Shown: positions 1-64,000 of the stretch, piece after piece
Position numbering within the stretch: position 1 is the first letter of the stretch
How the letters are laid out: the number at the start of each line of letters is the position of its first letter
From: Actinomycetota bacterium
Lineage (GTDB): Bacteria; Actinomycetota; Acidimicrobiia; Acidimicrobiales; AC-14
Assembly: GCA_040754375.1 (NCBI GenBank)
Contig: JBFMCT010000005.1
Coordinates: forward strand, 1 to 64,000
DNA: 64,000 nt
Direction: 5' to 3'
Notes under the pieces: model-generated
Told to the model about the DNA's origin: nothing
Databases searched by the model: none
The model's input: the letters and a program-made list of their open reading frames with translations, nothing else
Position numbers and translations under genes: made by a program

Positions 1-875
1 TCGACGGCAAGCTGGTCACCACCAACCTGACCGACATCAACATGGGCTACGAGGAGTTCGTCGAGCACTCGTTCTACGAGGACTGGACCAAGACCGGGCC
101 CCAGAAGTTCAAGACCGACCCCCTGGGCAACCCCCTGTCGCCTTACCACCCGTGGAACAAGACCACCATCCCCAAGCCCACGGCCACCAACTTCCGTGAG
201 CGCTACACCTGGGACACGGCCCCCCGCTGGGACCGCAAGGTCATCGAGACGGGTGCCTACGGGGAGATCTGGGGCATCGCCTTGGCCCAGAAGATCCCCG
301 ACAACCCGTTCTTCGAGTCGACGGGCGACGGGGTGCGCATGCTCCTGCCCCGCCACGCCCTGCCCGAGACCGAGCTGTTCTGGGCCGTGCCCCGCACGCT
401 CAACTGCTGGGAGCGCAACCGGGGCCGGGCCTACGCCATCCCCCTGGTGGCCACCATCGCCATGAACTGCCTGCTCCAGGCGTTCGAGTACTGGCGGGCC
501 GGGGAGACCAAGGTGCACACGCCCTTCAAGATCCCCAAGGACCACCGCATCGGCGTGGGCTTCTGGGAGGCCGCTCGCGGTTTCCTGATCCACCACATCG
601 AGATGGACAAGGGCAAGCTGGTCAACTACCAGATCACCACCCCGTCCACCCTCAACGCGGCCCCGACCGACCCGTTCGGCCAGCTCGGCCCCTACGAGGA
701 GTGCGTGGTGGGCACGCCCCTGCTGGAGTCGGTCCCCGAGGACCAGATCAAGGGCATCGACGTTCTCCGGGCCGTGCGCAGCCTCAACCCGTGCATGCCC
801 TGCACCACCCACATGGACACCGGCAAGGGCGTCATCGTGCGGGAGGTCAACTCCTGCGGCTGCACGTTCGAGTAG
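1..875 (+). CDS. hhyL: [NiFe]-hydrogenase large subunit, C-terminal part (group 1h-like)
   Basis: The open frame runs in from the window edge (codons from position 3), so only the last 290 residues are present. The C-terminal nickel-ligand motif reads NPCMPCTTH (786-812); the two cysteines bind the Ni-Fe centre, and the usual Asp of DPCxxC is Asn here. After the His, 20 residues remain, ending in SCGCTFE. This is the peptide normally removed by an M52 maturation protease, and such a gene lies at 2676. The segment HHIEMDKGKLVNYQ matches the conserved large-subunit block before the C-terminus. The accessory genes that follow fit the high-affinity actinobacterial (group 1h) type that oxidises atmospheric H2; the subgroup is inferred from context. 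Confidence 0.93.
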   Translation, partial: DGKLVTTNLTDINMGYEEFVEHSFYEDWTKTGPQKFKTDPLGNPLSPYHPWNKTTIPKPTATNFRERYTWDTAPRWDRKVIETGAYGEIWGIALAQKIPDNPFFESTGDGVRMLLPRHALPETELFWAVPRTLNCWERNRGRAYAIPLVATIAMNCLLQAFEYWRAGETKVHTPFKIPKDHRIGVGFWEAARGFLIHHIEMDKGKLVNYQITTPSTLNAAPTDPFGQLGPYEECVVGTPLLESVPEDQIKGIDVLRAVRSLNPCMPCTTHMDTGKGVIVREVNSCGCTFE

Positions 876-916
876 GCGGCCGTCAGGCCGCCAACCAGCG
901 GCCATGTATCTTTCGT

Positions 917-942
917 GACGCCCCCGCTATGGCGGGGGCGTC
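917..942 (+). terminator. Strong hairpin between hhyL and accessory genes
   Basis: An 11-bp perfect GC-rich stem (GACGCCCCCGC pairing with its complement) closes a TATG loop. It sits 41 nt after the hydrogenase stop and just before the next start. No U-tract follows, so it may act as an attenuator or mRNA stabiliser that lowers accessory-gene expression relative to the structural genes, or as a terminator. Confidence 0.6.
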
Positions 943-957
943 GCCTACTTTGGACCG

Positions 958-1509
958 ATGACCGACACCGAGACCACAGCCGAGCCGACGGCCAAGCCCC
1001 GTAAGAAGCGGCGCGTCCTGGTGGCCGGGATCGGGCTGCCGTGGCTGCGCGACCTCGACTACGGCACGCAGTTCATCAGGCGGGTGGAGGGCGAGCAATG
1101 GCCCGAGGGCGTGTCGGTGGAAGACCTGTCGGTCTCGGGCCACCGGGTGCTCGACCGCCTGATGGAGTACCGCCCCCACAAGGTCGTCCTGGTGGGGGCC
1201 ATGCCCCGCGACGTGGACCCCGCAGGCACCATCCGCCGCTACAAGCTGGACTTGGAGCTGCCCGAGGACGAGGACATCACCGAGAGGTTGGCCGAGTCGA
1301 TCGGGGGGATCATCGACCTCGACCACATCCTGGCCATCTGCCGGTGGGGGAAGGGCTTCCCCCCCGATACCGTTGTCATAGAAGTGGAGCCGGGAGACCG
1401 ATCCTTCGGCCTCGGCTTCTCCGAAGAAGTCGAGGAGACCGTCGACAAGGTGTTGGCGATGATCCGTGAGGAGCTTGGTATGAACGCTGAAGGGGTGATG
1501 GCGCCGTGA
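958..1509 (+). CDS. M52 hydrogenase-maturation-protease-like protein, atypical
   Basis: A 183-residue protein. After a charged N-terminal tail (1-19), VLVAGIGLPWLRDLDYGTQF resembles the N-terminal strand-loop of HybD/HycI proteases (GxGNxxxxDEGxG), and the later PHKVVLVGAMPRDVDPAGTI resembles the viivDAvxxGxxPG block. The residues that usually contact nickel are not conserved: the loop Glu is Asp or Tyr, the central DGGT is replaced by EDLSVSG, and no equivalent of the third-ligand His is evident. It may have lost proteolysis and kept a role in recognising the large subunit. Its stop overlaps the next start by 4 nt, so it is translationally coupled to the NifU-like gene. Family assignment is by eye. 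Confidence 0.65.
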   Translation: MTDTETTAEPTAKPRKKRRVLVAGIGLPWLRDLDYGTQFIRRVEGEQWPEGVSVEDLSVSGHRVLDRLMEYRPHKVVLVGAMPRDVDPAGTIRRYKLDLELPEDEDITERLAESIGGIIDLDHILAICRWGKGFPPDTVVIEVEPGDRSFGLGFSEEVEETVDKVLAMIREELGMNAEGVMAP

Positions 1510-2126
1510 GCGACGTCGAGCAGCTCGGTTACCTCGAGATCATGCCCCGCGTCGGCGAACTGGCCGACGAGCTGTTGAGCCACCCCGACCACAAGGTCCG
1601 TGAGCAGGTGCAGGAGCTGCTCGACTGGGTCGACGTGTTCCACCGCGAGGGCCTGGGCCGGCTGGTGGAGATGATCCGGGCGTGGCGGGGCGAGGTGTTC
1701 CTGGAGAACGTGGGCGAGGACGAGATCGCCGGGCCCTTCTTGGGCATCTACGACCTCGGCGAGGTCGCCGACGGGCGTGACATCGCCGAGGCCGAAGAGG
1801 CCGTCGGGGCCGCCCTCGAGGAGCTGCGGGGCTTCGTGGAGTCCCACGGGGGCACCATCGCCCTCGAAGGGATCCGAGACGGGGTCGTCACCGTGCGCAT
1901 GCTGGGTTCGTGCGACGGGTGCCCCAGCTCCAACGCCACCCTGACGGGCGGTGTGGAGGAGGCCCTGCGCCGCCACTGGCCCAACTTCCGCCGCTTGGAG
2001 GTCATCGACCCCGAGGCCGAGGCCGGCGCGGAGGGCAACGGCCACGGTGGCCACTCCCACGGGGCCGGGGCGGGGGCCGAACAGCCCGTCCAGCTCCTGC
2101 AGATCAGGGGGCACGAGCTTCAGTGA
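1506..2126 (+). CDS. NifU C-terminal-domain Fe-S scaffold protein with His-rich tail
   Basis: A 206-residue protein starting at GTG 1506 inside the preceding stop. Residues about 95-165 form a NifU C-terminal domain: GGTIALEGIRDGVVTVRM, then GSCDGCPSS with the CxxC cluster-binding pair, then an amphipathic helix ending in LEVID. The first 95 residues are a helical domain I do not recognise. The last 25 residues are rich in Gly and His (GHGGHSHG) and could bind Ni or Zn. In group 1h hydrogenase operons such a protein is expected to help assemble the small-subunit Fe-S clusters; the nickel-binding idea is inference. The stop overlaps the next start. Confidence 0.85.
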   Translation: MSDVEQLGYLEIMPRVGELADELLSHPDHKVREQVQELLDWVDVFHREGLGRLVEMIRAWRGEVFLENVGEDEIAGPFLGIYDLGEVADGRDIAEAEEAVGAALEELRGFVESHGGTIALEGIRDGVVTVRMLGSCDGCPSSNATLTGGVEEALRRHWPNFRRLEVIDPEAEAGAEGNGHGGHSHGAGAGAEQPVQLLQIRGHELQ

Positions 2127-2644
2127 GCGAGGGGCTGCTCCAAGCTGACCAGATGGCCTACCGGGCCCGGGCGCTGGCCCAGTCCGAGCCGTTCACCGAG
2201 CTGGCCCGCCGCCTGCTCAACGAGGCCATGACCAAAGAGCGCGAGGCCCAGCCCGGCAACTTCGCGGTGTGGGCCAATGCGGCCTTCACCAAGGGCTATT
2301 GCGTCCGCAAGGTCGAGGAGGACGACGTCGAGCTGGCGTTCACGACCACGCCCGACGACGCCATGCCGCCCACCGAGAAGGTGGTGGCCGTCACCGACGA
2401 GCTCGTGGCCGCCCTGCGCAGCGAGGACAGCGACCTCGGCGACCACTTGATATCCGACGAGGGCCGGCTGTTCGACGTCCTCGACCAGGTCATCGGCTCG
2501 GAGGTCAACGTCCGCACCGACAACGCCGGCACCCTCAGCAGCCGGGCCCGGGTCGAGCTGGAGGACTACCTGACCTACTGGGTCGTGCGGGGCTACGCCC
2601 TGCGGGCGGCCGAGGCGGCCACCGGCGCCATTACCAAGGCGTGA
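2123..2644 (+). CDS. Conserved hydrogenase-operon protein, function unknown
   Basis: A 173-residue protein. GTG 2123 is chosen because it overlaps the preceding TGA (GTGA), as elsewhere in this operon; an open frame extends upstream, but only in the shadow of the NifU-like gene. The protein is acidic and mainly helical, with no signal peptide, TM segment or Cys cluster (a single Cys near residue 54). The repeated Leu/Ala helices and a VELEDYLTYWVVRGYALRAA segment suggest an all-helical fold. Its place between the scaffold and the protease implies a role in hydrogenase assembly or in a complex with it. I recognise no named family. Confidence 0.75.
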   Translation: MSEGLLQADQMAYRARALAQSEPFTELARRLLNEAMTKEREAQPGNFAVWANAAFTKGYCVRKVEEDDVELAFTTTPDDAMPPTEKVVAVTDELVAALRSEDSDLGDHLISDEGRLFDVLDQVIGSEVNVRTDNAGTLSSRARVELEDYLTYWVVRGYALRAAEAATGAITKA

Positions 2645-2675
2645 GCGGCTGGGCCGGTCCCGGCGGTGCCGGCCG

Positions 2676-3200
2676 ATGAGGATCCTGGTGGCGGGGGTGG
2701 GCAACGTGCTGCGGGCCGACGACGCCTTCGGGGTGGAGGTGGCCCGGCGTATGGCCACCATGAAGCTGCCCAAAGGTGTCAAGGTGGTCGAGACGGGGAT
2801 CGGGGGGATGGCTCTGGTGCAGGAGTTGCAGAGGGGCTACGACGCCATGGTGGTGGCCGACTGCGTCGACCTCGGCCGCCCGCCCGGCCAGGTCATGATG
2901 ATCCTGCCCGACGTGATCGACGTGAACCTGCTGTCGCTCGAGGAGCGCATGGACATGCTGGCCGACATGCACCTGGCCACCCCCGAACGGGTCTTCATGC
3001 TCAGCAAGGCACTGGGGGTGTTGCCCGACAAGCTCATGATGGTCGGTTGCCAACCCGAGGACCCCGAGACGCCCGGGCGGGCGATGTCCGAGCCCGTGAC
3101 CCGAGCCATCGACATCGCCATCCGCGAGATACTCCGCCACATCGACGAATTGCGCAGCGAGGAGGAGACGGCGTCGGCCAGCCCGCCGCCGGCACCGTAA
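2676..3200 (+). CDS. Hydrogenase maturation protease (M52, HyaD/HybD-like)
   Basis: A 174-residue protein. The N-terminus MRILVAGVGNVLRADDAFG is the M52 signature (GxGNxLxxDDxxG); the first nickel ligand, Glu in HybD, is Asp here. VVETGIGG occupies the position of the second ligand loop, and ADMHLATPE supplies a candidate His. VGCQPED matches the conserved near-C-terminal (G)xQPE block. The family clips the C-terminal peptide of the large subunit after nickel insertion, here presumably the 20 residues after the final His of the upstream large subunit. The C-terminal 15 residues are a low-complexity tail. It is followed directly by a TAATG overlap with the TPR gene. Confidence 0.88.
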   Translation: MRILVAGVGNVLRADDAFGVEVARRMATMKLPKGVKVVETGIGGMALVQELQRGYDAMVVADCVDLGRPPGQVMMILPDVIDVNLLSLEERMDMLADMHLATPERVFMLSKALGVLPDKLMMVGCQPEDPETPGRAMSEPVTRAIDIAIREILRHIDELRSEEETASASPPPAP

Positions 3201-4543
3201 TGTCAGCACAGGCCGCTATGTCAGACCGGGCAAACGCCATCCGTTCCCTGGAGGAGCAACTGGCGAGGACCCCCAAGGGGGCTCGCCCCCACGAGCACGC
3301 CGCCCTGTCCTACCGGCTGGGCCTGGCCTACGCCGAGTCGACGGGTACCCAGGCCGACGGCCTGCGCCGAGCCCTCACCTACTTCGACACTGCCGGGTCC
3401 ATCTTCGACCCCCGCTTCGACCCGGTCGAGCACGCCCGGGTGCTCAACGCCGCCGGCGCGGCCCACCGGGGCCTGGGCAACCGCAAGAAGGCGGCCGAGC
3501 TGTTCGACAAGGCGGCCACGCTGTTCGAGGGCAAGGCGGGGCGGGAGGCCGAACTGGCGGCCGCCCTCAACAACCTGGGCCTGGTCCGCAGCGAGCAAGG
3601 CGACTTCGACGGGGCGGTGGAGGCCTTCGAACGAGCGGTCGGGCTGTTCGACACGGGTACGGCCGAGGGGCGGCGGGGCAAGGTGGCCACCCTTCACAAC
3701 CGGGGCCAGGCCCACGCCGCCCAGGGCTCGGCCGAGGGGCTGGAAGCGGCCCTTTCGGACTACGCCGAGGCGTTGGGCGACGTCGACATCGACGAGGCCC
3801 CGTACCACTTCGCCCTCGTCCAGCACAGCCTGGGGGTGGCCCTCAGCGCCCTGGCCTCCCAGCTGGCCGACGAGCGCGAGCGCCTGCTCCAGGAGGCGGT
3901 GGCCGCTTTCAAGGAGTCGCTCACGGTCTTCACCAGGGGCACGATGCCCTACCAGTACTCGCTGGCCAAGCACAACCTCGGCCTGGCCTACGTGGGCCTG
4001 GGTGGGGTGGCCAACCTGCGGCGGGCTCTGGCGTCGTTCGAGGACACGGTCAGCATGCTCGACACCCGGGTGCACGGGGACGCCTGGCGCCAGGCCTACG
4101 CCAGCCTGGAGCGCACTGAGAACGACCTCAAGGTCGAGTTCCCGGCCATGACCCGAGTCGACCACTTCGTCAACCTCCTGGCCCAGGTCAAGGCGGACGA
4201 GCGCATCGCCCTGCTGCGTGAGCGGGTCTTCCACCTGATGGCGCTCTCCGAGCCCCAGCGCAGCCAGTTCCTCATAGAGCTCGATCTGGCCATGGCCCTG
4301 CTGGGCGGAAAGAAGGCCCGGGCCATCATGGAGGACGAGCTGAGCATCACGATCGAGTTGCCCAACGAACGGCTGGAGGTCGCCCTCACAGCTCGCCACA
4401 AGGCCCACCGGGAGATCGCCGACGACGAGCTCCGGATCGAGGCCGACACCGCTCTCGACCATGCCATCGGTGAGGCACTGGGCGGCCCTCAGCGGGTCCT
4501 GGTCCGCGACTACCTCGAAAGCATCGGATGGGAGCGCCCATGA
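3200..4543 (+). CDS. Tetratricopeptide-repeat protein of the hydrogenase operon
   Basis: A 447-residue protein. ATG 3200 overlaps the preceding TAA; a second Met six codons on is an alternative. Residues about 35-310 hold helical repeats of the TPR type with typical A-x-x-x-L-x-N-L-G-L and G-D-x-D-x-A-V-x-x-F-x-x-A spacing (for example near residues 130-155 and 255-280). The C-terminal third (about 320-447) is helical without obvious repeats. No signal peptide or TM segment, so probably a cytoplasmic scaffold. TPR proteins occur in group 1h hydrogenase operons. Its 3' end carries the first copy of the repeat at 4536. Confidence 0.85.
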   Translation: MSAQAAMSDRANAIRSLEEQLARTPKGARPHEHAALSYRLGLAYAESTGTQADGLRRALTYFDTAGSIFDPRFDPVEHARVLNAAGAAHRGLGNRKKAAELFDKAATLFEGKAGREAELAAALNNLGLVRSEQGDFDGAVEAFERAVGLFDTGTAEGRRGKVATLHNRGQAHAAQGSAEGLEAALSDYAEALGDVDIDEAPYHFALVQHSLGVALSALASQLADERERLLQEAVAAFKESLTVFTRGTMPYQYSLAKHNLGLAYVGLGGVANLRRALASFEDTVSMLDTRVHGDAWRQAYASLERTENDLKVEFPAMTRVDHFVNLLAQVKADERIALLRERVFHLMALSEPQRSQFLIELDLAMALLGGKKARAIMEDELSITIELPNERLEVALTARHKAHREIADDELRIEADTALDHAIGEALGGPQRVLVRDYLESIGWERP

Positions 4544-4664
4544 GCGAGCACCGGAGCGCAGCGCAGGCGTGCCCATGAGCGAGCACCGGAGCGCAGCGCA
4601 GGCGCGCAGCTCCCAGCCAGCAATCATGGGACCGCCCCTGAAAGGGGCGTGCCCATGAGCGAGT
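4536..4664 (+). repeat. Tandem 34-bp repeat carrying ATGAGCGAG, third partial copy at a real start
   Basis: Two perfect 34-bp copies (4536-4569 and 4571-4604) begin GCCCATGAGCGAG and continue with ACCGGAGCGCAGCGCAGG. A third copy of just the first 13 bases (4652-4664) forms the true start of the following gene. Each copy therefore offers ATGAGCGAG, and the first overlaps the TPR stop. The GCGCAGCGC core is palindromic. This resembles the MSE/MSER-type start-embedded intergenic repeats seen in many actinobacteria (family recalled, not searched). A 7-bp hairpin CGCCCCT-GAA-AGGGGCG (4633-4649) lies just before the last copy. Confidence 0.85.
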
Positions 4665-5188
4665 TCAGTGGGGACTTCGACTTCACGGGCGACCTCATGG
4701 GCACACCCCCCGTCCAGCCGTCGAACGGTGGCAACGGCCACGCCGCGGAGGCCGAACCGGTCGACTTCGAGGGGGCCCTGGCCGCGGCCGAGGACTTCAT
4801 CGAGGCCGTCGTGTGGGGTGAGCACCACAAGGTATGGGAGCTGATCGGGACCGACGGGCGCACCGAGGTCCTCGACGTGGCCACCAAGCGGGGGATGGAC
4901 GAGGGCCTGGCCGCTCGGCTGGCCGCGGACGACGCCAGCCCGGCCGAGACCAGCGAGTTCCTGACCGATCTCGTCAACGGCCTGCGGTCCGAACTGGCTG
5001 GCAACGACCTCGACAGCGTGACCTACGAGGTCGACGAGACCGCGGCCGAAGCGCCCCGGGCGGCGGTGCGCATGCTCGTTCCCCTCCACAAGCTGCTGGG
5101 GGGCACTCTGCCCATCGGGACCCTCTACCTCGTGCCCGACGCCGGCACCTGGAAGGTGGAGCGCCTGATCCCCCTCACCAGCAAGTAA
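4655..5188 (+). CDS. Unknown protein, possible NTF2-like fold
   Basis: A 177-residue protein starting at ATG 4655; an in-frame GTG at 4649 would add two residues. The first 40 residues are Gly/Asp/Asn-rich and probably disordered. The rest begins FEGALAAAEDFIEAVVWGEHHKVWELI, a helix pair that recalls NTF2/SnoaL-like domains, and ends in strands (MLVPL, LYLVPDAGTWKVERL) consistent with that fold. This is fold-level guesswork. It lies in the hydrogenase operon, 17 nt before the biotin-ligase-like gene, behind a hairpin that would partly occlude its ribosome-binding region. Confidence 0.7.
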   Translation: MSEFSGDFDFTGDLMGTPPVQPSNGGNGHAAEAEPVDFEGALAAAEDFIEAVVWGEHHKVWELIGTDGRTEVLDVATKRGMDEGLAARLAADDASPAETSEFLTDLVNGLRSELAGNDLDSVTYEVDETAAEAPRAAVRMLVPLHKLLGGTLPIGTLYLVPDAGTWKVERLIPLTSK

Positions 5189-5205
5189 CGCGCGAGAGTG
5201 TCGGA

Positions 5206-6135
5206 GTGAACGACCCCGACGGCCAGTCCGGAACGACCGACGATCCCGCGGCCGAGGCCGCGCCGCAAAAGGGCGCCGGGGCCAGCGAGCCTGATCCCGG
5301 CGAGGCCGACGCGGGCGAGGCCGAGGCCGGGGCCAGCGAGCCTGAGAGCGACGAGGCGCCGGCGCCGGCCCGTCCCCGGGAGCCCATCCACGTCGGGCCC
5401 GACACCATCGAGCGCTTCGGGCGTCCCATGCGGGTCTTCCCGGTGGCCGTCTCGTGCGAGGTCATGGCCCAGGCGTGGGCCAACCAGGAGGCCGCGCCCC
5501 ACGGAGCGGCGGTGATCGTCGAGCACGAGATCAACCCCCGGGGCCTGCACGGCTCGCTCTGGCAGTCCCCGCCCTCGGACACGCTGGCGCTGGCCATCGT
5601 CCTGCGCCCGTCGGTCTCTCCCGAGGAGTCCGACGCCACGTGGATGGTGGCCGCCCTGGCGGGGACCGAGGGGGCCGAGGCGGCCACGGGTATGAAGCTG
5701 GCCACGTGGTGGCCCGACGGGATCATCGAGCAGGAGACAGGCGACCCGGTGGGCGCGGTGAAGTCCGAGGTCCAGCTGGGCCCCGGCCAGGTGAAGTCGG
5801 CGGTGATCACGATCCGCTTCGACCTGATGCGCCTGGAGGTCGACACCCCCGAGAAGCGCGACGCCCTCACCGAAGCGGTGGTCCACGCTGTCGACCGGGT
5901 GGCCGAGCAGCTGTCCGAAGGCCCGGCCCGGGTGGCCACGGCCTATGGGGAACGGTGCGCCATGCTCGACAAGCGGATGAAGGTCCGGCTGCGGCCCAAG
6001 GGCGAGACCCGGGGCGTGGCCAAGCGGGTCGACCGGGGCGGACGGCTGGAGATCGAGTCCCTGAGCGGCATGGTCGAGCGGATCGGGGTCAACCAGTTGA
6101 TGTCCCTCGATGTGGTCGAGGCCCGCCAGCGGTAG
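5206..6135 (+). CDS. Biotin/lipoate-ligase-fold protein with degenerate active site
   Basis: A 309-residue protein from GTG 5206. Residues 1-60 are low complexity (Glu, Ala, Gly, Pro). From about residue 80 the pattern follows biotin-protein ligase catalytic domains: SCEVMAQAWANQEAAPHG (TNDEA-like helix), AVIVEHEINPRGLHGSLWQS where ligases have the GRGRxGRxW ligand loop, then LALAIVLRP for the (L)xxSxxLRP strand, and LATWWPDGII for the lKWPNDI strand. The GRGR loop is changed and the lysine of KWPND is Thr, so classical biotin adenylation looks unlikely. It ends the hydrogenase operon. A non-catalytic or different acyl/cofactor role is inferred. Confidence 0.72.
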   Translation: MNDPDGQSGTTDDPAAEAAPQKGAGASEPDPGEADAGEAEAGASEPESDEAPAPARPREPIHVGPDTIERFGRPMRVFPVAVSCEVMAQAWANQEAAPHGAAVIVEHEINPRGLHGSLWQSPPSDTLALAIVLRPSVSPEESDATWMVAALAGTEGAEAATGMKLATWWPDGIIEQETGDPVGAVKSEVQLGPGQVKSAVITIRFDLMRLEVDTPEKRDALTEAVVHAVDRVAEQLSEGPARVATAYGERCAMLDKRMKVRLRPKGETRGVAKRVDRGGRLEIESLSGMVERIGVNQLMSLDVVEARQR

Positions 6136-6185
6136 GCTCCGCCTCCGACCCTGGCGGGGCCCACCGCGACAAGGAGAACTAAGAG

Positions 6186-6707
6186 GTGCGAACCCGGGCA
6201 ATGCCCGCCGCGGTTGTGCTCACCGCTATCGCCGTACTCACCGCCTGCAGCGACAACAAGAGCGACGACGGCCAAGTGGGACCGACCACCACCCGTTTCC
6301 CGCCGACGGTACCTGTCACCAACGTCGAGATCGCTCAGGGGGCCGGTGTCTGCGGCTTCCTGACGGCCGCCGAGGTTCAGGCCGCCACCAGCTTGGCCAG
6401 TCGGCCCGGCACGGGTACCCGGGCCTCCACCAGCGAGTCCTGCCGGTGGACCCTGACGGGCACCGGCCAGTTCGTGGCCCTGGTGCTGAGCCCCGCCGGA
6501 GGTACCGACCAGTTCGACCGCTCCCGCCAGCTTTTCGGCGCCCGCGAGGTGGAGGGCGTCGGCGACCGGGCCTTCGTGGTCAACGACGCGGCCTACACAC
6601 TAAAGGGCGACCGCCTGCTGATCGTGCAGGTCGTCACCACCCAGACTCTTCAGGTGCGCAACCAGGCAGCCGTCACCTTGGCCCGCAGCGCGGTCAACCG
6701 GCTGTAG
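6186..6707 (+). CDS. Lipoprotein, DUF3558-like
   Basis: A 173-residue protein from GTG 6186, with AAGGAGAAC about 10 nt upstream. The N-terminus has a short hydrophobic stretch ending in VLTAC, a lipobox, so it should be lipid-anchored outside the membrane. A Thr/Pro linker follows, then a domain starting VCGFLTAAEVQAAT with a second Cys at SCRWTL; this pairing of CxxLxxAEV and a later C-x-W is typical of DUF3558-type actinobacterial lipoproteins. It lies 50 nt after the hydrogenase operon on the same strand; functional linkage is unproven. Confidence 0.8.
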   Translation: MRTRAMPAAVVLTAIAVLTACSDNKSDDGQVGPTTTRFPPTVPVTNVEIAQGAGVCGFLTAAEVQAATSLASRPGTGTRASTSESCRWTLTGTGQFVALVLSPAGGTDQFDRSRQLFGAREVEGVGDRAFVVNDAAYTLKGDRLLIVQVVTTQTLQVRNQAAVTLARSAVNRL

Positions 6708-6724
6708 CGAGCCGTCAGGGGCCG

Positions 6725-6976
6725 TCAGGACGACCCGCCGCCCCCGGCATCGGGGCCGCGGAGCTGTCCGCCCTCCCCGAGAGGTCCTTCGTCCTCGCCG
6801 GGAAGGGCGTAGGGGCGGGGCTGCTGGCGGCCCTCACCGGTCAGGTCCTGGTCCTCGATCTCGTCCATCCGGCGCTCGAGCTCGTCGCCCATGGGCTTGA
6901 CGGGCTCGACGAAGTCGGGCCGGCGGGGCATGTCGTCCTCGTCGAGCACCGGGTTCTCGGCCACGGGGTCGGACAT
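6725..6976 (-). CDS. Small acidic protein, unknown
   Basis: An 83-residue protein on the minus strand with a good ribosome-binding site (AGAGGAG) before ATG 6976. It starts MSDPVAENPVLDEDDMPRRP and is rich in Asp, Glu, Pro and Gly, with no TM segment, so probably disordered. It is divergent from the CooC-type gene at 7106 and shares a 129-bp intergenic region with it. A much longer frame continues upstream but is a shadow of other genes. No function can be assigned. Confidence 0.6.
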   Translation of the reverse strand: MSDPVAENPVLDEDDMPRRPDFVEPVKPMGDELERRMDEIEDQDLTGEGRQQPRPYALPGEDEGPLGEGGQLRGPDAGGGGSS

Positions 6977-7105
6977 GGCGGCTCCTCTCATCACTCTCTG
7001 TGGTCTGTTGGGGTCTGCCCGCCTCCTACCGCCCGCAAACGCCGACGGACCGCCCCCTGTCCGACCCCGGCTGTGCGAAGATGACCGAGTCGAAAAGGAG
7101 AGGCC

Positions 7106-7864
7106 ATGAAGCTCGGGGTAGTCGGCAAGGGCGGCGTGGGCAAGACCACGATCTCGGCGCTGATCTCGCAGGTCTACGCCGAGCAGGGCAAGCGCGTACT
7201 GGCCATCGACACCGATTCGAACCCCAACCTGGCCATCAGCCTGGGGCTCGACCTCAACCAGACCGACGCCGTGCCGGTGCTGCCGAGGCGAATGATCGTC
7301 GGCGGTGGCGACGGGGCCATGACCCCGTCGGAGCTGATCGGGGAGTACGGGGTGATGACCCCGGCCAACGTGATGCTCATCCATGCCATGCGGATCACCC
7401 AGGCGGGGGCCGGCTGAACGTGCGGTAGCCACGCTGCCGTGCGCAGCATCCTGGGTGCAGCCATCGACCAAGAGGCCGACGTGACCCTCGTCGACATGGA
7501 GGCCGGCCTCGAGCACCTGAGCCGGTCGGGGGGGACCCTGGCCTACGCCGACGTGCTCCTGGTCGTCATGGAACCGAGCCGCAAGTCGATCCTGACGGCC
7601 GGCCGCACGATCGTGCTGGCCGAGGAGCTGGGTCTCAAGCGGGTCTACGGCGTGGGCAACAAGGCCCGCGAGGGCGACGAGGAGTTCTTCCGCGAGGTCT
7701 GCGCCGAGTACAACGTGCCCTTGGCCGGCATCGTCCCCGAGAACGAGGACGTGGCCGAGGCCGACCGTTCGGGCCAGATCATGGCCGAAGGCCAGGGAGA
7801 CCCGGTGCGCGACGCCGTGCGCCGCATCGTCGCGTTCGTCGACGACGCCCTCGTAAGCAGCTGA
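7106..7864 (+). CDS. CooC-type metal-chaperone ATPase, predicted selenoprotein (Sec104)
   Basis: Read through one in-frame TGA (7415-7417), this is a 252-residue protein of normal CooC length. It has the deviant Walker A KGGVGKTT (residues 8-15), IDTDSNPNL, and Walker B plus family signature DMEAGLEHLSRSG. CooC proteins are P-loop ATPases that dimerise and bind Ni or Zn through a CxC motif near residue 112, and mature nickel enzymes. Here the motif reads G103-[TGA]104-T-C106-G-S-H, so the TGA replaces its first Cys. The flanks are in one frame with no other defect, and a SECIS-like hairpin follows. The simplest reading is selenocysteine. ATG 7106 follows AAAGGAGAGG. It lies near the hydrogenase operon, so nickel delivery to that enzyme is plausible but inferred. 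A nonsense mutation is the alternative. Confidence 0.85.
7415..7447 (+). promoter_or_regulatory. In-frame UGA plus candidate bacterial SECIS hairpin (CooC1)
   Basis: UGA is at 7415-7417. After 15 nt a 5-bp stem GCUGC/GCAGC (7433-7437 with 7443-7447) closes the loop CGUGC (7438-7442). The loop has G at position 2, and 20 nt separate UGA from the loop, which meets the usual bacterial SECIS rules (G in the first two loop bases, 16-37 nt spacing). A competing hairpin CGGUAGC-CAC-GCUGCCG (7423-7439) is possible. Manual folding only. Confidence 0.65.
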
Positions 7865-8005
7865 TCGGCCGTCACGGCCAGAGTTGGAACGCGCGCGCTC
7901 CGAAGTAGTCGCGGGATCTTCACATCCAGACTTCCGCTCTATAGGTTCGTGACATACAATGGGCGCCGACGCCCGGCACCTGTGGCGTGAACGGAGGACG
8001 ACCTG

Positions 8006-8272
8006 GTGATTGCCGCTATCAACGTCTGGTGGCTGATCGGCGACTTGCTGCTCATCCTGGTGGTGGCGCCGACAGTGGTGTACTTCCTTAACAAGGTGTA
8101 CCGCCCCGTGCTGGAGATCCGGGCCTACGCCCACGACATCCTCGAGCACGGCGTCGGTCTCACCGGCACCCTCGACGCCGTCCCGAAGCTGGCCCGCACC
8201 CGCGAGCTGACCAGCAAGGCCCGCGAAGCGACGATGCGCTACGGCTCCGCCCTGCAGCGCGTCATCTCGTGA
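8006..8272 (+). CDS. Small single-TM protein, unknown family A
   Basis: An 88-residue protein from GTG 8006, preceded by GGAGGACG. One TM helix covers residues about 8-28, followed by a basic stop-transfer (NKVYRP) and a helical cytoplasmic tail ending ATMRYGSALQRVIS. A candidate -10 (TACAAT) lies near 7954. It is the first of a series of small membrane proteins with the same plan (8006-11060 and 13257-14055). I recognise no named domain; the plan resembles DUF948-type proteins only loosely. Confidence 0.75.
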   Translation: MIAAINVWWLIGDLLLILVVAPTVVYFLNKVYRPVLEIRAYAHDILEHGVGLTGTLDAVPKLARTRELTSKAREATMRYGSALQRVIS

Positions 8273-8386
8273 GCCTGGGCCAGCGCCCGCCCGCCATCCC
8301 GGCCGCCCCGACGGGGTGGCTGTCCGATCTGTCACCCGGTTGGGCCCGCCTCCGCCGGTTGAGCATTCCAGAACCTGGAGGAACCC

Positions 8387-8674
8387 GTGGGAATTGAGTC
8401 CATCCTTCTGTTCGTCGGGCTTGCGGTCGCGGTAGCGACCATCGCCCTCTACCTGATCGTCGTGGCTTGGATGCTGCGGGACGTCAGCTTCACCGTCGGT
8501 ACGGTGCTGGTGGGCGTGCGGGCTATCGCCCTGCAGGTCCAGCCCATCGGACCGGTCGTGCGCGACATCGTCCGCGACGTCCAGACCATCGACGAGGCTC
8601 TCTCCGGGCTGGTCGAGCAGGCCGAGGAGATCGAAGAGGCCCGCGAGCGGGGCGAGGTCGGCGCCGCCTCCTAG
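8387..8674 (+). CDS. Small single-TM protein, unknown family B
   Basis: A 95-residue protein starting at GTG 8387 after a clear CTGGAGGA site. TM helix at residues about 4-28, then a long amphipathic helix with LVGVRAIALQVQPIGPVVRDIVRDVQTIDEAL and an acidic end EQAEEIEEARERGE, likely a coiled coil in the cytoplasm. The VGVRAI segment recurs as FGVRAVETM in the protein at 13804, which supports common descent. It is 114 nt downstream of the previous small protein and ends before a strong hairpin at 8719. Confidence 0.75.
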   Translation: MGIESILLFVGLAVAVATIALYLIVVAWMLRDVSFTVGTVLVGVRAIALQVQPIGPVVRDIVRDVQTIDEALSGLVEQAEEIEEARERGEVGAAS

Positions 8675-8718
8675 CGGAGGGCCCACTTCGCGACCTCGCA
8701 GCCCCTCTGCGAGGTGTT

Positions 8719-8759
8719 GACGACCCATGGCTGCCCCTCGTGGGAGGCCATGGGTCGTT
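8719..8759 (+). terminator. Hairpin after the 8387 gene
   Basis: An 11-bp perfect stem CGACCCATGGC (8721-8731) pairs with GCCATGGGTCG (8747-8757) around a 15-nt loop. Only a few T residues follow, so it is a likely but not certain intrinsic terminator. Confidence 0.6.
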
Positions 8760-8964
8760 GCGCGTCCCTGCCCAGGGCCCCGCTCGGGCCGTCTGGAACG
8801 CCTCGGCGAGAAATGCGTGCCCTCTCACTGTTGCTACGGCTCAGACCATGCAATAGAGTGCCCGCCGAAACGTGCTAGAGGTACGGGTCAGCCACAGACG
8901 CACCCTTCGTCGCTCTACCAGTCGCTCCCGTCGTCGGGCCCAACCACTTCAGGGGGGAGAGAAC

Positions 8965-9534
8965 ATGCAGCGGTGGAGGTCGGCCAGATCACAAGCTGGC
9001 CAGGCCACGTTTTCGCTGGTCATCGTCGTCGTAGTCGTTGCGATAGCAGTCGTACTGCTCTATCGCACGGCTTGGACGGCTGACAGCATCAACGACAAGG
9101 CCGGAACGATCGCGAACACCGCAGATGGCATCAACACGGCCACTGCGGCAGTGCTCAAGCTGGGGACGACCAACGAGTTGGCCGCGTCCATCCTCAACAC
9201 GGCAGAGCCGCTCGAGGGACAGCTCAACGAGGTGGTCCGCCTGGCGCAGTCCATCGACGGGCTGGCCACCTCGATCAACGGCACGGCGGGCACCATCAAC
9301 GGCACGGCCAAGGGGATCAACGGCTCGGCGGCCACGATCTTGGGCTCGGCCCGCTCGATCAACGACGGCGTCGCCCAGATCAACACCAACCTCAACACCA
9401 CGTTGGCGTTGGCCGCCCAGATCAAGAGCGACACCGCCAACATCCTGTTGCAGGCCGACAACGCCAACAACTTCGCCTCTTGCCTGGACAGGGGCCTGCT
9501 TTCGTCCACCGCCAACACGGCCTGCGTGCCGTAA
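8965..9534 (+). CDS. Single-TM protein with Ile-Asn-Gly repeat helix
   Basis: A 189-residue protein from ATG 8965, with AGGGGGGAGA upstream. TM at residues about 15-36 (VIVVVVVAIAVVLL), then an outside region dominated by heptad-like repeats of S/T-I-N-G-T-A: SINGTAGTINGTAKGINGSAATI around residues 100-120. This looks like a long alpha-helical rod like those in chemoreceptor or phage-tape-type proteins. Two Cys occur near the C-terminus (residues about 173 and 188). It is followed 16 nt later by a similar gene. Function unknown; a cell-envelope spacer or filament role is speculation. Confidence 0.75.
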   Translation: MQRWRSARSQAGQATFSLVIVVVVVAIAVVLLYRTAWTADSINDKAGTIANTADGINTATAAVLKLGTTNELAASILNTAEPLEGQLNEVVRLAQSIDGLATSINGTAGTINGTAKGINGSAATILGSARSINDGVAQINTNLNTTLALAAQIKSDTANILLQADNANNFASCLDRGLLSSTANTACVP

Positions 9535-9550
9535 GGGGGCTGAGAAGACA

Positions 9551-10267
9551 ATGACAATGACAATGGGGCAGCGCGGCGAGCTGCGCAGTGCGCCCCGGGT
9601 CCGCCAGGGCGACGACCAGGCCACGTTCCTCAGCCGGTGGCTGCGGGTGTGGGTCATCCTGCTCACCGTCGTGGTGCTGGTCGTGGTGGTCTACCTGATC
9701 ATCATCACCAACACCCTGGCCTCCATCAACGGCAACCTGGCCACCGCCGACCGGGCCGTCACTGGCGCCGGGGGCAACACCCAGACCCTGCCCGCGCAGG
9801 TCGACCGCATCAACGGGGCGCTGGCCGCCATCGACCCCGCCCTCAAGCCCATCCCGGGCCAGGCCGACCAGATCATCGCCGCCCTGACCTCGATCAACGA
9901 CAAGCTCACGGCCACCGACGGGTCCCTCAAGGACACCTCCTCGGTGCTGGTGACCGTCCTTGGCCAGGTCAACAGCGTGCGTGACCTGCTGATCGACGCC
10001 GACGACCCCGCCGACGGCCTGGGTGTGCAGAACATCCACCGCCGGGTGGCCGCGGTGAACGGTCAGGACTCGCCCCGCCAGGGCATCGCCGGCGGGGGAG
10101 GCTCGTGCGGTGAGTACTGCACCACCGAGAACCTGACCACCGCCGAAGCCGACGCGGCCAACATCCTGGCCGGGCTGGTCTCGGTCAACGGTCACCTCAA
10201 CAGCGCCTGCAACGCCCCGCTGGTGACGTCGATCACAGGGAGCTCCTGTGCCCTCCTTCACCCCTAG
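9551..10267 (+). CDS. Single-TM protein of the same helical-rod family
   Basis: A 238-residue protein from ATG 9551 (alternative in-frame ATGs at 9557 and 9563). TM at residues about 31-56 (VWVILLTVVVLVVVVYLIII), then repeats such as SINGNLATADRAV, RINGALAAIDPAL and SINDKLTATDGSL, matching the IN-repeat rods of the 8965 and 10248 products. The C-terminal part has a Gly loop with CGEYC and a further helix, LVSVNGHLNSACN. It overlaps the next gene by 20 nt, so the genes are probably one operon. Confidence 0.75.
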   Translation: MTMTMGQRGELRSAPRVRQGDDQATFLSRWLRVWVILLTVVVLVVVVYLIIITNTLASINGNLATADRAVTGAGGNTQTLPAQVDRINGALAAIDPALKPIPGQADQIIAALTSINDKLTATDGSLKDTSSVLVTVLGQVNSVRDLLIDADDPADGLGVQNIHRRVAAVNGQDSPRQGIAGGGGSCGEYCTTENLTTAEADAANILAGLVSVNGHLNSACNAPLVTSITGSSCALLHP

Positions 10268-11060
10268 CCGGGGGGTTGGCGAGCGGCTCCGCCGGGCCGG
10301 CTCCCGGGCCGGTGAGGCGGGGATCGTCGGGCTCAACCTCGTGCTCGTCATCGCCTTCGCCCTCTACGCCGTCATCATGCTGAGCCGCACCACGCTGGCG
10401 GCCAAGCAGATCGACGACCGGGTGCGGGTGATCGTCACCGAGGTCGGCCCGGGGTCCAACGTCAGCCGTCTCGACGAGACCCAGAAGCTCAACAGCATCG
10501 GCCAGACGGCCGAGCAGATCCTGGTGGCGGCCACCCCGCTGTCGGGGCAGGCTCAGGCCATCATCGACACCGCCGGGTCCATCGACAACACGGTGTCGGC
10601 CATCTTGGCCAACGCCAACGAGATCAACGCCTCGGTCAAGGGCATCAACGCCACGGTGGCGTCGCTGCTCCCGGTCGTGCGCACGATCAACGGTGACGGC
10701 AGCGACAGCAACATGACCGGTGGGGTCGATCTCATCAACCGCCAGGCGGGGCCGGCGGGTGTCATCGACGGGAGCGTCACCCTGGCCAACGGTCAGACCT
10801 ACTCGTTGGTCCCCGCCCTCAACGGCGACTCCGTCCCCGGCATCAGCAAGGACCTGGAGCTGGTGCTCGGGTTCGTCGGGGGCGGCGGCCTCGAGGGCCA
10901 CGGGGGCGACAACATCCACACTCACGTCAACTCCATCAACTGTGCCGTGGCCAGCCCCAGCGGTGGCCTCCTGGGCACGGTGGGCACGGCTCTCGACCTG
11001 ATCGGCCAGATCCTGCCTGGGGTCCTGCCGCCGGCTCCGCCCGGCTGCAACGTGTTCTGA
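10248..11060 (+). CDS. Single-TM protein of the helical-rod family, large member
   Basis: A 270-residue protein from GTG 10248 inside the end of the previous gene. TM at residues about 26-46 (IVGLNLVLVIAFALYAVIML). The rod region contains AQAIIDTAGSIDNTVSAIL and ANEINASVKGINATVASL. A C-terminal region of about 110 residues is Gly/Pro-rich, with HTHVNSINCAVASP and a final PGCNVF, so one disulfide is possible. All three rods (8965, 9551, 10248) share this plan: TM, IN-repeat helix, Cys pair at the C-terminus. Followed by a terminator at 11096. Confidence 0.75.
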   Translation: MPSFTPSRGVGERLRRAGSRAGEAGIVGLNLVLVIAFALYAVIMLSRTTLAAKQIDDRVRVIVTEVGPGSNVSRLDETQKLNSIGQTAEQILVAATPLSGQAQAIIDTAGSIDNTVSAILANANEINASVKGINATVASLLPVVRTINGDGSDSNMTGGVDLINRQAGPAGVIDGSVTLANGQTYSLVPALNGDSVPGISKDLELVLGFVGGGGLEGHGGDNIHTHVNSINCAVASPSGGLLGTVGTALDLIGQILPGVLPPAPPGCNVF

Positions 11061-11095
11061 TCTGAGCGAGACCTAAGTACCGAGCACGTAGCGGC

Positions 11096-11131
11096 GAGAA
11101 GGGGTGGTGGCTTCGGCCACCGCCCCTTCTC
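11096..11131 (+). terminator. Hairpin terminator of the rod-protein operon
   Basis: The stem GAAGGGG(T)GGTGGC pairs with GCCACCGCCCCTTC around a TTCG tetraloop, 35 nt after the stop at 11060. A long perfect GC stem with a stable UUCG-type loop is typical of actinobacterial terminators without a U-tract. Confidence 0.75.
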
Positions 11132-11220
11132 CGCGTCCCGGAACCGGCGCGGGGACCGTGGTCCCGGTCGGCTGGGAAGGGTCCAGGCGGCGAACACTCG
11201 GGGCCCCTCGATGCCCGAGG

Positions 11221-11329
11221 GTCGCAACGGGACCTACGCCCTGGTAGCCCTGCGCCCCCCACCCCCTGGCCCGCCGTGCGGCGGCTCGCGCGCGGGGTCG
11301 CAACGGTGGGTAGCCCTGCGCCCCTGGCC
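11221..11329 (+). repeat. Two-copy imperfect direct repeat
   Basis: GTCGCAACGG occurs at 11221 and 11297, each followed shortly by GTAGCCCTGCGCCCC (11244 and 11310). The copies are about 76 and 66 nt apart, so the spacer was shortened in the second. Meaning unknown. Confidence 0.6.
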
Positions 11330-11407
11330 GAGGTGGACGACGCCCCAGTGCGGCGGCGTTGCCGTCGTCCGCCGACGGTCCCCGCCGCCGTCGGGCCCGG
11401 ACCGTCT

Positions 11408-13099
11408 CTAAGGAACGGTGGTGGGGGGGGTGGTGGTGGTCACCGTGGGGGTGCCGACCGTGAAGCTCTCGGCCACCTGGTCGAAGACCGCGGCCCAGCG
11501 GGGGAAGTCTTGGGAGGGGATGGTCTGGAACACGATCGAGAACATGCGGTTGCCCTCGAACACGAAGTAGTGGGCGTGCACGCCCTCCTGGCCGGTGCCC
11601 TCATCGGTGAACGTGTAGACGTAGTGGTAGGTCAGGTGGCCGTTGAGGCGCACGAGCTGCTCCTGGATGAGCCGGGCGCGCTCGTTGCCGAACACGATCG
11701 TGTCCGTGACGGCCTTGAAGTTGGCGATGTTGTCCACAGTCGCCGGCGTCTGGATGGGGATCACGCGGATGCTGAGCCCGTCGTTCTCGTCGGCGGCCAT
11801 CACCAGGCGGATGTCGGCCACTGGGGTCTCGAACGACTGCCAGCTCCGGGGCACCTTGATGGTGAACCCGGTGAGCGGGTCGTGGACGCTCTGCATCTGG
11901 TCCTCGGGGATCGTCGGCCCGGTGCGGATGGTGGTCGGGGTGGTGCCGACAGGGCCACCCGCCTGGTTGCCGGTGTCGGCCGCGTCGCGGCTGATCACGA
12001 AGGCCACGATGCCGATCACGACCACCACTGCGGTCAGCACCGACATCAGCACGACCTGCTTGCGGGTCTTGGCGGCAGCCGCGGCCGCCAGGTCTGCGGC
12101 CGTGCGGTAGTCGTCGGCCGGCTCTCCGGGCGCGGCCCGGCGGCGGCCTACGGCGGCCCCCCGGTCCCCGGCACCGTTGCCTGCCGCCGCCGTCTCGGGC
12201 CCGCCGCCGTCCCAGCTCCCGTCGCCGTGCCCGTAGTCGTCGCCCGACCACTCCTGCTCACCGGCGTCAGCCGGGGCCCCCCCGAGCCCGAAGCCGGCTT
12301 CCTGGCCGCCCCCCCCTCCCGCTGGTGCCGCTGGTGCGGCTGGGGCCGCCGGTGGTGTGGCTGGTGCAGCTGGGGCCGCCTCTGGTGTGGCTGGTGCAGT
12401 CGTACCGGGGGCCGCCGCCGCCGGAGTGCCCTCAGGCGCGGGGCCAGCGGGCCGCTGCTCGTCCCCGGCCTCGCCGGCAACGGGGGCACCCGGAGCGGGC
12501 CGTTCCTCGAGCGTACCGGCGGTGCCGGCACCCCCCCCATCCGTGGCGACCCCGCCCGACCCGTCACCCGGGGCCGTCGTGGGCCCTGCACCAGCTCCCA
12601 AGGGAGGGGCCGGCGCCGCTGGGGTAGCTGGGCTGGCCACCCCCGGCGGGCTGTCTTCGTCGGCCGTCGTCCGGCTCTCCGGCGGGCCTGCGCCCGCCCC
12701 AGCCGCCGCAGTGGCGGGGCTGTCTGTGGTGACCGGGGCCTGGCGGTCTGGATCGGTTCGGGGCCCGGCCCCGTCGTTGGTCGGGGCAGGGGCGGGCACG
12801 GGGCCGTCCCCCGCCGTCGACGGACCATCGCCCGGCCCTCGGCCGCCATCACCAAGAGCGCCTTGTACCGGCGTCCCAGGCACGGCCGGGCGTGGGCCGT
12901 CCCCCGCCCCGGGTTCGCTCCCATCGGCTGCATCCTGGAGGCCGGACGCCCCGGGTGGGGCCGGGGCCCCGGAAGCGGCGGCCTCACCCGCCGGCTGTAC
13001 GACCTCGTCGTCCTCCCCGGGACGCCGCTGGTCGCCGCCGTCGCGCGGTGCCGCCGGGCTGGGCGGACCCGCAGGGGGGCGGTCGAGTTCGTCACTCAT
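11408..13099 (-). CDS. Large Pro/Ala-rich single-TM protein with extracytoplasmic C-terminal domain
   Basis: A 563-residue protein. Residues 1 to about 340 are an extremely Pro/Ala/Gly-rich, probably disordered cytoplasmic region with runs such as APAAPATPPAAPAAPAAP. A TM helix follows at about 345-367 (VVLMSVLTAVVVVIGIVAFVI). The outer domain of about 195 residues contains DPLTGFTIKVPRSWQSF, typical of PsbP/Mog1-like or DUF1795-type stress proteins, and ends in a Thr/Pro tail. It is convergent with the rod operon and divergent from the small TM genes at 13257. Codon use in the disordered part is strongly third-position GC, so it is coding. Function unknown. Confidence 0.8.
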   Translation of the reverse strand: MSDELDRPPAGPPSPAAPRDGGDQRRPGEDDEVVQPAGEAAASGAPAPPGASGLQDAADGSEPGAGDGPRPAVPGTPVQGALGDGGRGPGDGPSTAGDGPVPAPAPTNDGAGPRTDPDRQAPVTTDSPATAAAGAGAGPPESRTTADEDSPPGVASPATPAAPAPPLGAGAGPTTAPGDGSGGVATDGGGAGTAGTLEERPAPGAPVAGEAGDEQRPAGPAPEGTPAAAAPGTTAPATPEAAPAAPATPPAAPAAPAAPAGGGGGQEAGFGLGGAPADAGEQEWSGDDYGHGDGSWDGGGPETAAAGNGAGDRGAAVGRRRAAPGEPADDYRTAADLAAAAAAKTRKQVVLMSVLTAVVVVIGIVAFVISRDAADTGNQAGGPVGTTPTTIRTGPTIPEDQMQSVHDPLTGFTIKVPRSWQSFETPVADIRLVMAADENDGLSIRVIPIQTPATVDNIANFKAVTDTIVFGNERARLIQEQLVRLNGHLTYHYVYTFTDEGTGQEGVHAHYFVFEGNRMFSIVFQTIPSQDFPRWAAVFDQVAESFTVGTPTVTTTTPPTTVP

Positions 13100-13256
13100 T
13101 CGGGTTCACCTGCCGAGGTTGCGCCGGCCGCGGGATCGGGTCGCGCCCCGGTAGGGCCGGAGCTTGAGGAAGAATGGGGTGGCAGCGAAGGACAGTCCGT
13201 TGACCAGCTAGGTGTTAGGTGTCTATTCTGGCGCAGATTCGACCGAAGGGGATCGC

Positions 13257-13517
13257 ATGCTAGGTGTCGCGCTCACGGGTTGGTACGTGGGCTATGTCAT
13301 TGCAGCTGTCGTCATTACGATCGTCGTCGTCCTGGTAGCCATCATCCTGTCGCTCGCGCGCAGGATCGGCATCCAGGCCGACCAGATCACGTCGGCGCTG
13401 GACGAAGCTCGGATCAACACGCTCCCGTTGTGGGACGTTGACAAGATCAACGGTGGCGTGCGTTCGATCACCCGAAGCGCCCAGGAGGCGCGTGCTCTGT
13501 TGGGAGGTGGTCAGTAG
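13257..13517 (+). CDS. Small single-TM protein, rod-family relative
   Basis: An 86-residue protein from ATG 13257, preceded by GAAGGGGATC. TM at residues about 9-33 (VGYVIAAVVITIVVVLVAIILSL), a basic RR, then a helix with IQADQITSALDEARINTLPLWDVDKINGGVRSI; the DKINGGV and RIN elements echo the rod proteins. It is first of three overlapping small membrane genes (13257, 13517, 13804), divergent from the 563-residue protein across 157 bp. Confidence 0.8.
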   Translation: MLGVALTGWYVGYVIAAVVITIVVVLVAIILSLARRIGIQADQITSALDEARINTLPLWDVDKINGGVRSITRSAQEARALLGGGQ

Positions 13518-13807
13518 TGCTCGCAGCCGTCAACGTTGCGTCGGAGCACGTGCAGTTCTGGTGGATCACGCTCGGCCTTGGTGCCGTGGTCATCGGGGCT
13601 GTCATCCTGCTCCTGTTCCTGCTCCACACGTTCGTCAGCGACATCGACCGCAACGTGCGTGAGGTCTGGGAGACCGCTACCCGGGTCGCCCAGAACACCT
13701 CGACGACCTGGATGCTCAACCAGGCCGGTGTGCTCACCGGCGAGCTCCGCGACGAGGTTCGCAAGCACGCTCAGCTCATGCAGTACGCGGCAGGAGGTCG
13801 CCGGTGA
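13517..13807 (+). CDS. Small single-TM protein
   Basis: A 96-residue protein from GTG 13517, overlapping the preceding TAG by one base. TM at residues about 16-41 (ITLGLGAVVIGAVILLLFLLHTFV), then a helical tail containing IDRNVREVWETATRVAQNTSTTWMLN and a charged end. It overlaps the next gene by 4 nt. Unknown function; co-translation with its neighbours suggests a small membrane complex. Confidence 0.8.
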   Translation: MLAAVNVASEHVQFWWITLGLGAVVIGAVILLLFLLHTFVSDIDRNVREVWETATRVAQNTSTTWMLNQAGVLTGELRDEVRKHAQLMQYAAGGRR

Positions 13808-14055
13808 CCCAGCTAATCCTGAGCCTGGTCGAGATCGCCGCCTTGGTGATCGTCCTGGCTATCTACCTCACCGTCATCGGCAACCAGCTCCGCCGGATCT
13901 CGGCCACGCTGGCCAAGGTCACCTTCGGTGTGCGGGCCGTGGAGACGATGTGCGCGGTCATCGGCCCAGCCGTCGACCGCATCAACGGCAACCTCGACGA
14001 CATCTGCCAGAACCTGCAGGCAGCGGCTGTCGAGGCCGAGAAGCTGTCCCGCTGA
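13804..14055 (+). CDS. Small single-TM protein with C-terminal helix
   Basis: An 83-residue protein from GTG 13804 (GTGA overlap). TM at residues about 4-24 (LILSLVEIAALVIVLAIYLTV), then LRRISATLAKVTFGVRAVETM and VDRINGNLDDICQNLQAAAVEAEKL, an amphipathic helix with the recurring RINGNL element also found in the 9551 protein (SINGNL). Two Cys in the tail. It is the last of the three-gene set. Confidence 0.8.
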   Translation: MTQLILSLVEIAALVIVLAIYLTVIGNQLRRISATLAKVTFGVRAVETMCAVIGPAVDRINGNLDDICQNLQAAAVEAEKLSR

Positions 14056-14065
14056 TCTGACCAGG

Positions 14066-14518
14066 GTGGGAGACTGGCTGCTCCCGCCCCTGATCGAGCC
14101 GCACGGGCCCCTCGGGAGCAACGAGGACGTAGTACGCGCTTTCACTCGCAACGAGCTGGCGCCCTACTCCGAACTGCTCCACGTCGAGGGGCCTGTGCTG
14201 CTTGCGGGCCGGGACATGGCCGTGGCGTTGCGCACCGGCCCCCGGAGCTTTCTGGTCAACCACGAGATGCCCTCTGACCTGGCCTCGGCCAAGCAAGTGG
14301 TGGAATCGGTGTTCGAGGCCGAGGGATTGTCGCTGTTCGACGAGGAGACCTTGTTCGGGCCATCGGTGGGGGTCCAGCTCGTCGGCCTCCGTTACACCAC
14401 GTGGGACCTGTGGGGGGCCGACATCGACACTGCGTTCGCCGACCTGCGCCAGGCAGCAGCCGGCGGTGAGGACGAGTTGCCCTTCGCGGGCGGCGAGCCG
14501 TCCTCCTACTACGAGTGA
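14066..14518 (+). CDS. Unknown 150-residue soluble protein
   Basis: GTG 14066 lies 10 nt after the previous stop and gives MGDWLLPPLIEPHGPLGS. No signal peptide, TM segment or Cys. The sequence mixes short strands and helices (ELLHVEGPVLLAGRDMAVALRTGP, SAKQVVESVFEAEGLSLF) and ends in an acidic tail, GGEPSSYYE. It overlaps the HAD gene by 4 nt, so the two are coupled. I recognise no family. Confidence 0.7.
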   Translation: MGDWLLPPLIEPHGPLGSNEDVVRAFTRNELAPYSELLHVEGPVLLAGRDMAVALRTGPRSFLVNHEMPSDLASAKQVVESVFEAEGLSLFDEETLFGPSVGVQLVGLRYTTWDLWGADIDTAFADLRQAAAGGEDELPFAGGEPSSYYE

Positions 14519-15273
14519 CGGCCCTCGAGGCGGTCGTCTTCGACGTCGACGGCACCCTCGTCGACAGCGAGCGCGACGGCCACCGGGTCGCCTTCAACCT
14601 GGCGTTCGCGGAGTTCGGTCTGCCCTATGAGTGGGGGGTGGAGGAGTACGGGGGGCTGCTGCGCACCACTGGGGGCCAGCCCCGGATCGACCGTTACCTG
14701 GTCTCCAGGGGCGTGCCCGACGGCGAGAGGGCCACGCTGGTGCCCGCCCTCCACGCCCGCAAGACCGAGATCATGTCCTCGCTGGTCGAGGAGGGAAAGG
14801 TCGGGGTGAGGCCCGGGGCCCGTCGGCTGCTCGACGAGTTGGCGTCGGCCGGTACCAAGCTGGCCGTGGCCACCACCGGCAGCCGGGGCTGGGTGGCCCG
14901 CCTGCTCGACCATCTGCTCCCGGGGGTGGCCTTCGACGTGATCGTCTGCGGCGACGAGGTGGCCGCCCGCAAGCCCGACCCCGAGGCGTTCGAGGCGGCT
15001 GTGGCCAAGCTGGGTACGAGCCCGGCGACGACGGTGGCCGTGGAGGACTCCCACGAAGGGCTGTCGGCTGCAGTGGCCGCCGGGTTGGTCACGGCCGTGG
15101 TGGCCAACGATTACACCCGCTACCACGACCTAGCGGCTGCCGCCCTCGTGCTCGACGGTTTCGGCGAGCCCGGCCAGCCGGCCGCCGTGCTGGCCGACCG
15201 GGTGGCCAGCGAGTGCGCCGGGGTCCTCGACCTGGTCACCCTCGACCGCCTAGTCGGCTCACCATCCAGGTAG
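14515..15273 (+). CDS. HAD-superfamily phosphatase (CbbY/Gph-like)
   Basis: A 252-residue protein from GTG 14515. HAD motif I is FDVDGTLVDS (residues 9-18, nucleophile and acid Asp), motif II is AVATTGS, motif III Lys is in ARKPDPEAF, and motif IV is AVEDSHEGLSAAVAAG. The helical cap between motifs I and II places it with CbbY, phosphoglycolate phosphatase and beta-phosphoglucomutase. The exact substrate cannot be read from sequence. It is coupled to the upstream 150-residue protein and followed 12 nt later by the ABM-like gene. Confidence 0.88.
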   Translation: MTALEAVVFDVDGTLVDSERDGHRVAFNLAFAEFGLPYEWGVEEYGGLLRTTGGQPRIDRYLVSRGVPDGERATLVPALHARKTEIMSSLVEEGKVGVRPGARRLLDELASAGTKLAVATTGSRGWVARLLDHLLPGVAFDVIVCGDEVAARKPDPEAFEAAVAKLGTSPATTVAVEDSHEGLSAAVAAGLVTAVVANDYTRYHDLAAAALVLDGFGEPGQPAAVLADRVASECAGVLDLVTLDRLVGSPSR

Positions 15274-15285
15274 AATCAAAGGGTT

Positions 15286-16224
15286 GTGACCGACTCCGAA
15301 GACCTGTTCGCCGTCACGACCCGTTCGAAGCTGCGGGGCCCGTGGTTCTTCCCGCAGATGATGATCGCCTCCCTGCGGATCAGGCGCCAGCTCCGGCGCG
15401 ACACCCAGGTAGTGCGCTGGGCCAGCATCGTGGCCGGGCCCAGCGAGTTCTGGACGATCTCGGTCTGGAAGACCCGCCACGACATGCAGGAGTTCATGCG
15501 CTCGGGTGCCCACGACGAGATCATGTGGCTCTTCTCGAAGTGGCTCCGGTCGTTCTGGCTGATGCGGTGGCGGCCAGGGCCAGACGAGCGGGGCATGTGG
15601 AAGGGCATGCACATGGCCCAGGAAGAGGCCATGTTCGCCAACGGCTCGTCCAACGGGGGCGGGGCCAAGCGCGACGTGCTGCTGGAGAAGGCCCTCGAGC
15701 ACCTCCCCAAGCTCAAGCAGGCCATGGGGGCCGACGGCACTGTCAACTACGACACGACCGTGTTCGCCCGGCGCCGCCGGGCCGAGGTGGGCGGGGCGGG
15801 TGGGGCCATCGTCCACATCCACACCGACCCACTCAAGACGCCCCAGGCCCTGCTCGACCTGCGGGCCCTTCGCCAGGAGTGCGAGGCCGACGACGCCATG
15901 CTGCGGGCCGTGGTCGGCATCAGCCGGCCGGGCGACGTCTACCTGTTGAGCGTGTGGCGCGACCGCGAGGGAGTCAACCGCCTGCTCACGTCGCCCAACT
16001 GCCGCGACCTGGAGAAGAAGTGGCCCGGGTTCTGGAGCAACGAGTGGCTGCCCGAGAACGAGTTCGGCCACTGGGACGGCCTGCGCTTGCGCCGGGCCCG
16101 CACCCGCTACGCCATCAACGTGCCCCAGGCCGCTCTGGACGCGGCCGAGCCGGTAGCCAAGGGTGAGTTCGCCCTCGGGCGAAAGGTGCCCCGGCCGGGC
16201 CACGTCCGCCACCCCGGACTTTGA
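15286..16224 (+). CDS. Tandem dimeric alpha-beta barrel (ABM-like) protein
   Basis: A 312-residue protein from GTG 15286. Residues about 40-100 (VVRWASIVAGPSEFWTISVWKTRHDMQEFMRSGAHDEIM) match the ferredoxin-like domain of antibiotic-biosynthesis-monooxygenase and DUF3291-type proteins, with the F-W-x-x-S-x-W-x-x-x-x-x-M-x-x-F pattern. A second similar unit lies near residues 205-250 (VYLLSVWRDREGVNRLL). No cofactor motif. A heme or monooxygenase role is possible but not shown. Confidence 0.7.
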   Translation: MTDSEDLFAVTTRSKLRGPWFFPQMMIASLRIRRQLRRDTQVVRWASIVAGPSEFWTISVWKTRHDMQEFMRSGAHDEIMWLFSKWLRSFWLMRWRPGPDERGMWKGMHMAQEEAMFANGSSNGGGAKRDVLLEKALEHLPKLKQAMGADGTVNYDTTVFARRRRAEVGGAGGAIVHIHTDPLKTPQALLDLRALRQECEADDAMLRAVVGISRPGDVYLLSVWRDREGVNRLLTSPNCRDLEKKWPGFWSNEWLPENEFGHWDGLRLRRARTRYAINVPQAALDAAEPVAKGEFALGRKVPRPGHVRHPGL

Positions 16225-16325
16225 CCAGGTCGGGCTCCCGTCCCCGGCCCATCCGGTCTAGACTGCACGGCCAGGTGGCCACGTCGAAGTGATGAGGGGC
16301 GCGCAGCGCCGCGGAAAGGGCTGAC

Positions 16326-17711
16326 ATGGCGACACAGGCGCTGAAATGCGAGCGCCACGGCGAGCTCACGCGCCTGACGTGCGTGGACTGCGGTAAGCCG
16401 ATCTGCCCGAAGTGCTGGGTCCGGACCGAAGTCGGGCTCAAGTGCGAAGACGACGCCACCCCGGCGGCCATCAACGAGAAGGCTCTCGCCATGATGCGGC
16501 CGTCGAAGCGGCCGCTCTACCTGGGCATCGCCGGGGCTGTGCTGGCCGTGGCCCTGATCGTGGTGCTGACCTCACGCGACGACGGCGGCGAGCAGGCGGC
16601 CCCCCCTCAGCCCCCGGTGGGCACCTGGCGCCAAGCTCCGGCCCTGGCCACCATCCGGGGTACGGCTTCGGCGGTGGTCCTCAACGACGGCCGGGTGTTG
16701 GTCGCCGGTGGCGGCGTGGGCGCCATCCCCATCCGCGAAGCCGAGCTCTTCGACCCGATGGCGGGCCAGTGGCAGGCCACCGGCCCGCTCAACGAGGCCC
16801 GCCGGGGCCACGCGGCCACCATCCTGGCCGATGGCCGGGTCCTCATTACCGGCGGGCGCGACGTCGACGGGGAGCCGTCGGCCGAGGCCGAGATCTACGA
16901 TCCCGCTACCGGAGCGTGGTCGCTGACCGCGCCCATGCCCCTGGGCCGCATCGGGCACAGCCTCACCTTGCTGGCCGACGGCCGGGTCCTGGTCGCGGGG
17001 GGGACGTCCCGGGGCGCGGCGGGCGCCACCGGGGGCCAGACGGTGGCCCCCGACTCGTCGGCCGAGCTCTTCGACCCCCGCACCGGTTCGTGGACGGCCA
17101 CCACCTCCATGCGCTCGGCCCGGTTCGAGCACACGGCCACCGCTCTGCCCGACGGCAAGGTCCTGATCGCCGGTGGGCAAGGCCCCGACTCCAGCGGTCG
17201 CTTCGTGGCGCTTTCGTCCACCGAGCTCTACGATCCCGCGGCTGACGGGTTCGTCAGCTCCAGCGACCTGGGCGAGGCCCGCACCAACCACGCCGCCGTC
17301 CTGCTCACCGACAACTCGTCGGTGCTGATCATGGGCGGGGCGGGCGGGACCAACGCCGACATCTCGTTGAACTCGGCCGAGCTGTTCGACTCCCGGTCGG
17401 GCACCTGGACCCGGGTCGGGCCCCTCAACCTGGGCCGGACCGGCCACACCGCCACCCTCTTGGCCGACGGCCGGGTGCTGGTGGCCGGCGGTGAGTCGGC
17501 CCAGCGGGGCCAGCGGCGCTCGCTGCGCACGGGCGAGGTCTACGACCCCAACACCGCCGAGTGGCGGTCGGCGGGTGACATGGAGTGCCCGCGTAGCGAG
17601 CACGCGGCCGTCGTCCTCGGTGACGGGACCGTGCTGGTGGTGGCGGGCGACGCCGCCTTCCCGGGCCAGAACCCGCTGGCCCAGGGCTGCGCCGACCGCT
17701 ACCAGCCCTGA
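16326..17711 (+). CDS. Membrane-anchored Kelch-repeat protein with B-box-type zinc finger
   Basis: A 461-residue protein. Residues 1-40 carry a zinc-finger-like pattern (C9xxH12, C20xxC23, C28xxC31, then a Cys near 40). TM at about 62-80 (LYLGIAGAVLAVALIVVL), then an outer beta-propeller built from about six Kelch/galactose-oxidase-like repeats of the form TGxLxxARxxHxATxLxDGRVLxxGG...AELFDPxTGxW (from about residue 100 to the end). The cytoplasmic finger plus outside propeller suggests anchoring and ligand display. The same N-terminal module occurs in the hydrolase at 24144. Confidence 0.85.
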   Translation: MATQALKCERHGELTRLTCVDCGKPICPKCWVRTEVGLKCEDDATPAAINEKALAMMRPSKRPLYLGIAGAVLAVALIVVLTSRDDGGEQAAPPQPPVGTWRQAPALATIRGTASAVVLNDGRVLVAGGGVGAIPIREAELFDPMAGQWQATGPLNEARRGHAATILADGRVLITGGRDVDGEPSAEAEIYDPATGAWSLTAPMPLGRIGHSLTLLADGRVLVAGGTSRGAAGATGGQTVAPDSSAELFDPRTGSWTATTSMRSARFEHTATALPDGKVLIAGGQGPDSSGRFVALSSTELYDPAADGFVSSSDLGEARTNHAAVLLTDNSSVLIMGGAGGTNADISLNSAELFDSRSGTWTRVGPLNLGRTGHTATLLADGRVLVAGGESAQRGQRRSLRTGEVYDPNTAEWRSAGDMECPRSEHAAVVLGDGTVLVVAGDAAFPGQNPLAQGCADRYQP

Positions 17712-17837
17712 TCTCTACCTTGGCGGCCCGCGCCGCAGTACACTGATGCCTGTCCGGCAGGCGGCCACATCTGGCCGGTCACTCGGGGCTCGCATGAGCC
17801 TCTTCTGATCGCTGCTGAACTCAAGGAGGCCACGTTC

Positions 17838-19847
17838 ATGGCCAGTACCCGCCGGCGCCCGCCCAAGCCCGACGCCAAGCCCAAGCGCCCGAAGGGTGAC
17901 GACAAGCCGCCCTCGCCGTCGGACGAGCAGGACCGCAAGATGCAGATGCGCAAGCGCGGTCTCGTGCTGTGCATCATCTCGCTGCCGGTCCTCGTGACCT
18001 TCTACATCGTGCTGCTGTGGTGGTCGAGCCCCCGCACCGATGGCCGTGAGCTGCGCATCGACCAGTACATCACCCTCCTGCGCCAGGGTCGCATCCAGAC
18101 GGCCACCGTGCTCGAGTCCGACAACCGCATCGTCGGCCAGTACGACCGGGGTGACTACTGGGTGGCGGTGGCCGCCGGCCGGGAGACGATCTTCAGCCGG
18201 ATGACCTCGGCCCTCGAGGACGCGGGCGTGGCCTACAAGATCCAGCAGCAGCCCCTCAAGAACCTCGTCGTCCCGGCGTCGATGATCCTGCCCGCGCTGA
18301 TCGTGGTGAACGGTCTGCTCATCCTGTTCCTCCTGTTCGGTCGAGGGGGGATGGGCGACGCCTTCGCCTTCGGCAAATCCCGGGCTCGGCGGGTGGCCAC
18401 CGGCGAGTCGAAGATCACCTTCGCGGACGTAGCCGGCGTCGACGAGGCCATCGAGGAACTGGCCGAGGTGCGCGACTACCTGGGCAGCCCGGACAAGTTC
18501 CTGGCCATGGGGGCCTCGGTCCCCAAGGGCATCCTGCTCACCGGCCCCCCGGGCTGCGGCAAGACGCTGCTGGCCCGGGCCCTGGCCGGCGAGGCCAACG
18601 TGCCCTTCTTCTCCATGAGCGGTTCGGACTTCGTCGAGATCTTCGTCGGCGTCGGCGCCGCCCGTATCCGTGACTTCTTCGCGGTGGCCAAAGAGGCCGC
18701 CCCCTGCATCTGCTTCATCGACGAGCTCGACGCCGTCGGCCGGGGCCGTACTGCCGTGGCCATGGGCGGCCAGGACGAGCGGGAGGCCACCCTCAACCAG
18801 CTTCTGGTCGAGATGGACGGGTTCGAGAGCGGGAGTGGGGTGGTCGTGCTGGCCGCCACCAACCGGCCCGACATCTTGGACTCGGCCCTGCTGCGGCCCG
18901 GCCGCTTCGACCGCCGGGTGGGTATCGACCGGCCCGACGTGCGAGGCCGTGAAGCGGTCCTCAAGATCCACGCCCGGGGCAAGCCCATGGCCGAGGACGT
19001 CGACTTGGCATCGGTAGCCAAGCGCACCGTCGGGTTCACCGGTGCCGACCTGGCCAACGTGGTGAACGAGGGCGCCCTGCTGGCTGCTCGGCGGGGCCAC
19101 TCCCAGGTCGAGAGCCGCCACCTGTTCGAGGCCATCGAGCGCGTCGTGGCCGGGCCGGAGAAGCGCAGCCGCATCCTCTCCCCCCAGGACCGCCACCGCA
19201 TCTCCTACCACGAGGCCGGCCACGCCGTGGCTTCGACCGCCCTGCCCGGGGCCGACAAGGTCGGCAAGCTGTCGATCGTGGCCCGGGGCCACGCCGGCGG
19301 TTTCACCTGGCTGGTACCCGAGGGCGACCAGGCGGCCGTGACCCGCACCCAGCTCATCGACCGGATCGCGGCCATGCTGGGCGGGCGGGCGGCCGAGGAA
19401 CTGGTGACCGGCGATGTCTCCTCGGGGGCACAGGCCGACCTCGAAGGGGCCGCTTCACTGGCCCGCCGTATGGTCAGCGACTTCGGGATGAGCGAGAAGC
19501 TCGGGGCTTATATCGTCAAGCCTTTCATGCCCGGCTACCACGGCGAGTGGGGGATCGGTTACTCCGAACGCACCGCGTCCGCCCTCGACGCCGAGGTGCA
19601 GGCCATCTTGGGTTTCGCACACGACCGGGCCAAGGAAGCTCTCCAGGCCAACCGCACCATGCTCGACAAGGTGGCCCAGACCCTGATGGAGATCGAGAGC
19701 CTCGAAGGCCCGCCCCTCGACCAGCTTCTCGACCAGGTCAAAGCCGTGGCCCCGGTGGAGCCCACGGCCACGATCATGGGCCGGGCCCCGGCGGGCGCAG
19801 GTGCGGGCGCGGCCCCGCTCACGTCCTCCACCAACCCCGAGGTCTGA
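17838..19847 (+). CDS. ftsH: FtsH-family ATP-dependent zinc metalloprotease
   Basis: A 669-residue protein from ATG 17838 after CAAGGAGGCC. Two TM helices (about 42-62 and 150-170) flank a short outer domain of about 85 residues. The AAA domain has Walker A GPPGCGKT (from residue 236), Walker [12 protein letters not shown], and the second region of homology [21 protein letters not shown]. The M41 protease domain has HEAGH (from residue 458) and the distal zinc ligand in [11 protein letters not shown]. It degrades membrane and short-lived cytosolic proteins. The core departs enough from textbook FtsH (for example MRSD-type residues) that it may be a second paralog. Confidence 0.93.
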
Positions 19848-19973
19848 TCACCGCCGGCGGGCGAGCAACATCGTCGATTACCGGGACGCCGGTGGGCTCA
19901 GGCCCACCGGCGTTCTTCGCGTGGTGCCATTGCCGTGTGCCCGCAACCGCCCAGTCCGGCGCGAAGATGCGCT

Positions 19974-20201
19974 GTGAGCACGCGCAAGCTTGCCGCGGAG
20001 TCGTTTTCGGCCGAGTTCCCACCAGCGGTCGGGCGGCCGGCCAACGCCGCCCTCGTTCACCTTGGCATCACCACCGTGGAGCAGCTTGCCGATCTGACCG
20101 AGGACGAGGTGCTGGCGATCCACGGTGTCGGCCCCAAGGCGGTTCGAGCCCTGGCCGCTGAGTTGGCCAAGCGGGGCCTGGCCTTCAAGCGGCCGCCCTA
20201 G
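19974..20201 (+). CDS. Small helix-hairpin-helix protein (RNAP alpha-CTD-like)
   Basis: A 75-residue protein from GTG 19974. VGRPANAALVHLGITTVEQLADLTEDEVLAIHGVGPKAVRALAAEL is a paired HhH/SAM-like fold seen in small DNA-binding proteins and in the RNA polymerase alpha C-terminal domain. It probably binds DNA or protein as a single domain. Followed by a bidirectional terminator at 20281. Confidence 0.85.
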   Translation: MSTRKLAAESFSAEFPPAVGRPANAALVHLGITTVEQLADLTEDEVLAIHGVGPKAVRALAAELAKRGLAFKRPP

Positions 20202-20280
20202 GAGGCGGGTGTCCAAGCCCTCCTCAGGCGGCCGACAACCCCGGTGGGGTGCACGGCCCAGCCGCCCAGCGTGGAATGGA

Positions 20281-20316
20281 AGAGGCCCGGTGCCCCTCAG
20301 GGGACACCGGGCCTCT
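20281..20316 (+). terminator. Bidirectional terminator
   Basis: A 12-bp stem AGAGGCCCGGTG pairs with its complement (one unpaired A on the right arm), capped by an inner CCCC-TCA-GGGG stem. It is followed by TGTTTG on the plus strand. It lies between the convergent HhH gene and the Ig-like gene. Confidence 0.8.
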
Positions 20317-20365
20317 TGTTTGGGTACTGCTGCCGGTAGCCGGAGCTACCGGGTGTTACCGGTGA

Positions 20366-20950
20366 CTACTTGCGCACTGCCGCAGCCGCGGGGGCCCGGC
20401 GGGCCTGGCGGACGAAGGCGATGAAGCCAGCGCCGAACAGGGCCAGACCAAGGGCACCGAGGCCGACGGTCAGGGCGATGATGCCCGAGGAGCTGCTCTC
20501 AGAGCCAAGAGCGCCCGCGGTGGTGGCGGCCGGGGTAACGACCGACTGACCGTTGGGGCCGAGGATCTGGTAGCTGGCGCGAGCCGGGGTGCCGTAGACG
20601 TCGGCGCCCTGGGCGTTCTGCTGGGTGGCCACGATGACGTAGTAGCCGGGCTGGCCGTCGGGCACGGTGAACGTGGCCGAGATGTTGCCGGCACGGTCAG
20701 GCTGGACCTGGGCGAGCGTCGCGCCGTCGACACCGTTCCACTTCAGGACGACCGGGAACGAGTTGGCAACGTTCTGGCTGTTCACGTTGAACGACGAACC
20801 GGTGACGGTGACCGTGTCGCCGGCCTTGCCCGCGGAGCTGGACAGGTTGAGGGTCGCCAGGTTGGTGCAGGCGAAGGCCGAAGCACCAGCGATGACGGTG
20901 GCTGCGGCAGCGGCGCCAAAGACGACCGATACCTTCTTACGGAGGTTCAT
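20366..20950 (-). CDS. Secreted Ig-like (TIG/CopC-like) protein with C-terminal TM, copy A
   Basis: A 194-residue protein from ATG 20950, with AGAGGTGGG upstream. Signal peptide 1-26 ending in AFA, so the mature protein would start with Cys27. The outer domain (about 27-150) begins NLATLNLSSSAGKAGDTVTV and has the Gly-x-Thr-Val-Thr-Val-x-Gly strand pattern of TIG/IPT and CopC-type domains. A C-terminal TM (about 158-180) is followed by a short Arg-rich tail. It is nearly identical to the plus-strand copy at 27699 (two or three residue differences). Function unknown, but likely surface displayed. Confidence 0.85.
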   Translation of the reverse strand: MNLRKKVSVVFGAAAAATVIAGASAFACTNLATLNLSSSAGKAGDTVTVTGSSFNVNSQNVANSFPVVLKWNGVDGATLAQVQPDRAGNISATFTVPDGQPGYYVIVATQQNAQGADVYGTPARASYQILGPNGQSVVTPAATTAGALGSESSSSGIIALTVGLGALGLALFGAGFIAFVRQARRAPAAAAVRK

Positions 20951-21372
20951 TCCCACCTCTTTTGCTTGGTTGGTTTGGTCTGCCGATGGCCGGGCGAAGC
21001 GCAGGTGCCTACGCCTGATCCGCCTCATCGGCTCCCAAAGTCTCGCATTTCCAGAGAAATCTGGCAATAAGTTCACGAACGGTAGAGCTAGTTCGCATCT
21101 AGCTGTGCTCAGTATCTACCGGTTCCGCATCGTTTTTGAGCTGCGGTGATCGGCCATTTTGCCCTCCGAGCGTCGCCCGTTAGCGGTTTGACTACGTGCA
21201 GAGAACACCTATTGAGCATTACCGAGCGGAGTCGTAGAATCCGTTGTCAACGGGGCGGGGCCCGGTCAACCCTTTCGTCGTGCCAATGGGGGCATCGCGA
21301 GGGCGCCGGGCTTGACCGTCCCCGCGACCAGTGGCTCTGCAGGTAGCGGAGCACTTGCAAGGAGGCTTGTAC
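20951..21372. other. Divergent intergenic region, 422 bp, AT-richer than surroundings
   Basis: This separates copy A (minus) from paralog C (plus). It is visibly richer in A and T than its neighbours and holds a conserved motif (21080-21121) also found before copy B. No gene-like open frame is supported. Confidence 0.7.
21080..21121 (-). promoter_or_regulatory. Conserved upstream motif before copy A
   Basis: On the minus strand it reads CGGTAGATAC, 9 nt, CTAGATGC, and ends TCTACCG, so the outer CGGTAGA and TCTACCG form an inverted repeat. The same two blocks with the same 9-nt gap lie upstream of copy B (27547-27573). By eye 23 of 27 positions match, although the sequences on either side do not align. 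It is a likely operator or promoter element shared by the two copies. Confidence 0.6.
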
Positions 21373-21957
21373 ATGAGAATGCGAAGGTGGGCGATGGGGA
21401 GCCTCGGCGCCGCCGGCGCAGTGCTGGTCGCTGGCGCGACCGCCTGGGCTTGTGTCTCGGGCCCGGCCATCAACTTGTCGACTGTCAACGCCAAGCCCGG
21501 GCAGGAGGTCACCTTCAACGGGACCAACTTCTCCCGGCCCGAGGCCGCCACCGTGCGGTGGAACGCCCTCGACGGCCCGGTCCTGACCACGGTCGAGCGG
21601 GGCGCCGGCAACACCATCACCGGCACGTTCACGGTCCCGGCGACGGCTACGGCCGGCAACTACGTGGTCGTCTTCAGCCAGTCCGGCGCTGACGGCAAGC
21701 TCACCCAGCTGCCCGTTCGTGCCCTCCTGACGGTCACGCCCGAGGGCGGGGCAACCCCGGTCCTCGGTGGCGGCCTGGCTCCGGTCGACACTGCTCGCCC
21801 GGCCGGCTTGGTCACGGCTGACAACGACATCAGCGGCGCCACCCTGGCCCTGATCGGCCTCGGTGTGGCCGGTGTCGGCATGTTCGTCGCCGGCATGGCC
21901 TCCCTGTTCGCCGGTCGCCGGGGCTCGGCCCCTGCGGCTGCCAAGGTCCGTAGCTGA
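21373..21957 (+). CDS. Secreted Ig-like protein with C-terminal TM, paralog C
   Basis: A 194-residue protein from ATG 21373 after CAAGGAGG. Signal peptide ends AWA, with Cys next, as in copies A and B. The outer domain has INLSTVNAKPGQEVTFNG and TGTFTVPATATAGNYVVVFSQ, aligning with copies A/B at low identity. A C-terminal TM (about 157-180) and a basic tail follow. It has the same length as A and B, so it is a diverged paralog. It sits between copy A and the first BNR gene, ahead of the terminator at 22004. Confidence 0.85.
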   Translation: MRMRRWAMGSLGAAGAVLVAGATAWACVSGPAINLSTVNAKPGQEVTFNGTNFSRPEAATVRWNALDGPVLTTVERGAGNTITGTFTVPATATAGNYVVVFSQSGADGKLTQLPVRALLTVTPEGGATPVLGGGLAPVDTARPAGLVTADNDISGATLALIGLGVAGVGMFVAGMASLFAGRRGSAPAAAKVRS

Positions 21958-22003
21958 CCAAGGCGGTTGGGGCTTCGGCCCCGCAGCGAACCAGTAGTTG
22001 AAC

Positions 22004-22041
22004 CCGAGCAGCCCCCTCGCTTTGGCGGGGGGGCTGCTCGG
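22004..22041 (+). terminator. Terminator after paralog C
   Basis: A 12-bp stem CCGAGCAGCCCC pairs with GGGGCTGCTCGG, followed by TTTCG. Typical intrinsic terminator. Confidence 0.85.
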
Positions 22042-22221
22042 TTTCGCGATGAAAGCGATGTCTCGACGGGCGCTTTGACCGAAGATCGCGCGGTCCGCGC
22101 GCAAAGAACCCCTAGAGCCAGAGGCAATGGCTGAATATGATGCGGTCGATGGGTGGCTGGGTCGCACCGATGTGCAGGGTCGAGCCGCTCGATGCATGAC
22201 ACAACGAAGGGGGACTTGAAA

Positions 22222-23946
22222 ATGCGAAAGCCCTGGTTACGCCGCGCTGTGGTCGCGGCGGCAGTGGTGCTCGCGGGGACGGGGTTGGCCCAGGCGGCAG
22301 AGCCGATCCGCTTCACAGCGCCGGTCAACCTGACCAAGGACGACCTCGATCCGCAGCGAACGTGGGCCGCACCCTCGCTGCTCGTTAGCCCGAGCGACCC
22401 GAACCTGATGCTGGCGGGCATGCATGAGTTCCGCAGCAAGAAGTGCAGCCTGGCCCGCTCGACCGACGGCGGCCGCACCTGGACCCGCCCCGACGCCGAC
22501 CCGTCGCCCGCGTCCTACCCGTTCTGCGTGGCCAACAACTCCAATATCTTCCACTCCAACATCGCCTGGGGCCGAGACAACAGGGTCTACATGGCCATGG
22601 TGGGTTGGGACACTCCCGACACCCGCACCAAGGCCAGCGTCGTGGTCGCCCGTTCCGACGACCTCGGCGACTCGTGGGAGACGGTCGTGGCCCACGACGC
22701 CCGCCCGACTGCCGACCCCCAGCAGGTGAGCCTGCGCCCGATCACCGGCATTGTCGTGGACACTTCCGGCAGCGAGGACACCGTCTACGTGTCCTACCGC
22801 CAGCAGTTCCAGAACCAGCCGTCGGGCAGCGCGCCCCCGGTGGAGCCCTACATCGCGGTGTCCACCGACGGGGCCCGCACCTTCCAGACCTACTCGGCCA
22901 TGGGTGGGGCGTTCGCCTCGGCCGACACCCGCAACCGCCAGCTCCAGGCGACGACCACGGTGCCCGGGTTCACCCCGCCCACCACGGTCGCCGGTTCCTT
23001 CGCGGCCACCCCCGACCGGGTGGAGAACTTCGGGTCGTCCACCAACGGCCACGGCCTGACCAGGGACAACGCCGGCAACCTCTACCTGGCGTTCCCCAGC
23101 CAGACGTTCAACAACGTCACCCCCGGCCAGCCCCGAGGCATCTTCGTGTCGAAGTCGACCGACGGGGGCCAGACGTGGGCGGCCGTGCAGGCGGTGCCGT
23201 TCAGCTACGAGAACCGCCAGAACACCCGCATCGCCTGGAGCCCGGGCGGCGGCTCTCAGGGCACCCTCCACGTGGTGTGGGAGGCGGCCATGGGGCGGCC
23301 GGAGATGAACCAGTACGCCGACCTGGCCTACATCCGCTCGACCGACGGGGGTCAGACGTGGAGCCAGCCATCGCGGATAGCCGACGACAACCCAGCCGAC
23401 CTGCGGGGCAAGTACATCCCGAACATCACCGTCGCCCCCAACGGCCGGGTCGACGTGGCCTGGTGGGACCTGCGTGACGACCCCGGCGTGCGGGGCATGG
23501 ACGTGTACTACGCCTACTCCGAGGACGACGGTGTGACGTGGTCGCGCAACTACCGCATCACCGACCAGACCATCGACCGCCGCTACGGGGTGTGGGCCAA
23601 CAACTTCGACCAGAACTCGCCCCCGGGGCTGGCGTCGACCAACGAGGTGGCTCTGATCGCCTGGGACGACACCCGGTTCTCCACCGGCGAGGAGGGTCAG
23701 GTACGGGTCGACGACCCGACCAACACCATCGGAGTCGGAGGCGGCGTCCAGGACGTGTTCGTGTCCGCCGTGCAGTTCGACACCATCGCCGGGGGCGCTT
23801 CTCGCACCACCAAGATCCTGCTGGCCGGCCTGGCCGGCCTGCTCGGGGTCGGGCTCGTGCTGGGCCTGGTGACGATGGTGTCGAGAAGGCAATCGGGGCC
23901 GGCTCCCACCCGTATGTCCCCCACCGAGAAGGCGGGCGTCAAGTAG
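22222..23946 (+). CDS. Secreted BNR (Asp-box) beta-propeller with C-terminal TM, BNR1
   Basis: A 574-residue protein from ATG 22222 after GAAGGGGGACTT. Signal peptide 1-27 (cleavage near QAA). At least six Asp-box turns of the form S-x-D-x-G-x-T-W appear: STDGGRTWT, SDDLGDSW, STDGARTF, STDGGQTWA, STDGGQTWS and SEDDGVTWS. These mark a sialidase-like propeller; the sialidase Arg triad is not evident. A TM (about 535-560) and basic tail anchor it to the membrane. Similar proteins occur at 29932 and 33573. A glycan- or protein-binding role is likely; enzymatic activity is unproven. Confidence 0.87.
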   Translation: MRKPWLRRAVVAAAVVLAGTGLAQAAEPIRFTAPVNLTKDDLDPQRTWAAPSLLVSPSDPNLMLAGMHEFRSKKCSLARSTDGGRTWTRPDADPSPASYPFCVANNSNIFHSNIAWGRDNRVYMAMVGWDTPDTRTKASVVVARSDDLGDSWETVVAHDARPTADPQQVSLRPITGIVVDTSGSEDTVYVSYRQQFQNQPSGSAPPVEPYIAVSTDGARTFQTYSAMGGAFASADTRNRQLQATTTVPGFTPPTTVAGSFAATPDRVENFGSSTNGHGLTRDNAGNLYLAFPSQTFNNVTPGQPRGIFVSKSTDGGQTWAAVQAVPFSYENRQNTRIAWSPGGGSQGTLHVVWEAAMGRPEMNQYADLAYIRSTDGGQTWSQPSRIADDNPADLRGKYIPNITVAPNGRVDVAWWDLRDDPGVRGMDVYYAYSEDDGVTWSRNYRITDQTIDRRYGVWANNFDQNSPPGLASTNEVALIAWDDTRFSTGEEGQVRVDDPTNTIGVGGGVQDVFVSAVQFDTIAGGASRTTKILLAGLAGLLGVGLVLGLVTMVSRRQSGPAPTRMSPTEKAGVK

Positions 23947-23980
23947 GGCCGCGCCCTTCGGGGCCCGCCAGTTCGTAATG

Positions 23981-24006
23981 AGGGGCCGGCCGCCAGGCCG
24001 GCCCCT
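23981..24006 (+). terminator. Terminator after BNR1
   Basis: A 10-bp stem AGGGGCCGGC pairs with GCCGGCCCCT around CGCCAG, 34 nt after the BNR1 stop. Confidence 0.75.
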
Positions 24007-24143
24007 CGGCGCGCGCCTCGTACCCAGGGGTCAACCCGGCGGGGCCGGCCGCCGGCCCGTAGACTGTGGGCAGCATTCGCGGGCGACGGGGCGGGCCCGG
24101 GGGGCCGGTCCCCGGCTCGTCGCCCACCAAGGAGGTCGGACCG

Positions 24144-25448
24144 ATGTTGTCGGCGCCTGCGGCCGTGTGCCGCAACCACAAGAAGCGCGAGCGGGTGGCG
24201 ACGTGCGGGATCTGCTCGTCCGCCTTGTGCGTCGACTGCATCGTGCACACGGCCGTGGGTGTCAAGTGCCGGTCGTGCACGGGCGGGGCGGCGGCCACCG
24301 CCCCCAACGCCACCCGGGCGGCCCGCGAGAGCAAGGCCCGCGACGCCGGGGCCAAGAAGCGGCGCTGGGCCGTGCCCGTGGCCGCCGCCGGGGCGCTGCT
24401 CATGGTGGCCGGCGGTGTGGCCGTCCTCAGCCGAGGGGGTGGCAGCGGATCGACGGTCGTGGCCGACGCCCCCGCCGTCGAGGGCGGTGACCACGACTCG
24501 AGTGCCGGCAGCGGGGGGTTCGTCGATCGCAAGGCCGACTTCCCCGGGGCCGGCGGCCTCAACGTAGGAGCGACCCTCTCGGTGCCCGGGGGCCTGGGCA
24601 ACGGCCGGGCACCGGCCGTGCTCATCATCCCGGGCGGGGGGGCGCAGGACCGCAACGGCGGGATCCAGATCGGCACCCAGCTGCCCGACCCGCTCTATGC
24701 GGACCTGGCCGAGACGTTCGCCCAGAACGGCATCGTCAGCCTGCGCTACGACCGGCGGGGCTCGCCATCCATGGCCCTGCCCGAGAACACCCCGCTGCGC
24801 TGGGACGACCTGCTGGCCGACGCCAAAGCCGGTCTCGACTTCCTGAGCGAGCGCCGCGAGACCGAGGGCCAGCCCATCACGGTGCTCGGCTACGACCAGG
24901 GTGGGTTCATCGCCATGCGCCTGGCGGCCACCGACCCCCGGGTCAAGGGCGTGGTGCTGCTCTCGACGCCCGCCCGCTCGTTCGCCGAGGTGGTGGCCCA
25001 CGACTTCGAACGGGCCATCGCCGACCCGGTGAAGGCCCAGGAGGTAGCCGCCCAGGCCCGCTCGGCGGCCGACGAGCTGGTGCGCACAGGAGCGGCTCCC
25101 GATCTCCAGGGCCTCCACGAGGAGATCCGCCTGATCTTCCAGGGGAGCATCCACTACCTGTCGGGCCTGTTCGCCTTCGACCCGCTGGCCGAGGCGTCGC
25201 GGGTGAGGGCCCCGACCCTGCTCGTTCGGGGCGGGGCCGACGGCAGCATCCTGGCCAGCGATGTCGAGGCCCTAGGACGGGCCCTGGCCAACCACGACAC
25301 GGTGGTCGCCCCCGCGGGCAGCAACACCCTGGCCCTCCCCCCGGGCGCCGAGGGCCGCTTCCACAACCCGTCCCGCCACGGCACCACCCGCGACGGCGAC
25401 GCCACCTTTGCCATCGCCGACTGGGTCAAGACCAACGTCCGGTCCTGA
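24144..25448 (+). CDS. Membrane-anchored alpha/beta hydrolase with N-terminal zinc finger
   Basis: A 434-residue protein from ATG 24144, which follows AAGGAGGT by 7 nt; an in-frame GTG at 24066 lacks such a site. Residues 1-48 hold a B-box-like finger (C9xxH12, C21xxC24, C29xxC32, CRSC near 44-47). TM at about 72-92. The outer domain is an alpha/beta hydrolase: IIPGGGAQDRNG, YDRRGSP, the nucleophile elbow GYDQGG, and PTLLVRGGADG. The elbow has Asp where Ser is usual (GxSxG), as in dehalogenases and epoxide hydrolases, so esterase chemistry may not apply. Confidence 0.83.
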   Translation: MLSAPAAVCRNHKKRERVATCGICSSALCVDCIVHTAVGVKCRSCTGGAAATAPNATRAARESKARDAGAKKRRWAVPVAAAGALLMVAGGVAVLSRGGGSGSTVVADAPAVEGGDHDSSAGSGGFVDRKADFPGAGGLNVGATLSVPGGLGNGRAPAVLIIPGGGAQDRNGGIQIGTQLPDPLYADLAETFAQNGIVSLRYDRRGSPSMALPENTPLRWDDLLADAKAGLDFLSERRETEGQPITVLGYDQGGFIAMRLAATDPRVKGVVLLSTPARSFAEVVAHDFERAIADPVKAQEVAAQARSAADELVRTGAAPDLQGLHEEIRLIFQGSIHYLSGLFAFDPLAEASRVRAPTLLVRGGADGSILASDVEALGRALANHDTVVAPAGSNTLALPPGAEGRFHNPSRHGTTRDGDATFAIADWVKTNVRS

Positions 25449-25475
25449 CCGTCGACGGCCGTCCCGGGCCCGGGT

Positions 25476-27569
25476 TTGACGGTCGCCCCCTTCGGGACCT
25501 GGCCCTCGCCTATCAGTGCGTCGGTCGTGGCCCAGGGAGCAGTGTCCCTCGGCCAGGTGCGGACCAGCGAGCAGGCGGGAGGGCCGCCCCAGGTCTGGTG
25601 GGTGGAGGGCCGTCCCACCGAAGGGGGGCGCCAAGTCGTGGTGCGCGACGGCCGGGACATGCTGCCTCCCGGCTTCTCGGCCCGTTCGAAGGTGCACGAG
25701 TACGGCGGAGGTGCCTACTGCGTCCGCGGTGACGACCTCTACTTCGTCAACGACGCCGACCAGGGCCTGTGGATGGTGAGGACCGCCCCCGGTCGGCCCC
25801 CGGCCGACCCTGTGCGCCTCACCCCCGACGACGGGGCCCGATATGCCGACCCGGACGTGCACCCGGCAGCCGGCGGTTGGCTGGCGTGCGTGCGCGAGAG
25901 GCACCTGCCCGGGGGCGTGGTCAACGACCTGGTGGCCGTGGATGTGGCCGTGGAGGTCGATGTGGCCGTGGACGTCGATGGGGCCGTGGCGCCGGGGCGG
26001 GCCACCCCCGGGCCGCCCCCGGCGCCGGTCGTGCTCGCCTCCGGGCACGACTTCTATGCCGCCCCCCGCTTCAGCCCTGACGGGCGCCTCCTGGCGTGGT
26101 TGACCTGGGACAGCCCCGACATGCCGTGGGACAGCACGACGCTGTGGACCGCCCCGTTCCCGGGCGACGCCTTGACGGAGCTGGCTGGCCGGGCGGTGGC
26201 CGGCGGCCCCGGCCAGTCGGTTTCCCAGCCCCGGTGGTCCCCCGACGGCGGCCTCCACTACGTCTCGGACCGCTCGGGATGGTGGAACCTCTACCGCCAC
26301 CGGCCCCAGGCCCCCGACGCGCCCCTGGCCCTGGCCCCGATGGAGGCCGACTTCGCCCGGCCCGACTGGGTCTTCGGCCAGTCGAGCTACGCCTTCCTCG
26401 AGGACGGCCGTCTGGTGGCCACCTGGCACGAGCGGGGGGCCTGGCGCCTCGGGATGGTGGCCGAGGGCAAGGTGGCGGGCCTGGACGTGGCCTTCAACGA
26501 CGTGTCCTCGGTCCAGGGGGCGGGCCGGGAAGTGGTGGCCGTGGCCGCCGGGCCCCGCCAGGGCCCTGCGCTGGTCGCCGGTCCGCCCGAAGACACAGGG
26601 CCGTGGCGGACGCTGCGCCGTTCCCGCCCGGCCGAGCTGGCCGAGGAGGCCGTGTCCGAGGCCCGGCCATTCGAGTTCCGCTCCTCCGACAGCCGGCCGG
26701 TATACGCCTACTTCTACCGGCCTCGCCTTGCAGGCTGGGAGGGACCGCCCGGTGAGCTCCCACCCCTGGTGGTGCGCTGCCACGGTGGGCCCACGGCGGC
26801 CGCCTCACCCGGCCTGAGCGCCGAGGTCCAGTTCTGGACGAGCCGGGGCCTGGCCGTGGTCGACGTCAACTACAGCGGGAGCAGCGGCTACGGCCGGGAG
26901 TACCGGCGCCGCCTCGACGGCCAGTGGGGCGTGGTCGACGTGGCCGACTGCCGGGCCGCGGCTCGTAGCCTCGTCGACGCCGGCGAGGTCGATGGGCGGC
27001 GGGTCGCCATCCGGGGGAGCAGCGCCGGCGGGTTCACCGCCCTGGGGGCGCTGGTGGCCGACGCAGCCTCGGGCGAGGCCGGCGAGGGTGCCGGCCTCTG
27101 GGCGGCGGGCACGAGCCTCTACGGGGTGGCCGACCTCGAGTCCCTGGCGGCCACCACCCACAAGTTCGAGGTCCACTATCTCCACCGCCTGGTCGGCCCC
27201 TACCCCGAGAACCGCGACCTCTACCGGCGCCGCTCGCCGCGATGGCGGGCCGACCGCATCCGCACCCCGGTCCTGGTCCTGCAGGGGGCCGACGACCCCG
27301 TGGTGCCTCTCGCTCAGGCCGAGGCGTTGGTCGAGGCCCTCGGGGCCAACGGCGTACCCCACGCCTACCGGGTCTTCGCAGGAGAGCAGCACGGGTTCCG
27401 CAGAGCGGAGACGATCGCCGCCGCCTTCGAGGCCGAACTGTCGTTCTACGGCCAGGTCATGGGCTTCGAGCCGGCTGGTCAGGTGCCCGAGCTGCCCGTT
27501 GCCGGGCTGGTCCCGACGAAAGGCCTGGTCAAAAACGATGCGAAAACGGTAGATACAAAGAACATCTAG
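25476..27569 (+). CDS. S9-family prolyl oligopeptidase (dipeptidyl-peptidase-like)
   Basis: A 697-residue protein. TTG 25476 is chosen because its product begins TVAPFGTWPSPISA, the usual start in this family; a GTG at 25527 is an alternative. The N-terminal beta-propeller (residues about 40-390) has WD-like turns (FSPDGRLLAWLTWD, WSPDGGLHYVSD). The C-terminal hydrolase has the catalytic Ser516 in GSSAGG, Asp in GADDPV, and His in EQHGF. A repetitive insert of Val/Asp (DVAVEVDVAVDVDG) lies near residues 155-170. No signal peptide, so probably cytoplasmic. The last 10 codons overlap the motif at 27547. Confidence 0.9.
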   Translation: MTVAPFGTWPSPISASVVAQGAVSLGQVRTSEQAGGPPQVWWVEGRPTEGGRQVVVRDGRDMLPPGFSARSKVHEYGGGAYCVRGDDLYFVNDADQGLWMVRTAPGRPPADPVRLTPDDGARYADPDVHPAAGGWLACVRERHLPGGVVNDLVAVDVAVEVDVAVDVDGAVAPGRATPGPPPAPVVLASGHDFYAAPRFSPDGRLLAWLTWDSPDMPWDSTTLWTAPFPGDALTELAGRAVAGGPGQSVSQPRWSPDGGLHYVSDRSGWWNLYRHRPQAPDAPLALAPMEADFARPDWVFGQSSYAFLEDGRLVATWHERGAWRLGMVAEGKVAGLDVAFNDVSSVQGAGREVVAVAAGPRQGPALVAGPPEDTGPWRTLRRSRPAELAEEAVSEARPFEFRSSDSRPVYAYFYRPRLAGWEGPPGELPPLVVRCHGGPTAAASPGLSAEVQFWTSRGLAVVDVNYSGSSGYGREYRRRLDGQWGVVDVADCRAAARSLVDAGEVDGRRVAIRGSSAGGFTALGALVADAASGEAGEGAGLWAAGTSLYGVADLESLAATTHKFEVHYLHRLVGPYPENRDLYRRRSPRWRADRIRTPVLVLQGADDPVVPLAQAEALVEALGANGVPHAYRVFAGEQHGFRRAETIAAAFEAELSFYGQVMGFEPAGQVPELPVAGLVPTKGLVKNDAKTVDTKNI

Positions 27570-27573
27570 ATGC
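27547..27573 (+). promoter_or_regulatory. Conserved upstream motif before copy B
   Basis: CGGTAGATAC (27547-27556), 9-nt gap, CTAGATGC (27566-27573), matching the motif before copy A in sequence and spacing. It spans the end of the S9 gene and lies about 125 nt before the copy B start. Confidence 0.6.
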
Positions 27574-27698
27574 TAGTTAGGTAGAGCCAGAAGATGCCTA
27601 TTGCGGGTTCTGGGGCGAGGTGAGAGACTGTTCACTGCAAGGCAGCAAACCGAGGCCCAAGTGCGGCCCGGTCCGAGAGCAAAGGTGGGCCCTAAGAA

Positions 27699-28283
27699 AT
27701 GAACCTCCGCAAGAAAGTGTCCGTCGTCTTCGGCTCGGCCGCTGCGGCCACCGTCATCGCTGGTGCTTCGGCCTTCGCCTGCACCAACCTGGCGACCCTC
27801 AACCTGTCCAGCTCCGCGGGCAAGGCCGGCGACACGGTCACCGTCACCGGCTCGTCGTTCAACGTGAACAGCCAGAACGTTGCCAACTCGTTCCCGGTCG
27901 TCCTGAAGTGGAACGGTGTCGACGGCGCGACGCTCGCCCAGGTCCAGCCCGACCGTGCCGGCAACATCTCGGCCACGTTCACCGTGCCCGACGGCCAGCC
28001 CGGCTACTACGTCATCGTGGCCACCCAGCACAACGCCCAGGGCGCCGACGTCTACGGCACCCCGGCTCGCGCCAGCTACCAGATCCTCGGCCCCAACGGT
28101 CAGTCGGTCGTCACCCCGGCCGCCACCACCGCAGGCGCTCTTGGCTCTGAGAGCAGCTCCTCGGGCATCATCGCCCTGACCGTCGGCCTCGGTGCCCTTG
28201 GTCTGGCCCTGTTCGGCGCTGGCTTCATCGCCTTCGTCCGCCAGGCCCGCCGGGCCCCCGCGGCTGCGGCAGTGCGCAAGTAA
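27699..28283 (+). CDS. Secreted Ig-like protein with C-terminal TM, copy B
   Basis: A 194-residue protein from ATG 27699. It has the same architecture as copy A: signal peptide ending AFA, Cys next, TIG/CopC-like domain, TM and Arg tail. The nucleotide match with copy A (minus strand, 20366-20950) is very high over the last 530 nt (about five differences by eye) but drops in the first 54 nt (about ten differences). Flanking sequence outside the coding region does not align. Recent gene conversion or duplication is inferred. Confidence 0.87.
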   Translation: MNLRKKVSVVFGSAAAATVIAGASAFACTNLATLNLSSSAGKAGDTVTVTGSSFNVNSQNVANSFPVVLKWNGVDGATLAQVQPDRAGNISATFTVPDGQPGYYVIVATQHNAQGADVYGTPARASYQILGPNGQSVVTPAATTAGALGSESSSSGIIALTVGLGALGLALFGAGFIAFVRQARRAPAAAAVRK

Positions 28284-28307
28284 GCTTCCTAGCTAGAACT
28301 GCGGCTG

Positions 28308-28337
28308 ACGCCGGGCACCCACTAGGGTGCCCGGCGT
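28308..28337 (+). terminator. Terminator after copy B
   Basis: A 13-bp perfect stem ACGCCGGGCACCC pairs with GGGTGCCCGGCGT around ACTA, 24 nt after the stop. Confidence 0.85.
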
Positions 28338-28357
28338 CGTCGCGTTGGAGGCCTAGC

Positions 28358-29959
28358 TTGATCCGTCATTCCCGATCGGTCGCCGCAGTCGTAGCGGTGG
28401 CATTTGTACTTACGGCCTGTGGCGGCGGGGAGGGGCTCACCGATGACGGTGCCCTTCCCGAAGCGGGGAGGGCGGAGAGCCAGGACCTGCGGGTGGCCGT
28501 GGGCCAGGACCCGTTCCTGGGCGGCAACCCCCCGAACCTCAACCTCGGGCTCTCCACCAACGGGCCCAACCCAGGGATCTTCGAGACGCTCACCCGCCTG
28601 ACGGGCCAGTTCGGCCTCCAGCCCGGGCTGGCCACCCGCTGGGAGTCGCCCGATCCCGAGACCTGGCGGTTCACGATCCGCGAGGGCGTCACCTTCCACA
28701 ACGGCACGCCCCTCGACGCCCAGGCGGTGGTGTCCAGCCTGGAGACCGTGGCCAGCCGCCAGAACCGGCCCCGCGGCCTCGAGCCCGGGGCGGCCCGGGC
28801 CACGGCCCCCGACACCGTCGAGATCCGGTTGTCGGCGGGCAACTCCCGGCTGGCCGAACAGCTGGCCAACCCCAACATGGGGATCGTCGCCCCCGGGACC
28901 CGGGCAGGCGGAGGCGACGACCCGTCACTCATCCCGACCGGTACGGGCCCGTTCCGGTTCGAGAGCTACAACCCGGGCGACCGTCTGGTGGTGCGGGCCA
29001 ACGAGGATTACTGGGGCGAGAAGCCTCAGCTCACCAGCCTCACCTTCCGCTTCGGCCCCGAGGAGGACGCCGGCCGCCTGTTGGCCACTCGCCAGGTCGA
29101 GCTGGTGGGCCACGTACCCTACGACGCCCTCCCCAGAGTCTCCGGGCGGACCGACAGGGTGGTCAGCTCCCAGCCCTTCCGGGCCCATTACCTGCTGCTC
29201 AACGCGGGTGGCGTCGAGGGCTTCGCCACCCTCAAGGAGGACAACGTCCGCCGGGCCATCGCCCTGGCCATCGACCGGGACGCCGTGCAGAAGGCGGGCT
29301 GGCCCGACGAAGGGGATGACAGCCACACGCTCATCCCCGAGCTCGTGCTGGCGGACTCGGCCAGCCGGGTGCGTCCACCCAACCAGAACCTCGATGAGGC
29401 CCGCCGGGCGCTCGACCAGGCTGGCTGGGTGGCGGGCCCCGAAGGGATGAGGGTCAAGTTAGGCCAGCCCTTGTCGCTCACGCTGATGCTGGCCCGCCCG
29501 GCCGAGCAGGCGAAGGCGGCTGCCGAGGTCAAGCGCCAGCTGGCTGAGATCGGGATAGGCGTGGAGGTCGTGGACCCGGCGCCCGAGTCCCCCTTCGTCA
29601 GGGTCAACAACTCGACCTTCGACATATTCATGGCCACCCAGGCCCAGGACGACGCCAACCCGTGCTCGCTGTGCCGGTTCTTCAGCATCCGGCCCGGGGG
29701 CACACTGTCGTTCGCCGGGTCGGTGGGGGGCGGGGCCAAGGCCGACGACCTCTACGACCGCACCTACGTCTCGCCGTCGGTCGACACTGCCCGGCGGGCG
29801 GCCGCCGACCTGATCAACGTGGTCGTAGCCGAGCGCTTCACGGCCGTCCCCCTGGCATCGGTCCGTACGGTGTGGCTCGCATCTCCTCGGGTGCGGGGCT
29901 TCGAGCCTGCGGCCCTCGGCGGTGACCAGCGGTGGAACAGCGTGTGGCTAACCGTCTGA
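28358..29959 (+). CDS. ABC-transporter substrate-binding lipoprotein (peptide/nickel type, SBP_bac_5)
   Basis: A 533-residue protein from TTG 28358. Lipobox VLTAC near residue 21. SBP family 5 marks: FETLTRLTGQFGLQPGLATRWESPDPETWRFTIREGVTFHNG, then GTGPFRF, DYWGEKP and VRRAIALAIDRDAV. This family binds oligopeptides, nickel or heme; no ligand can be chosen. A CxxC (PCSLCRF) lies near residue 435. No permease or ATPase genes for it lie nearby, so it is an orphan or has partners elsewhere. It overlaps the next gene by 28 nt. Confidence 0.88.
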   Translation: MIRHSRSVAAVVAVAFVLTACGGGEGLTDDGALPEAGRAESQDLRVAVGQDPFLGGNPPNLNLGLSTNGPNPGIFETLTRLTGQFGLQPGLATRWESPDPETWRFTIREGVTFHNGTPLDAQAVVSSLETVASRQNRPRGLEPGAARATAPDTVEIRLSAGNSRLAEQLANPNMGIVAPGTRAGGGDDPSLIPTGTGPFRFESYNPGDRLVVRANEDYWGEKPQLTSLTFRFGPEEDAGRLLATRQVELVGHVPYDALPRVSGRTDRVVSSQPFRAHYLLLNAGGVEGFATLKEDNVRRAIALAIDRDAVQKAGWPDEGDDSHTLIPELVLADSASRVRPPNQNLDEARRALDQAGWVAGPEGMRVKLGQPLSLTLMLARPAEQAKAAAEVKRQLAEIGIGVEVVDPAPESPFVRVNNSTFDIFMATQAQDDANPCSLCRFFSIRPGGTLSFAGSVGGGAKADDLYDRTYVSPSVDTARRAAADLINVVVAERFTAVPLASVRTVWLASPRVRGFEPAALGGDQRWNSVWLTV

Positions 29960-31422
29960 CCAAGCTCGCGGTCGCCGCCCTCGTATTGGCCGGGGCCTTG
30001 CTGGCCCTGGCCGGGCTGCGCCCCGAGCCCGCGGGTGTCGGGCTGTCGGGGGCCGGGTTCGTGAACGCCGACCGGCCGGGCATCGACAACCACAACTCCC
30101 CGGCGGTGGCCGCCGACCCGACCCGGCCGTCGGTCGTCGTGCTGGCCGACCGCATCGACAGCCCTCGTTTCTCGTGCTCGCTGCACATCTCGACGACCGC
30201 CGGGGTCACCTGGCGCCCACTGGCCCTGCCCCTGGCCCCCGAGGCCCCCAACTGCTTCTGGCCGGACGTGGCCTTCGACGCCAATGGGCGACTGCTCGTC
30301 CTGTACACGGCCACCGGCGGGCGCTTCAACCAGCCCCTCGGGGTCTGGCTCCAGCCCTTCGAGGGCGAGGCTGCCAGTGGGCCGGCGGTGCGGGTGGCCG
30401 GGGGAGAGGCCTTCCACGCCCACATGGCCGTCGACGGCCGGCGGGTAGCGGTGGCGTATGTGCAGGCGCCACCCGAGAACGCCGACCGCCCCCTGGGCTT
30501 CGAACCCGGCGCCCATCCCCTGATGGTCGTGCGCTCCGAGGACGGCGGGGCCACTTGGTCGGCCCCCGTCCAGGTCAGCCAGGCCCCGGCCCGGCCTGCC
30601 CACCCGTCGGTCCTCTACGACCGAGAGGGGCGCCTGGTGGTGGGTGCCCTCGACTACAACGACGACGACGACAACTACGCGGGCAGCCACGAGGGCCAGG
30701 GCGGGCCGCCGCCGCCGGCCACTTGGCGGGTGCTGGCCTGGACGTCGGGCGACGGCGGAGCCACCTTCGGGGCCAGCCCGGCGGTGGTGGCCGACGGGGT
30801 CGAGGTGCCCCAGCGGGTCGTCATCGACCTCGCCCCGGGCCCGAGCTTCGCGACCGACCCGGACGGCGGCGCCGTCTACGCGGCCTGGGAAGGGGGGGTG
30901 GGCGACAGTCGGGGCGTCTTCTTGTCCCGCTCGGACGACGGCGGCCGGTCGTGGTCCAGCCCCGTCGAAGTCGCGCCCGGACCGGGTGCCCAGTTCCTCC
31001 CCGCCCTCGACGTAGCCCCCGACGGCCGGGTCGACATCGTGTTCTACGACCGCAGCCGCGACCCCGACGACGTCCTCGCTTACCCGGTGGTGGGTTCGTC
31101 GTGGGACAACGGGGCCACGTTCGTCACCCGGACGGCCTCGGAGCGACCGTTCGACTCCCGCATCGGCCAGGGCGGCCAGCAGGCCGTCACCCAGCTCGGC
31201 AACCAACTGGCCGTGCTCTCACGCGACGGCTCGTTCCTGGCCTTCTGGGCCGACACCAACCGGCCCACGACGGCGGCCGCCGAAGTCCACGACCTAGCCG
31301 TCGTCACGGCCACCCCCCGCATCGCCGGGGGCCGATCATGGGGACTGGCTATCCCCGGCCTGGCCGTGCTGGTGGCGGGCGCCGCCATCGGCGCCCGGGC
31401 CGTGGCCCACCGCCCCCGCTGA
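29932..31422 (+). CDS. BNR (Asp-box) propeller protein with C-terminal TM, BNR2
   Basis: A 496-residue protein; GTG 29932 overlaps the previous gene, and GTG 29944 is an alternative start. An N-terminal hydrophobic segment (about 10-30) acts as signal or anchor. Asp-box turns include STTAGVTW, SEDGGATWS, SGDGGATF, SDDGGRSWS and SSWDNGATF. A DDDDN acidic loop lies near 240. A TM near the C-terminus (about 467-487) is followed by a basic end. It is related in plan to BNR1 and BNR3. Probably exported and anchored; ligand unknown. Confidence 0.85.
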   Translation: MEQRVANRLTKLAVAALVLAGALLALAGLRPEPAGVGLSGAGFVNADRPGIDNHNSPAVAADPTRPSVVVLADRIDSPRFSCSLHISTTAGVTWRPLALPLAPEAPNCFWPDVAFDANGRLLVLYTATGGRFNQPLGVWLQPFEGEAASGPAVRVAGGEAFHAHMAVDGRRVAVAYVQAPPENADRPLGFEPGAHPLMVVRSEDGGATWSAPVQVSQAPARPAHPSVLYDREGRLVVGALDYNDDDDNYAGSHEGQGGPPPPATWRVLAWTSGDGGATFGASPAVVADGVEVPQRVVIDLAPGPSFATDPDGGAVYAAWEGGVGDSRGVFLSRSDDGGRSWSSPVEVAPGPGAQFLPALDVAPDGRVDIVFYDRSRDPDDVLAYPVVGSSWDNGATFVTRTASERPFDSRIGQGGQQAVTQLGNQLAVLSRDGSFLAFWADTNRPTTAAAEVHDLAVVTATPRIAGGRSWGLAIPGLAVLVAGAAIGARAVAHRPR

Positions 31423-31428
31423 CGGGCC

Positions 31429-31504
31429 CTAACCCCCGCAACCGGTGTACGAACCGCGCCGGGACCGGCGCGTTCTGCACACCGGTCCGGTGAGCGGGGG
31501 TTAG
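31429..31504. terminator. Long nested inverted repeat between convergent genes
   Basis: CTAACCCCCGC (31429-31439) pairs with GCGGGGGTTAG (31494-31504), enclosing ACCGGTGT with ACACCGGT and ACCGCGCC with GGCGCGTT. The composite hairpin of about 76 nt overlaps the TAA stop of the minus-strand gene. It likely terminates both BNR2 and the minus operon. Confidence 0.8.
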
Positions 31505-32043
31505 GTCCCGGCTTCCTGGTCGGCCTTGCCCTGGTCCTTGGCCGCGGCCTGGGCGGCCTCGATGGCGGCTAGGTCGGGCCAGTGGGCCACCGTCCACATC
31601 AGGCCGAAGCCGAAGACGGCGAAGGCGGCCGACGAGTGGTAGATCGTCGGCGGCCAGGGGGCGAGGTCGCGGAAGGCCTCGGAGATGAGCGGGACGTGGG
31701 TGGCCACCATCCAGAAACCGGCCAGCAAGACGGCCATACCCGAGAAGAAGGGGATGGCGCCCGGCCCCCCCGGGCGCTTGCGGGCCATCAGGGTCACCAG
31801 CGACACCACGGCCACGAGGATGCCGGGGATGATGTGGTCGGCGATCTCCTTGGACGGCTCAGTGTTGAGGTAAGGGCCGCTGTACTGGGGAAGGGTGGCC
31901 CACAAGGCCACGCCAAAGCCGACGATGGGCAGCCAACGGCGGGGGTCGGCAGGTGGCGAGGACGAAGCGGCTTCCGCCGGCCCCGCCCCACCGGGAGCCG
32001 CGTCGGTGGCTACCGCCTCGTCGCGGGCCGGCCCGTCGCTCAC
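31501..32043 (-). CDS. Four-TM membrane protein, unknown
   Basis: A 180-residue protein from GTG 32043, 2 nt after the stop of the CooC2 gene. Residues 1-38 are Ala/Pro-rich. Four TM helices follow: about 40-60 (WLPIVGFGVALWATL), 72-91 (IIPGILVAVVSLVTL), 99-117 (IPFFSGMAVLLAGFWMVA) and 135-155 (SSAAFAVFGFGLMWTVA). Its last residues are Lys/Asp-rich. It forms an operon with BNR3, CooC3 and CooC2. A small membrane partner of the ATPases is possible. No family recognised. Confidence 0.78.
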   Translation of the reverse strand: MSDGPARDEAVATDAAPGGAGPAEAASSSPPADPRRWLPIVGFGVALWATLPQYSGPYLNTEPSKEIADHIIPGILVAVVSLVTLMARKRPGGPGAIPFFSGMAVLLAGFWMVATHVPLISEAFRDLAPWPPTIYHSSAAFAVFGFGLMWTVAHWPDLAAIEAAQAAAKDQGKADQEAGT

Positions 32044-32045
32044 GC

Positions 32046-40240: not shown

Positions 40241-41496
40241 CGGCCGGTCCTCTCCAGGCGGGCCAGGGCGCGGGCCGCGGCCATGATCTCGGGCTCGGTC
40301 CGCAGCCGGCCGGACAGCGCGCCGGCCTCGTCCTCGGTGAGGCCCAGGCGGACGGCGGCGGTCACCACCTCGGCCTCGGGTGCGTCAGGGGCCAGACCGG
40401 CTCGGGCTCCCACCCGCCGGCGAGCAGCCTCCTGGAGTGGCCGCATGGCCTCGGCCGGCCGCCGGGTGCGGGCCAGCGTGGCGGCCACCGCGTCCACGTA
40501 GGCCCGGCGGGGCGGCGGCAGTTCGCGGGTCACGGTCTCGGGCGGCCCCAGCCGCCGCCCGTGGGACCACAGCCCGGCGGCCGCGGCCACCGCCATCCAC
40601 CCCAGGGCCCATCGCCACCGCCCGGGTAGCGCGGCCAGGCCCTGGTCCCGCCCGAAGCCGTGGTGTTCCTCCGCGAAGACGACCGTGCGGCCCTCGCCGC
40701 CGGCCAAGGCCAGGCCCAGGGCAGCGTTGCCGGCCTCGGCCAGCACCCGGTTCTGCAGGGACGAGGTCGAGGCCAGAGCGAGCACCGTCCCGCCGCCGCT
40801 TGCCTGGTGGACGGCGGCCAGGTCCCCGCCCGGGCCGGCCACGACGGGGAGGAACGCCCCGCTCGAGACCCAGGTGCCCGGCCCGTTGGACACCACGTCG
40901 CCGGTGCCTTCGATGCCGCCCGCGGGGACAACGACGGAGCTCCTCCCGGCGGCTGCCGGCGACCACTGCAGCCGTGCGGCCGGGGCGCCCGCCAACGAGC
41001 GAAGAGCGGCCGCCGTGCCGGGGCCCGACACCACCAGCCGGCCCCCGGCACCCACGAACCGGGCCAGGGCACGGCCTTCGGCCGGGCCCATCTCGCGCGG
41101 GTCGGCCACCACCAGTGTCGAGCCCGGATCGAGGTCGGCCCCGCCGAGGGGCACCCGGAGCCGCACCACCGGGTGGCCGTAGGCGGCCAGCAGGTCGGCG
41201 TAGGCCGCCAGCCCGGCGCCGGTGGTGGCGTAGGACGACGAGGTGGGCCCGCTCGGCCCCCGCCCCGTGATGGCGTCCAGCCCGGCCAGCCCGACGTTGA
41301 CCGCCAGTACCAGCCCGGCGACAACCGTCACCACCCGGGCACCGGGCGGAACGGCCCGCCAGCGCTCGCCGAACCCGCGGCCGGGACCGCCGCCTGCCGA
41401 GCCTGCGCCCGCCCCGCCGCCCGACCCGCCGCCCGCCCCGCCGCCCGACCCGCCGCCCGCCCCGGGAGTGACGTCGGGTTCCGGCCCTGTGCTCAT
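40237..41496 (-). CDS. DUF4350 membrane protein
   Basis: A 419-residue protein from ATG 41496. The first 35 residues are Gly/Ala/Pro repeats (GGGSGGGAG). One TM near 55-75 and a second near 290-310 (WRWALGWMAVAAAAGLW) flank an outer domain with LRVPLGGADLDPGSTLVVADPREMG and GGRLVVSGPGTA, typical of DUF4350. The cytoplasmic tail is helical. Part of the coupled MoxR block. Confidence 0.85.
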   Translation of the reverse strand: MSTGPEPDVTPGAGGGSGGGAGGGSGGGAGAGSAGGGPGRGFGERWRAVPPGARVVTVVAGLVLAVNVGLAGLDAITGRGPSGPTSSSYATTGAGLAAYADLLAAYGHPVVRLRVPLGGADLDPGSTLVVADPREMGPAEGRALARFVGAGGRLVVSGPGTAAALRSLAGAPAARLQWSPAAAGRSSVVVPAGGIEGTGDVVSNGPGTWVSSGAFLPVVAGPGGDLAAVHQASGGGTVLALASTSSLQNRVLAEAGNAALGLALAGGEGRTVVFAEEHHGFGRDQGLAALPGRWRWALGWMAVAAAAGLWSHGRRLGPPETVTRELPPPRRAYVDAVAATLARTRRPAEAMRPLQEAARRRVGARAGLAPDAPEAEVVTAAVRLGLTEDEAGALSGRLRTEPEIMAAARALARLERTGR

Positions 41497-42392
41497 CGGT
41501 CAGCCCGTGAGGTGGCGGCGGCCACGACCGCCGGCCATCCCGACCGGGCGGAGCCGAGATCGTCGGGCCCGGCCCGCCGACCGCCGTAGGTGACCTCCTC
41601 GAAGGTGGCCGTCAGGCCGTCGAGCACGGGGGACCCGACGAGGCGGGCCAGCTCGCCAGTGGTGAGGGCGGGGCGGTCCTCGACGACGCCGGCCCGGTCG
41701 AGGCGGGCCAGCCCGGCCCGGAACCGCAGGCGCAGGGCGAGGTCGAGGTCACCAGCGCGTTCGGCCGCGTCGGCCCGAGCCTCCAGTTCCTCGGGGTTCT
41801 CGTCTCGGGGGCCGCCCCGGGCCGCCCCGCGCCGCTCGACGCCGGCCGAGGTCCGACGCCGGAGCAGGCCGATGCTGGCCAGTGCGGCCACACCCGCGAC
41901 GGCCACGAACAGCACCACGGCCGCGGCCGTGTTCTCGGCCACCCGCGCCCACAGCCGCCCCACGGGCTCGCCGACGGGTCGCAGCCAGCCGCCGACCCGG
42001 CGGAGCACGCCTCGGAAGGGGGCGATCGAGGTGCCCGGCTGGAACTTGTCCTGGGACAGCGTGCGGCGGGCTTCGGCGCTGGCTGCGGCGGCGTCCACGA
42101 CTGCACCTGCGCCCGTGCTCTGGCGGGCGAGGGCCCGGAGGCGAGCGCGCAGGTCGTCGCCCTCGGCCCCCGCCAGGGCCCGGTCGAGATCGGCGGGCCG
42201 GCCGTCAACGGAGGTGGTGGCCCGAAGGCGGGCCAGGGCCGCGGGGTCGGACGCGGCCCGCTCGGCCAACGCGGCCAGCTCGGCCGAAGTGACGTCCTGG
42301 GCGGCCGCCGGTCCGGCCCCGGCCAGTATGGGGGTAACCGCGACGGCGAGCACGGCGAGCGTGGCCCACCACCACCGGGCCTTCAACGCCAT
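41493..42392 (-). CDS. DUF4129 membrane protein
   Basis: A 299-residue protein; ATG 42392 begins MALKARWWWATLAVLAVAV, a signal/TM segment. An outer helical region (35-140), a TM (about 165-188: VLFVAVAGVAALASIGLL), then the DUF4129 domain: ADAAERAGDLDLALRLRFRAGLARLDRAG and TTGELARLV, ending in TFEEVTYGGR (the conserved F-E-x-x-x-Y-G). It overlaps the DUF4350 start by 4 nt. Confidence 0.87.
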   Translation of the reverse strand: MALKARWWWATLAVLAVAVTPILAGAGPAAAQDVTSAELAALAERAASDPAALARLRATTSVDGRPADLDRALAGAEGDDLRARLRALARQSTGAGAVVDAAAASAEARRTLSQDKFQPGTSIAPFRGVLRRVGGWLRPVGEPVGRLWARVAENTAAAVVLFVAVAGVAALASIGLLRRRTSAGVERRGAARGGPRDENPEELEARADAAERAGDLDLALRLRFRAGLARLDRAGVVEDRPALTTGELARLVGSPVLDGLTATFEEVTYGGRRAGPDDLGSARSGWPAVVAAATSRADR

Positions 42393-42393
42393 T

Positions 42394-43335
42394 TCACGGC
42401 CCACCGGTCGCCCGGCCCGACCCGCCCCAACCCGGCGGTGGCGGCCAGAACGGAGGCGGCTCGTCAACGGTGGGAGGGCCCGGAGGCGGGGAGGGGGCCG
42501 GGAACCCGCCCGGAGGGGGTTCCACGCCGACCCGCCGGGCCAGCAGTTCGAGGTCGAACCCCTCCTTGCGTACCCGCAGGTCGAAGTAGACGACGGTGAT
42601 CACGGCCGCGGTGAACGGCGTCGTCAGCACGCTGCCGGCGGTCGTCGCCACCGCCTGGGCGGCGGCCACGGCCACCGAGCCGCCGCCGGCGATGATCACG
42701 CCCGAGAGCACCCCGCCGAACACCGACTGGACCATGGCGGCCAGGATCACCGAGACGACAACCGCCACGGCCGTCGGCCACCAGCGTCCTTTCACAAGTT
42801 CGTGGGACCGCCTCAGCGCCTTGGTGCCCCGCAGGTCCTCGAGCAGGAGGACAGGCACGGCCACGACCCAGGCGCCGTAAAGGTAGACGCCGGGTATGAC
42901 CAGCGCGAGGAAGGCCAGCATCAACAGCACCCCGGTGACGACCGCCAGCCAGGCCAGCGAGCGCAGGCGCGACCAGGCGTAGGCCAACGACGCCCGCCAG
43001 TCGGGCCGCTGGTCGAGGTAGGCGCCGCTGACGATCATGAAGCTGGCGGCGGTGGCGATCTGGGAGGACAGGAAACCCAGCAGGGCCACCACCAAGATGC
43101 CGGCGAGGAACGCCCAGAAGTCGGCGATGCCGAACTCAGGGACCGTCTCGGGGGTCGTCGAGAAGGCGGCGAAATCGGGGAAGGTCGAGACCTGCACCAG
43201 GGCGCTCACCACCGCCACGGGGGCGACCACCACAGCCACCGCCTTGACGAGGTGTACGAACCGCTGGCGGTAGATCTTGATGGCCAGGTCGAGGACCTCG
43301 CCGATCGAGAGCGGGCGCAGCTGGGCGGCATCCAC
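42394..43335 (-). CDS. Polytopic membrane protein (GPDP-like membrane domain)
   Basis: A 313-residue protein; GTG 43335 gives MDAAQLRPLSIGEVLDLAIKIYRQRF, the usual start of this family. About six TM helices over residues 25-255, with WLAVVTGVLLMLAFLALVIPGVYLYGAWVVAVPVLLLED. The tail is Pro-rich. It resembles the membrane domain of glycerophosphodiester phosphodiesterases without any catalytic part. One nt separates its stop from the DUF4129 start codon. Confidence 0.8.
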   Translation of the reverse strand: MDAAQLRPLSIGEVLDLAIKIYRQRFVHLVKAVAVVVAPVAVVSALVQVSTFPDFAAFSTTPETVPEFGIADFWAFLAGILVVALLGFLSSQIATAASFMIVSGAYLDQRPDWRASLAYAWSRLRSLAWLAVVTGVLLMLAFLALVIPGVYLYGAWVVAVPVLLLEDLRGTKALRRSHELVKGRWWPTAVAVVVSVILAAMVQSVFGGVLSGVIIAGGGSVAVAAAQAVATTAGSVLTTPFTAAVITVVYFDLRVRKEGFDLELLARRVGVEPPPGGFPAPSPPPGPPTVDEPPPFWPPPPGWGGSGRATGGP

Positions 43336-43394
43336 CGGGACGAACGTACCCGGTGGCCGTCCGCGCCGCCTCGGTCTCGGACGGTCGCCGCGGG

Positions 43395-45935
43395 TTACTC
43401 GTAGGTGATGGCCGACAGGACGTCGAGGCGGGCGGCCCGGCGGGCGGGCCACACGGCAGCCAGCACCCCGGCCAGCGCGGCCAGCACCACGTAGGACAAC
43501 AGTTGGCCGGCGGGGATGACGAGCACGTCGATGCCCTCGTCGGCCAGCGCCCGCTGGAGGGCCCAGCCGAAGAACACGCCCACCCCCAAGCCGAGGATCG
43601 CGCCCATCACCGAGGTGATCATCGACTCGACCCTGACCATCGACCTGACCTGGCGCCGGCCCATGCCCACGGCCCGCAGCAGGCCGAGCTCGCGCGTCCG
43701 CTCGAACACCGACAGGGCCAGGGTGTTCACGATCCCGAACAGGGCGATGACGATGGCCAAGGCCAGCAGAGCGGTGATCAGGCCCAGGAGCTGGTCGATC
43801 TGGCGGCGGTTCTCCTCTTTGACCTCGGCCTGGTCTCGCACGGTGACGTTGGGGTAGTTGGCCGCCACCTCGGTGATAGCCGCCCGGGCGGCACCGGCCG
43901 ACACCCCGGGGGCGACGGTGGCCAGCACGACGAAGTCGAGGCGGTCGGTGAAGTTGGCGTCGAACATCTCGAGCGAGATGAGGTGGCTGCCGGCCAGCTC
44001 GTTACGCCTGTAGGTGCCTCCCACCTGGACCTGCTGGGTGCCGGTGCGGGCGAACGTCATGGGCACGGTGTCGCCCACCGACCACCCGTTGGCCGCGGCC
44101 GCCGACTCCTCGACGAGCAACTGGCCCCGAGCCAGGTTGGCGAAGTCGCCCTCGACCATCTCCAAGTTCAGGGTCTCGCGCAGGTTGGTGGCGGTGGCCC
44201 CGAACAGGTCCTTGCGGGCGCCGTCGAGCTCCCACGGGCCGGTGGCCAGCTCGGTGACTGCTCCCAGCTCGGCGCGGGTAGCCAGGTCCTCGGCCAGCTT
44301 GGGGCTGATCGACGGCATGAAGTTCGACGTGTTGATGGCGAAATCGGCGGCTAGCGAACGGTCGAATATACGGGTGCTCGACTCCTTGATAGAGGCCGAC
44401 AGCACGCTCACGCTGCCCACCAGCCCCAAGCCGATCATCAGGGCGGCGGCCGCGGCCGCGGTCCGGCGAGGGCTGCGCATCGAGTTCTGCCGGCCCAGCT
44501 TGCCCGCCATGCGGCCCATCCGGCTCAGCGGGGCCCCGATGACCCCGGCCAGTGGTCGGGCCACCAGGGGGCTGAGCATGGCCACCCCGATGAAGGTCAG
44601 GCCCGCCCCCAGGCCCACGAGCGGGAGCCCGTTGTCGAGGTCGGCGAACAGACCGGTGAACAGGGCGGCGAAGCCGGCGGCCACCGTGGTCCCCCCGGCG
44701 ACGGCCCGCCGCCGCAGCGACCCGTCGCCCCCGGCCCCGCCGTCGCGCATGGCCGTCACGGGTGCCACCCGGGCGGCCCGGCGGGCGGGCGAGACGGCGG
44801 CCGCCAGGGTGACGACCGTGCCCACCAGGAACGAGGCCACGACCGTTCGAGGGAGGAACTGCACGGTCGTCGAGGGGAGGTCGATCCCGAACCCGCCCAG
44901 CAGGGCCTGAAGGCCCAGGGCGAAGAGCACGCCCAGGCCCAGGCCCACGGCCGACGACACCAGGCCCACGACCAGGGCCTCGGCCAGCACCGTCCCCAGC
45001 ACCTGGCGGCGGCTGGCCCCCAAGGCCCGCAGCAAGGCCAGCTCACGCGTGCGCTGGGCCACCAGGATCGAGAACGTGTTGAAGATGATGAAGGCGCCGA
45101 CGAACAACGAGATCCCGGCGAAGGTCAGCAGAGCCGTGCCGAAGAACCCCATGGCCTGCTTGACGGCCCGGGCGCCCTCGTCGGCGACCTGGTCGGAGGT
45201 CACGACCTCGATGCCCGCAGGCATGGCCGCCGCCACCCGGGCCCGCAGCTCGATGGAGGTGAGCGTCCCGTCGCCGGCCGCGTCGATGGTGTCGAAGCGG
45301 CCGGGCTTGCCGAAGACCCGCTGGGCGGTCCGCAGCTCGAAGGCGGCGATCGTGGCCCCGGCTAGGTTGTCCGCCGTCCCGAACCCGGTCAGGCCCACTA
45401 CGGTGAACTGGTCCGTCCCTGTGCGGAAGATGACACCCACCTGCTGGCCCACGGCCAGCGAATTGCTACGGGCCGTGCGTACGTCGATCACGACCTCGCC
45501 GTCGCGTTCGGGAGCCCGTCCTTCCCGGAGCTGGAGAGGCGACATCTCCTCGATCGTCCCCCAATTGAACCCCAGGGTGGGAGCCCCGGTCGTGGCCACC
45601 ACCTCGCCTGACGGCTTGATGATCTGGGCGTAGCCACCTACCGAACCCTCCACGAGGTGGACACCTGGCACCGAGGCGACGGTGGCCAGCAGCCTCTCGT
45701 CGATGGTGTCGCGGATGACATCGACCCCGGTGTCACCCCCGAAGCCCGACTCGGCCCGCACGATCACGTCGATGTTGGCCGAGACCTCGCCGAAGAGGTC
45801 GTCGAACGTGCGATTGATGGTGTCGGTGAGCACGAACGTGCCCGATACGAAGGCCACGCCCAGCACGACCGACAAAGCGGTCAGGGCCAGGCGGAGCTTG
45901 TGGGCCAGCAGGCCTTTGAGGGTGACCTTGACCAC
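43395..45935 (-). CDS. ABC transporter permease, FtsX/MacB type
   Basis: An 846-residue protein from GTG 45935. N-terminal TM (17-40) and a MacB-like periplasmic domain (about 40-250), then three TM helices (near 260-360), a second block with four to five helices, another outer domain (about 530-700), and three C-terminal helices (near 715-835). Two FtsX domains with RTRELALLRALGASRRQV and RTRELGLLRAVGMGRRQV confirm the fold. Such exporters move lipids, peptides or envelope components. Its ATPase is encoded upstream. Confidence 0.92.
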   Translation of the reverse strand: MVKVTLKGLLAHKLRLALTALSVVLGVAFVSGTFVLTDTINRTFDDLFGEVSANIDVIVRAESGFGGDTGVDVIRDTIDERLLATVASVPGVHLVEGSVGGYAQIIKPSGEVVATTGAPTLGFNWGTIEEMSPLQLREGRAPERDGEVVIDVRTARSNSLAVGQQVGVIFRTGTDQFTVVGLTGFGTADNLAGATIAAFELRTAQRVFGKPGRFDTIDAAGDGTLTSIELRARVAAAMPAGIEVVTSDQVADEGARAVKQAMGFFGTALLTFAGISLFVGAFIIFNTFSILVAQRTRELALLRALGASRRQVLGTVLAEALVVGLVSSAVGLGLGVLFALGLQALLGGFGIDLPSTTVQFLPRTVVASFLVGTVVTLAAAVSPARRAARVAPVTAMRDGGAGGDGSLRRRAVAGGTTVAAGFAALFTGLFADLDNGLPLVGLGAGLTFIGVAMLSPLVARPLAGVIGAPLSRMGRMAGKLGRQNSMRSPRRTAAAAAALMIGLGLVGSVSVLSASIKESSTRIFDRSLAADFAINTSNFMPSISPKLAEDLATRAELGAVTELATGPWELDGARKDLFGATATNLRETLNLEMVEGDFANLARGQLLVEESAAAANGWSVGDTVPMTFARTGTQQVQVGGTYRRNELAGSHLISLEMFDANFTDRLDFVVLATVAPGVSAGAARAAITEVAANYPNVTVRDQAEVKEENRRQIDQLLGLITALLALAIVIALFGIVNTLALSVFERTRELGLLRAVGMGRRQVRSMVRVESMITSVMGAILGLGVGVFFGWALQRALADEGIDVLVIPAGQLLSYVVLAALAGVLAAVWPARRAARLDVLSAITYE

Positions 45936-45936
45936 C

Positions 45937-46683
45937 TCAGCTCCCGAGGGACTTCAGCCGGTCGAACACCGTGTCGGGGGTGGGGGCCGCCAGTTCGCTC
46001 ACGATCTTGCCGTCGACGAGGAACACGACCCGGTCGGCGAACGCCGCGGCGTTGGGGTCGTGGGTCACCATCACGATCGTCTGGCCGAACTCGTCGACCG
46101 ACCGGCGCAGGAACCCGAGGATCTCGGCCCCCGAGCGCGAGTCCAGGTTGCCGGTGGGCTCGTCGGCGAACACGATCTCGGGGCGCGACGCCAACGCCCG
46201 GGCGGCCGCCACCCGCTGCTGCTGGCCCCCCGACAGCTCGGTCGGCTTGTGGGCCAGGCGGGAGCGCAGGCTCATGGTGTCGATCACCTGGTCGAGCCAC
46301 GCCTGGTCGGGCCGGCGGCCGGCCAGGTCGAGGGGCAGGGTGATGTTCTCGGCCGCCGTGAGGGTGGGCACGAGGTTGAAGGCCTGGAAGACGAAGCCCA
46401 CCCGGTCCCGGCGCAGCAGCGTCAGCGCCTTGTCGGACAGTCCGGTTACCTCGGTGTCGCCGATCCAGGTCTGCCCGCTGGTCGCCTTGTCCAGGCCGGC
46501 CATCAGGTGCATGAGGGTCGACTTACCCGAGCCCGACGGCCCCATGATGGCGCTGAACTGGCCGTGGGGGAACTCGATCGTCACCCCGTCGAGCGCTCTT
46601 ACCTGGGCGTCGCCCGTGCCGTAGACCTTGACCAGCTCGACCGCCCGGGCGGCGGCGGTCGTCTGGGTACTGGCGGTGGCCAT
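45937..46683 (-). CDS. ABC transporter ATP-binding protein (LolD/MacB type)
   Basis: A 248-residue protein from ATG 46683 after GGAGGGT. Walker A GPSGSGKST, Q-loop VFQAFNLVPTLTAAEN, signature LSGGQQQRVAAARALASRPEIVFADEPTGNLD, and H-loop VTHD. The long FNLVPxLTAxEN helix is typical of LolD/MacB ATPases. One nt separates its stop from the permease start. Confidence 0.95.
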   Translation of the reverse strand: MATASTQTTAAARAVELVKVYGTGDAQVRALDGVTIEFPHGQFSAIMGPSGSGKSTLMHLMAGLDKATSGQTWIGDTEVTGLSDKALTLLRRDRVGFVFQAFNLVPTLTAAENITLPLDLAGRRPDQAWLDQVIDTMSLRSRLAHKPTELSGGQQQRVAAARALASRPEIVFADEPTGNLDSRSGAEILGFLRRSVDEFGQTIVMVTHDPNAAAFADRVVFLVDGKIVSELAAPTPDTVFDRLKSLGS

Positions 46684-46860
46684 CAACCCTCCTCGGAAAC
46701 CGTCGACGTGCCCCCAGCACGAACTACCGGGCCGCCCCTGTCGGTTCCCGACCCTCGGACCGTGCCCGATGGGCGGCGGCACAGGGCAGCACCTCGGCCA
46801 ACAATACCGGCCCGATATTGCCCGGCGGACGGTCCGAAACCCGCGGCTCTCTGACGACCG

Positions 46861-47316
46861 TCAGCAGGTGGCACTGGGCGACCGCTTCCGCGACCCCGGC
46901 GATCGGGCCGCCCACGCCCTCACCTGGTCGGCGAAGGCCCGAAGGTCGTCGAGCTGGTCGAGGCGCGCCAGCACGACATCGTCGTCGACGGCCGCGTAGC
47001 CACGCACGAGCACGTTGCGAAAGCCGGTGGCCCTCGCCAGGCGTTCCCCGAGCTCGTGGTCGATGACGCCGTGCCGGGCCAGCAGGCGCACGGCGTCGGC
47101 CGACTGCTCGGCCGGGCCCCACAGCTCGGAGGCGAGCAGGTGGTGGGCGATGTCCAAGACGGCCTCGACGGCCGTCACGAACCGGTACTTCGTGCCCGAC
47201 AGGCGGGCCTCGTCGGCGCGCAGCGTGGAGCGGTCCTCAGCCGCCCGGTCGCCCAGGATCGAGACCTGCTCCCCGAGGCGCTGCAGGAGCCGGGCCAGGC
47301 GGTCGGGGTCAACCAT
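46861..47316 (-). CDS. HepT-like HEPN toxin with changed active site
   Basis: A 151-residue protein from ATG 47316, overlapping MntA by 8 nt. Helical HEPN fold. HepT toxins carry an Rx4HxY motif; here the region reads FRNVLVRGYAAVD, so the His is Arg (CGT) while Arg and Tyr remain. The Tyr is the target of MntA-catalysed AMPylation in the known system. Loss of the catalytic His would weaken or abolish RNase activity. It may be an inactivated toxin or a variant. Confidence 0.8.
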   Translation of the reverse strand: MVDPDRLARLLQRLGEQVSILGDRAAEDRSTLRADEARLSGTKYRFVTAVEAVLDIAHHLLASELWGPAEQSADAVRLLARHGVIDHELGERLARATGFRNVLVRGYAAVDDDVVLARLDQLDDLRAFADQVRAWAARSPGSRKRSPSATC

Positions 47317-47716
47317 CGTGGGCGGGGCTGGTCCCGGTCCCCAGGACGGTGGCCACCAGCCGGGCCCGGCGGTCCTCCTCGTCGAGGTAGCGCTTGGTGC
47401 GGTCGGCCTGCCACCCGACCCGCAGCGGGGGGTCGTCGTCGAGGACCAGCACACCGCGCTGGGCCACCCGACCGGCCAGTTCGAGCCCCGCCGTGTCCAG
47501 GACCAGCAGGTCGACCGCCGGGCCCAGCTCGACGTCCCAGGACGGCACCGGGCGCCCGAACCAGGCGGCGACGTCGAGGTCGGAACCGGCCCGGGCCGTG
47601 CCCGCAACCCGGCTCCCGTGGACGAAGGCGAACACCGCCCCCGCTCCCCGGAGACGCCGCCGAAGCGTGTCGAGGGTCAGGCCGGGGGGCATTTCCAGCT
47701 GCTCGGCGCGGCGCAC
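47309..47716 (-). CDS. MntA-type nucleotidyltransferase antitoxin
   Basis: A 135-residue protein. The Pol-beta-type motif HGSRVAGTARAGSDLDVAAWF gives GS-x10-D-x-D; the third Asp is in AVDLLVLD. In HepT/MntA modules this protein AMPylates and neutralises HepT. It precedes the toxin gene. The first Met at 47716 follows no clear ribosome-binding site; a shorter start (47689, MPPGL) is possible. Confidence 0.82.
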   Translation of the reverse strand: MRRAEQLEMPPGLTLDTLRRRLRGAGAVFAFVHGSRVAGTARAGSDLDVAAWFGRPVPSWDVELGPAVDLLVLDTAGLELAGRVAQRGVLVLDDDPPLRVGWQADRTKRYLDEEDRRARLVATVLGTGTSPAHDG

Positions 47717-47966
47717 CCCCCGAGTCTACGGACCGGCCAACCCTCGCAGGCCCTGTTACCGGACGGCGGTGGACGGCGTCATGCAGTACCGGGGCCAGAA
47801 CCCGAGCCCTTCGCCTGGGAGGCGACCAAGGCCTGCAGCTCCGCTATGCGGGCCAAGCAAGCATCGACCGTCGTAAGCGAGCCCCACTACCTGCCGGCTC
47901 CCCGCCGTCCACCTGCGCTATTGAGGTTCGAGGGAGGCTCGGCGGGCCCGGCGGTCCTCCCCAGCC

Positions 47967-50480
47967 CTACGCCAGGGTGACCTCGACGGCCAGCGCCTCG
48001 CCGGCCGACTCGACGGTTTCGAGGACCGCCACCCGGCCGGCCTCGCGCACGTCGGCGGCCACCTGCGCCAGGGCGGCCAGAGTGGCCGGGGGGGCGGTGA
48101 CCACGACCCGGGACACGTCGGCCCGCATGGAGGCCTTGGCCGCCGTCTTGGCCTTGCGGACCTCGGCCAGCACGGCCGCGGCTGTCTCGAACAGGGCCGG
48201 TTCGCCGACCGCCCCCAGCTCGGCGGCCGACGGCCACGGGGCGCGGTGGACCGAGCCGTCCTGCCACCACGACCAGACCTCCTCGGTCACGAACGGCAGG
48301 AACGGGGCGAACAGGCGCAGGAAGGCCGACAGGGCACCCGACAGGGCCAGACCGGCCGACGCGGCGGCCGCCTCGCCCGCCGAACCGTAGGCCCGGGCCT
48401 TGACGAGCTCGACGTAGTCGTCGCAGAACTCCCAGAACAGGGCCTCGGTGCGCTCCAGGGCGCGGGCGTAGTCGTAACCCTCGAAGGCGACCGTGGCCTC
48501 CTCGACGAGCGCCGCCACCTTGGCCAGGAACGAGAGGTCGAGGGCCTCGGTCACCTCCCCGGTCCCGTCCCCGCCGGGGAACGACAGCACGAACCGGGAG
48601 GCGTTGAGCACCTTGATGGCCAGGCGCCGGCCGACCTTCATCTGGCCCTCGTCGAAGGCGGTGTCGACCCCGGGCCGGCCGCTGGCCGCCCAGTAGCGCA
48701 CGGCGTCTGAGCCGTACTGGTCGAGCAGGCCCAGGGGCGTGAGCACGTTGCCCTTCGACTTGGACATCTTCTTGCGGTCGGGGTCGAGCACCCAGCCCGA
48801 GATGGCGGCGTTGCGCCACGGGAGCGAGCCGTGCTCGTAGTGGGAGCGCACCACCGTCGTGAACAACCAGGTGCGGATGATCTCGTGGGCCTGGGGCCGC
48901 AGGTCCATGGGGAACACCCGGGCGAACAGGTCGGGGTCGTCCTCCCAGGCCCCCGCCACCTGGGGGGTGAGCGACGAGGTGGCCCACGTGTCCATCACGT
49001 CGGGGTCACCGGTGAACCCGCCGGGCTGGTCGCGCTGGTCCTCGGTGAAGCCATCGGGCACGTCGGTCGACGGGTCGACGGGCAGGCGGTCCTCGCCCGC
49101 CAGCAGGGGGTGATCGTAGTCGACCTCGCCGTCGTCGCCGACGCGGTACCAGACGGGGAAGGGCACGCCGAAGAAGCGCTGGCGGCTGACCACCCAGTCG
49201 CCGTTGAGGCCGTTGACCCACGACTCGAACCGGGCCCGCATGTAAGGCGGGTACCAGGCCAGCTCGCGGCCCCGGGCCAGCAGGTCCTCGCGGGCGTCCA
49301 TGACCGAGAAGAACCACTGGCGGCTGGTGACGATCTCCAGCGGGCGGCTGCCCTTCTCGAAGAACTTGACGGCGTGGGTGATGGGCCGGGGCTCGCCCAC
49401 CAGGTCGCCTGATCCGCCCGCCATCTCGACCATGGCCGCCCGGGCCTGGCGCAGGTTGCGCCCCGATATCCGGTCCCAGGCCGGCCCCGGGGCTACCCCT
49501 TCGGGCGGCGCATCGACGACCCGGCCGTCGCGGCCGACGATGGCCCGGGTGGGCAGGCCGAGCTCGCGCCACCACACCACGTCGGTGGTGTCGCCGAAAG
49601 TGCAGATCATGGCGATTCCCGTGCCCTTGTCGGGTTCGGCCAGGGGGTGGGCCTTGATGGGGACCTTGACCCCGAAGACCGGCGTGGTCGCCTCCTGGCC
49701 GAACAGGGGCGCGTAGCGGGGGTCGTCGGGGTGGGCCACCAGGGCGACGCAGGCGGCCACCAGCTCGGGCCGGGTGGTGTCGATCAGCAGGTCCTCACCG
49801 CCCGGGCCCCCGAAGCGCAGGCGGTGGTAGGCGCTCTGCTGCTCGCGGTCCTCCAGCTCGGCCTGGGCCACGGCCGTCTGGAAGTCGACGTCCCACAGGG
49901 TGGGGGCCAGGGCCTGGTAGGCCCGGCCCTGGGCCAGCAGGCGCAGGAAGCCCCGCTGGGACACCCTCTGGGCCCGCTCGCCGATCGACGTGTAGGTCAT
50001 CGACCAGTCGACCGACAGGCCCAGCCGGCGCCACAGCTCCTCGAAGGCCTGCTCGTCGGTGGCCGTCAGGCGCTCGCACAGCTCGATGAAGTTGGGGCGG
50101 GAGACGGCCACCGGCCGCTCGGGCGGCTCGGCCGGGGGCTCGAACCCGGGGTCGTAGGCCAGGCTGGGGTCGCAGCGCACGCCGAAGTAGTTCTGCACCC
50201 GGCGCTCGGTGGGCAGGCCGTTGTCGTCCCACCCCATGGGGTAGAAGACCTCCCGGCCCCGCATGCGCTGGAAGCGGGCGATGGTGTCGGTGTGGGTGTA
50301 GGAGAAGACGTGGCCCACGTGCAGCGACCCGCTCACGGTGGGCGGCGGGGTGTCGATGGAGTACACCTCGGCCCGGGTGGCGTTGCGGTCGAAGCGGAAG
50401 GTGCCGGCGGCCTCCCACCGCTCCCCCCACTTGACCTCGAGCCCTTCCAGGCTGGGTTTCTCCGGGACCTCGCGTGCCAT
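47967..50480 (-). CDS. valS: Valyl-tRNA synthetase
   Basis: An 837-residue protein from ATG 50480. Class I synthetase: HIGH motif HVGH near residue 53, Val-specific PTVSGSLHVGHVFSYTHTDTI, KMSKS motif KKMSKSKGN near residue 569, and GWDDNGLPTERRVQNYFGV. The CP1 editing domain is present (FGVKVPIKAHP). It has the shorter, archaeal-like architecture common to several actinobacteria. It charges tRNA-Val. Divergent from cysS. Confidence 0.97.
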   Translation of the reverse strand: MAREVPEKPSLEGLEVKWGERWEAAGTFRFDRNATRAEVYSIDTPPPTVSGSLHVGHVFSYTHTDTIARFQRMRGREVFYPMGWDDNGLPTERRVQNYFGVRCDPSLAYDPGFEPPAEPPERPVAVSRPNFIELCERLTATDEQAFEELWRRLGLSVDWSMTYTSIGERAQRVSQRGFLRLLAQGRAYQALAPTLWDVDFQTAVAQAELEDREQQSAYHRLRFGGPGGEDLLIDTTRPELVAACVALVAHPDDPRYAPLFGQEATTPVFGVKVPIKAHPLAEPDKGTGIAMICTFGDTTDVVWWRELGLPTRAIVGRDGRVVDAPPEGVAPGPAWDRISGRNLRQARAAMVEMAGGSGDLVGEPRPITHAVKFFEKGSRPLEIVTSRQWFFSVMDAREDLLARGRELAWYPPYMRARFESWVNGLNGDWVVSRQRFFGVPFPVWYRVGDDGEVDYDHPLLAGEDRLPVDPSTDVPDGFTEDQRDQPGGFTGDPDVMDTWATSSLTPQVAGAWEDDPDLFARVFPMDLRPQAHEIIRTWLFTTVVRSHYEHGSLPWRNAAISGWVLDPDRKKMSKSKGNVLTPLGLLDQYGSDAVRYWAASGRPGVDTAFDEGQMKVGRRLAIKVLNASRFVLSFPGGDGTGEVTEALDLSFLAKVAALVEEATVAFEGYDYARALERTEALFWEFCDDYVELVKARAYGSAGEAAAASAGLALSGALSAFLRLFAPFLPFVTEEVWSWWQDGSVHRAPWPSAAELGAVGEPALFETAAAVLAEVRKAKTAAKASMRADVSRVVVTAPPATLAALAQVAADVREAGRVAVLETVESAGEALAVEVTLA

Positions 50481-50567
50481 GGCCGCCCACCGTAAACGAT
50501 GTTCCTGGCGCGCCGAGGGCCCTTATTCGCTCCGGGAGCGGGGAGGGGGCCGGTACGGTGACCGGCG

Positions 50568-51923
50568 ATGGTGCGCTTGCACGACACCGCTCTGGGCCGG
50601 GTGGCCGAGATCGAGCCCCGCGACCGGGGCCGGGTGTCGATGTACGTGTGCGGGCCGACCGTCTACGGCGAGCCCCACCTGGGCCACGGGCGCTTCAGCC
50701 TGGTCTTCGACGTGCTGCGCCGCTACCTGGAGTGGACCGGCCTCGACGTCCACTACGTGTCCAACATCACCGACGTCGACGACAAGATCATCCGCCGGGC
50801 CAACGAAGAGGGGCGCACGTCCGAGGACGTGGCCGTGCAGTACGAGGCGGTCTGGTACGACGCCATGGACCGCCTGGGTGTGCGCCGCCCCGACGACGAC
50901 CCCCACGCCACCGCCTACGTCGACCACATGGTCGACCTGGTCGACGCCCTGGTGCGCTCCGGGTCGGCCTACACCACCGCCGACGGGGTCTACCTGGAGG
51001 TCGACCGGGTGCCGGGCTACGGGCTGCTGGCCCGCCAGCCCCTCGACAGCCTGCGCTCGGGGGCTCGGGTCGAGGTGGGCGAGCACAAGCGCTCGCCCCT
51101 CGACTTCGCCCTCTGGAAGCTGGCCAAGCCGGGCGAGCCGACGTGGCCGTCGCCGTGGGGCCCGGGCCGCCCGGGCTGGCACACCGAGTGCGTGGTCATG
51201 TCCCTCGACCTGCTGGGCGAGGGGTTCGACATCCACGGCGGCGGCCAAGACCTGGCTTTTCCCCACCACGAGAACGAGCGGGCACAGGCCCTGGCCGCGG
51301 GGCGGCCGTTCGCCCGCCGGTGGGCGCACAACGGGTTCGTGGTCGACCCCGGGGGCGAGAAGATGAGCAAGTCGCTGGGCAACATCTCGACCCTGGGGGG
51401 CCTGATCGAGGCCGCCGACCCCCGGGCCTACCGGCTAGTCGTGCTCCAGTCGCACTGGCGGGCGCCCGTGGAGGTGACCCCCCAGGTCGTCACCCAGGCG
51501 GCCAACACCCTGGGCGGCCTCGACGACTTCGCCCGCCGCACCGCCGGGCTGCCGGGGGCGGCCCCCGACCGCGACGCCCTCGACCGGTTCCGGGCCCGCA
51601 TGGACGACGATCTCGACACGCCGGGGGCGGTGGCCGTCCTGTTCGACACCGTGCGGGCCGCCAACCGGGCCATCGACGCCGGTGCCCCTGCTAGCGCGTC
51701 GGCCCTGGCCGCGGCGGTCGACGAGATGGCGCGGGCCGTCGGCCTGCCCATGGCCGCGACGGCCGACGTACCACCCGAGATCGAGGCGCTGGTTAACCAG
51801 CGCGAGCAGGCCCGCCAGGCCCGGGACTTCGCGGCGGCCGATGCCCTCCGGGCCCGCCTGGGCGCCCTTGGGTGGGCCGTGGAGGACACTGCCGAAGGGC
51901 CGCGCGCCCACCGGAGCGAGTAG
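50568..51923 (+). CDS. cysS: Cysteinyl-tRNA synthetase
   Basis: A 451-residue protein from ATG 50568. YVCGPTVYGEPHLGHGR contains the first zinc Cys and the HIGH-like HLGHG; GWHTECVVMS and HHENER supply the other zinc ligands; EKMSKSLGN (near residue 264) is the KMSKS loop. The close paralog MshC (mycothiol ligase) also fits the fold, but the C-terminal domain (DRFRARMDDDLDTPGAVAVLF, REQARQARDFAAADALR) is that of CysRS. Confidence 0.94.
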   Translation: MVRLHDTALGRVAEIEPRDRGRVSMYVCGPTVYGEPHLGHGRFSLVFDVLRRYLEWTGLDVHYVSNITDVDDKIIRRANEEGRTSEDVAVQYEAVWYDAMDRLGVRRPDDDPHATAYVDHMVDLVDALVRSGSAYTTADGVYLEVDRVPGYGLLARQPLDSLRSGARVEVGEHKRSPLDFALWKLAKPGEPTWPSPWGPGRPGWHTECVVMSLDLLGEGFDIHGGGQDLAFPHHENERAQALAAGRPFARRWAHNGFVVDPGGEKMSKSLGNISTLGGLIEAADPRAYRLVVLQSHWRAPVEVTPQVVTQAANTLGGLDDFARRTAGLPGAAPDRDALDRFRARMDDDLDTPGAVAVLFDTVRAANRAIDAGAPASASALAAAVDEMARAVGLPMAATADVPPEIEALVNQREQARQARDFAAADALRARLGALGWAVEDTAEGPRAHRSE

Positions 51924-52026
51924 GGGTGCGTGCTAGTGTCGGCCCCCTCATGGGGGCCCAGCCGGTCTGACCGGGCGCGTCCCCCGTGGGGTTGGTGGAA
52001 GGTCCTGACGAAGGGGGATCGCCGAC

Positions 52027-52242
52027 GTGGCGACGACCGTGACGGGTACTGTCAAGTGGTTCAACGCAGAGAAGGGCTTCGGGTTCATCGCCCAGCCTGA
52101 CGGTGGTGGCGACGTCTTCGTCCACCACTCTGCGATCGAGATGACCGGCTACCGCACCCTCGAGGAGGGCCAGCCGGTCGAGTTCGAGGTCCAGAATGGG
52201 CCCAAGGGCCTGATGGCCACCAACGTGAAGCCGATCCGCTAG
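52027..52242 (+). CDS. Cold-shock domain protein
   Basis: A 71-residue CspA-type protein from GTG 52027, preceded by GAAGGGGGA. RNP1 is KGFGFI and RNP2 is DVFVHHS; the start is [12 protein letters not shown]. It binds single-stranded RNA or DNA and acts as an RNA chaperone. The long 5' leader (51924-52026) could hold a thermosensor, as in other csp genes. Confidence 0.96.
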
Positions 52243-52520
52243 CCCTGGTCAGCTAGCCCGGGCCGCCGTGGGTCCTCCCGTTCGGCGGCCCGCACGCCGT
52301 AGCCGATCACGATCGAAGGGGCCAGCACGGCCGACCCCACGGCCAAGGCAGCCACCACGGTCGTCACCAGCCCGCTCGGGAACCCGCCCGCCAGCGCCAC
52401 GAAGAAGGCGACGACGGCCACGCCGAACAAGCCATAGCCGACCCGCTTGCCGGTGGCCGCCGCCTTGGCCATACGGGCGCGCTGGGCCCGCACCGGGTCG
52501 GCTGGGCCGCCCGTTACCAT
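52239..52520 (-). CDS. Small two-TM protein, unknown
   Basis: A 93-residue protein whose stop overlaps the csp stop by 4 nt. Basic N-terminus ([19 protein letters not shown]), TM helices at about 30-47 ([18 protein letters not shown]) and 52-75 ([24 protein letters not shown]), and a charged tail. Such proteins often precede folP in actinobacteria. Function unknown. Confidence 0.75.
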
Positions 52521-52529
52521 TCGGCCCCG

Positions 52530-53408
52530 GTGCTGACCCTGCGTGACCTCGACCTGAGCCTGTCGCGCCCGCTCCTGATGGGTGTGGTCAACGCCAACCC
52601 CGACTCGTTCTCAGACCCCGGCCCCCGCACCCCCGAGTCGGTGGTCGAACGGGCCTGCGCCCTGGTGGCCGAGGGGGCAGCCATCGTCGATGTGGGCGCC
52701 CAGTCGGCCATCACCGGGCGGGGACCGGTGGACGCCGGCACCGAGGCCGCGCTGGTGGCGCCCGCCGTGGAGGCCATCGTGGCCCGGTGCCCGGGGACGG
52801 CCGTGTCGGTGGACGCGTACAAGCCGGCGGTCGTAGAAGCGGCTCTGGCCGCGGGGGCGCACTTGGTCAACGATGTATCCGGCCTCCGGGACCGGGCTGT
52901 CGCCCGGATGTGCGCAGCCTACGGCGCCGGCTTGGTCGTCATGCACACCGCCGCTCCGCCCCTCACGCGCCTTCAGGACCCGTCGCTCTACTCCTCGGTG
53001 GCCGCCGAGGTGGCCGCCTTCCTGGCCGAGCGGGTCGAGGCGGCACTGGCCGACGGGGTGGGCCCCCGGTCGGTGGTGGTCGACCCGGGGGTGGACTTCA
53101 CCAAGACCCCGGCCCAGACCGTCGCCCTGCTGCGGGACCTCGGCCCGGTGGTCGCCCTGGGCCGGCCCGTGCTGCTCGCCCTGAGCCGCAAGGACTTCGT
53201 GGGTGCCCTCACCGGCCGCCCCCCGGCCGAGCGAGGCCCAGGCACGCTGGGCGCAGTGGCCGCCCTGCGCTGGGTCCCCGGCCAGGTCCTGCGGGTGCAC
53301 GACGTGGCCGCCACCGCCGAGCTGCTGGCCGTGCTCGACGCCGTCGGCGGCCCCGACGGCCCGCCTCCCGACCTGGCCCTGGCCGAGCACTTACGCCACC
53401 AACGGTAA
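52530..53408 (+). CDS. Dihydropteroate-synthase-like protein (FolP-like)
   Basis: A 292-residue protein from GTG 52530. TIM-barrel DHPS blocks: GVVNANPDSFSD, SVDAYKPAVVEAALAAGAHLVNDVSG, VVMHTAAPP, VVVDPGVDFTKTPAQT and ALSRKDFVGALTG. The usual DxGGESTRPG loop, which binds p-aminobenzoate, reads DVGAQSAITGRGP here. This altered loop also occurs in FolP2-type paralogs, so the protein may not be the main DHPS. Confident in family, not in reaction. Confidence 0.85.
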   Translation: MLTLRDLDLSLSRPLLMGVVNANPDSFSDPGPRTPESVVERACALVAEGAAIVDVGAQSAITGRGPVDAGTEAALVAPAVEAIVARCPGTAVSVDAYKPAVVEAALAAGAHLVNDVSGLRDRAVARMCAAYGAGLVVMHTAAPPLTRLQDPSLYSSVAAEVAAFLAERVEAALADGVGPRSVVVDPGVDFTKTPAQTVALLRDLGPVVALGRPVLLALSRKDFVGALTGRPPAERGPGTLGAVAALRWVPGQVLRVHDVAATAELLAVLDAVGGPDGPPPDLALAEHLRHQR

Positions 53409-53681
53409 GCGGTGGTGCTGGCACCCCCGCGCCAAGAGGCCGGCCACCACGGTTCCCCGGCGGGACCAACCGTTGTAGAACTGCCCGAGAAGGAGACGCC
53501 GGGGCGTTCCTGGCCCCCCACCCCGGGCGCCCCGGCCATCTCCTCGACCCCCCACCAGTGTGGCGCCACGACCGCACTGGCACGTCTGGGCGTGGCCCAC
53601 TGCCGGGGTTGAGGGGCTCCCCATCGCCAGTCCGGGCCCGACTGGGTGCGGCTCCCGCTCGGTTCACTGGGATAGTGCGGC

Positions 53682-54107
53682 TCATTCCGACCCTGTCGAA
53701 TGCTCCGGTGGGACGAGCTCGTCGGGTGTGACCACCGTGATCAACCGGGAGGCGCCACGGCGCAGGCGCTCGTCTCTGGACATGAGGTCGATTCCCAGGG
53801 CGCGGGCCAGAGCCACGTACTCGGCGTCGTAGGTCTTCGCCCAGCCAAGCAACCTCGCTACGTCACGGGCATCCCGGTACAGGCCCTCGTCCGCCCGCCG
53901 GCGGATGGGCGAAGCCAGCAGCCGATCGAACGCCGTCTGCGCGAGGGCAGGGGTCAGGTCGCCTCGCCACCTCATTTCGTTCAACACCGACGTGACCTCG
54001 GACCAGAGAAGCGCGGGCGATACCAGTTCGAACTTGGCGAACGGCTCAATGCCCCGTTCTGACGCAAGGAGGTAAAGCGCGGCGCTGGCGTCGATGACCA
54101 GCGTCAC
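53682..54107 (-). CDS. PIN-domain ribonuclease (VapC-like toxin)
   Basis: A 141-residue protein from ATG 54107. PIN acidic residues: Asp5 in LVIDASAALYLL, Glu near 37 in LLWSEVTSVL, Asp near 94 in TYDAEYVALA, and a fourth acidic site near SRDERL. It overlaps its upstream partner by 4 nt. Acts as an RNase toxin in toxin-antitoxin modules. Confidence 0.92.
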   Translation of the reverse strand: MTLVIDASAALYLLASERGIEPFAKFELVSPALLWSEVTSVLNEMRWRGDLTPALAQTAFDRLLASPIRRRADEGLYRDARDVARLLGWAKTYDAEYVALARALGIDLMSRDERLRRGASRLITVVTPDELVPPEHSTGSE

Positions 54108-54349
54108 CGGCCAGAACGAGACCGGTGCAATGCGGCCAGGAAGTTGGGCATCGGCTCGCCCGTGACTGTCGTGACGTCATGTCCGGATGGAATGAGCTCC
54201 GGAGTGGCAACGACCTCCTCGAGCGCCCGCTCGTCGACCAAGTGCTGAGTTCCGACGCGTTCAGCCGGCAGCCTGCCCTCCCGGATCCAGCGGCGGATCG
54301 TCTCGGGGTTCCGTCCAACTCTCTTGGCAGCCTCAGGAACCGTCAACAC
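54104..54349 (-). CDS. Excisionase/MerR-type HTH antitoxin
   Basis: An 81-residue protein from ATG 54349. The N-terminal half MLTVPEAAKRVGRNPETIRRWIREGRLP is a winged HTH of the excisionase family; the C-terminal part would bind the PIN toxin. The pair likely represses its own promoter. The stretch upstream (54350-54380) is AT-rich with TAGTCTACTACAAC, a possible operator/promoter. Confidence 0.88.
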   Translation of the reverse strand: MLTVPEAAKRVGRNPETIRRWIREGRLPAERVGTQHLVDERALEEVVATPELIPSGHDVTTVTGEPMPNFLAALHRSRSGR

Positions 54350-54432
54350 GGTTGTAGTCTACTACAACACCGCCGGCTCCACCCGCAGTCAAAGCGCGCG
54401 TCGAACAATGCATCGGACGCGGTTCCGCCCGG

Positions 54433-55329
54433 TTAGACGTTGGCAGGGAGGAGGCGGGCGACGTTCTCGTAGAAGACGAACAGCACGACCAGGAAGGGGA
54501 CGGCGGTGAGGGCGTAGGCCGGCCAGCGGCGCCAGGACCGGCCCAGGAGCCAGCCGCCCAGCCAGATGGCGGCCGCGAATGCGCCCCACATGACGGCCGG
54601 GGTACGGCTGACGGCCGCGCCCGAGAGGCCTCCGCCCAGGTCGGCCCGCACGGGCACGGCGTCGTCGGGGACGGCCGCCGGCGGCGCCCGGGGGGCGGCT
54701 TCGACGGGGGCCGTGACGAGCGAGGCGATCACGATGAGGCGCTGGGCGGCGCTGAAGCGGGGATGGCAGGTGGTGAGCGTGAGGCGGTCATCGGGGGTGT
54801 CGTCGAGCACCCACACACCCTCCTCGGGGTCGACGATGATCCACTCCTTGACGTCGTACTGGAAGCGGCCGGCGGCCGTGGTCACGAAGATGGGGTCGCC
54901 CGGTTCGAGCTCGTCCACCCGGTAGAACGGTGCCCCGTAGGTCGTGCGGTGGCCGGCGATGGCCGAGTTGCCGGGCTCGCCCGGCATGGGGGTGCCCGGG
55001 TAGTGCCCGGGGCCGGCCTTGAGGTCCTCGACCCCCACCCCTTCGACCACGTACTTCTTGACGTCGATCTTGGGGATCTCGATCTGCGCGACCGAGTCCC
55101 CGAGGCTGATGGGGGGCAGGGTGGTCGTGGTGGCCGGGCCCCCGCTGGGTGGGGGGATGGTCGGCACCGACGTCAGCAGGCGCTCCTGGAAGCGCTTCTC
55201 CAGCTCCCGCTGGCCCCGGGCCTCGGCCACCCCGGTGCCCCAGAGCTGGTACCCGACGAACAGGAAGAGCAGGATCCCGACGCAGATCAGCGCCTTGCCG
55301 AAGCCCCGGATCACCTTGCGCACGCCCAT
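54433..55329 (-). CDS. Class E-type sortase
   Basis: A 298-residue protein from ATG 55329 (MGVRKVIRGFGK). N-terminal TM (about 10-30). Catalytic residues: His in AGHRTTYGAPF, Cys188 in TTCHPRFS, and Arg in SAAQRLIVI. A C-terminal TM pair (about 245-290) follows a Pro/Ala linker. Class E sortases anchor LAXTG-like substrates and pilins in actinobacteria. It is divergent from the ccm operon. Confidence 0.92.
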   Translation of the reverse strand: MGVRKVIRGFGKALICVGILLFLFVGYQLWGTGVAEARGQRELEKRFQERLLTSVPTIPPPSGGPATTTTLPPISLGDSVAQIEIPKIDVKKYVVEGVGVEDLKAGPGHYPGTPMPGEPGNSAIAGHRTTYGAPFYRVDELEPGDPIFVTTAAGRFQYDVKEWIIVDPEEGVWVLDDTPDDRLTLTTCHPRFSAAQRLIVIASLVTAPVEAAPRAPPAAVPDDAVPVRADLGGGLSGAAVSRTPAVMWGAFAAAIWLGGWLLGRSWRRWPAYALTAVPFLVVLFVFYENVARLLPANV

Positions 55330-55421
55330 CCCGACCCCGAAGGCTAGGGGATCGCGATTGGCTGGTTGGCGCGCGCTTGGACCGTAATGCGGGTGCCCCG
55401 GTAGCTTGGAGCAGGTCCGCA

Positions 55422-56126
55422 ATGCCACCCCTCGTCGTCCGTTTCCGTGCTGCGGTTTCCCTTCTCGGCCGGTTCCCCGCCCTCGCCGGCGTCGACCTCG
55501 ACGTGGCTGCCGGGGAGATCGTGCTGCTCCAGGGCCCGAACGGCGCGGGCAAGTCCACCCTGCTGCGGGCGTGTGCCGGCCTGGTCGGGATCTCCTCGGG
55601 CGAGGCCGAGGTGCTGGGCCACGACCTGCGCAGCGACCGCCGGGCCGTCCGCCGCCGCGTCGGCCTGCTGGGCCACGCCACCTTCCTCTACGACGAGCTC
55701 ACCGTGGAGGACAACCTGCGCTTCTCGGCCCGGGCCGCGGGGGCCACGGTGGACGACGCCGCTGTGGCCATGGAGCGCCTCGGGCTGGCTGGCCGGCTCC
55801 GTGACCTGCCCGTCTCCAAGCTGTCGGCCGGCCAGCGCCGGCGGGTGGCCGTGGCCGCCGTGCTGGCCCGGCGCCCCGAGCTGTGGCTGCTCGACGAACC
55901 CCACGCCGGCCTCGACGCCGCCGGCCGTGAACTGCTCGACGGCCTGGTCCGCGAGGCGGCCGAGGCGGGCTCGACGGTGCTGATGGCGTCCCACGAGCTC
56001 GACCGGGCCACCGCCCTGGCCCACCGCCGGGTGACGGTCGTGGGTGGCCGGGTCAACGCCGGCCTGCTCCCGCCGGCTGCGGCCGCCCCCGCCGCCCCCG
56101 ATCAGGAGGCCGCCAATGTTCCGTGA
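55422..56126 (+). CDS. ccmA: Heme exporter ATP-binding protein CcmA
   Basis: A 234-residue protein from ATG 55422. Walker A LLQGPNGAGKSTLLR, signature LSAGQRRRVAVAAVL, Walker B LWLLDEPHAGLD, and H-loop SHE. Followed with overlap by ccmB. With CcmB, CcmC, CcmD and CcmE it releases holo-CcmE for cytochrome c maturation (System I). Confidence 0.94.
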   Translation: MPPLVVRFRAAVSLLGRFPALAGVDLDVAAGEIVLLQGPNGAGKSTLLRACAGLVGISSGEAEVLGHDLRSDRRAVRRRVGLLGHATFLYDELTVEDNLRFSARAAGATVDDAAVAMERLGLAGRLRDLPVSKLSAGQRRRVAVAAVLARRPELWLLDEPHAGLDAAGRELLDGLVREAAEAGSTVLMASHELDRATALAHRRVTVVGGRVNAGLLPPAAAAPAAPDQEAANVP

Positions 56127-56784
56127 CGCCTTGTTGGTCGCAGGCAAGGACCTGCGGATCGAGATGAAGTCGAAGGTGGCCACCAACCAGGTGCTGCCGT
56201 TCTCGTTCCTCGTCCTGGTGATGTTCGCCTTTGCCCTCGACGCCGACCGGGGCCTGCTGTCGGGGGTGGCGGCCGGGCTGTTCTGGGTGACGGTGCTCTT
56301 CTCGGGGCTGCTCGCCATCGCCCGCTCGTTCGCCATCGAAGCCGGAGACGACGCCCGCGACGCCCTGCGCCTGTCCGGCCTCGACGGGGCCGGGATCTTC
56401 CTGGGCAAGGCGGGGGCGGTGGCCGTGCAGCTCCTGGCCCTGGAGGTCGTCCTGGCCGTGGGGGCGGTCGTGCTCTACGACGTGTCCCTACGGGGGGCCG
56501 GCCTGCTGGTGGTCACCTGCCTGCTGGCCACGGGTGGCATCGCCGCCGCGGGCACGATCTACGGGGCGGTGGCTGCCGGCCTGCGGGTCCGTGAGACACT
56601 GTTGCCTCTGCTGTTGCTGCCCGTGCTCGCGCCCGTCCTGCTGGCGGCAGCCCGGGCCTCGGAGGCTGCTCTCGACGTCACGACGGCCGACGGGTGGCCG
56701 TGGGTCAGGCTCCTGGCGGTCTTCACGGCGGCTTACGTGGCCTTCGGCGTCGTCGCCTTCGGCCCTCTCCTGGAGGAATCTTGA
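56116..56784 (+). CDS. ccmB: Heme exporter membrane protein CcmB
   Basis: A 222-residue protein from ATG 56116 after CAGGAGGCC. Six TM helices, with family segments DLRIEMKSK (N-terminus) and FAIEAGDDARDALRLSGLDGAGIFLGK. It overlaps ccmA by 11 nt. Confidence 0.93.
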   Translation: MFRDALLVAGKDLRIEMKSKVATNQVLPFSFLVLVMFAFALDADRGLLSGVAAGLFWVTVLFSGLLAIARSFAIEAGDDARDALRLSGLDGAGIFLGKAGAVAVQLLALEVVLAVGAVVLYDVSLRGAGLLVVTCLLATGGIAAAGTIYGAVAAGLRVRETLLPLLLLPVLAPVLLAAARASEAALDVTTADGWPWVRLLAVFTAAYVAFGVVAFGPLLEES

Positions 56785-57578
56785 GCACCGTCGGTACCCG
56801 TGCCCTCGGATGGATGGCCGGCGTCATGCTGGCCCTGGTCGCCGTTCTGGGCCTGGTGGTCACACCGCCCGATGTCGTGCAGCGCGACGCCGTGCGCCTG
56901 CTCTACATCCACGTGCCCACGGCCTGGCTGGCCATGTACCTCTCGTTCGGGGTCACCACCGTGGCCAGCGCCCTCTACCTGTGGAAGCGCACCCGCCGGC
57001 CTTTCTGGGACACGCTGGCCGGCGCCTCGGCCGAGATCGGCCTCGTCTTCATCGGCCTGACGCTGGTCACGGGCTCGATCTGGGGCCGCACCACCTGGGG
57101 CGTGTGGTGGACGTGGGACGCCCGCCTCACCAGCACGGCTGTCCTGTTCGTGACCTACCTCGGTTACCTGGCCGTCAGGCGCATCCCCGGCGACCCCCTG
57201 GTGCGCAGCCGCCGAGCGGCCATCGTGGCCTTGGCCGCCTTTCTCAACGTCCCCCTGGTCCACCAGTCGGTCGAGTGGTGGCGCACTCTCCACCAGCCGG
57301 CTTCGATCCTCGACCAGCGCCGCCTGGGCGACCCCCAGATCCAGGGTTCGATGCTGGCCACCCTGCTGCTGGCCGTGCTGGCCTTCACGCTCCTCTACGG
57401 TTGGCTGCTGGTCCATCGGTTCCGGCTGGCCTCCACCGAGGAACAGGTGGAATCGGCCCAGCTCGACGAGGCCCTGGCCGAACGGCGGGCCGAGGCCAAC
57501 GCGGCCGACGCCGGACCGGGAGCCGGCGACCTGGGTGCCAGCCAGCTGGACGCGCCCGTGGGGGAGCGGTCGTCATGA
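56781..57578 (+). CDS. ccmC: Heme-handling membrane protein CcmC
   Basis: A 265-residue protein from TTG 56781, which overlaps the ccmB stop and follows GGAGGAA. Six TM helices; the WWD-type motif TTWGVWWTWDARLTS (near residues 95-109) presents heme to CcmE, with conserved His in YIHVPTAW and NVPLVHQSVEWW. The C-terminal 45 residues are an Ala/Glu-rich extension. Confidence 0.95.
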   Translation: MSTVGTRALGWMAGVMLALVAVLGLVVTPPDVVQRDAVRLLYIHVPTAWLAMYLSFGVTTVASALYLWKRTRRPFWDTLAGASAEIGLVFIGLTLVTGSIWGRTTWGVWWTWDARLTSTAVLFVTYLGYLAVRRIPGDPLVRSRRAAIVALAAFLNVPLVHQSVEWWRTLHQPASILDQRRLGDPQIQGSMLATLLLAVLAFTLLYGWLLVHRFRLASTEEQVESAQLDEALAERRAEANAADAGPGAGDLGASQLDAPVGERSS

Positions 57579-57603
57579 CCGGCCCGGGAGGAGGGCCCAA
57601 CCA

Positions 57604-57747
57604 GTGACCCACGCGGCTTACGTCTACGCCGGTTACATCGTCACGGCCGGCACCCTGGGGGCTTACGCCGCCTGGGTGATCGCCAAGACCCGGCGCGCCC
57701 GGCGCTACACCACGGGCGGGGACCGGTCCGGGAGCCCGCCCCGGTGA
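57604..57747 (+). CDS. ccmD: CcmD-like small membrane protein
   Basis: A 47-residue protein from GTG 57604. One TM (AAYVYAGYIVTAGTLGAYAAWVI) followed by basic KTRRARRYT. Size, topology and position between ccmC and ccmE identify it as CcmD; the sequence alone would not. GTGA overlap with ccmE. Confidence 0.85.
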   Translation: MTHAAYVYAGYIVTAGTLGAYAAWVIAKTRRARRYTTGGDRSGSPPR

Positions 57748-58178
57748 GCGCGGCGGCCCGCAGCACCAAGAGGCTGTGGCTGGCCGGCGCGGTGGTGGCC
57801 GTGGCCCTGGGGTTCCTGCTCGTGCAGGGACTGGGCAACGCCACGTTGTACTTCCGCACGGCCGACGAGGCCGTGGCCCAGCGCGACAGCCTGGGTGAGC
57901 GGCGCTTCCGCCTCCAGGGCACGGTGGTGGCCGGGAGCGTGGACACCCGGGGCAACCAGGTGCTGTTCGACGTGACGGCCAACGACGTGACGGTGCCCAT
58001 CGTCCACCAGGGTGACCCGCCCGAGCTGTTCCAGCCGGGCATCCCCGTCGTGCTCGAAGGCCGCTTTCAAGGTGAGCACTTCGCCAGCGACCGGATCCTG
58101 GTCAAGCACACCGAGACCTATGTGGCCGACAACCCGGCCCGGGTGACCTCCTCCTCGGTCCCCTTCCCCGACCGGTGA
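57744..58178 (+). CDS. ccmE: Heme chaperone CcmE
   Basis: A 144-residue protein from GTG 57744. N-terminal anchor (11-30), OB-fold domain, and the heme-attachment site KHTETY with His122 and Tyr126 (HxxxY). It carries heme covalently to CcmF. Coupled to ccmF by a 4-nt overlap. Confidence 0.95.
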   Translation: MSAAARSTKRLWLAGAVVAVALGFLLVQGLGNATLYFRTADEAVAQRDSLGERRFRLQGTVVAGSVDTRGNQVLFDVTANDVTVPIVHQGDPPELFQPGIPVVLEGRFQGEHFASDRILVKHTETYVADNPARVTSSSVPFPDR

Positions 58179-60268
58179 GCGCCGTCGCCGGGGCGGGGGC
58201 CGTGGCCCTGGCCCTGGCCTCGTCGGTGCTGGGCATGGTGACGCTGGCCATCGGCCTGCGCCGCAACGACGCCCGCCTGCTGCGGGGGGCGCAGCGCTAC
58301 GTGTGGATGGTGCTGGCCGGGGCCGTTCTGGCCACCTTGGCCATGCAGTACGCCCTGCTCACCCACGACTTCTCCCTGCAGTACGTGGCCGACAACGGCA
58401 GCCGGGCCACCCCGCTGCTCTACCAGGTCACCACCATGTGGTCGGCCCTCGAGGGTTCGATCCTGCTGTGGGGGTTGGTGCTGGCCGGTTACCTGGCGGT
58501 CATGGCCCACCGCTTCCGCGACCGGGCAGCCGACCCCATGGTGGCCTGGGCCACGCTGTTCGGCCTGGCCGTGGCCGTCTTCTTCTTCGCCCTCATGGCC
58601 GGCCCCGCCAACCCCTTCCAGGTGGTGGCCGGCGAGGTGCCCCTCGACGGCCCCGGTCCCAACCCCCTGTTGCAGAACCACCCCCTGGTCGCCTTCCACC
58701 CGCCCATGCTCTACCTGGGTTACGTGGGTTTCACCGTGCCCTTCGCCTTGGCCCTGGCCGCCCTGGCCACGGGCCGCATGGGTGAGGGCTGGCTGGTCGA
58801 GGCCCGGCGCTGGACGCTGTTCGCCTGGGGCTTTCTCACGGCCGGCATCATCCTGGGCGCGTGGTGGTCCTACGAGGTGCTGGGGTGGGGCGGCTACTGG
58901 GCGTGGGACCCGGTCGAGAACGCTTCCCTGCTCCCGTGGCTGACGGCCACCGCCTACCTGCACTCGGTGATGGTCCAGGAACGGCGGGGCATGTTGCGGG
59001 TCTGGAACCTGTCGTTGCTGGTGGCCACCTTCTCGCTCACGATCCTGGGCACGTTCCTCACCCGTTCGGGGGTCCTCGAGTCGGTCCACGCCTTCACCGA
59101 GTCACCCATCGGGCCGTGGATCCTGGCCTTCTTCGGGGTGGTCGTGGCCGTGTCGATCGGGCTCATCGGCTGGCGGGGCGACCGCCTGCGCTCGCCCGGG
59201 GCCATCGACTCGCCCATCTCCCGCGAGGGCGCCTTCTTGGCCAACAACCTCGGCTTCGCGGCGTTCACGTTCGTCGTGCTGCTGGGGACGGTCTTCCCGC
59301 TGCTGGCCGAGGCCGTCAACGGTGAACTGCTGTCGGTGGGCTCGCCTTACTTCAACCGCATGACCGCCCCCATAGGGCTCACCCTGCTGTTCCTGATGGC
59401 GGTGGCCCCCGTGCTCCCGTGGCGCAAGGCCTCGGGGGAGGTGCTGCACCACCGCCTGGTGGCGCCCGCGTGGACGGCGACGGCCGTCGTGGTCGTGTGC
59501 GTGGCCGCCGGGGTGAGGGGCCTGGGCCCCCTGGCCGCCTTCGGCCTGGGGACTTTCGCGGGCACGACGGCCGTGCGCCAGCTCGGTCTGGCCGTGCGGG
59601 CCGCCCGCCGCCAGGGGACGCGGCTGGGCCGGGCCTTCATCGGCCGCACCAACGGGGGCATGATCGTCCACCTGGGGGTGGTGGTCATAGGCATCGCCTT
59701 CGCGGCCAGCTCGTCCTACGGCGAGAGCCGCCAGTTCCGGCTGGCCCCCGGCCAGTCGGCCACGCTGTCGGGTTACACCCTGACCTACCTGGGCCTGCAG
59801 ACCGTCGAGCGGGCCAACCACACCAGCACCCAGGCCCGTGTCCAGATCGACGGGGGCAAGGTCTACGCCCCCAGCCTCAACCAGTACCCGTTCGCCACCC
59901 AGGCCATCGGTACCCCGTCGGTGCGCAATGGCCTGCGCGAGGACGTCTACCTCACCCTGGTGGCTGCCCCCGACGACCCCGCGAGCCCGGCCGTGATCGG
60001 CGTGAGGGTGCAGCCCCTGGTCGTGTGGCTGTGGATCGGCGGGGGGATCATGGCCCTGGGCACCCTGCTGGCGGCCTGGCCCGCGGGCCGCCGCCGGCGC
60101 CTGGAGGTGGCCGAAGGCCCGACCGAGGTCGACCCCGAACCCGCCCTGGCGGCGGGCACGGTCGAGCCCGCGACGGCCACAGCCGGCCCAGCGGCCGGGG
60201 GCGAGCCCGAAGCCCAGCCGGGGGCCGAACCCGCGGGGCCGGGGCGGCCGGCGGCGGTGCCGCGGTGA
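58175..60268 (+). CDS. ccmF: Cytochrome c heme lyase component CcmF
   Basis: A 697-residue protein from GTG 58175. About 14 TM helices; WWD domain GGYWAWDPVENASLLPWL (near residues 238-255), heme-ligand His in TYLHS-type segments and QNHPLVAFHPPMLYLGYVG, and FLTRSGVLESVHAFTES. A long Ala/Glu-rich tail ends the protein. Confidence 0.96.
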   Translation: MSAVAGAGAVALALASSVLGMVTLAIGLRRNDARLLRGAQRYVWMVLAGAVLATLAMQYALLTHDFSLQYVADNGSRATPLLYQVTTMWSALEGSILLWGLVLAGYLAVMAHRFRDRAADPMVAWATLFGLAVAVFFFALMAGPANPFQVVAGEVPLDGPGPNPLLQNHPLVAFHPPMLYLGYVGFTVPFALALAALATGRMGEGWLVEARRWTLFAWGFLTAGIILGAWWSYEVLGWGGYWAWDPVENASLLPWLTATAYLHSVMVQERRGMLRVWNLSLLVATFSLTILGTFLTRSGVLESVHAFTESPIGPWILAFFGVVVAVSIGLIGWRGDRLRSPGAIDSPISREGAFLANNLGFAAFTFVVLLGTVFPLLAEAVNGELLSVGSPYFNRMTAPIGLTLLFLMAVAPVLPWRKASGEVLHHRLVAPAWTATAVVVVCVAAGVRGLGPLAAFGLGTFAGTTAVRQLGLAVRAARRQGTRLGRAFIGRTNGGMIVHLGVVVIGIAFAASSSYGESRQFRLAPGQSATLSGYTLTYLGLQTVERANHTSTQARVQIDGGKVYAPSLNQYPFATQAIGTPSVRNGLREDVYLTLVAAPDDPASPAVIGVRVQPLVVWLWIGGGIMALGTLLAAWPAGRRRRLEVAEGPTEVDPEPALAAGTVEPATATAGPAAGGEPEAQPGAEPAGPGRPAAVPR

Positions 60269-60729
60269 GCGTCGGACGGCGCCGGGCGTTGGGCCTGTCG
60301 TGGGGGGCCATGGCCATGGTGCTGGTCGTCGCTCTGGCCGTGGGCAGCCAGGGAGGTTCGGCGCCCCCGACCGACGCCGAGCGGGCCCAGAGCATCTCCG
60401 AGGTTGTCCGTTGCCCGACCTGCCGCAGCCAGTCGATAGCGGACTCCGATGCCCCGGCCGCCCGCCAGGGCCGAGACGAGATCCTGCGCCTGGTGGGTGA
60501 GGGACTCTCCGACGCCGAGGTCAAGCAGTGGTTCGTCGACCGGTTCGGCACCGACATCCTGCTCGACCCCCCCAAGCGGGGGGTGAGCGCCCTGGTGTGG
60601 GCCCTGCCCGTCGTCTCGCTGGGGGCCGCCGCGGCTGGCCTGGTGGTCGCCTTCAAGCGGTGGCGGCCGGGGCACCGCCGGGTCAGCGACTCCGACCGGG
60701 CGCTCGTCGAGCGGGCGTTGGACCAGTGA
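60265..60729 (+). CDS. ccmH: Apocytochrome c reductase CcmH (CcmL)
   Basis: A 154-residue protein from GTG 60265. Signal/TM (about 9-27), then VRCPTCRSQSIADSDA with the redox CxxC, and a second TM (about 112-132). Usual motif LRCxxCQxxS. Reduces the apocytochrome CxxCH. Confidence 0.94.
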   Translation: MSVGRRRALGLSWGAMAMVLVVALAVGSQGGSAPPTDAERAQSISEVVRCPTCRSQSIADSDAPAARQGRDEILRLVGEGLSDAEVKQWFVDRFGTDILLDPPKRGVSALVWALPVVSLGAAAAGLVVAFKRWRPGHRRVSDSDRALVERALDQ

Positions 60730-61463
60730 GCGACCGGTCCGACCTGGAGGAGGAGCGCCAGTTCCTGCTGGAGTCGTTGCGTGACCTCGACCGCGAGCGC
60801 CAAGCGGGCGAGATCGACGAGGCCGACTACCAGTCCCTGCGCGACGACTACACCTCCCGGGCCGCCGAGGTGCTGCGCGCCCTCGAGGCCCACGGCGACC
60901 GGCCCGACGACCGGCCCGTTCGGGGCGCCACCCGCCACTCGACCTCCCGCCGGGCGTTGGCCCTGGGGCTGATCGCGGCCTTCGTACTGGTGGCCGGGGC
61001 CAGCGTCTTCATGGTGGCTGCCGACCGCCAGCCCGGTGCACCCATCACCGGGTCCCTGCCTGAGACGCCCGCCCAGAAGCTGGCCCTGGCCCACGAGCTG
61101 GAGGCCCGAGGCGAGGCCCTGGAGGCCCTCAAGCTCTACGACTCGGTCCTCGAGGAGGACCCGGCCAACGTCGAGGCCCTCACCTACCGGGGCTGGCTGC
61201 TCAAGCTGGCGGGCCTGGCCGACGAGGCCCAGGCGTCCTTCGAACGGGCGATGGCCATCGACCCCCGCTACCCGGACGTGCGCTTCTTCTACGGCATGCT
61301 GCTCTACCAGGACCGCGACGACCCGGCGGCGGCCGTCGTCGAGTTCGAGACCTTCCTGGCCTCGAGCCCCCCACCGGGCACGGCCGAGGCCGTCCAGGGT
61401 GTGCTCGACCGCGCCCGCTCCGATGCCGATGCCCGGTCGGCGACGACAACCACCGCCCCATAG
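60726..61463 (+). CDS. ccmI: CcmI-like TPR protein
   Basis: A 245-residue protein from GTG 60726. The N-terminal EEERQFLLESLRDLDRERQAGEIDEADYQSLRDDY is the CcmI/CycH cytoplasmic helix; TM at about 78-98, then TPR units (ALKLYDSVLEEDPANVEALTYRGWLLKLAG, AQASFERAMAIDPRYPDVRF). Chaperones apocytochromes. End of the ccm operon; no ccmG is in the cluster. Confidence 0.87.
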   Translation: MSDRSDLEEERQFLLESLRDLDRERQAGEIDEADYQSLRDDYTSRAAEVLRALEAHGDRPDDRPVRGATRHSTSRRALALGLIAAFVLVAGASVFMVAADRQPGAPITGSLPETPAQKLALAHELEARGEALEALKLYDSVLEEDPANVEALTYRGWLLKLAGLADEAQASFERAMAIDPRYPDVRFFYGMLLYQDRDDPAAAVVEFETFLASSPPPGTAEAVQGVLDRARSDADARSATTTTAP

Positions 61464-61478
61464 GGCAAGACTGGCCGG

Positions 61479-61727
61479 ATGGGATTCATATCTGTCCTCA
61501 TCTCCACGGTCATCGTCGGGCTGGTCGTGGGCGCGCTGGGCCGGCTGGCTCTTCCCGGCCCCAACCCCATGACCATCGGCATGACGATCCTGGTGGGTAT
61601 CGGAGGCGCCTTCGTCGGGGGTCTGGTGGCATCTCTTCTGGGAGCCGAGGCCGGGATCACCCTGATCCTGCAGGTGGCCGCGGCGGCGGGCATCGTCTAC
61701 CTGATGGAGCGCCGCCGCCGGGCGTAG
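61479..61727 (+). CDS. GlsB/YeaQ/YmgE-family membrane protein
   Basis: An 82-residue protein. Three TM helices with the family pattern GLVVGALGRLALPGPNPMTIGMTILVGIGGAFVGG. Often called transglycosylase-associated, though its real role is unclear. Confidence 0.9.
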   Translation: MGFISVLISTVIVGLVVGALGRLALPGPNPMTIGMTILVGIGGAFVGGLVASLLGAEAGITLILQVAAAAGIVYLMERRRRA

Positions 61728-61830
61728 GGCCCGGGGGGCCGCTCACCCTCGGTGGCGAGCGTGGCTACGCTGGCCGGTGCCCTGACGGGGAACCAGCCGG
61801 TGTGGCCCGGGCGGGGACCGAGAGGTGGTT

Positions 61831-63756
61831 ATGGAGCCTTCCGAGCAGTTGCGCCCCAGAGACCTGGCCATTCCCGCGGCCGTACCGCCCCCCCGGCCGC
61901 GCCACCTCGACGACCTCCGCTTCCGGCCCCAGCCCGCCACTCGGTGGTTCAGCCCGGGCGTGCTGGCCCAGTCGGGCCTGCGGGTGGCCCTGTCGGGGGC
62001 GTTCGGGCAGTTCCTCGACAAGCGCGAGCTCCAGGCGTCGGTGGAGGCCGGGCCCCTCTCGTTCGGGGTGGCGCCTACCCCCGCGCCCCACTCCGCGGCC
62101 GCGAGCGACGAGCTCTGGGTCGACTTCATCGCCGACACGGGCGACGGGTTCGGCGCCACCTACACGGTGGCCTGGCTCTCGGCCCAGCACGAGCTGCGTT
62201 TCCCGGGGGTCGACCAGCCGTTGCCCCGGGCCGACGTGGTGGTGCTGGGCGGGGACGAGGTCTACCCGGTGGGCGACGCCGAGACCTACGAGCAGCGCTT
62301 CGTGGGGCCGTTCCGGGCCGCCCTGCCGTGGACGTGGGAGCCCCACCCCGAGCTGTTCGCCCTGGCCGGCAACCACGACTGGTACGACGGGCTGACGGCC
62401 TTCATGCGGATCTTCTGCCAGCGCAAGTGGGTAGGGGGCCGCCAGACCCGCCAGACCCGGAGCTACTTCGCTGTCGAGCTGCCCCACCGTTGGTGGCTTT
62501 GGGGCATCGACATCCAGCTCGACTCCTACATCGACGAACCTCAGCTCCGCTACTTCGAGGACGCCGTCAAGCGCATGCGCCCCGGCGACCGGGTGGTCCT
62601 GTGCACGGCCGAGCCCAGTTGGCTAGACGCCAGCCCCAGCTCGCGGGGGCGCAAGAACCTGGCCTTCCTGGAGAACCGGCTGATCCGCCCTAGCGGGGCC
62701 CGGCTGATGCTCACCCTCTCGGGCGACCTCCACCACTACTCGCACTATGTGGGCGAGGACGCCTCGCACAAGGTCACGGCCGGCGGCGGCGGGGCCTTCC
62801 TGCACCCGACGCACACCCTGGCCCCCGAGATCGAGACCCAGATCGACCCGGCCGACGAGAAGACCCGGCGGCGCTTCACCCGCACGGCCTGTTACCCCGA
62901 CCAGGTGACCAGCCGGCGGCTGGCGTGGGGGGCGGTCTCGCTGCCGGTGCGCAACCCGTCGTTCATGGTGGTGCCGGCCGTCGTCTACGTGCTGCTGGCG
63001 TGGTCGAGCCAGTTCTCCCTGCGGGCCTTCGGCGGGCCGGGCGAGCCTGGTGAGATAAGCCGGGCGGCGCCGGGCTACGGCTGGGTCGACGTGGTCTTGG
63101 GCCTCGTTCGCAACCCCCTCTCGATCCTGCTCGTCCTCGCCTTCGCGGGCGGGCTCATCGCCTTTGCCAAACCACCCAAGCGATGGCCCGACAACCCCCA
63201 CCGGCTGGCCGCCAAGATCGTGATGGGCACCGTCCACCTGGCGCTGCATCTGGCCCTGGTGGTCGTGCTCGGCCTGCTGGCCGTCAAGGTGGCGTCGGCC
63301 CTGTTCGACCGGGGGGCGTGGTTCACGGCCACGCTGCTGGTGCTCATGGGCGCCTTCGGGGGCTTCTTCGGGGGGCTGGCCACGGGGCTCTACCTGGCCG
63401 TGGCCAACGCCGTGCCCGGCACCGACGCCCACTCCAACGAGGCCTTCTCGGCCATGCGCCTGACCAGCTACAAGAACTTCCTGCGGCTTCACTTCGACGC
63501 CGCGGGCGTTCTCCACGTCTACCCCGTCGGGGTACGCCGAGCCCATAAGGACTGGGTGCTCGACCCCGACAACGCCGACGCCGAGGCGCCCTGGCTGGCG
63601 CCCGACGGCGACCCCCCGGTCGCCCATCTCATCGAACGGCCGTTCTCGATCGACGGGCGAACGGGCGGGCCGGTGGTGCCTCCGCCCCGGGACGACGACC
63701 GCCAACCACAGGTCCTGCCGCTCAAGAAGCCAGGGTCGGGGAGTATGGAGACGTGA
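61831..63756 (+). CDS. Calcineurin-like metallophosphoesterase with C-terminal TM domain
   Basis: A 641-residue protein from ATG 61831 (GTG 61825 is an alternative). Metallophosphoesterase motifs: IADTGDGFG near the start of the domain, LGGDEVYPVGD (residues about 140-150), GNHDWYDG, and SGDLHHYSHY. The C-terminal half (about 370-545) has four to five TM helices, and a cytoplasmic tail follows. Coupled with the oxidoreductase by a 4-nt overlap. Confidence 0.88.
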   Translation: MEPSEQLRPRDLAIPAAVPPPRPRHLDDLRFRPQPATRWFSPGVLAQSGLRVALSGAFGQFLDKRELQASVEAGPLSFGVAPTPAPHSAAASDELWVDFIADTGDGFGATYTVAWLSAQHELRFPGVDQPLPRADVVVLGGDEVYPVGDAETYEQRFVGPFRAALPWTWEPHPELFALAGNHDWYDGLTAFMRIFCQRKWVGGRQTRQTRSYFAVELPHRWWLWGIDIQLDSYIDEPQLRYFEDAVKRMRPGDRVVLCTAEPSWLDASPSSRGRKNLAFLENRLIRPSGARLMLTLSGDLHHYSHYVGEDASHKVTAGGGGAFLHPTHTLAPEIETQIDPADEKTRRRFTRTACYPDQVTSRRLAWGAVSLPVRNPSFMVVPAVVYVLLAWSSQFSLRAFGGPGEPGEISRAAPGYGWVDVVLGLVRNPLSILLVLAFAGGLIAFAKPPKRWPDNPHRLAAKIVMGTVHLALHLALVVVLGLLAVKVASALFDRGAWFTATLLVLMGAFGGFFGGLATGLYLAVANAVPGTDAHSNEAFSAMRLTSYKNFLRLHFDAAGVLHVYPVGVRRAHKDWVLDPDNADAEAPWLAPDGDPPVAHLIERPFSIDGRTGGPVVPPPRDDDRQPQVLPLKKPGSGSMET

Positions 63757-64000
63757 GCGACACCCACTTCGACACGATCGTGGTCGGTTCCGGGTTCGGC
63801 GGGTCGGTGACCGCCTACCGGCTGGCCGAGGCCGGCCAGCGGGTCTGCCTTCTGGAGCGGGGCAAGTCCTACCCGCCCGAGTCATTCGCCCGCCGGCCCC
63901 ATGAGATGGCCCGCAATTTCTGGGACCCGAGCCGGGGCTACCAGGGCCTGTTCGACGTGTGGAGCTTCCGGGGGATCGAGGCCCTGATCGCCAGCGGTCT
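63753..64000 (+). CDS. FAD-dependent GMC/cholesterol-oxidase-like oxidoreductase, 5' part
   Basis: Starts at GTG 63753 (GTGA overlap) and runs off the window; 82 residues are visible. DTIVVGSGFGGSVTAYRLAEAG is the FAD-binding GxGxxG motif, and LFDVWSFRGIEAL is typical of cholesterol-oxidase-like GMC proteins. Partial. Confidence 0.87.
   Translation, partial: MSDTHFDTIVVGSGFGGSVTAYRLAEAGQRVCLLERGKSYPPESFARRPHEMARNFWDPSRGYQGLFDVWSFRGIEALIASG

Follow-up and report, generated by a model that had tools for sequence, protein, structure and literature searches.

A gene within a 64,000-nucleotide stretch of an Actinomycetota bacterium genome (GenBank assembly GCA_040754375.1, contig JBFMCT010000005.1, positions 1 to 64,000; hereafter the window) encodes an ATPase of the CooC/MinD type, in which an in-frame UGA is almost certainly read as selenocysteine (Sec), although this has not been shown at the bench. 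The UGA falls at the position of a metal-binding cysteine of CooC1, and the same arrangement recurs in unrelated bacteria next to hydrogen-oxidizing enzymes. The first-pass annotation had predicted a U-x-C selenoprotein from one in-frame UGA in an otherwise complete CooC gene, and this observation was confirmed and its main interpretation supported. However, two corrections were necessary. The genome has no match to CooS, the Ni-CO dehydrogenase, and the gene belongs to a [NiFe]-hydrogenase-linked clade beside classical CooC. In addition, the window holds two such predicted selenoproteins rather than one.

The gene and its predicted product

The open reading frame comprises 252 codons with exactly one internal stop, the UGA at codon 104, in the context QAGAG-U-TCGSH, and it ends at its own UGA at 7862-7864 (Table 1). 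The protein matched MinD/ParA-type P-loop ATPases in Pfam and NCBIfam, although none of the matches exceeded an NCBIfam cut-off. The GKGGVGKTT and DMEAGLEH motifs were both present. The best sequence match in the PDB was CooC1 (3KJE/3KJG/3KJH/3KJI, E 1.6e-25), with residues 104 and 106 aligned to Cys112 and Cys114, which are the Zn/Ni ligands at the CooC1 dimer interface (PMC6006190). An AlphaFold2 model with a mean pLDDT of 83 showed the MinD/NifH fold, and CooC1 ranked second in a Foldseek search with this model. The motif loop itself was modeled with low confidence, the pLDDT of residues 100-108 being below 50.

Table 1. Coordinates of the features described in the window and in related loci (G000, the genome of the window; L numbers, loci of this study)
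Position	Strand	Feature
42..875	+	C-terminal part of [NiFe]-hydrogenase large subunit, cut by the contig start; closest solved relative HofG 5AA5
598-884 and G000:C63 end (L136)		288-bp, 98% identical second copy of the hydrogenase large-subunit 3' end
958..1509	+	Hydrogenase maturation protease-like protein (TIGR00072)
1506..2126	+	NifU-domain protein, HhyE/HucE-like by position and domain (PMC6883350)
2676..3200	+	HupD/HycI hydrogenase maturation protease
3200..4543	+	TPR protein conserved in these hydrogenase clusters (start approximate)
4834..6135	+	Biotin-ligase-like protein conserved in these clusters
6725-8728	-	667-aa ORF antisense to the selenoprotein gene, probably a high-GC artifact
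7095..7100	+	Shine-Dalgarno-like AAGGAG, 5 nt before the ATG start codon
7106..7864	+	Predicted selenoprotein gene: hydrogenase-linked CooC-type (MinD/SIMIBI) ATPase, 252 aa with Sec104
7124..7150	+	Deviant Walker A / P-loop GKGGVGKTT
7415..7417	+	UGA codon 104, predicted Sec; aligns with CooC1 Cys112
7421..7423	+	Cys106, second residue of U-x-C; aligns with CooC1 Cys114
7433..7447	+	SECIS-like hairpin GCUGC-CGUGC-GCAGC, 5 bp, loop CGUGC (7438-7442), G at loop position 2
8006..8272	+	Small conserved ORF of the cluster, 62% identical in L010
32061..32786	-	Sibling predicted selenoprotein gene, U-L-U-C motif, two in-frame UGAs, own hairpin CCCGAGC-AGUU-GCUCGGG
32827..33576	-	Further MinD-family ATPase next to it, no in-frame stop
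G000:C11:60774-61463 (L092)		Third Sec-type copy in the genome, motif U-T-W, second Cys lost
G000:C15:31374-32108 (L091)		Cys paralogue in the same genome, 62% identical to the window protein
L031:5815-6468 and L150:8910-9001	- and -	Geodermatophilus chilensis: UAG at the sibling's Sec site and tRNA-Sec with CUA
L033:3010-3732	-	C-P-C-C gene that keeps the full hairpin

Evidence for selenocysteine decoding

The genome holds the whole Sec machinery, including SelA, SelB beside it, SelD and a tRNA-Sec with a UCA anticodon. A formate dehydrogenase (FdhA) in the same genome carries UGA at its known Sec site, in SCNRT-U-HAPS, and serves as an internal positive control. Relatives in public genomes carry either UGA or Cys at the codon 104 column, which was otherwise invariant in a 20-sequence alignment. 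The UGA was found in Acidimicrobiia-like MAGs, other actinobacteria, SAR324, Thermomicrobiales, other Chloroflexi (with both Cys replaced), Gemmatimonadales and Verrucomicrobia. On a 117-row tree, the UGA/Cys label changed 14 times by parsimony, with at least 9 changes forced by well-supported branches. This tree came from a quick search, and UGA was written as Cys, so the label itself was not in the data. Comparison with three relatives gave dN/dS values below 1 both before and after the UGA, the highest being 0.58 after the UGA in the relative L028.

The hairpin at +16 to +30 after the UGA formed all five pairs in 21 of 24 UGA genes and in none of 68 Cys genes (Fisher 7e-18, relatedness not corrected). 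When the protein was held fixed and synonymous codons were drawn at random, only 0.64 intact hairpins were expected rather than 21. Four of the five positions showed more than one standard pair type, with pair changes on both sides. This position was chosen after viewing the folds of the UGA genes, so the Cys genes and the codon test are the fairer controls. The three UGA genes lacking the exact five-pair hairpin were L038, L040 and L059. By folding energy alone the hairpin was unremarkable, with a z of -1.4, and the MFE structure of 7415-7455 preferred another hairpin starting nearer the UGA. Rfam gave no SECIS match at the site. The case for the hairpin therefore rests on comparison.

SelA was found in 26 of 27 genomes with a Sec copy, and in 14 of 31 genomes with only Cys copies among those scanned (Fisher 3e-5, relatedness not corrected). 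The exception was a SAR324 MAG, while another SAR324 MAG with the same motif has SelA.

The sibling family

The second such ATPase in the window has the motif U-L-U-C, with UGA at both Sec positions. In relatives, the motif is U-P-U-C, C-P-U-C or C-P-C-C. One C-P-C-C gene (L033) kept the full hairpin although no SelA was found in that MAG, and looks like a recent Sec-to-Cys change. In Geodermatophilus chilensis, the stop at the matching site is TAG, and the tRNA-Sec beside its selA has a CUA anticodon, which ARAGORN labels as tRNA-Pyl. In contrast, a Nocardioidaceae relative with TGA has a tRNA-Sec with UCA. A UAG-decoding tRNA-Sec has been reported in Blastococcus (PMC5330540). We consider this match of codon and anticodon to be the strongest single evidence for Sec decoding, though it concerns the sibling family and rests on one genome with UAG.

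Gene neighborhood and inferred role

The window opens inside a [NiFe]-hydrogenase large subunit nearest HofG, followed by protease-like, NifU, HupD, TPR and biotin-ligase-like genes and then by the predicted selenoprotein gene. Relatives in several other phyla lie with NiFe large and small subunits, HypC/D/E, proteases and a NikA-type transporter. Based on these observations, we propose that SelB and tRNA-Sec decode UGA 104 as Sec, directed by the downstream hairpin, which is strongly supported by comparison but not shown by experiment. Sec104 and Cys106 of two subunits probably form one metal site at the ATP-controlled dimer interface, as inferred from the alignment with CooC1. The ATPase most likely carries Ni(II) to a group-1h-like [NiFe]-hydrogenase rather than to a CO dehydrogenase. 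Our confidence in this explanation is high, but it applies mainly to Sec decoding, which is close to certain. There are no selenium, nickel or expression data. The nickel role is inferred and is only somewhat more likely than not. That a selenolate would give a softer, more easily re-reduced ligand in an aerobic cell is speculative.

Some observations do not fit this role easily. HypB is present in the genome, so a second Ni chaperone is not obviously needed, and the possibility that the ATPase replaces HypB was rejected for this reason. Some Sec members have one chalcogen per subunit (U-T-G, U-T-W), which does not fit a simple four-ligand site. Furthermore, the CooC of R. rubrum is not involved in maturing its CO-induced hydrogenase (PMC6006190).

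The main alternative is that the protein is a selenoprotein whose Sec serves redox chemistry during hydrogenase maturation rather than Ni binding, as an Fe-S or thiol/selenol switch or in ATP-driven reduction as in NifH/BchL-like relatives. The model aligned well with NifH and BchL too, a NifU-domain protein lies in the cluster, the U-T-G variants keep a single chalcogen, and many listed selenoproteins are redox proteins (PMC13188914). However, the sequence is closest to CooC1 with the CxC pair in register, and NikA-type transporters lie beside several relatives. We regard this alternative as unlikely. Maturation of a Ni-CO dehydrogenase, as by classical CooC, is very improbable. CooC1 is the closest solved structure by sequence, and clostridial relatives with Cys sit next to CooS, but no CooS match (TIGR01702) was found in this 97% complete genome and the Sec members all fall in the hydrogenase-linked clade. 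That the UGA is a real stop, as it is by table 11, in a pseudogene, a sequencing error or two separate polypeptides is very improbable. The same UGA recurs in other assemblies with a conserved hairpin and purifying selection downstream, and the codon of the sibling family follows the tRNA-Sec anticodon.

It is also possible, though slightly less likely than not, that a family of selenium-dependent metallochaperones serves the [NiFe]-hydrogenases of aerobic bacteria, holding Ni at a subunit interface by selenolates. This would involve two Se and two S in U-x-C members, and up to four Se in the U-x-U members of Chloroflexi and of the sibling family.

Comparison with known systems

The finding would add a CooC/MinD-type ATPase to the known selenoproteins. 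The 2026 inventory table does not list one (PMC13188914), and we found no earlier report, although this novelty is provisional because the literature was searched mostly by keyword and by named terms (PMC5424206, PMC12013277, PMC9312934, PMC5029168, PMC5330540, PMC6006190, PMC9164220, PMC12976888, PMC6776052, PMC6883350), without preprints and supplements, and an earlier prediction may exist. The result points to a role for selenium in building a nickel enzyme rather than in catalysis, and links selenium supply to hydrogen-oxidizing gene clusters in several phyla. It also reveals a class of genes that annotation now cuts in two at the UGA. The Sec and Cys paralogues in one genome make the effect of selenium directly testable.

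The group 1h (Hhy/HofG) [NiFe]-hydrogenase gene clusters likewise contain a large subunit with a NifU-domain protein and proteases, but the passages returned by term searches of two papers name no CooC-type ATPase (PMC6776052, PMC6883350). The nearest entry in the selenoprotein inventory is a CobW-related selenoprotein (NF041053), known here only from its table row, which is also a predicted selenoprotein of the P-loop NTPase metallochaperone kind. However, CobW belongs to the G3E GTPases, and the motif is UxxC. ATPase-type HypB (PDB 5AUQ/3VX3) is a MinD/Mrp-type ATPase that shares the fold (Foldseek E 2e-11), with a weak sequence match (phmmer E 3e-5). CooC1 of Carboxydothermus hydrogenoformans is also a MinD-class ATPase and shares the deviant Walker A and the metal-binding pair in register (PMC6006190). 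It differs in having Cys-x-Cys instead of the predicted Sec-x-Cys, and in serving CO dehydrogenase, whereas the gene described here, in a genome with no CooS match, lies with a hydrogenase.
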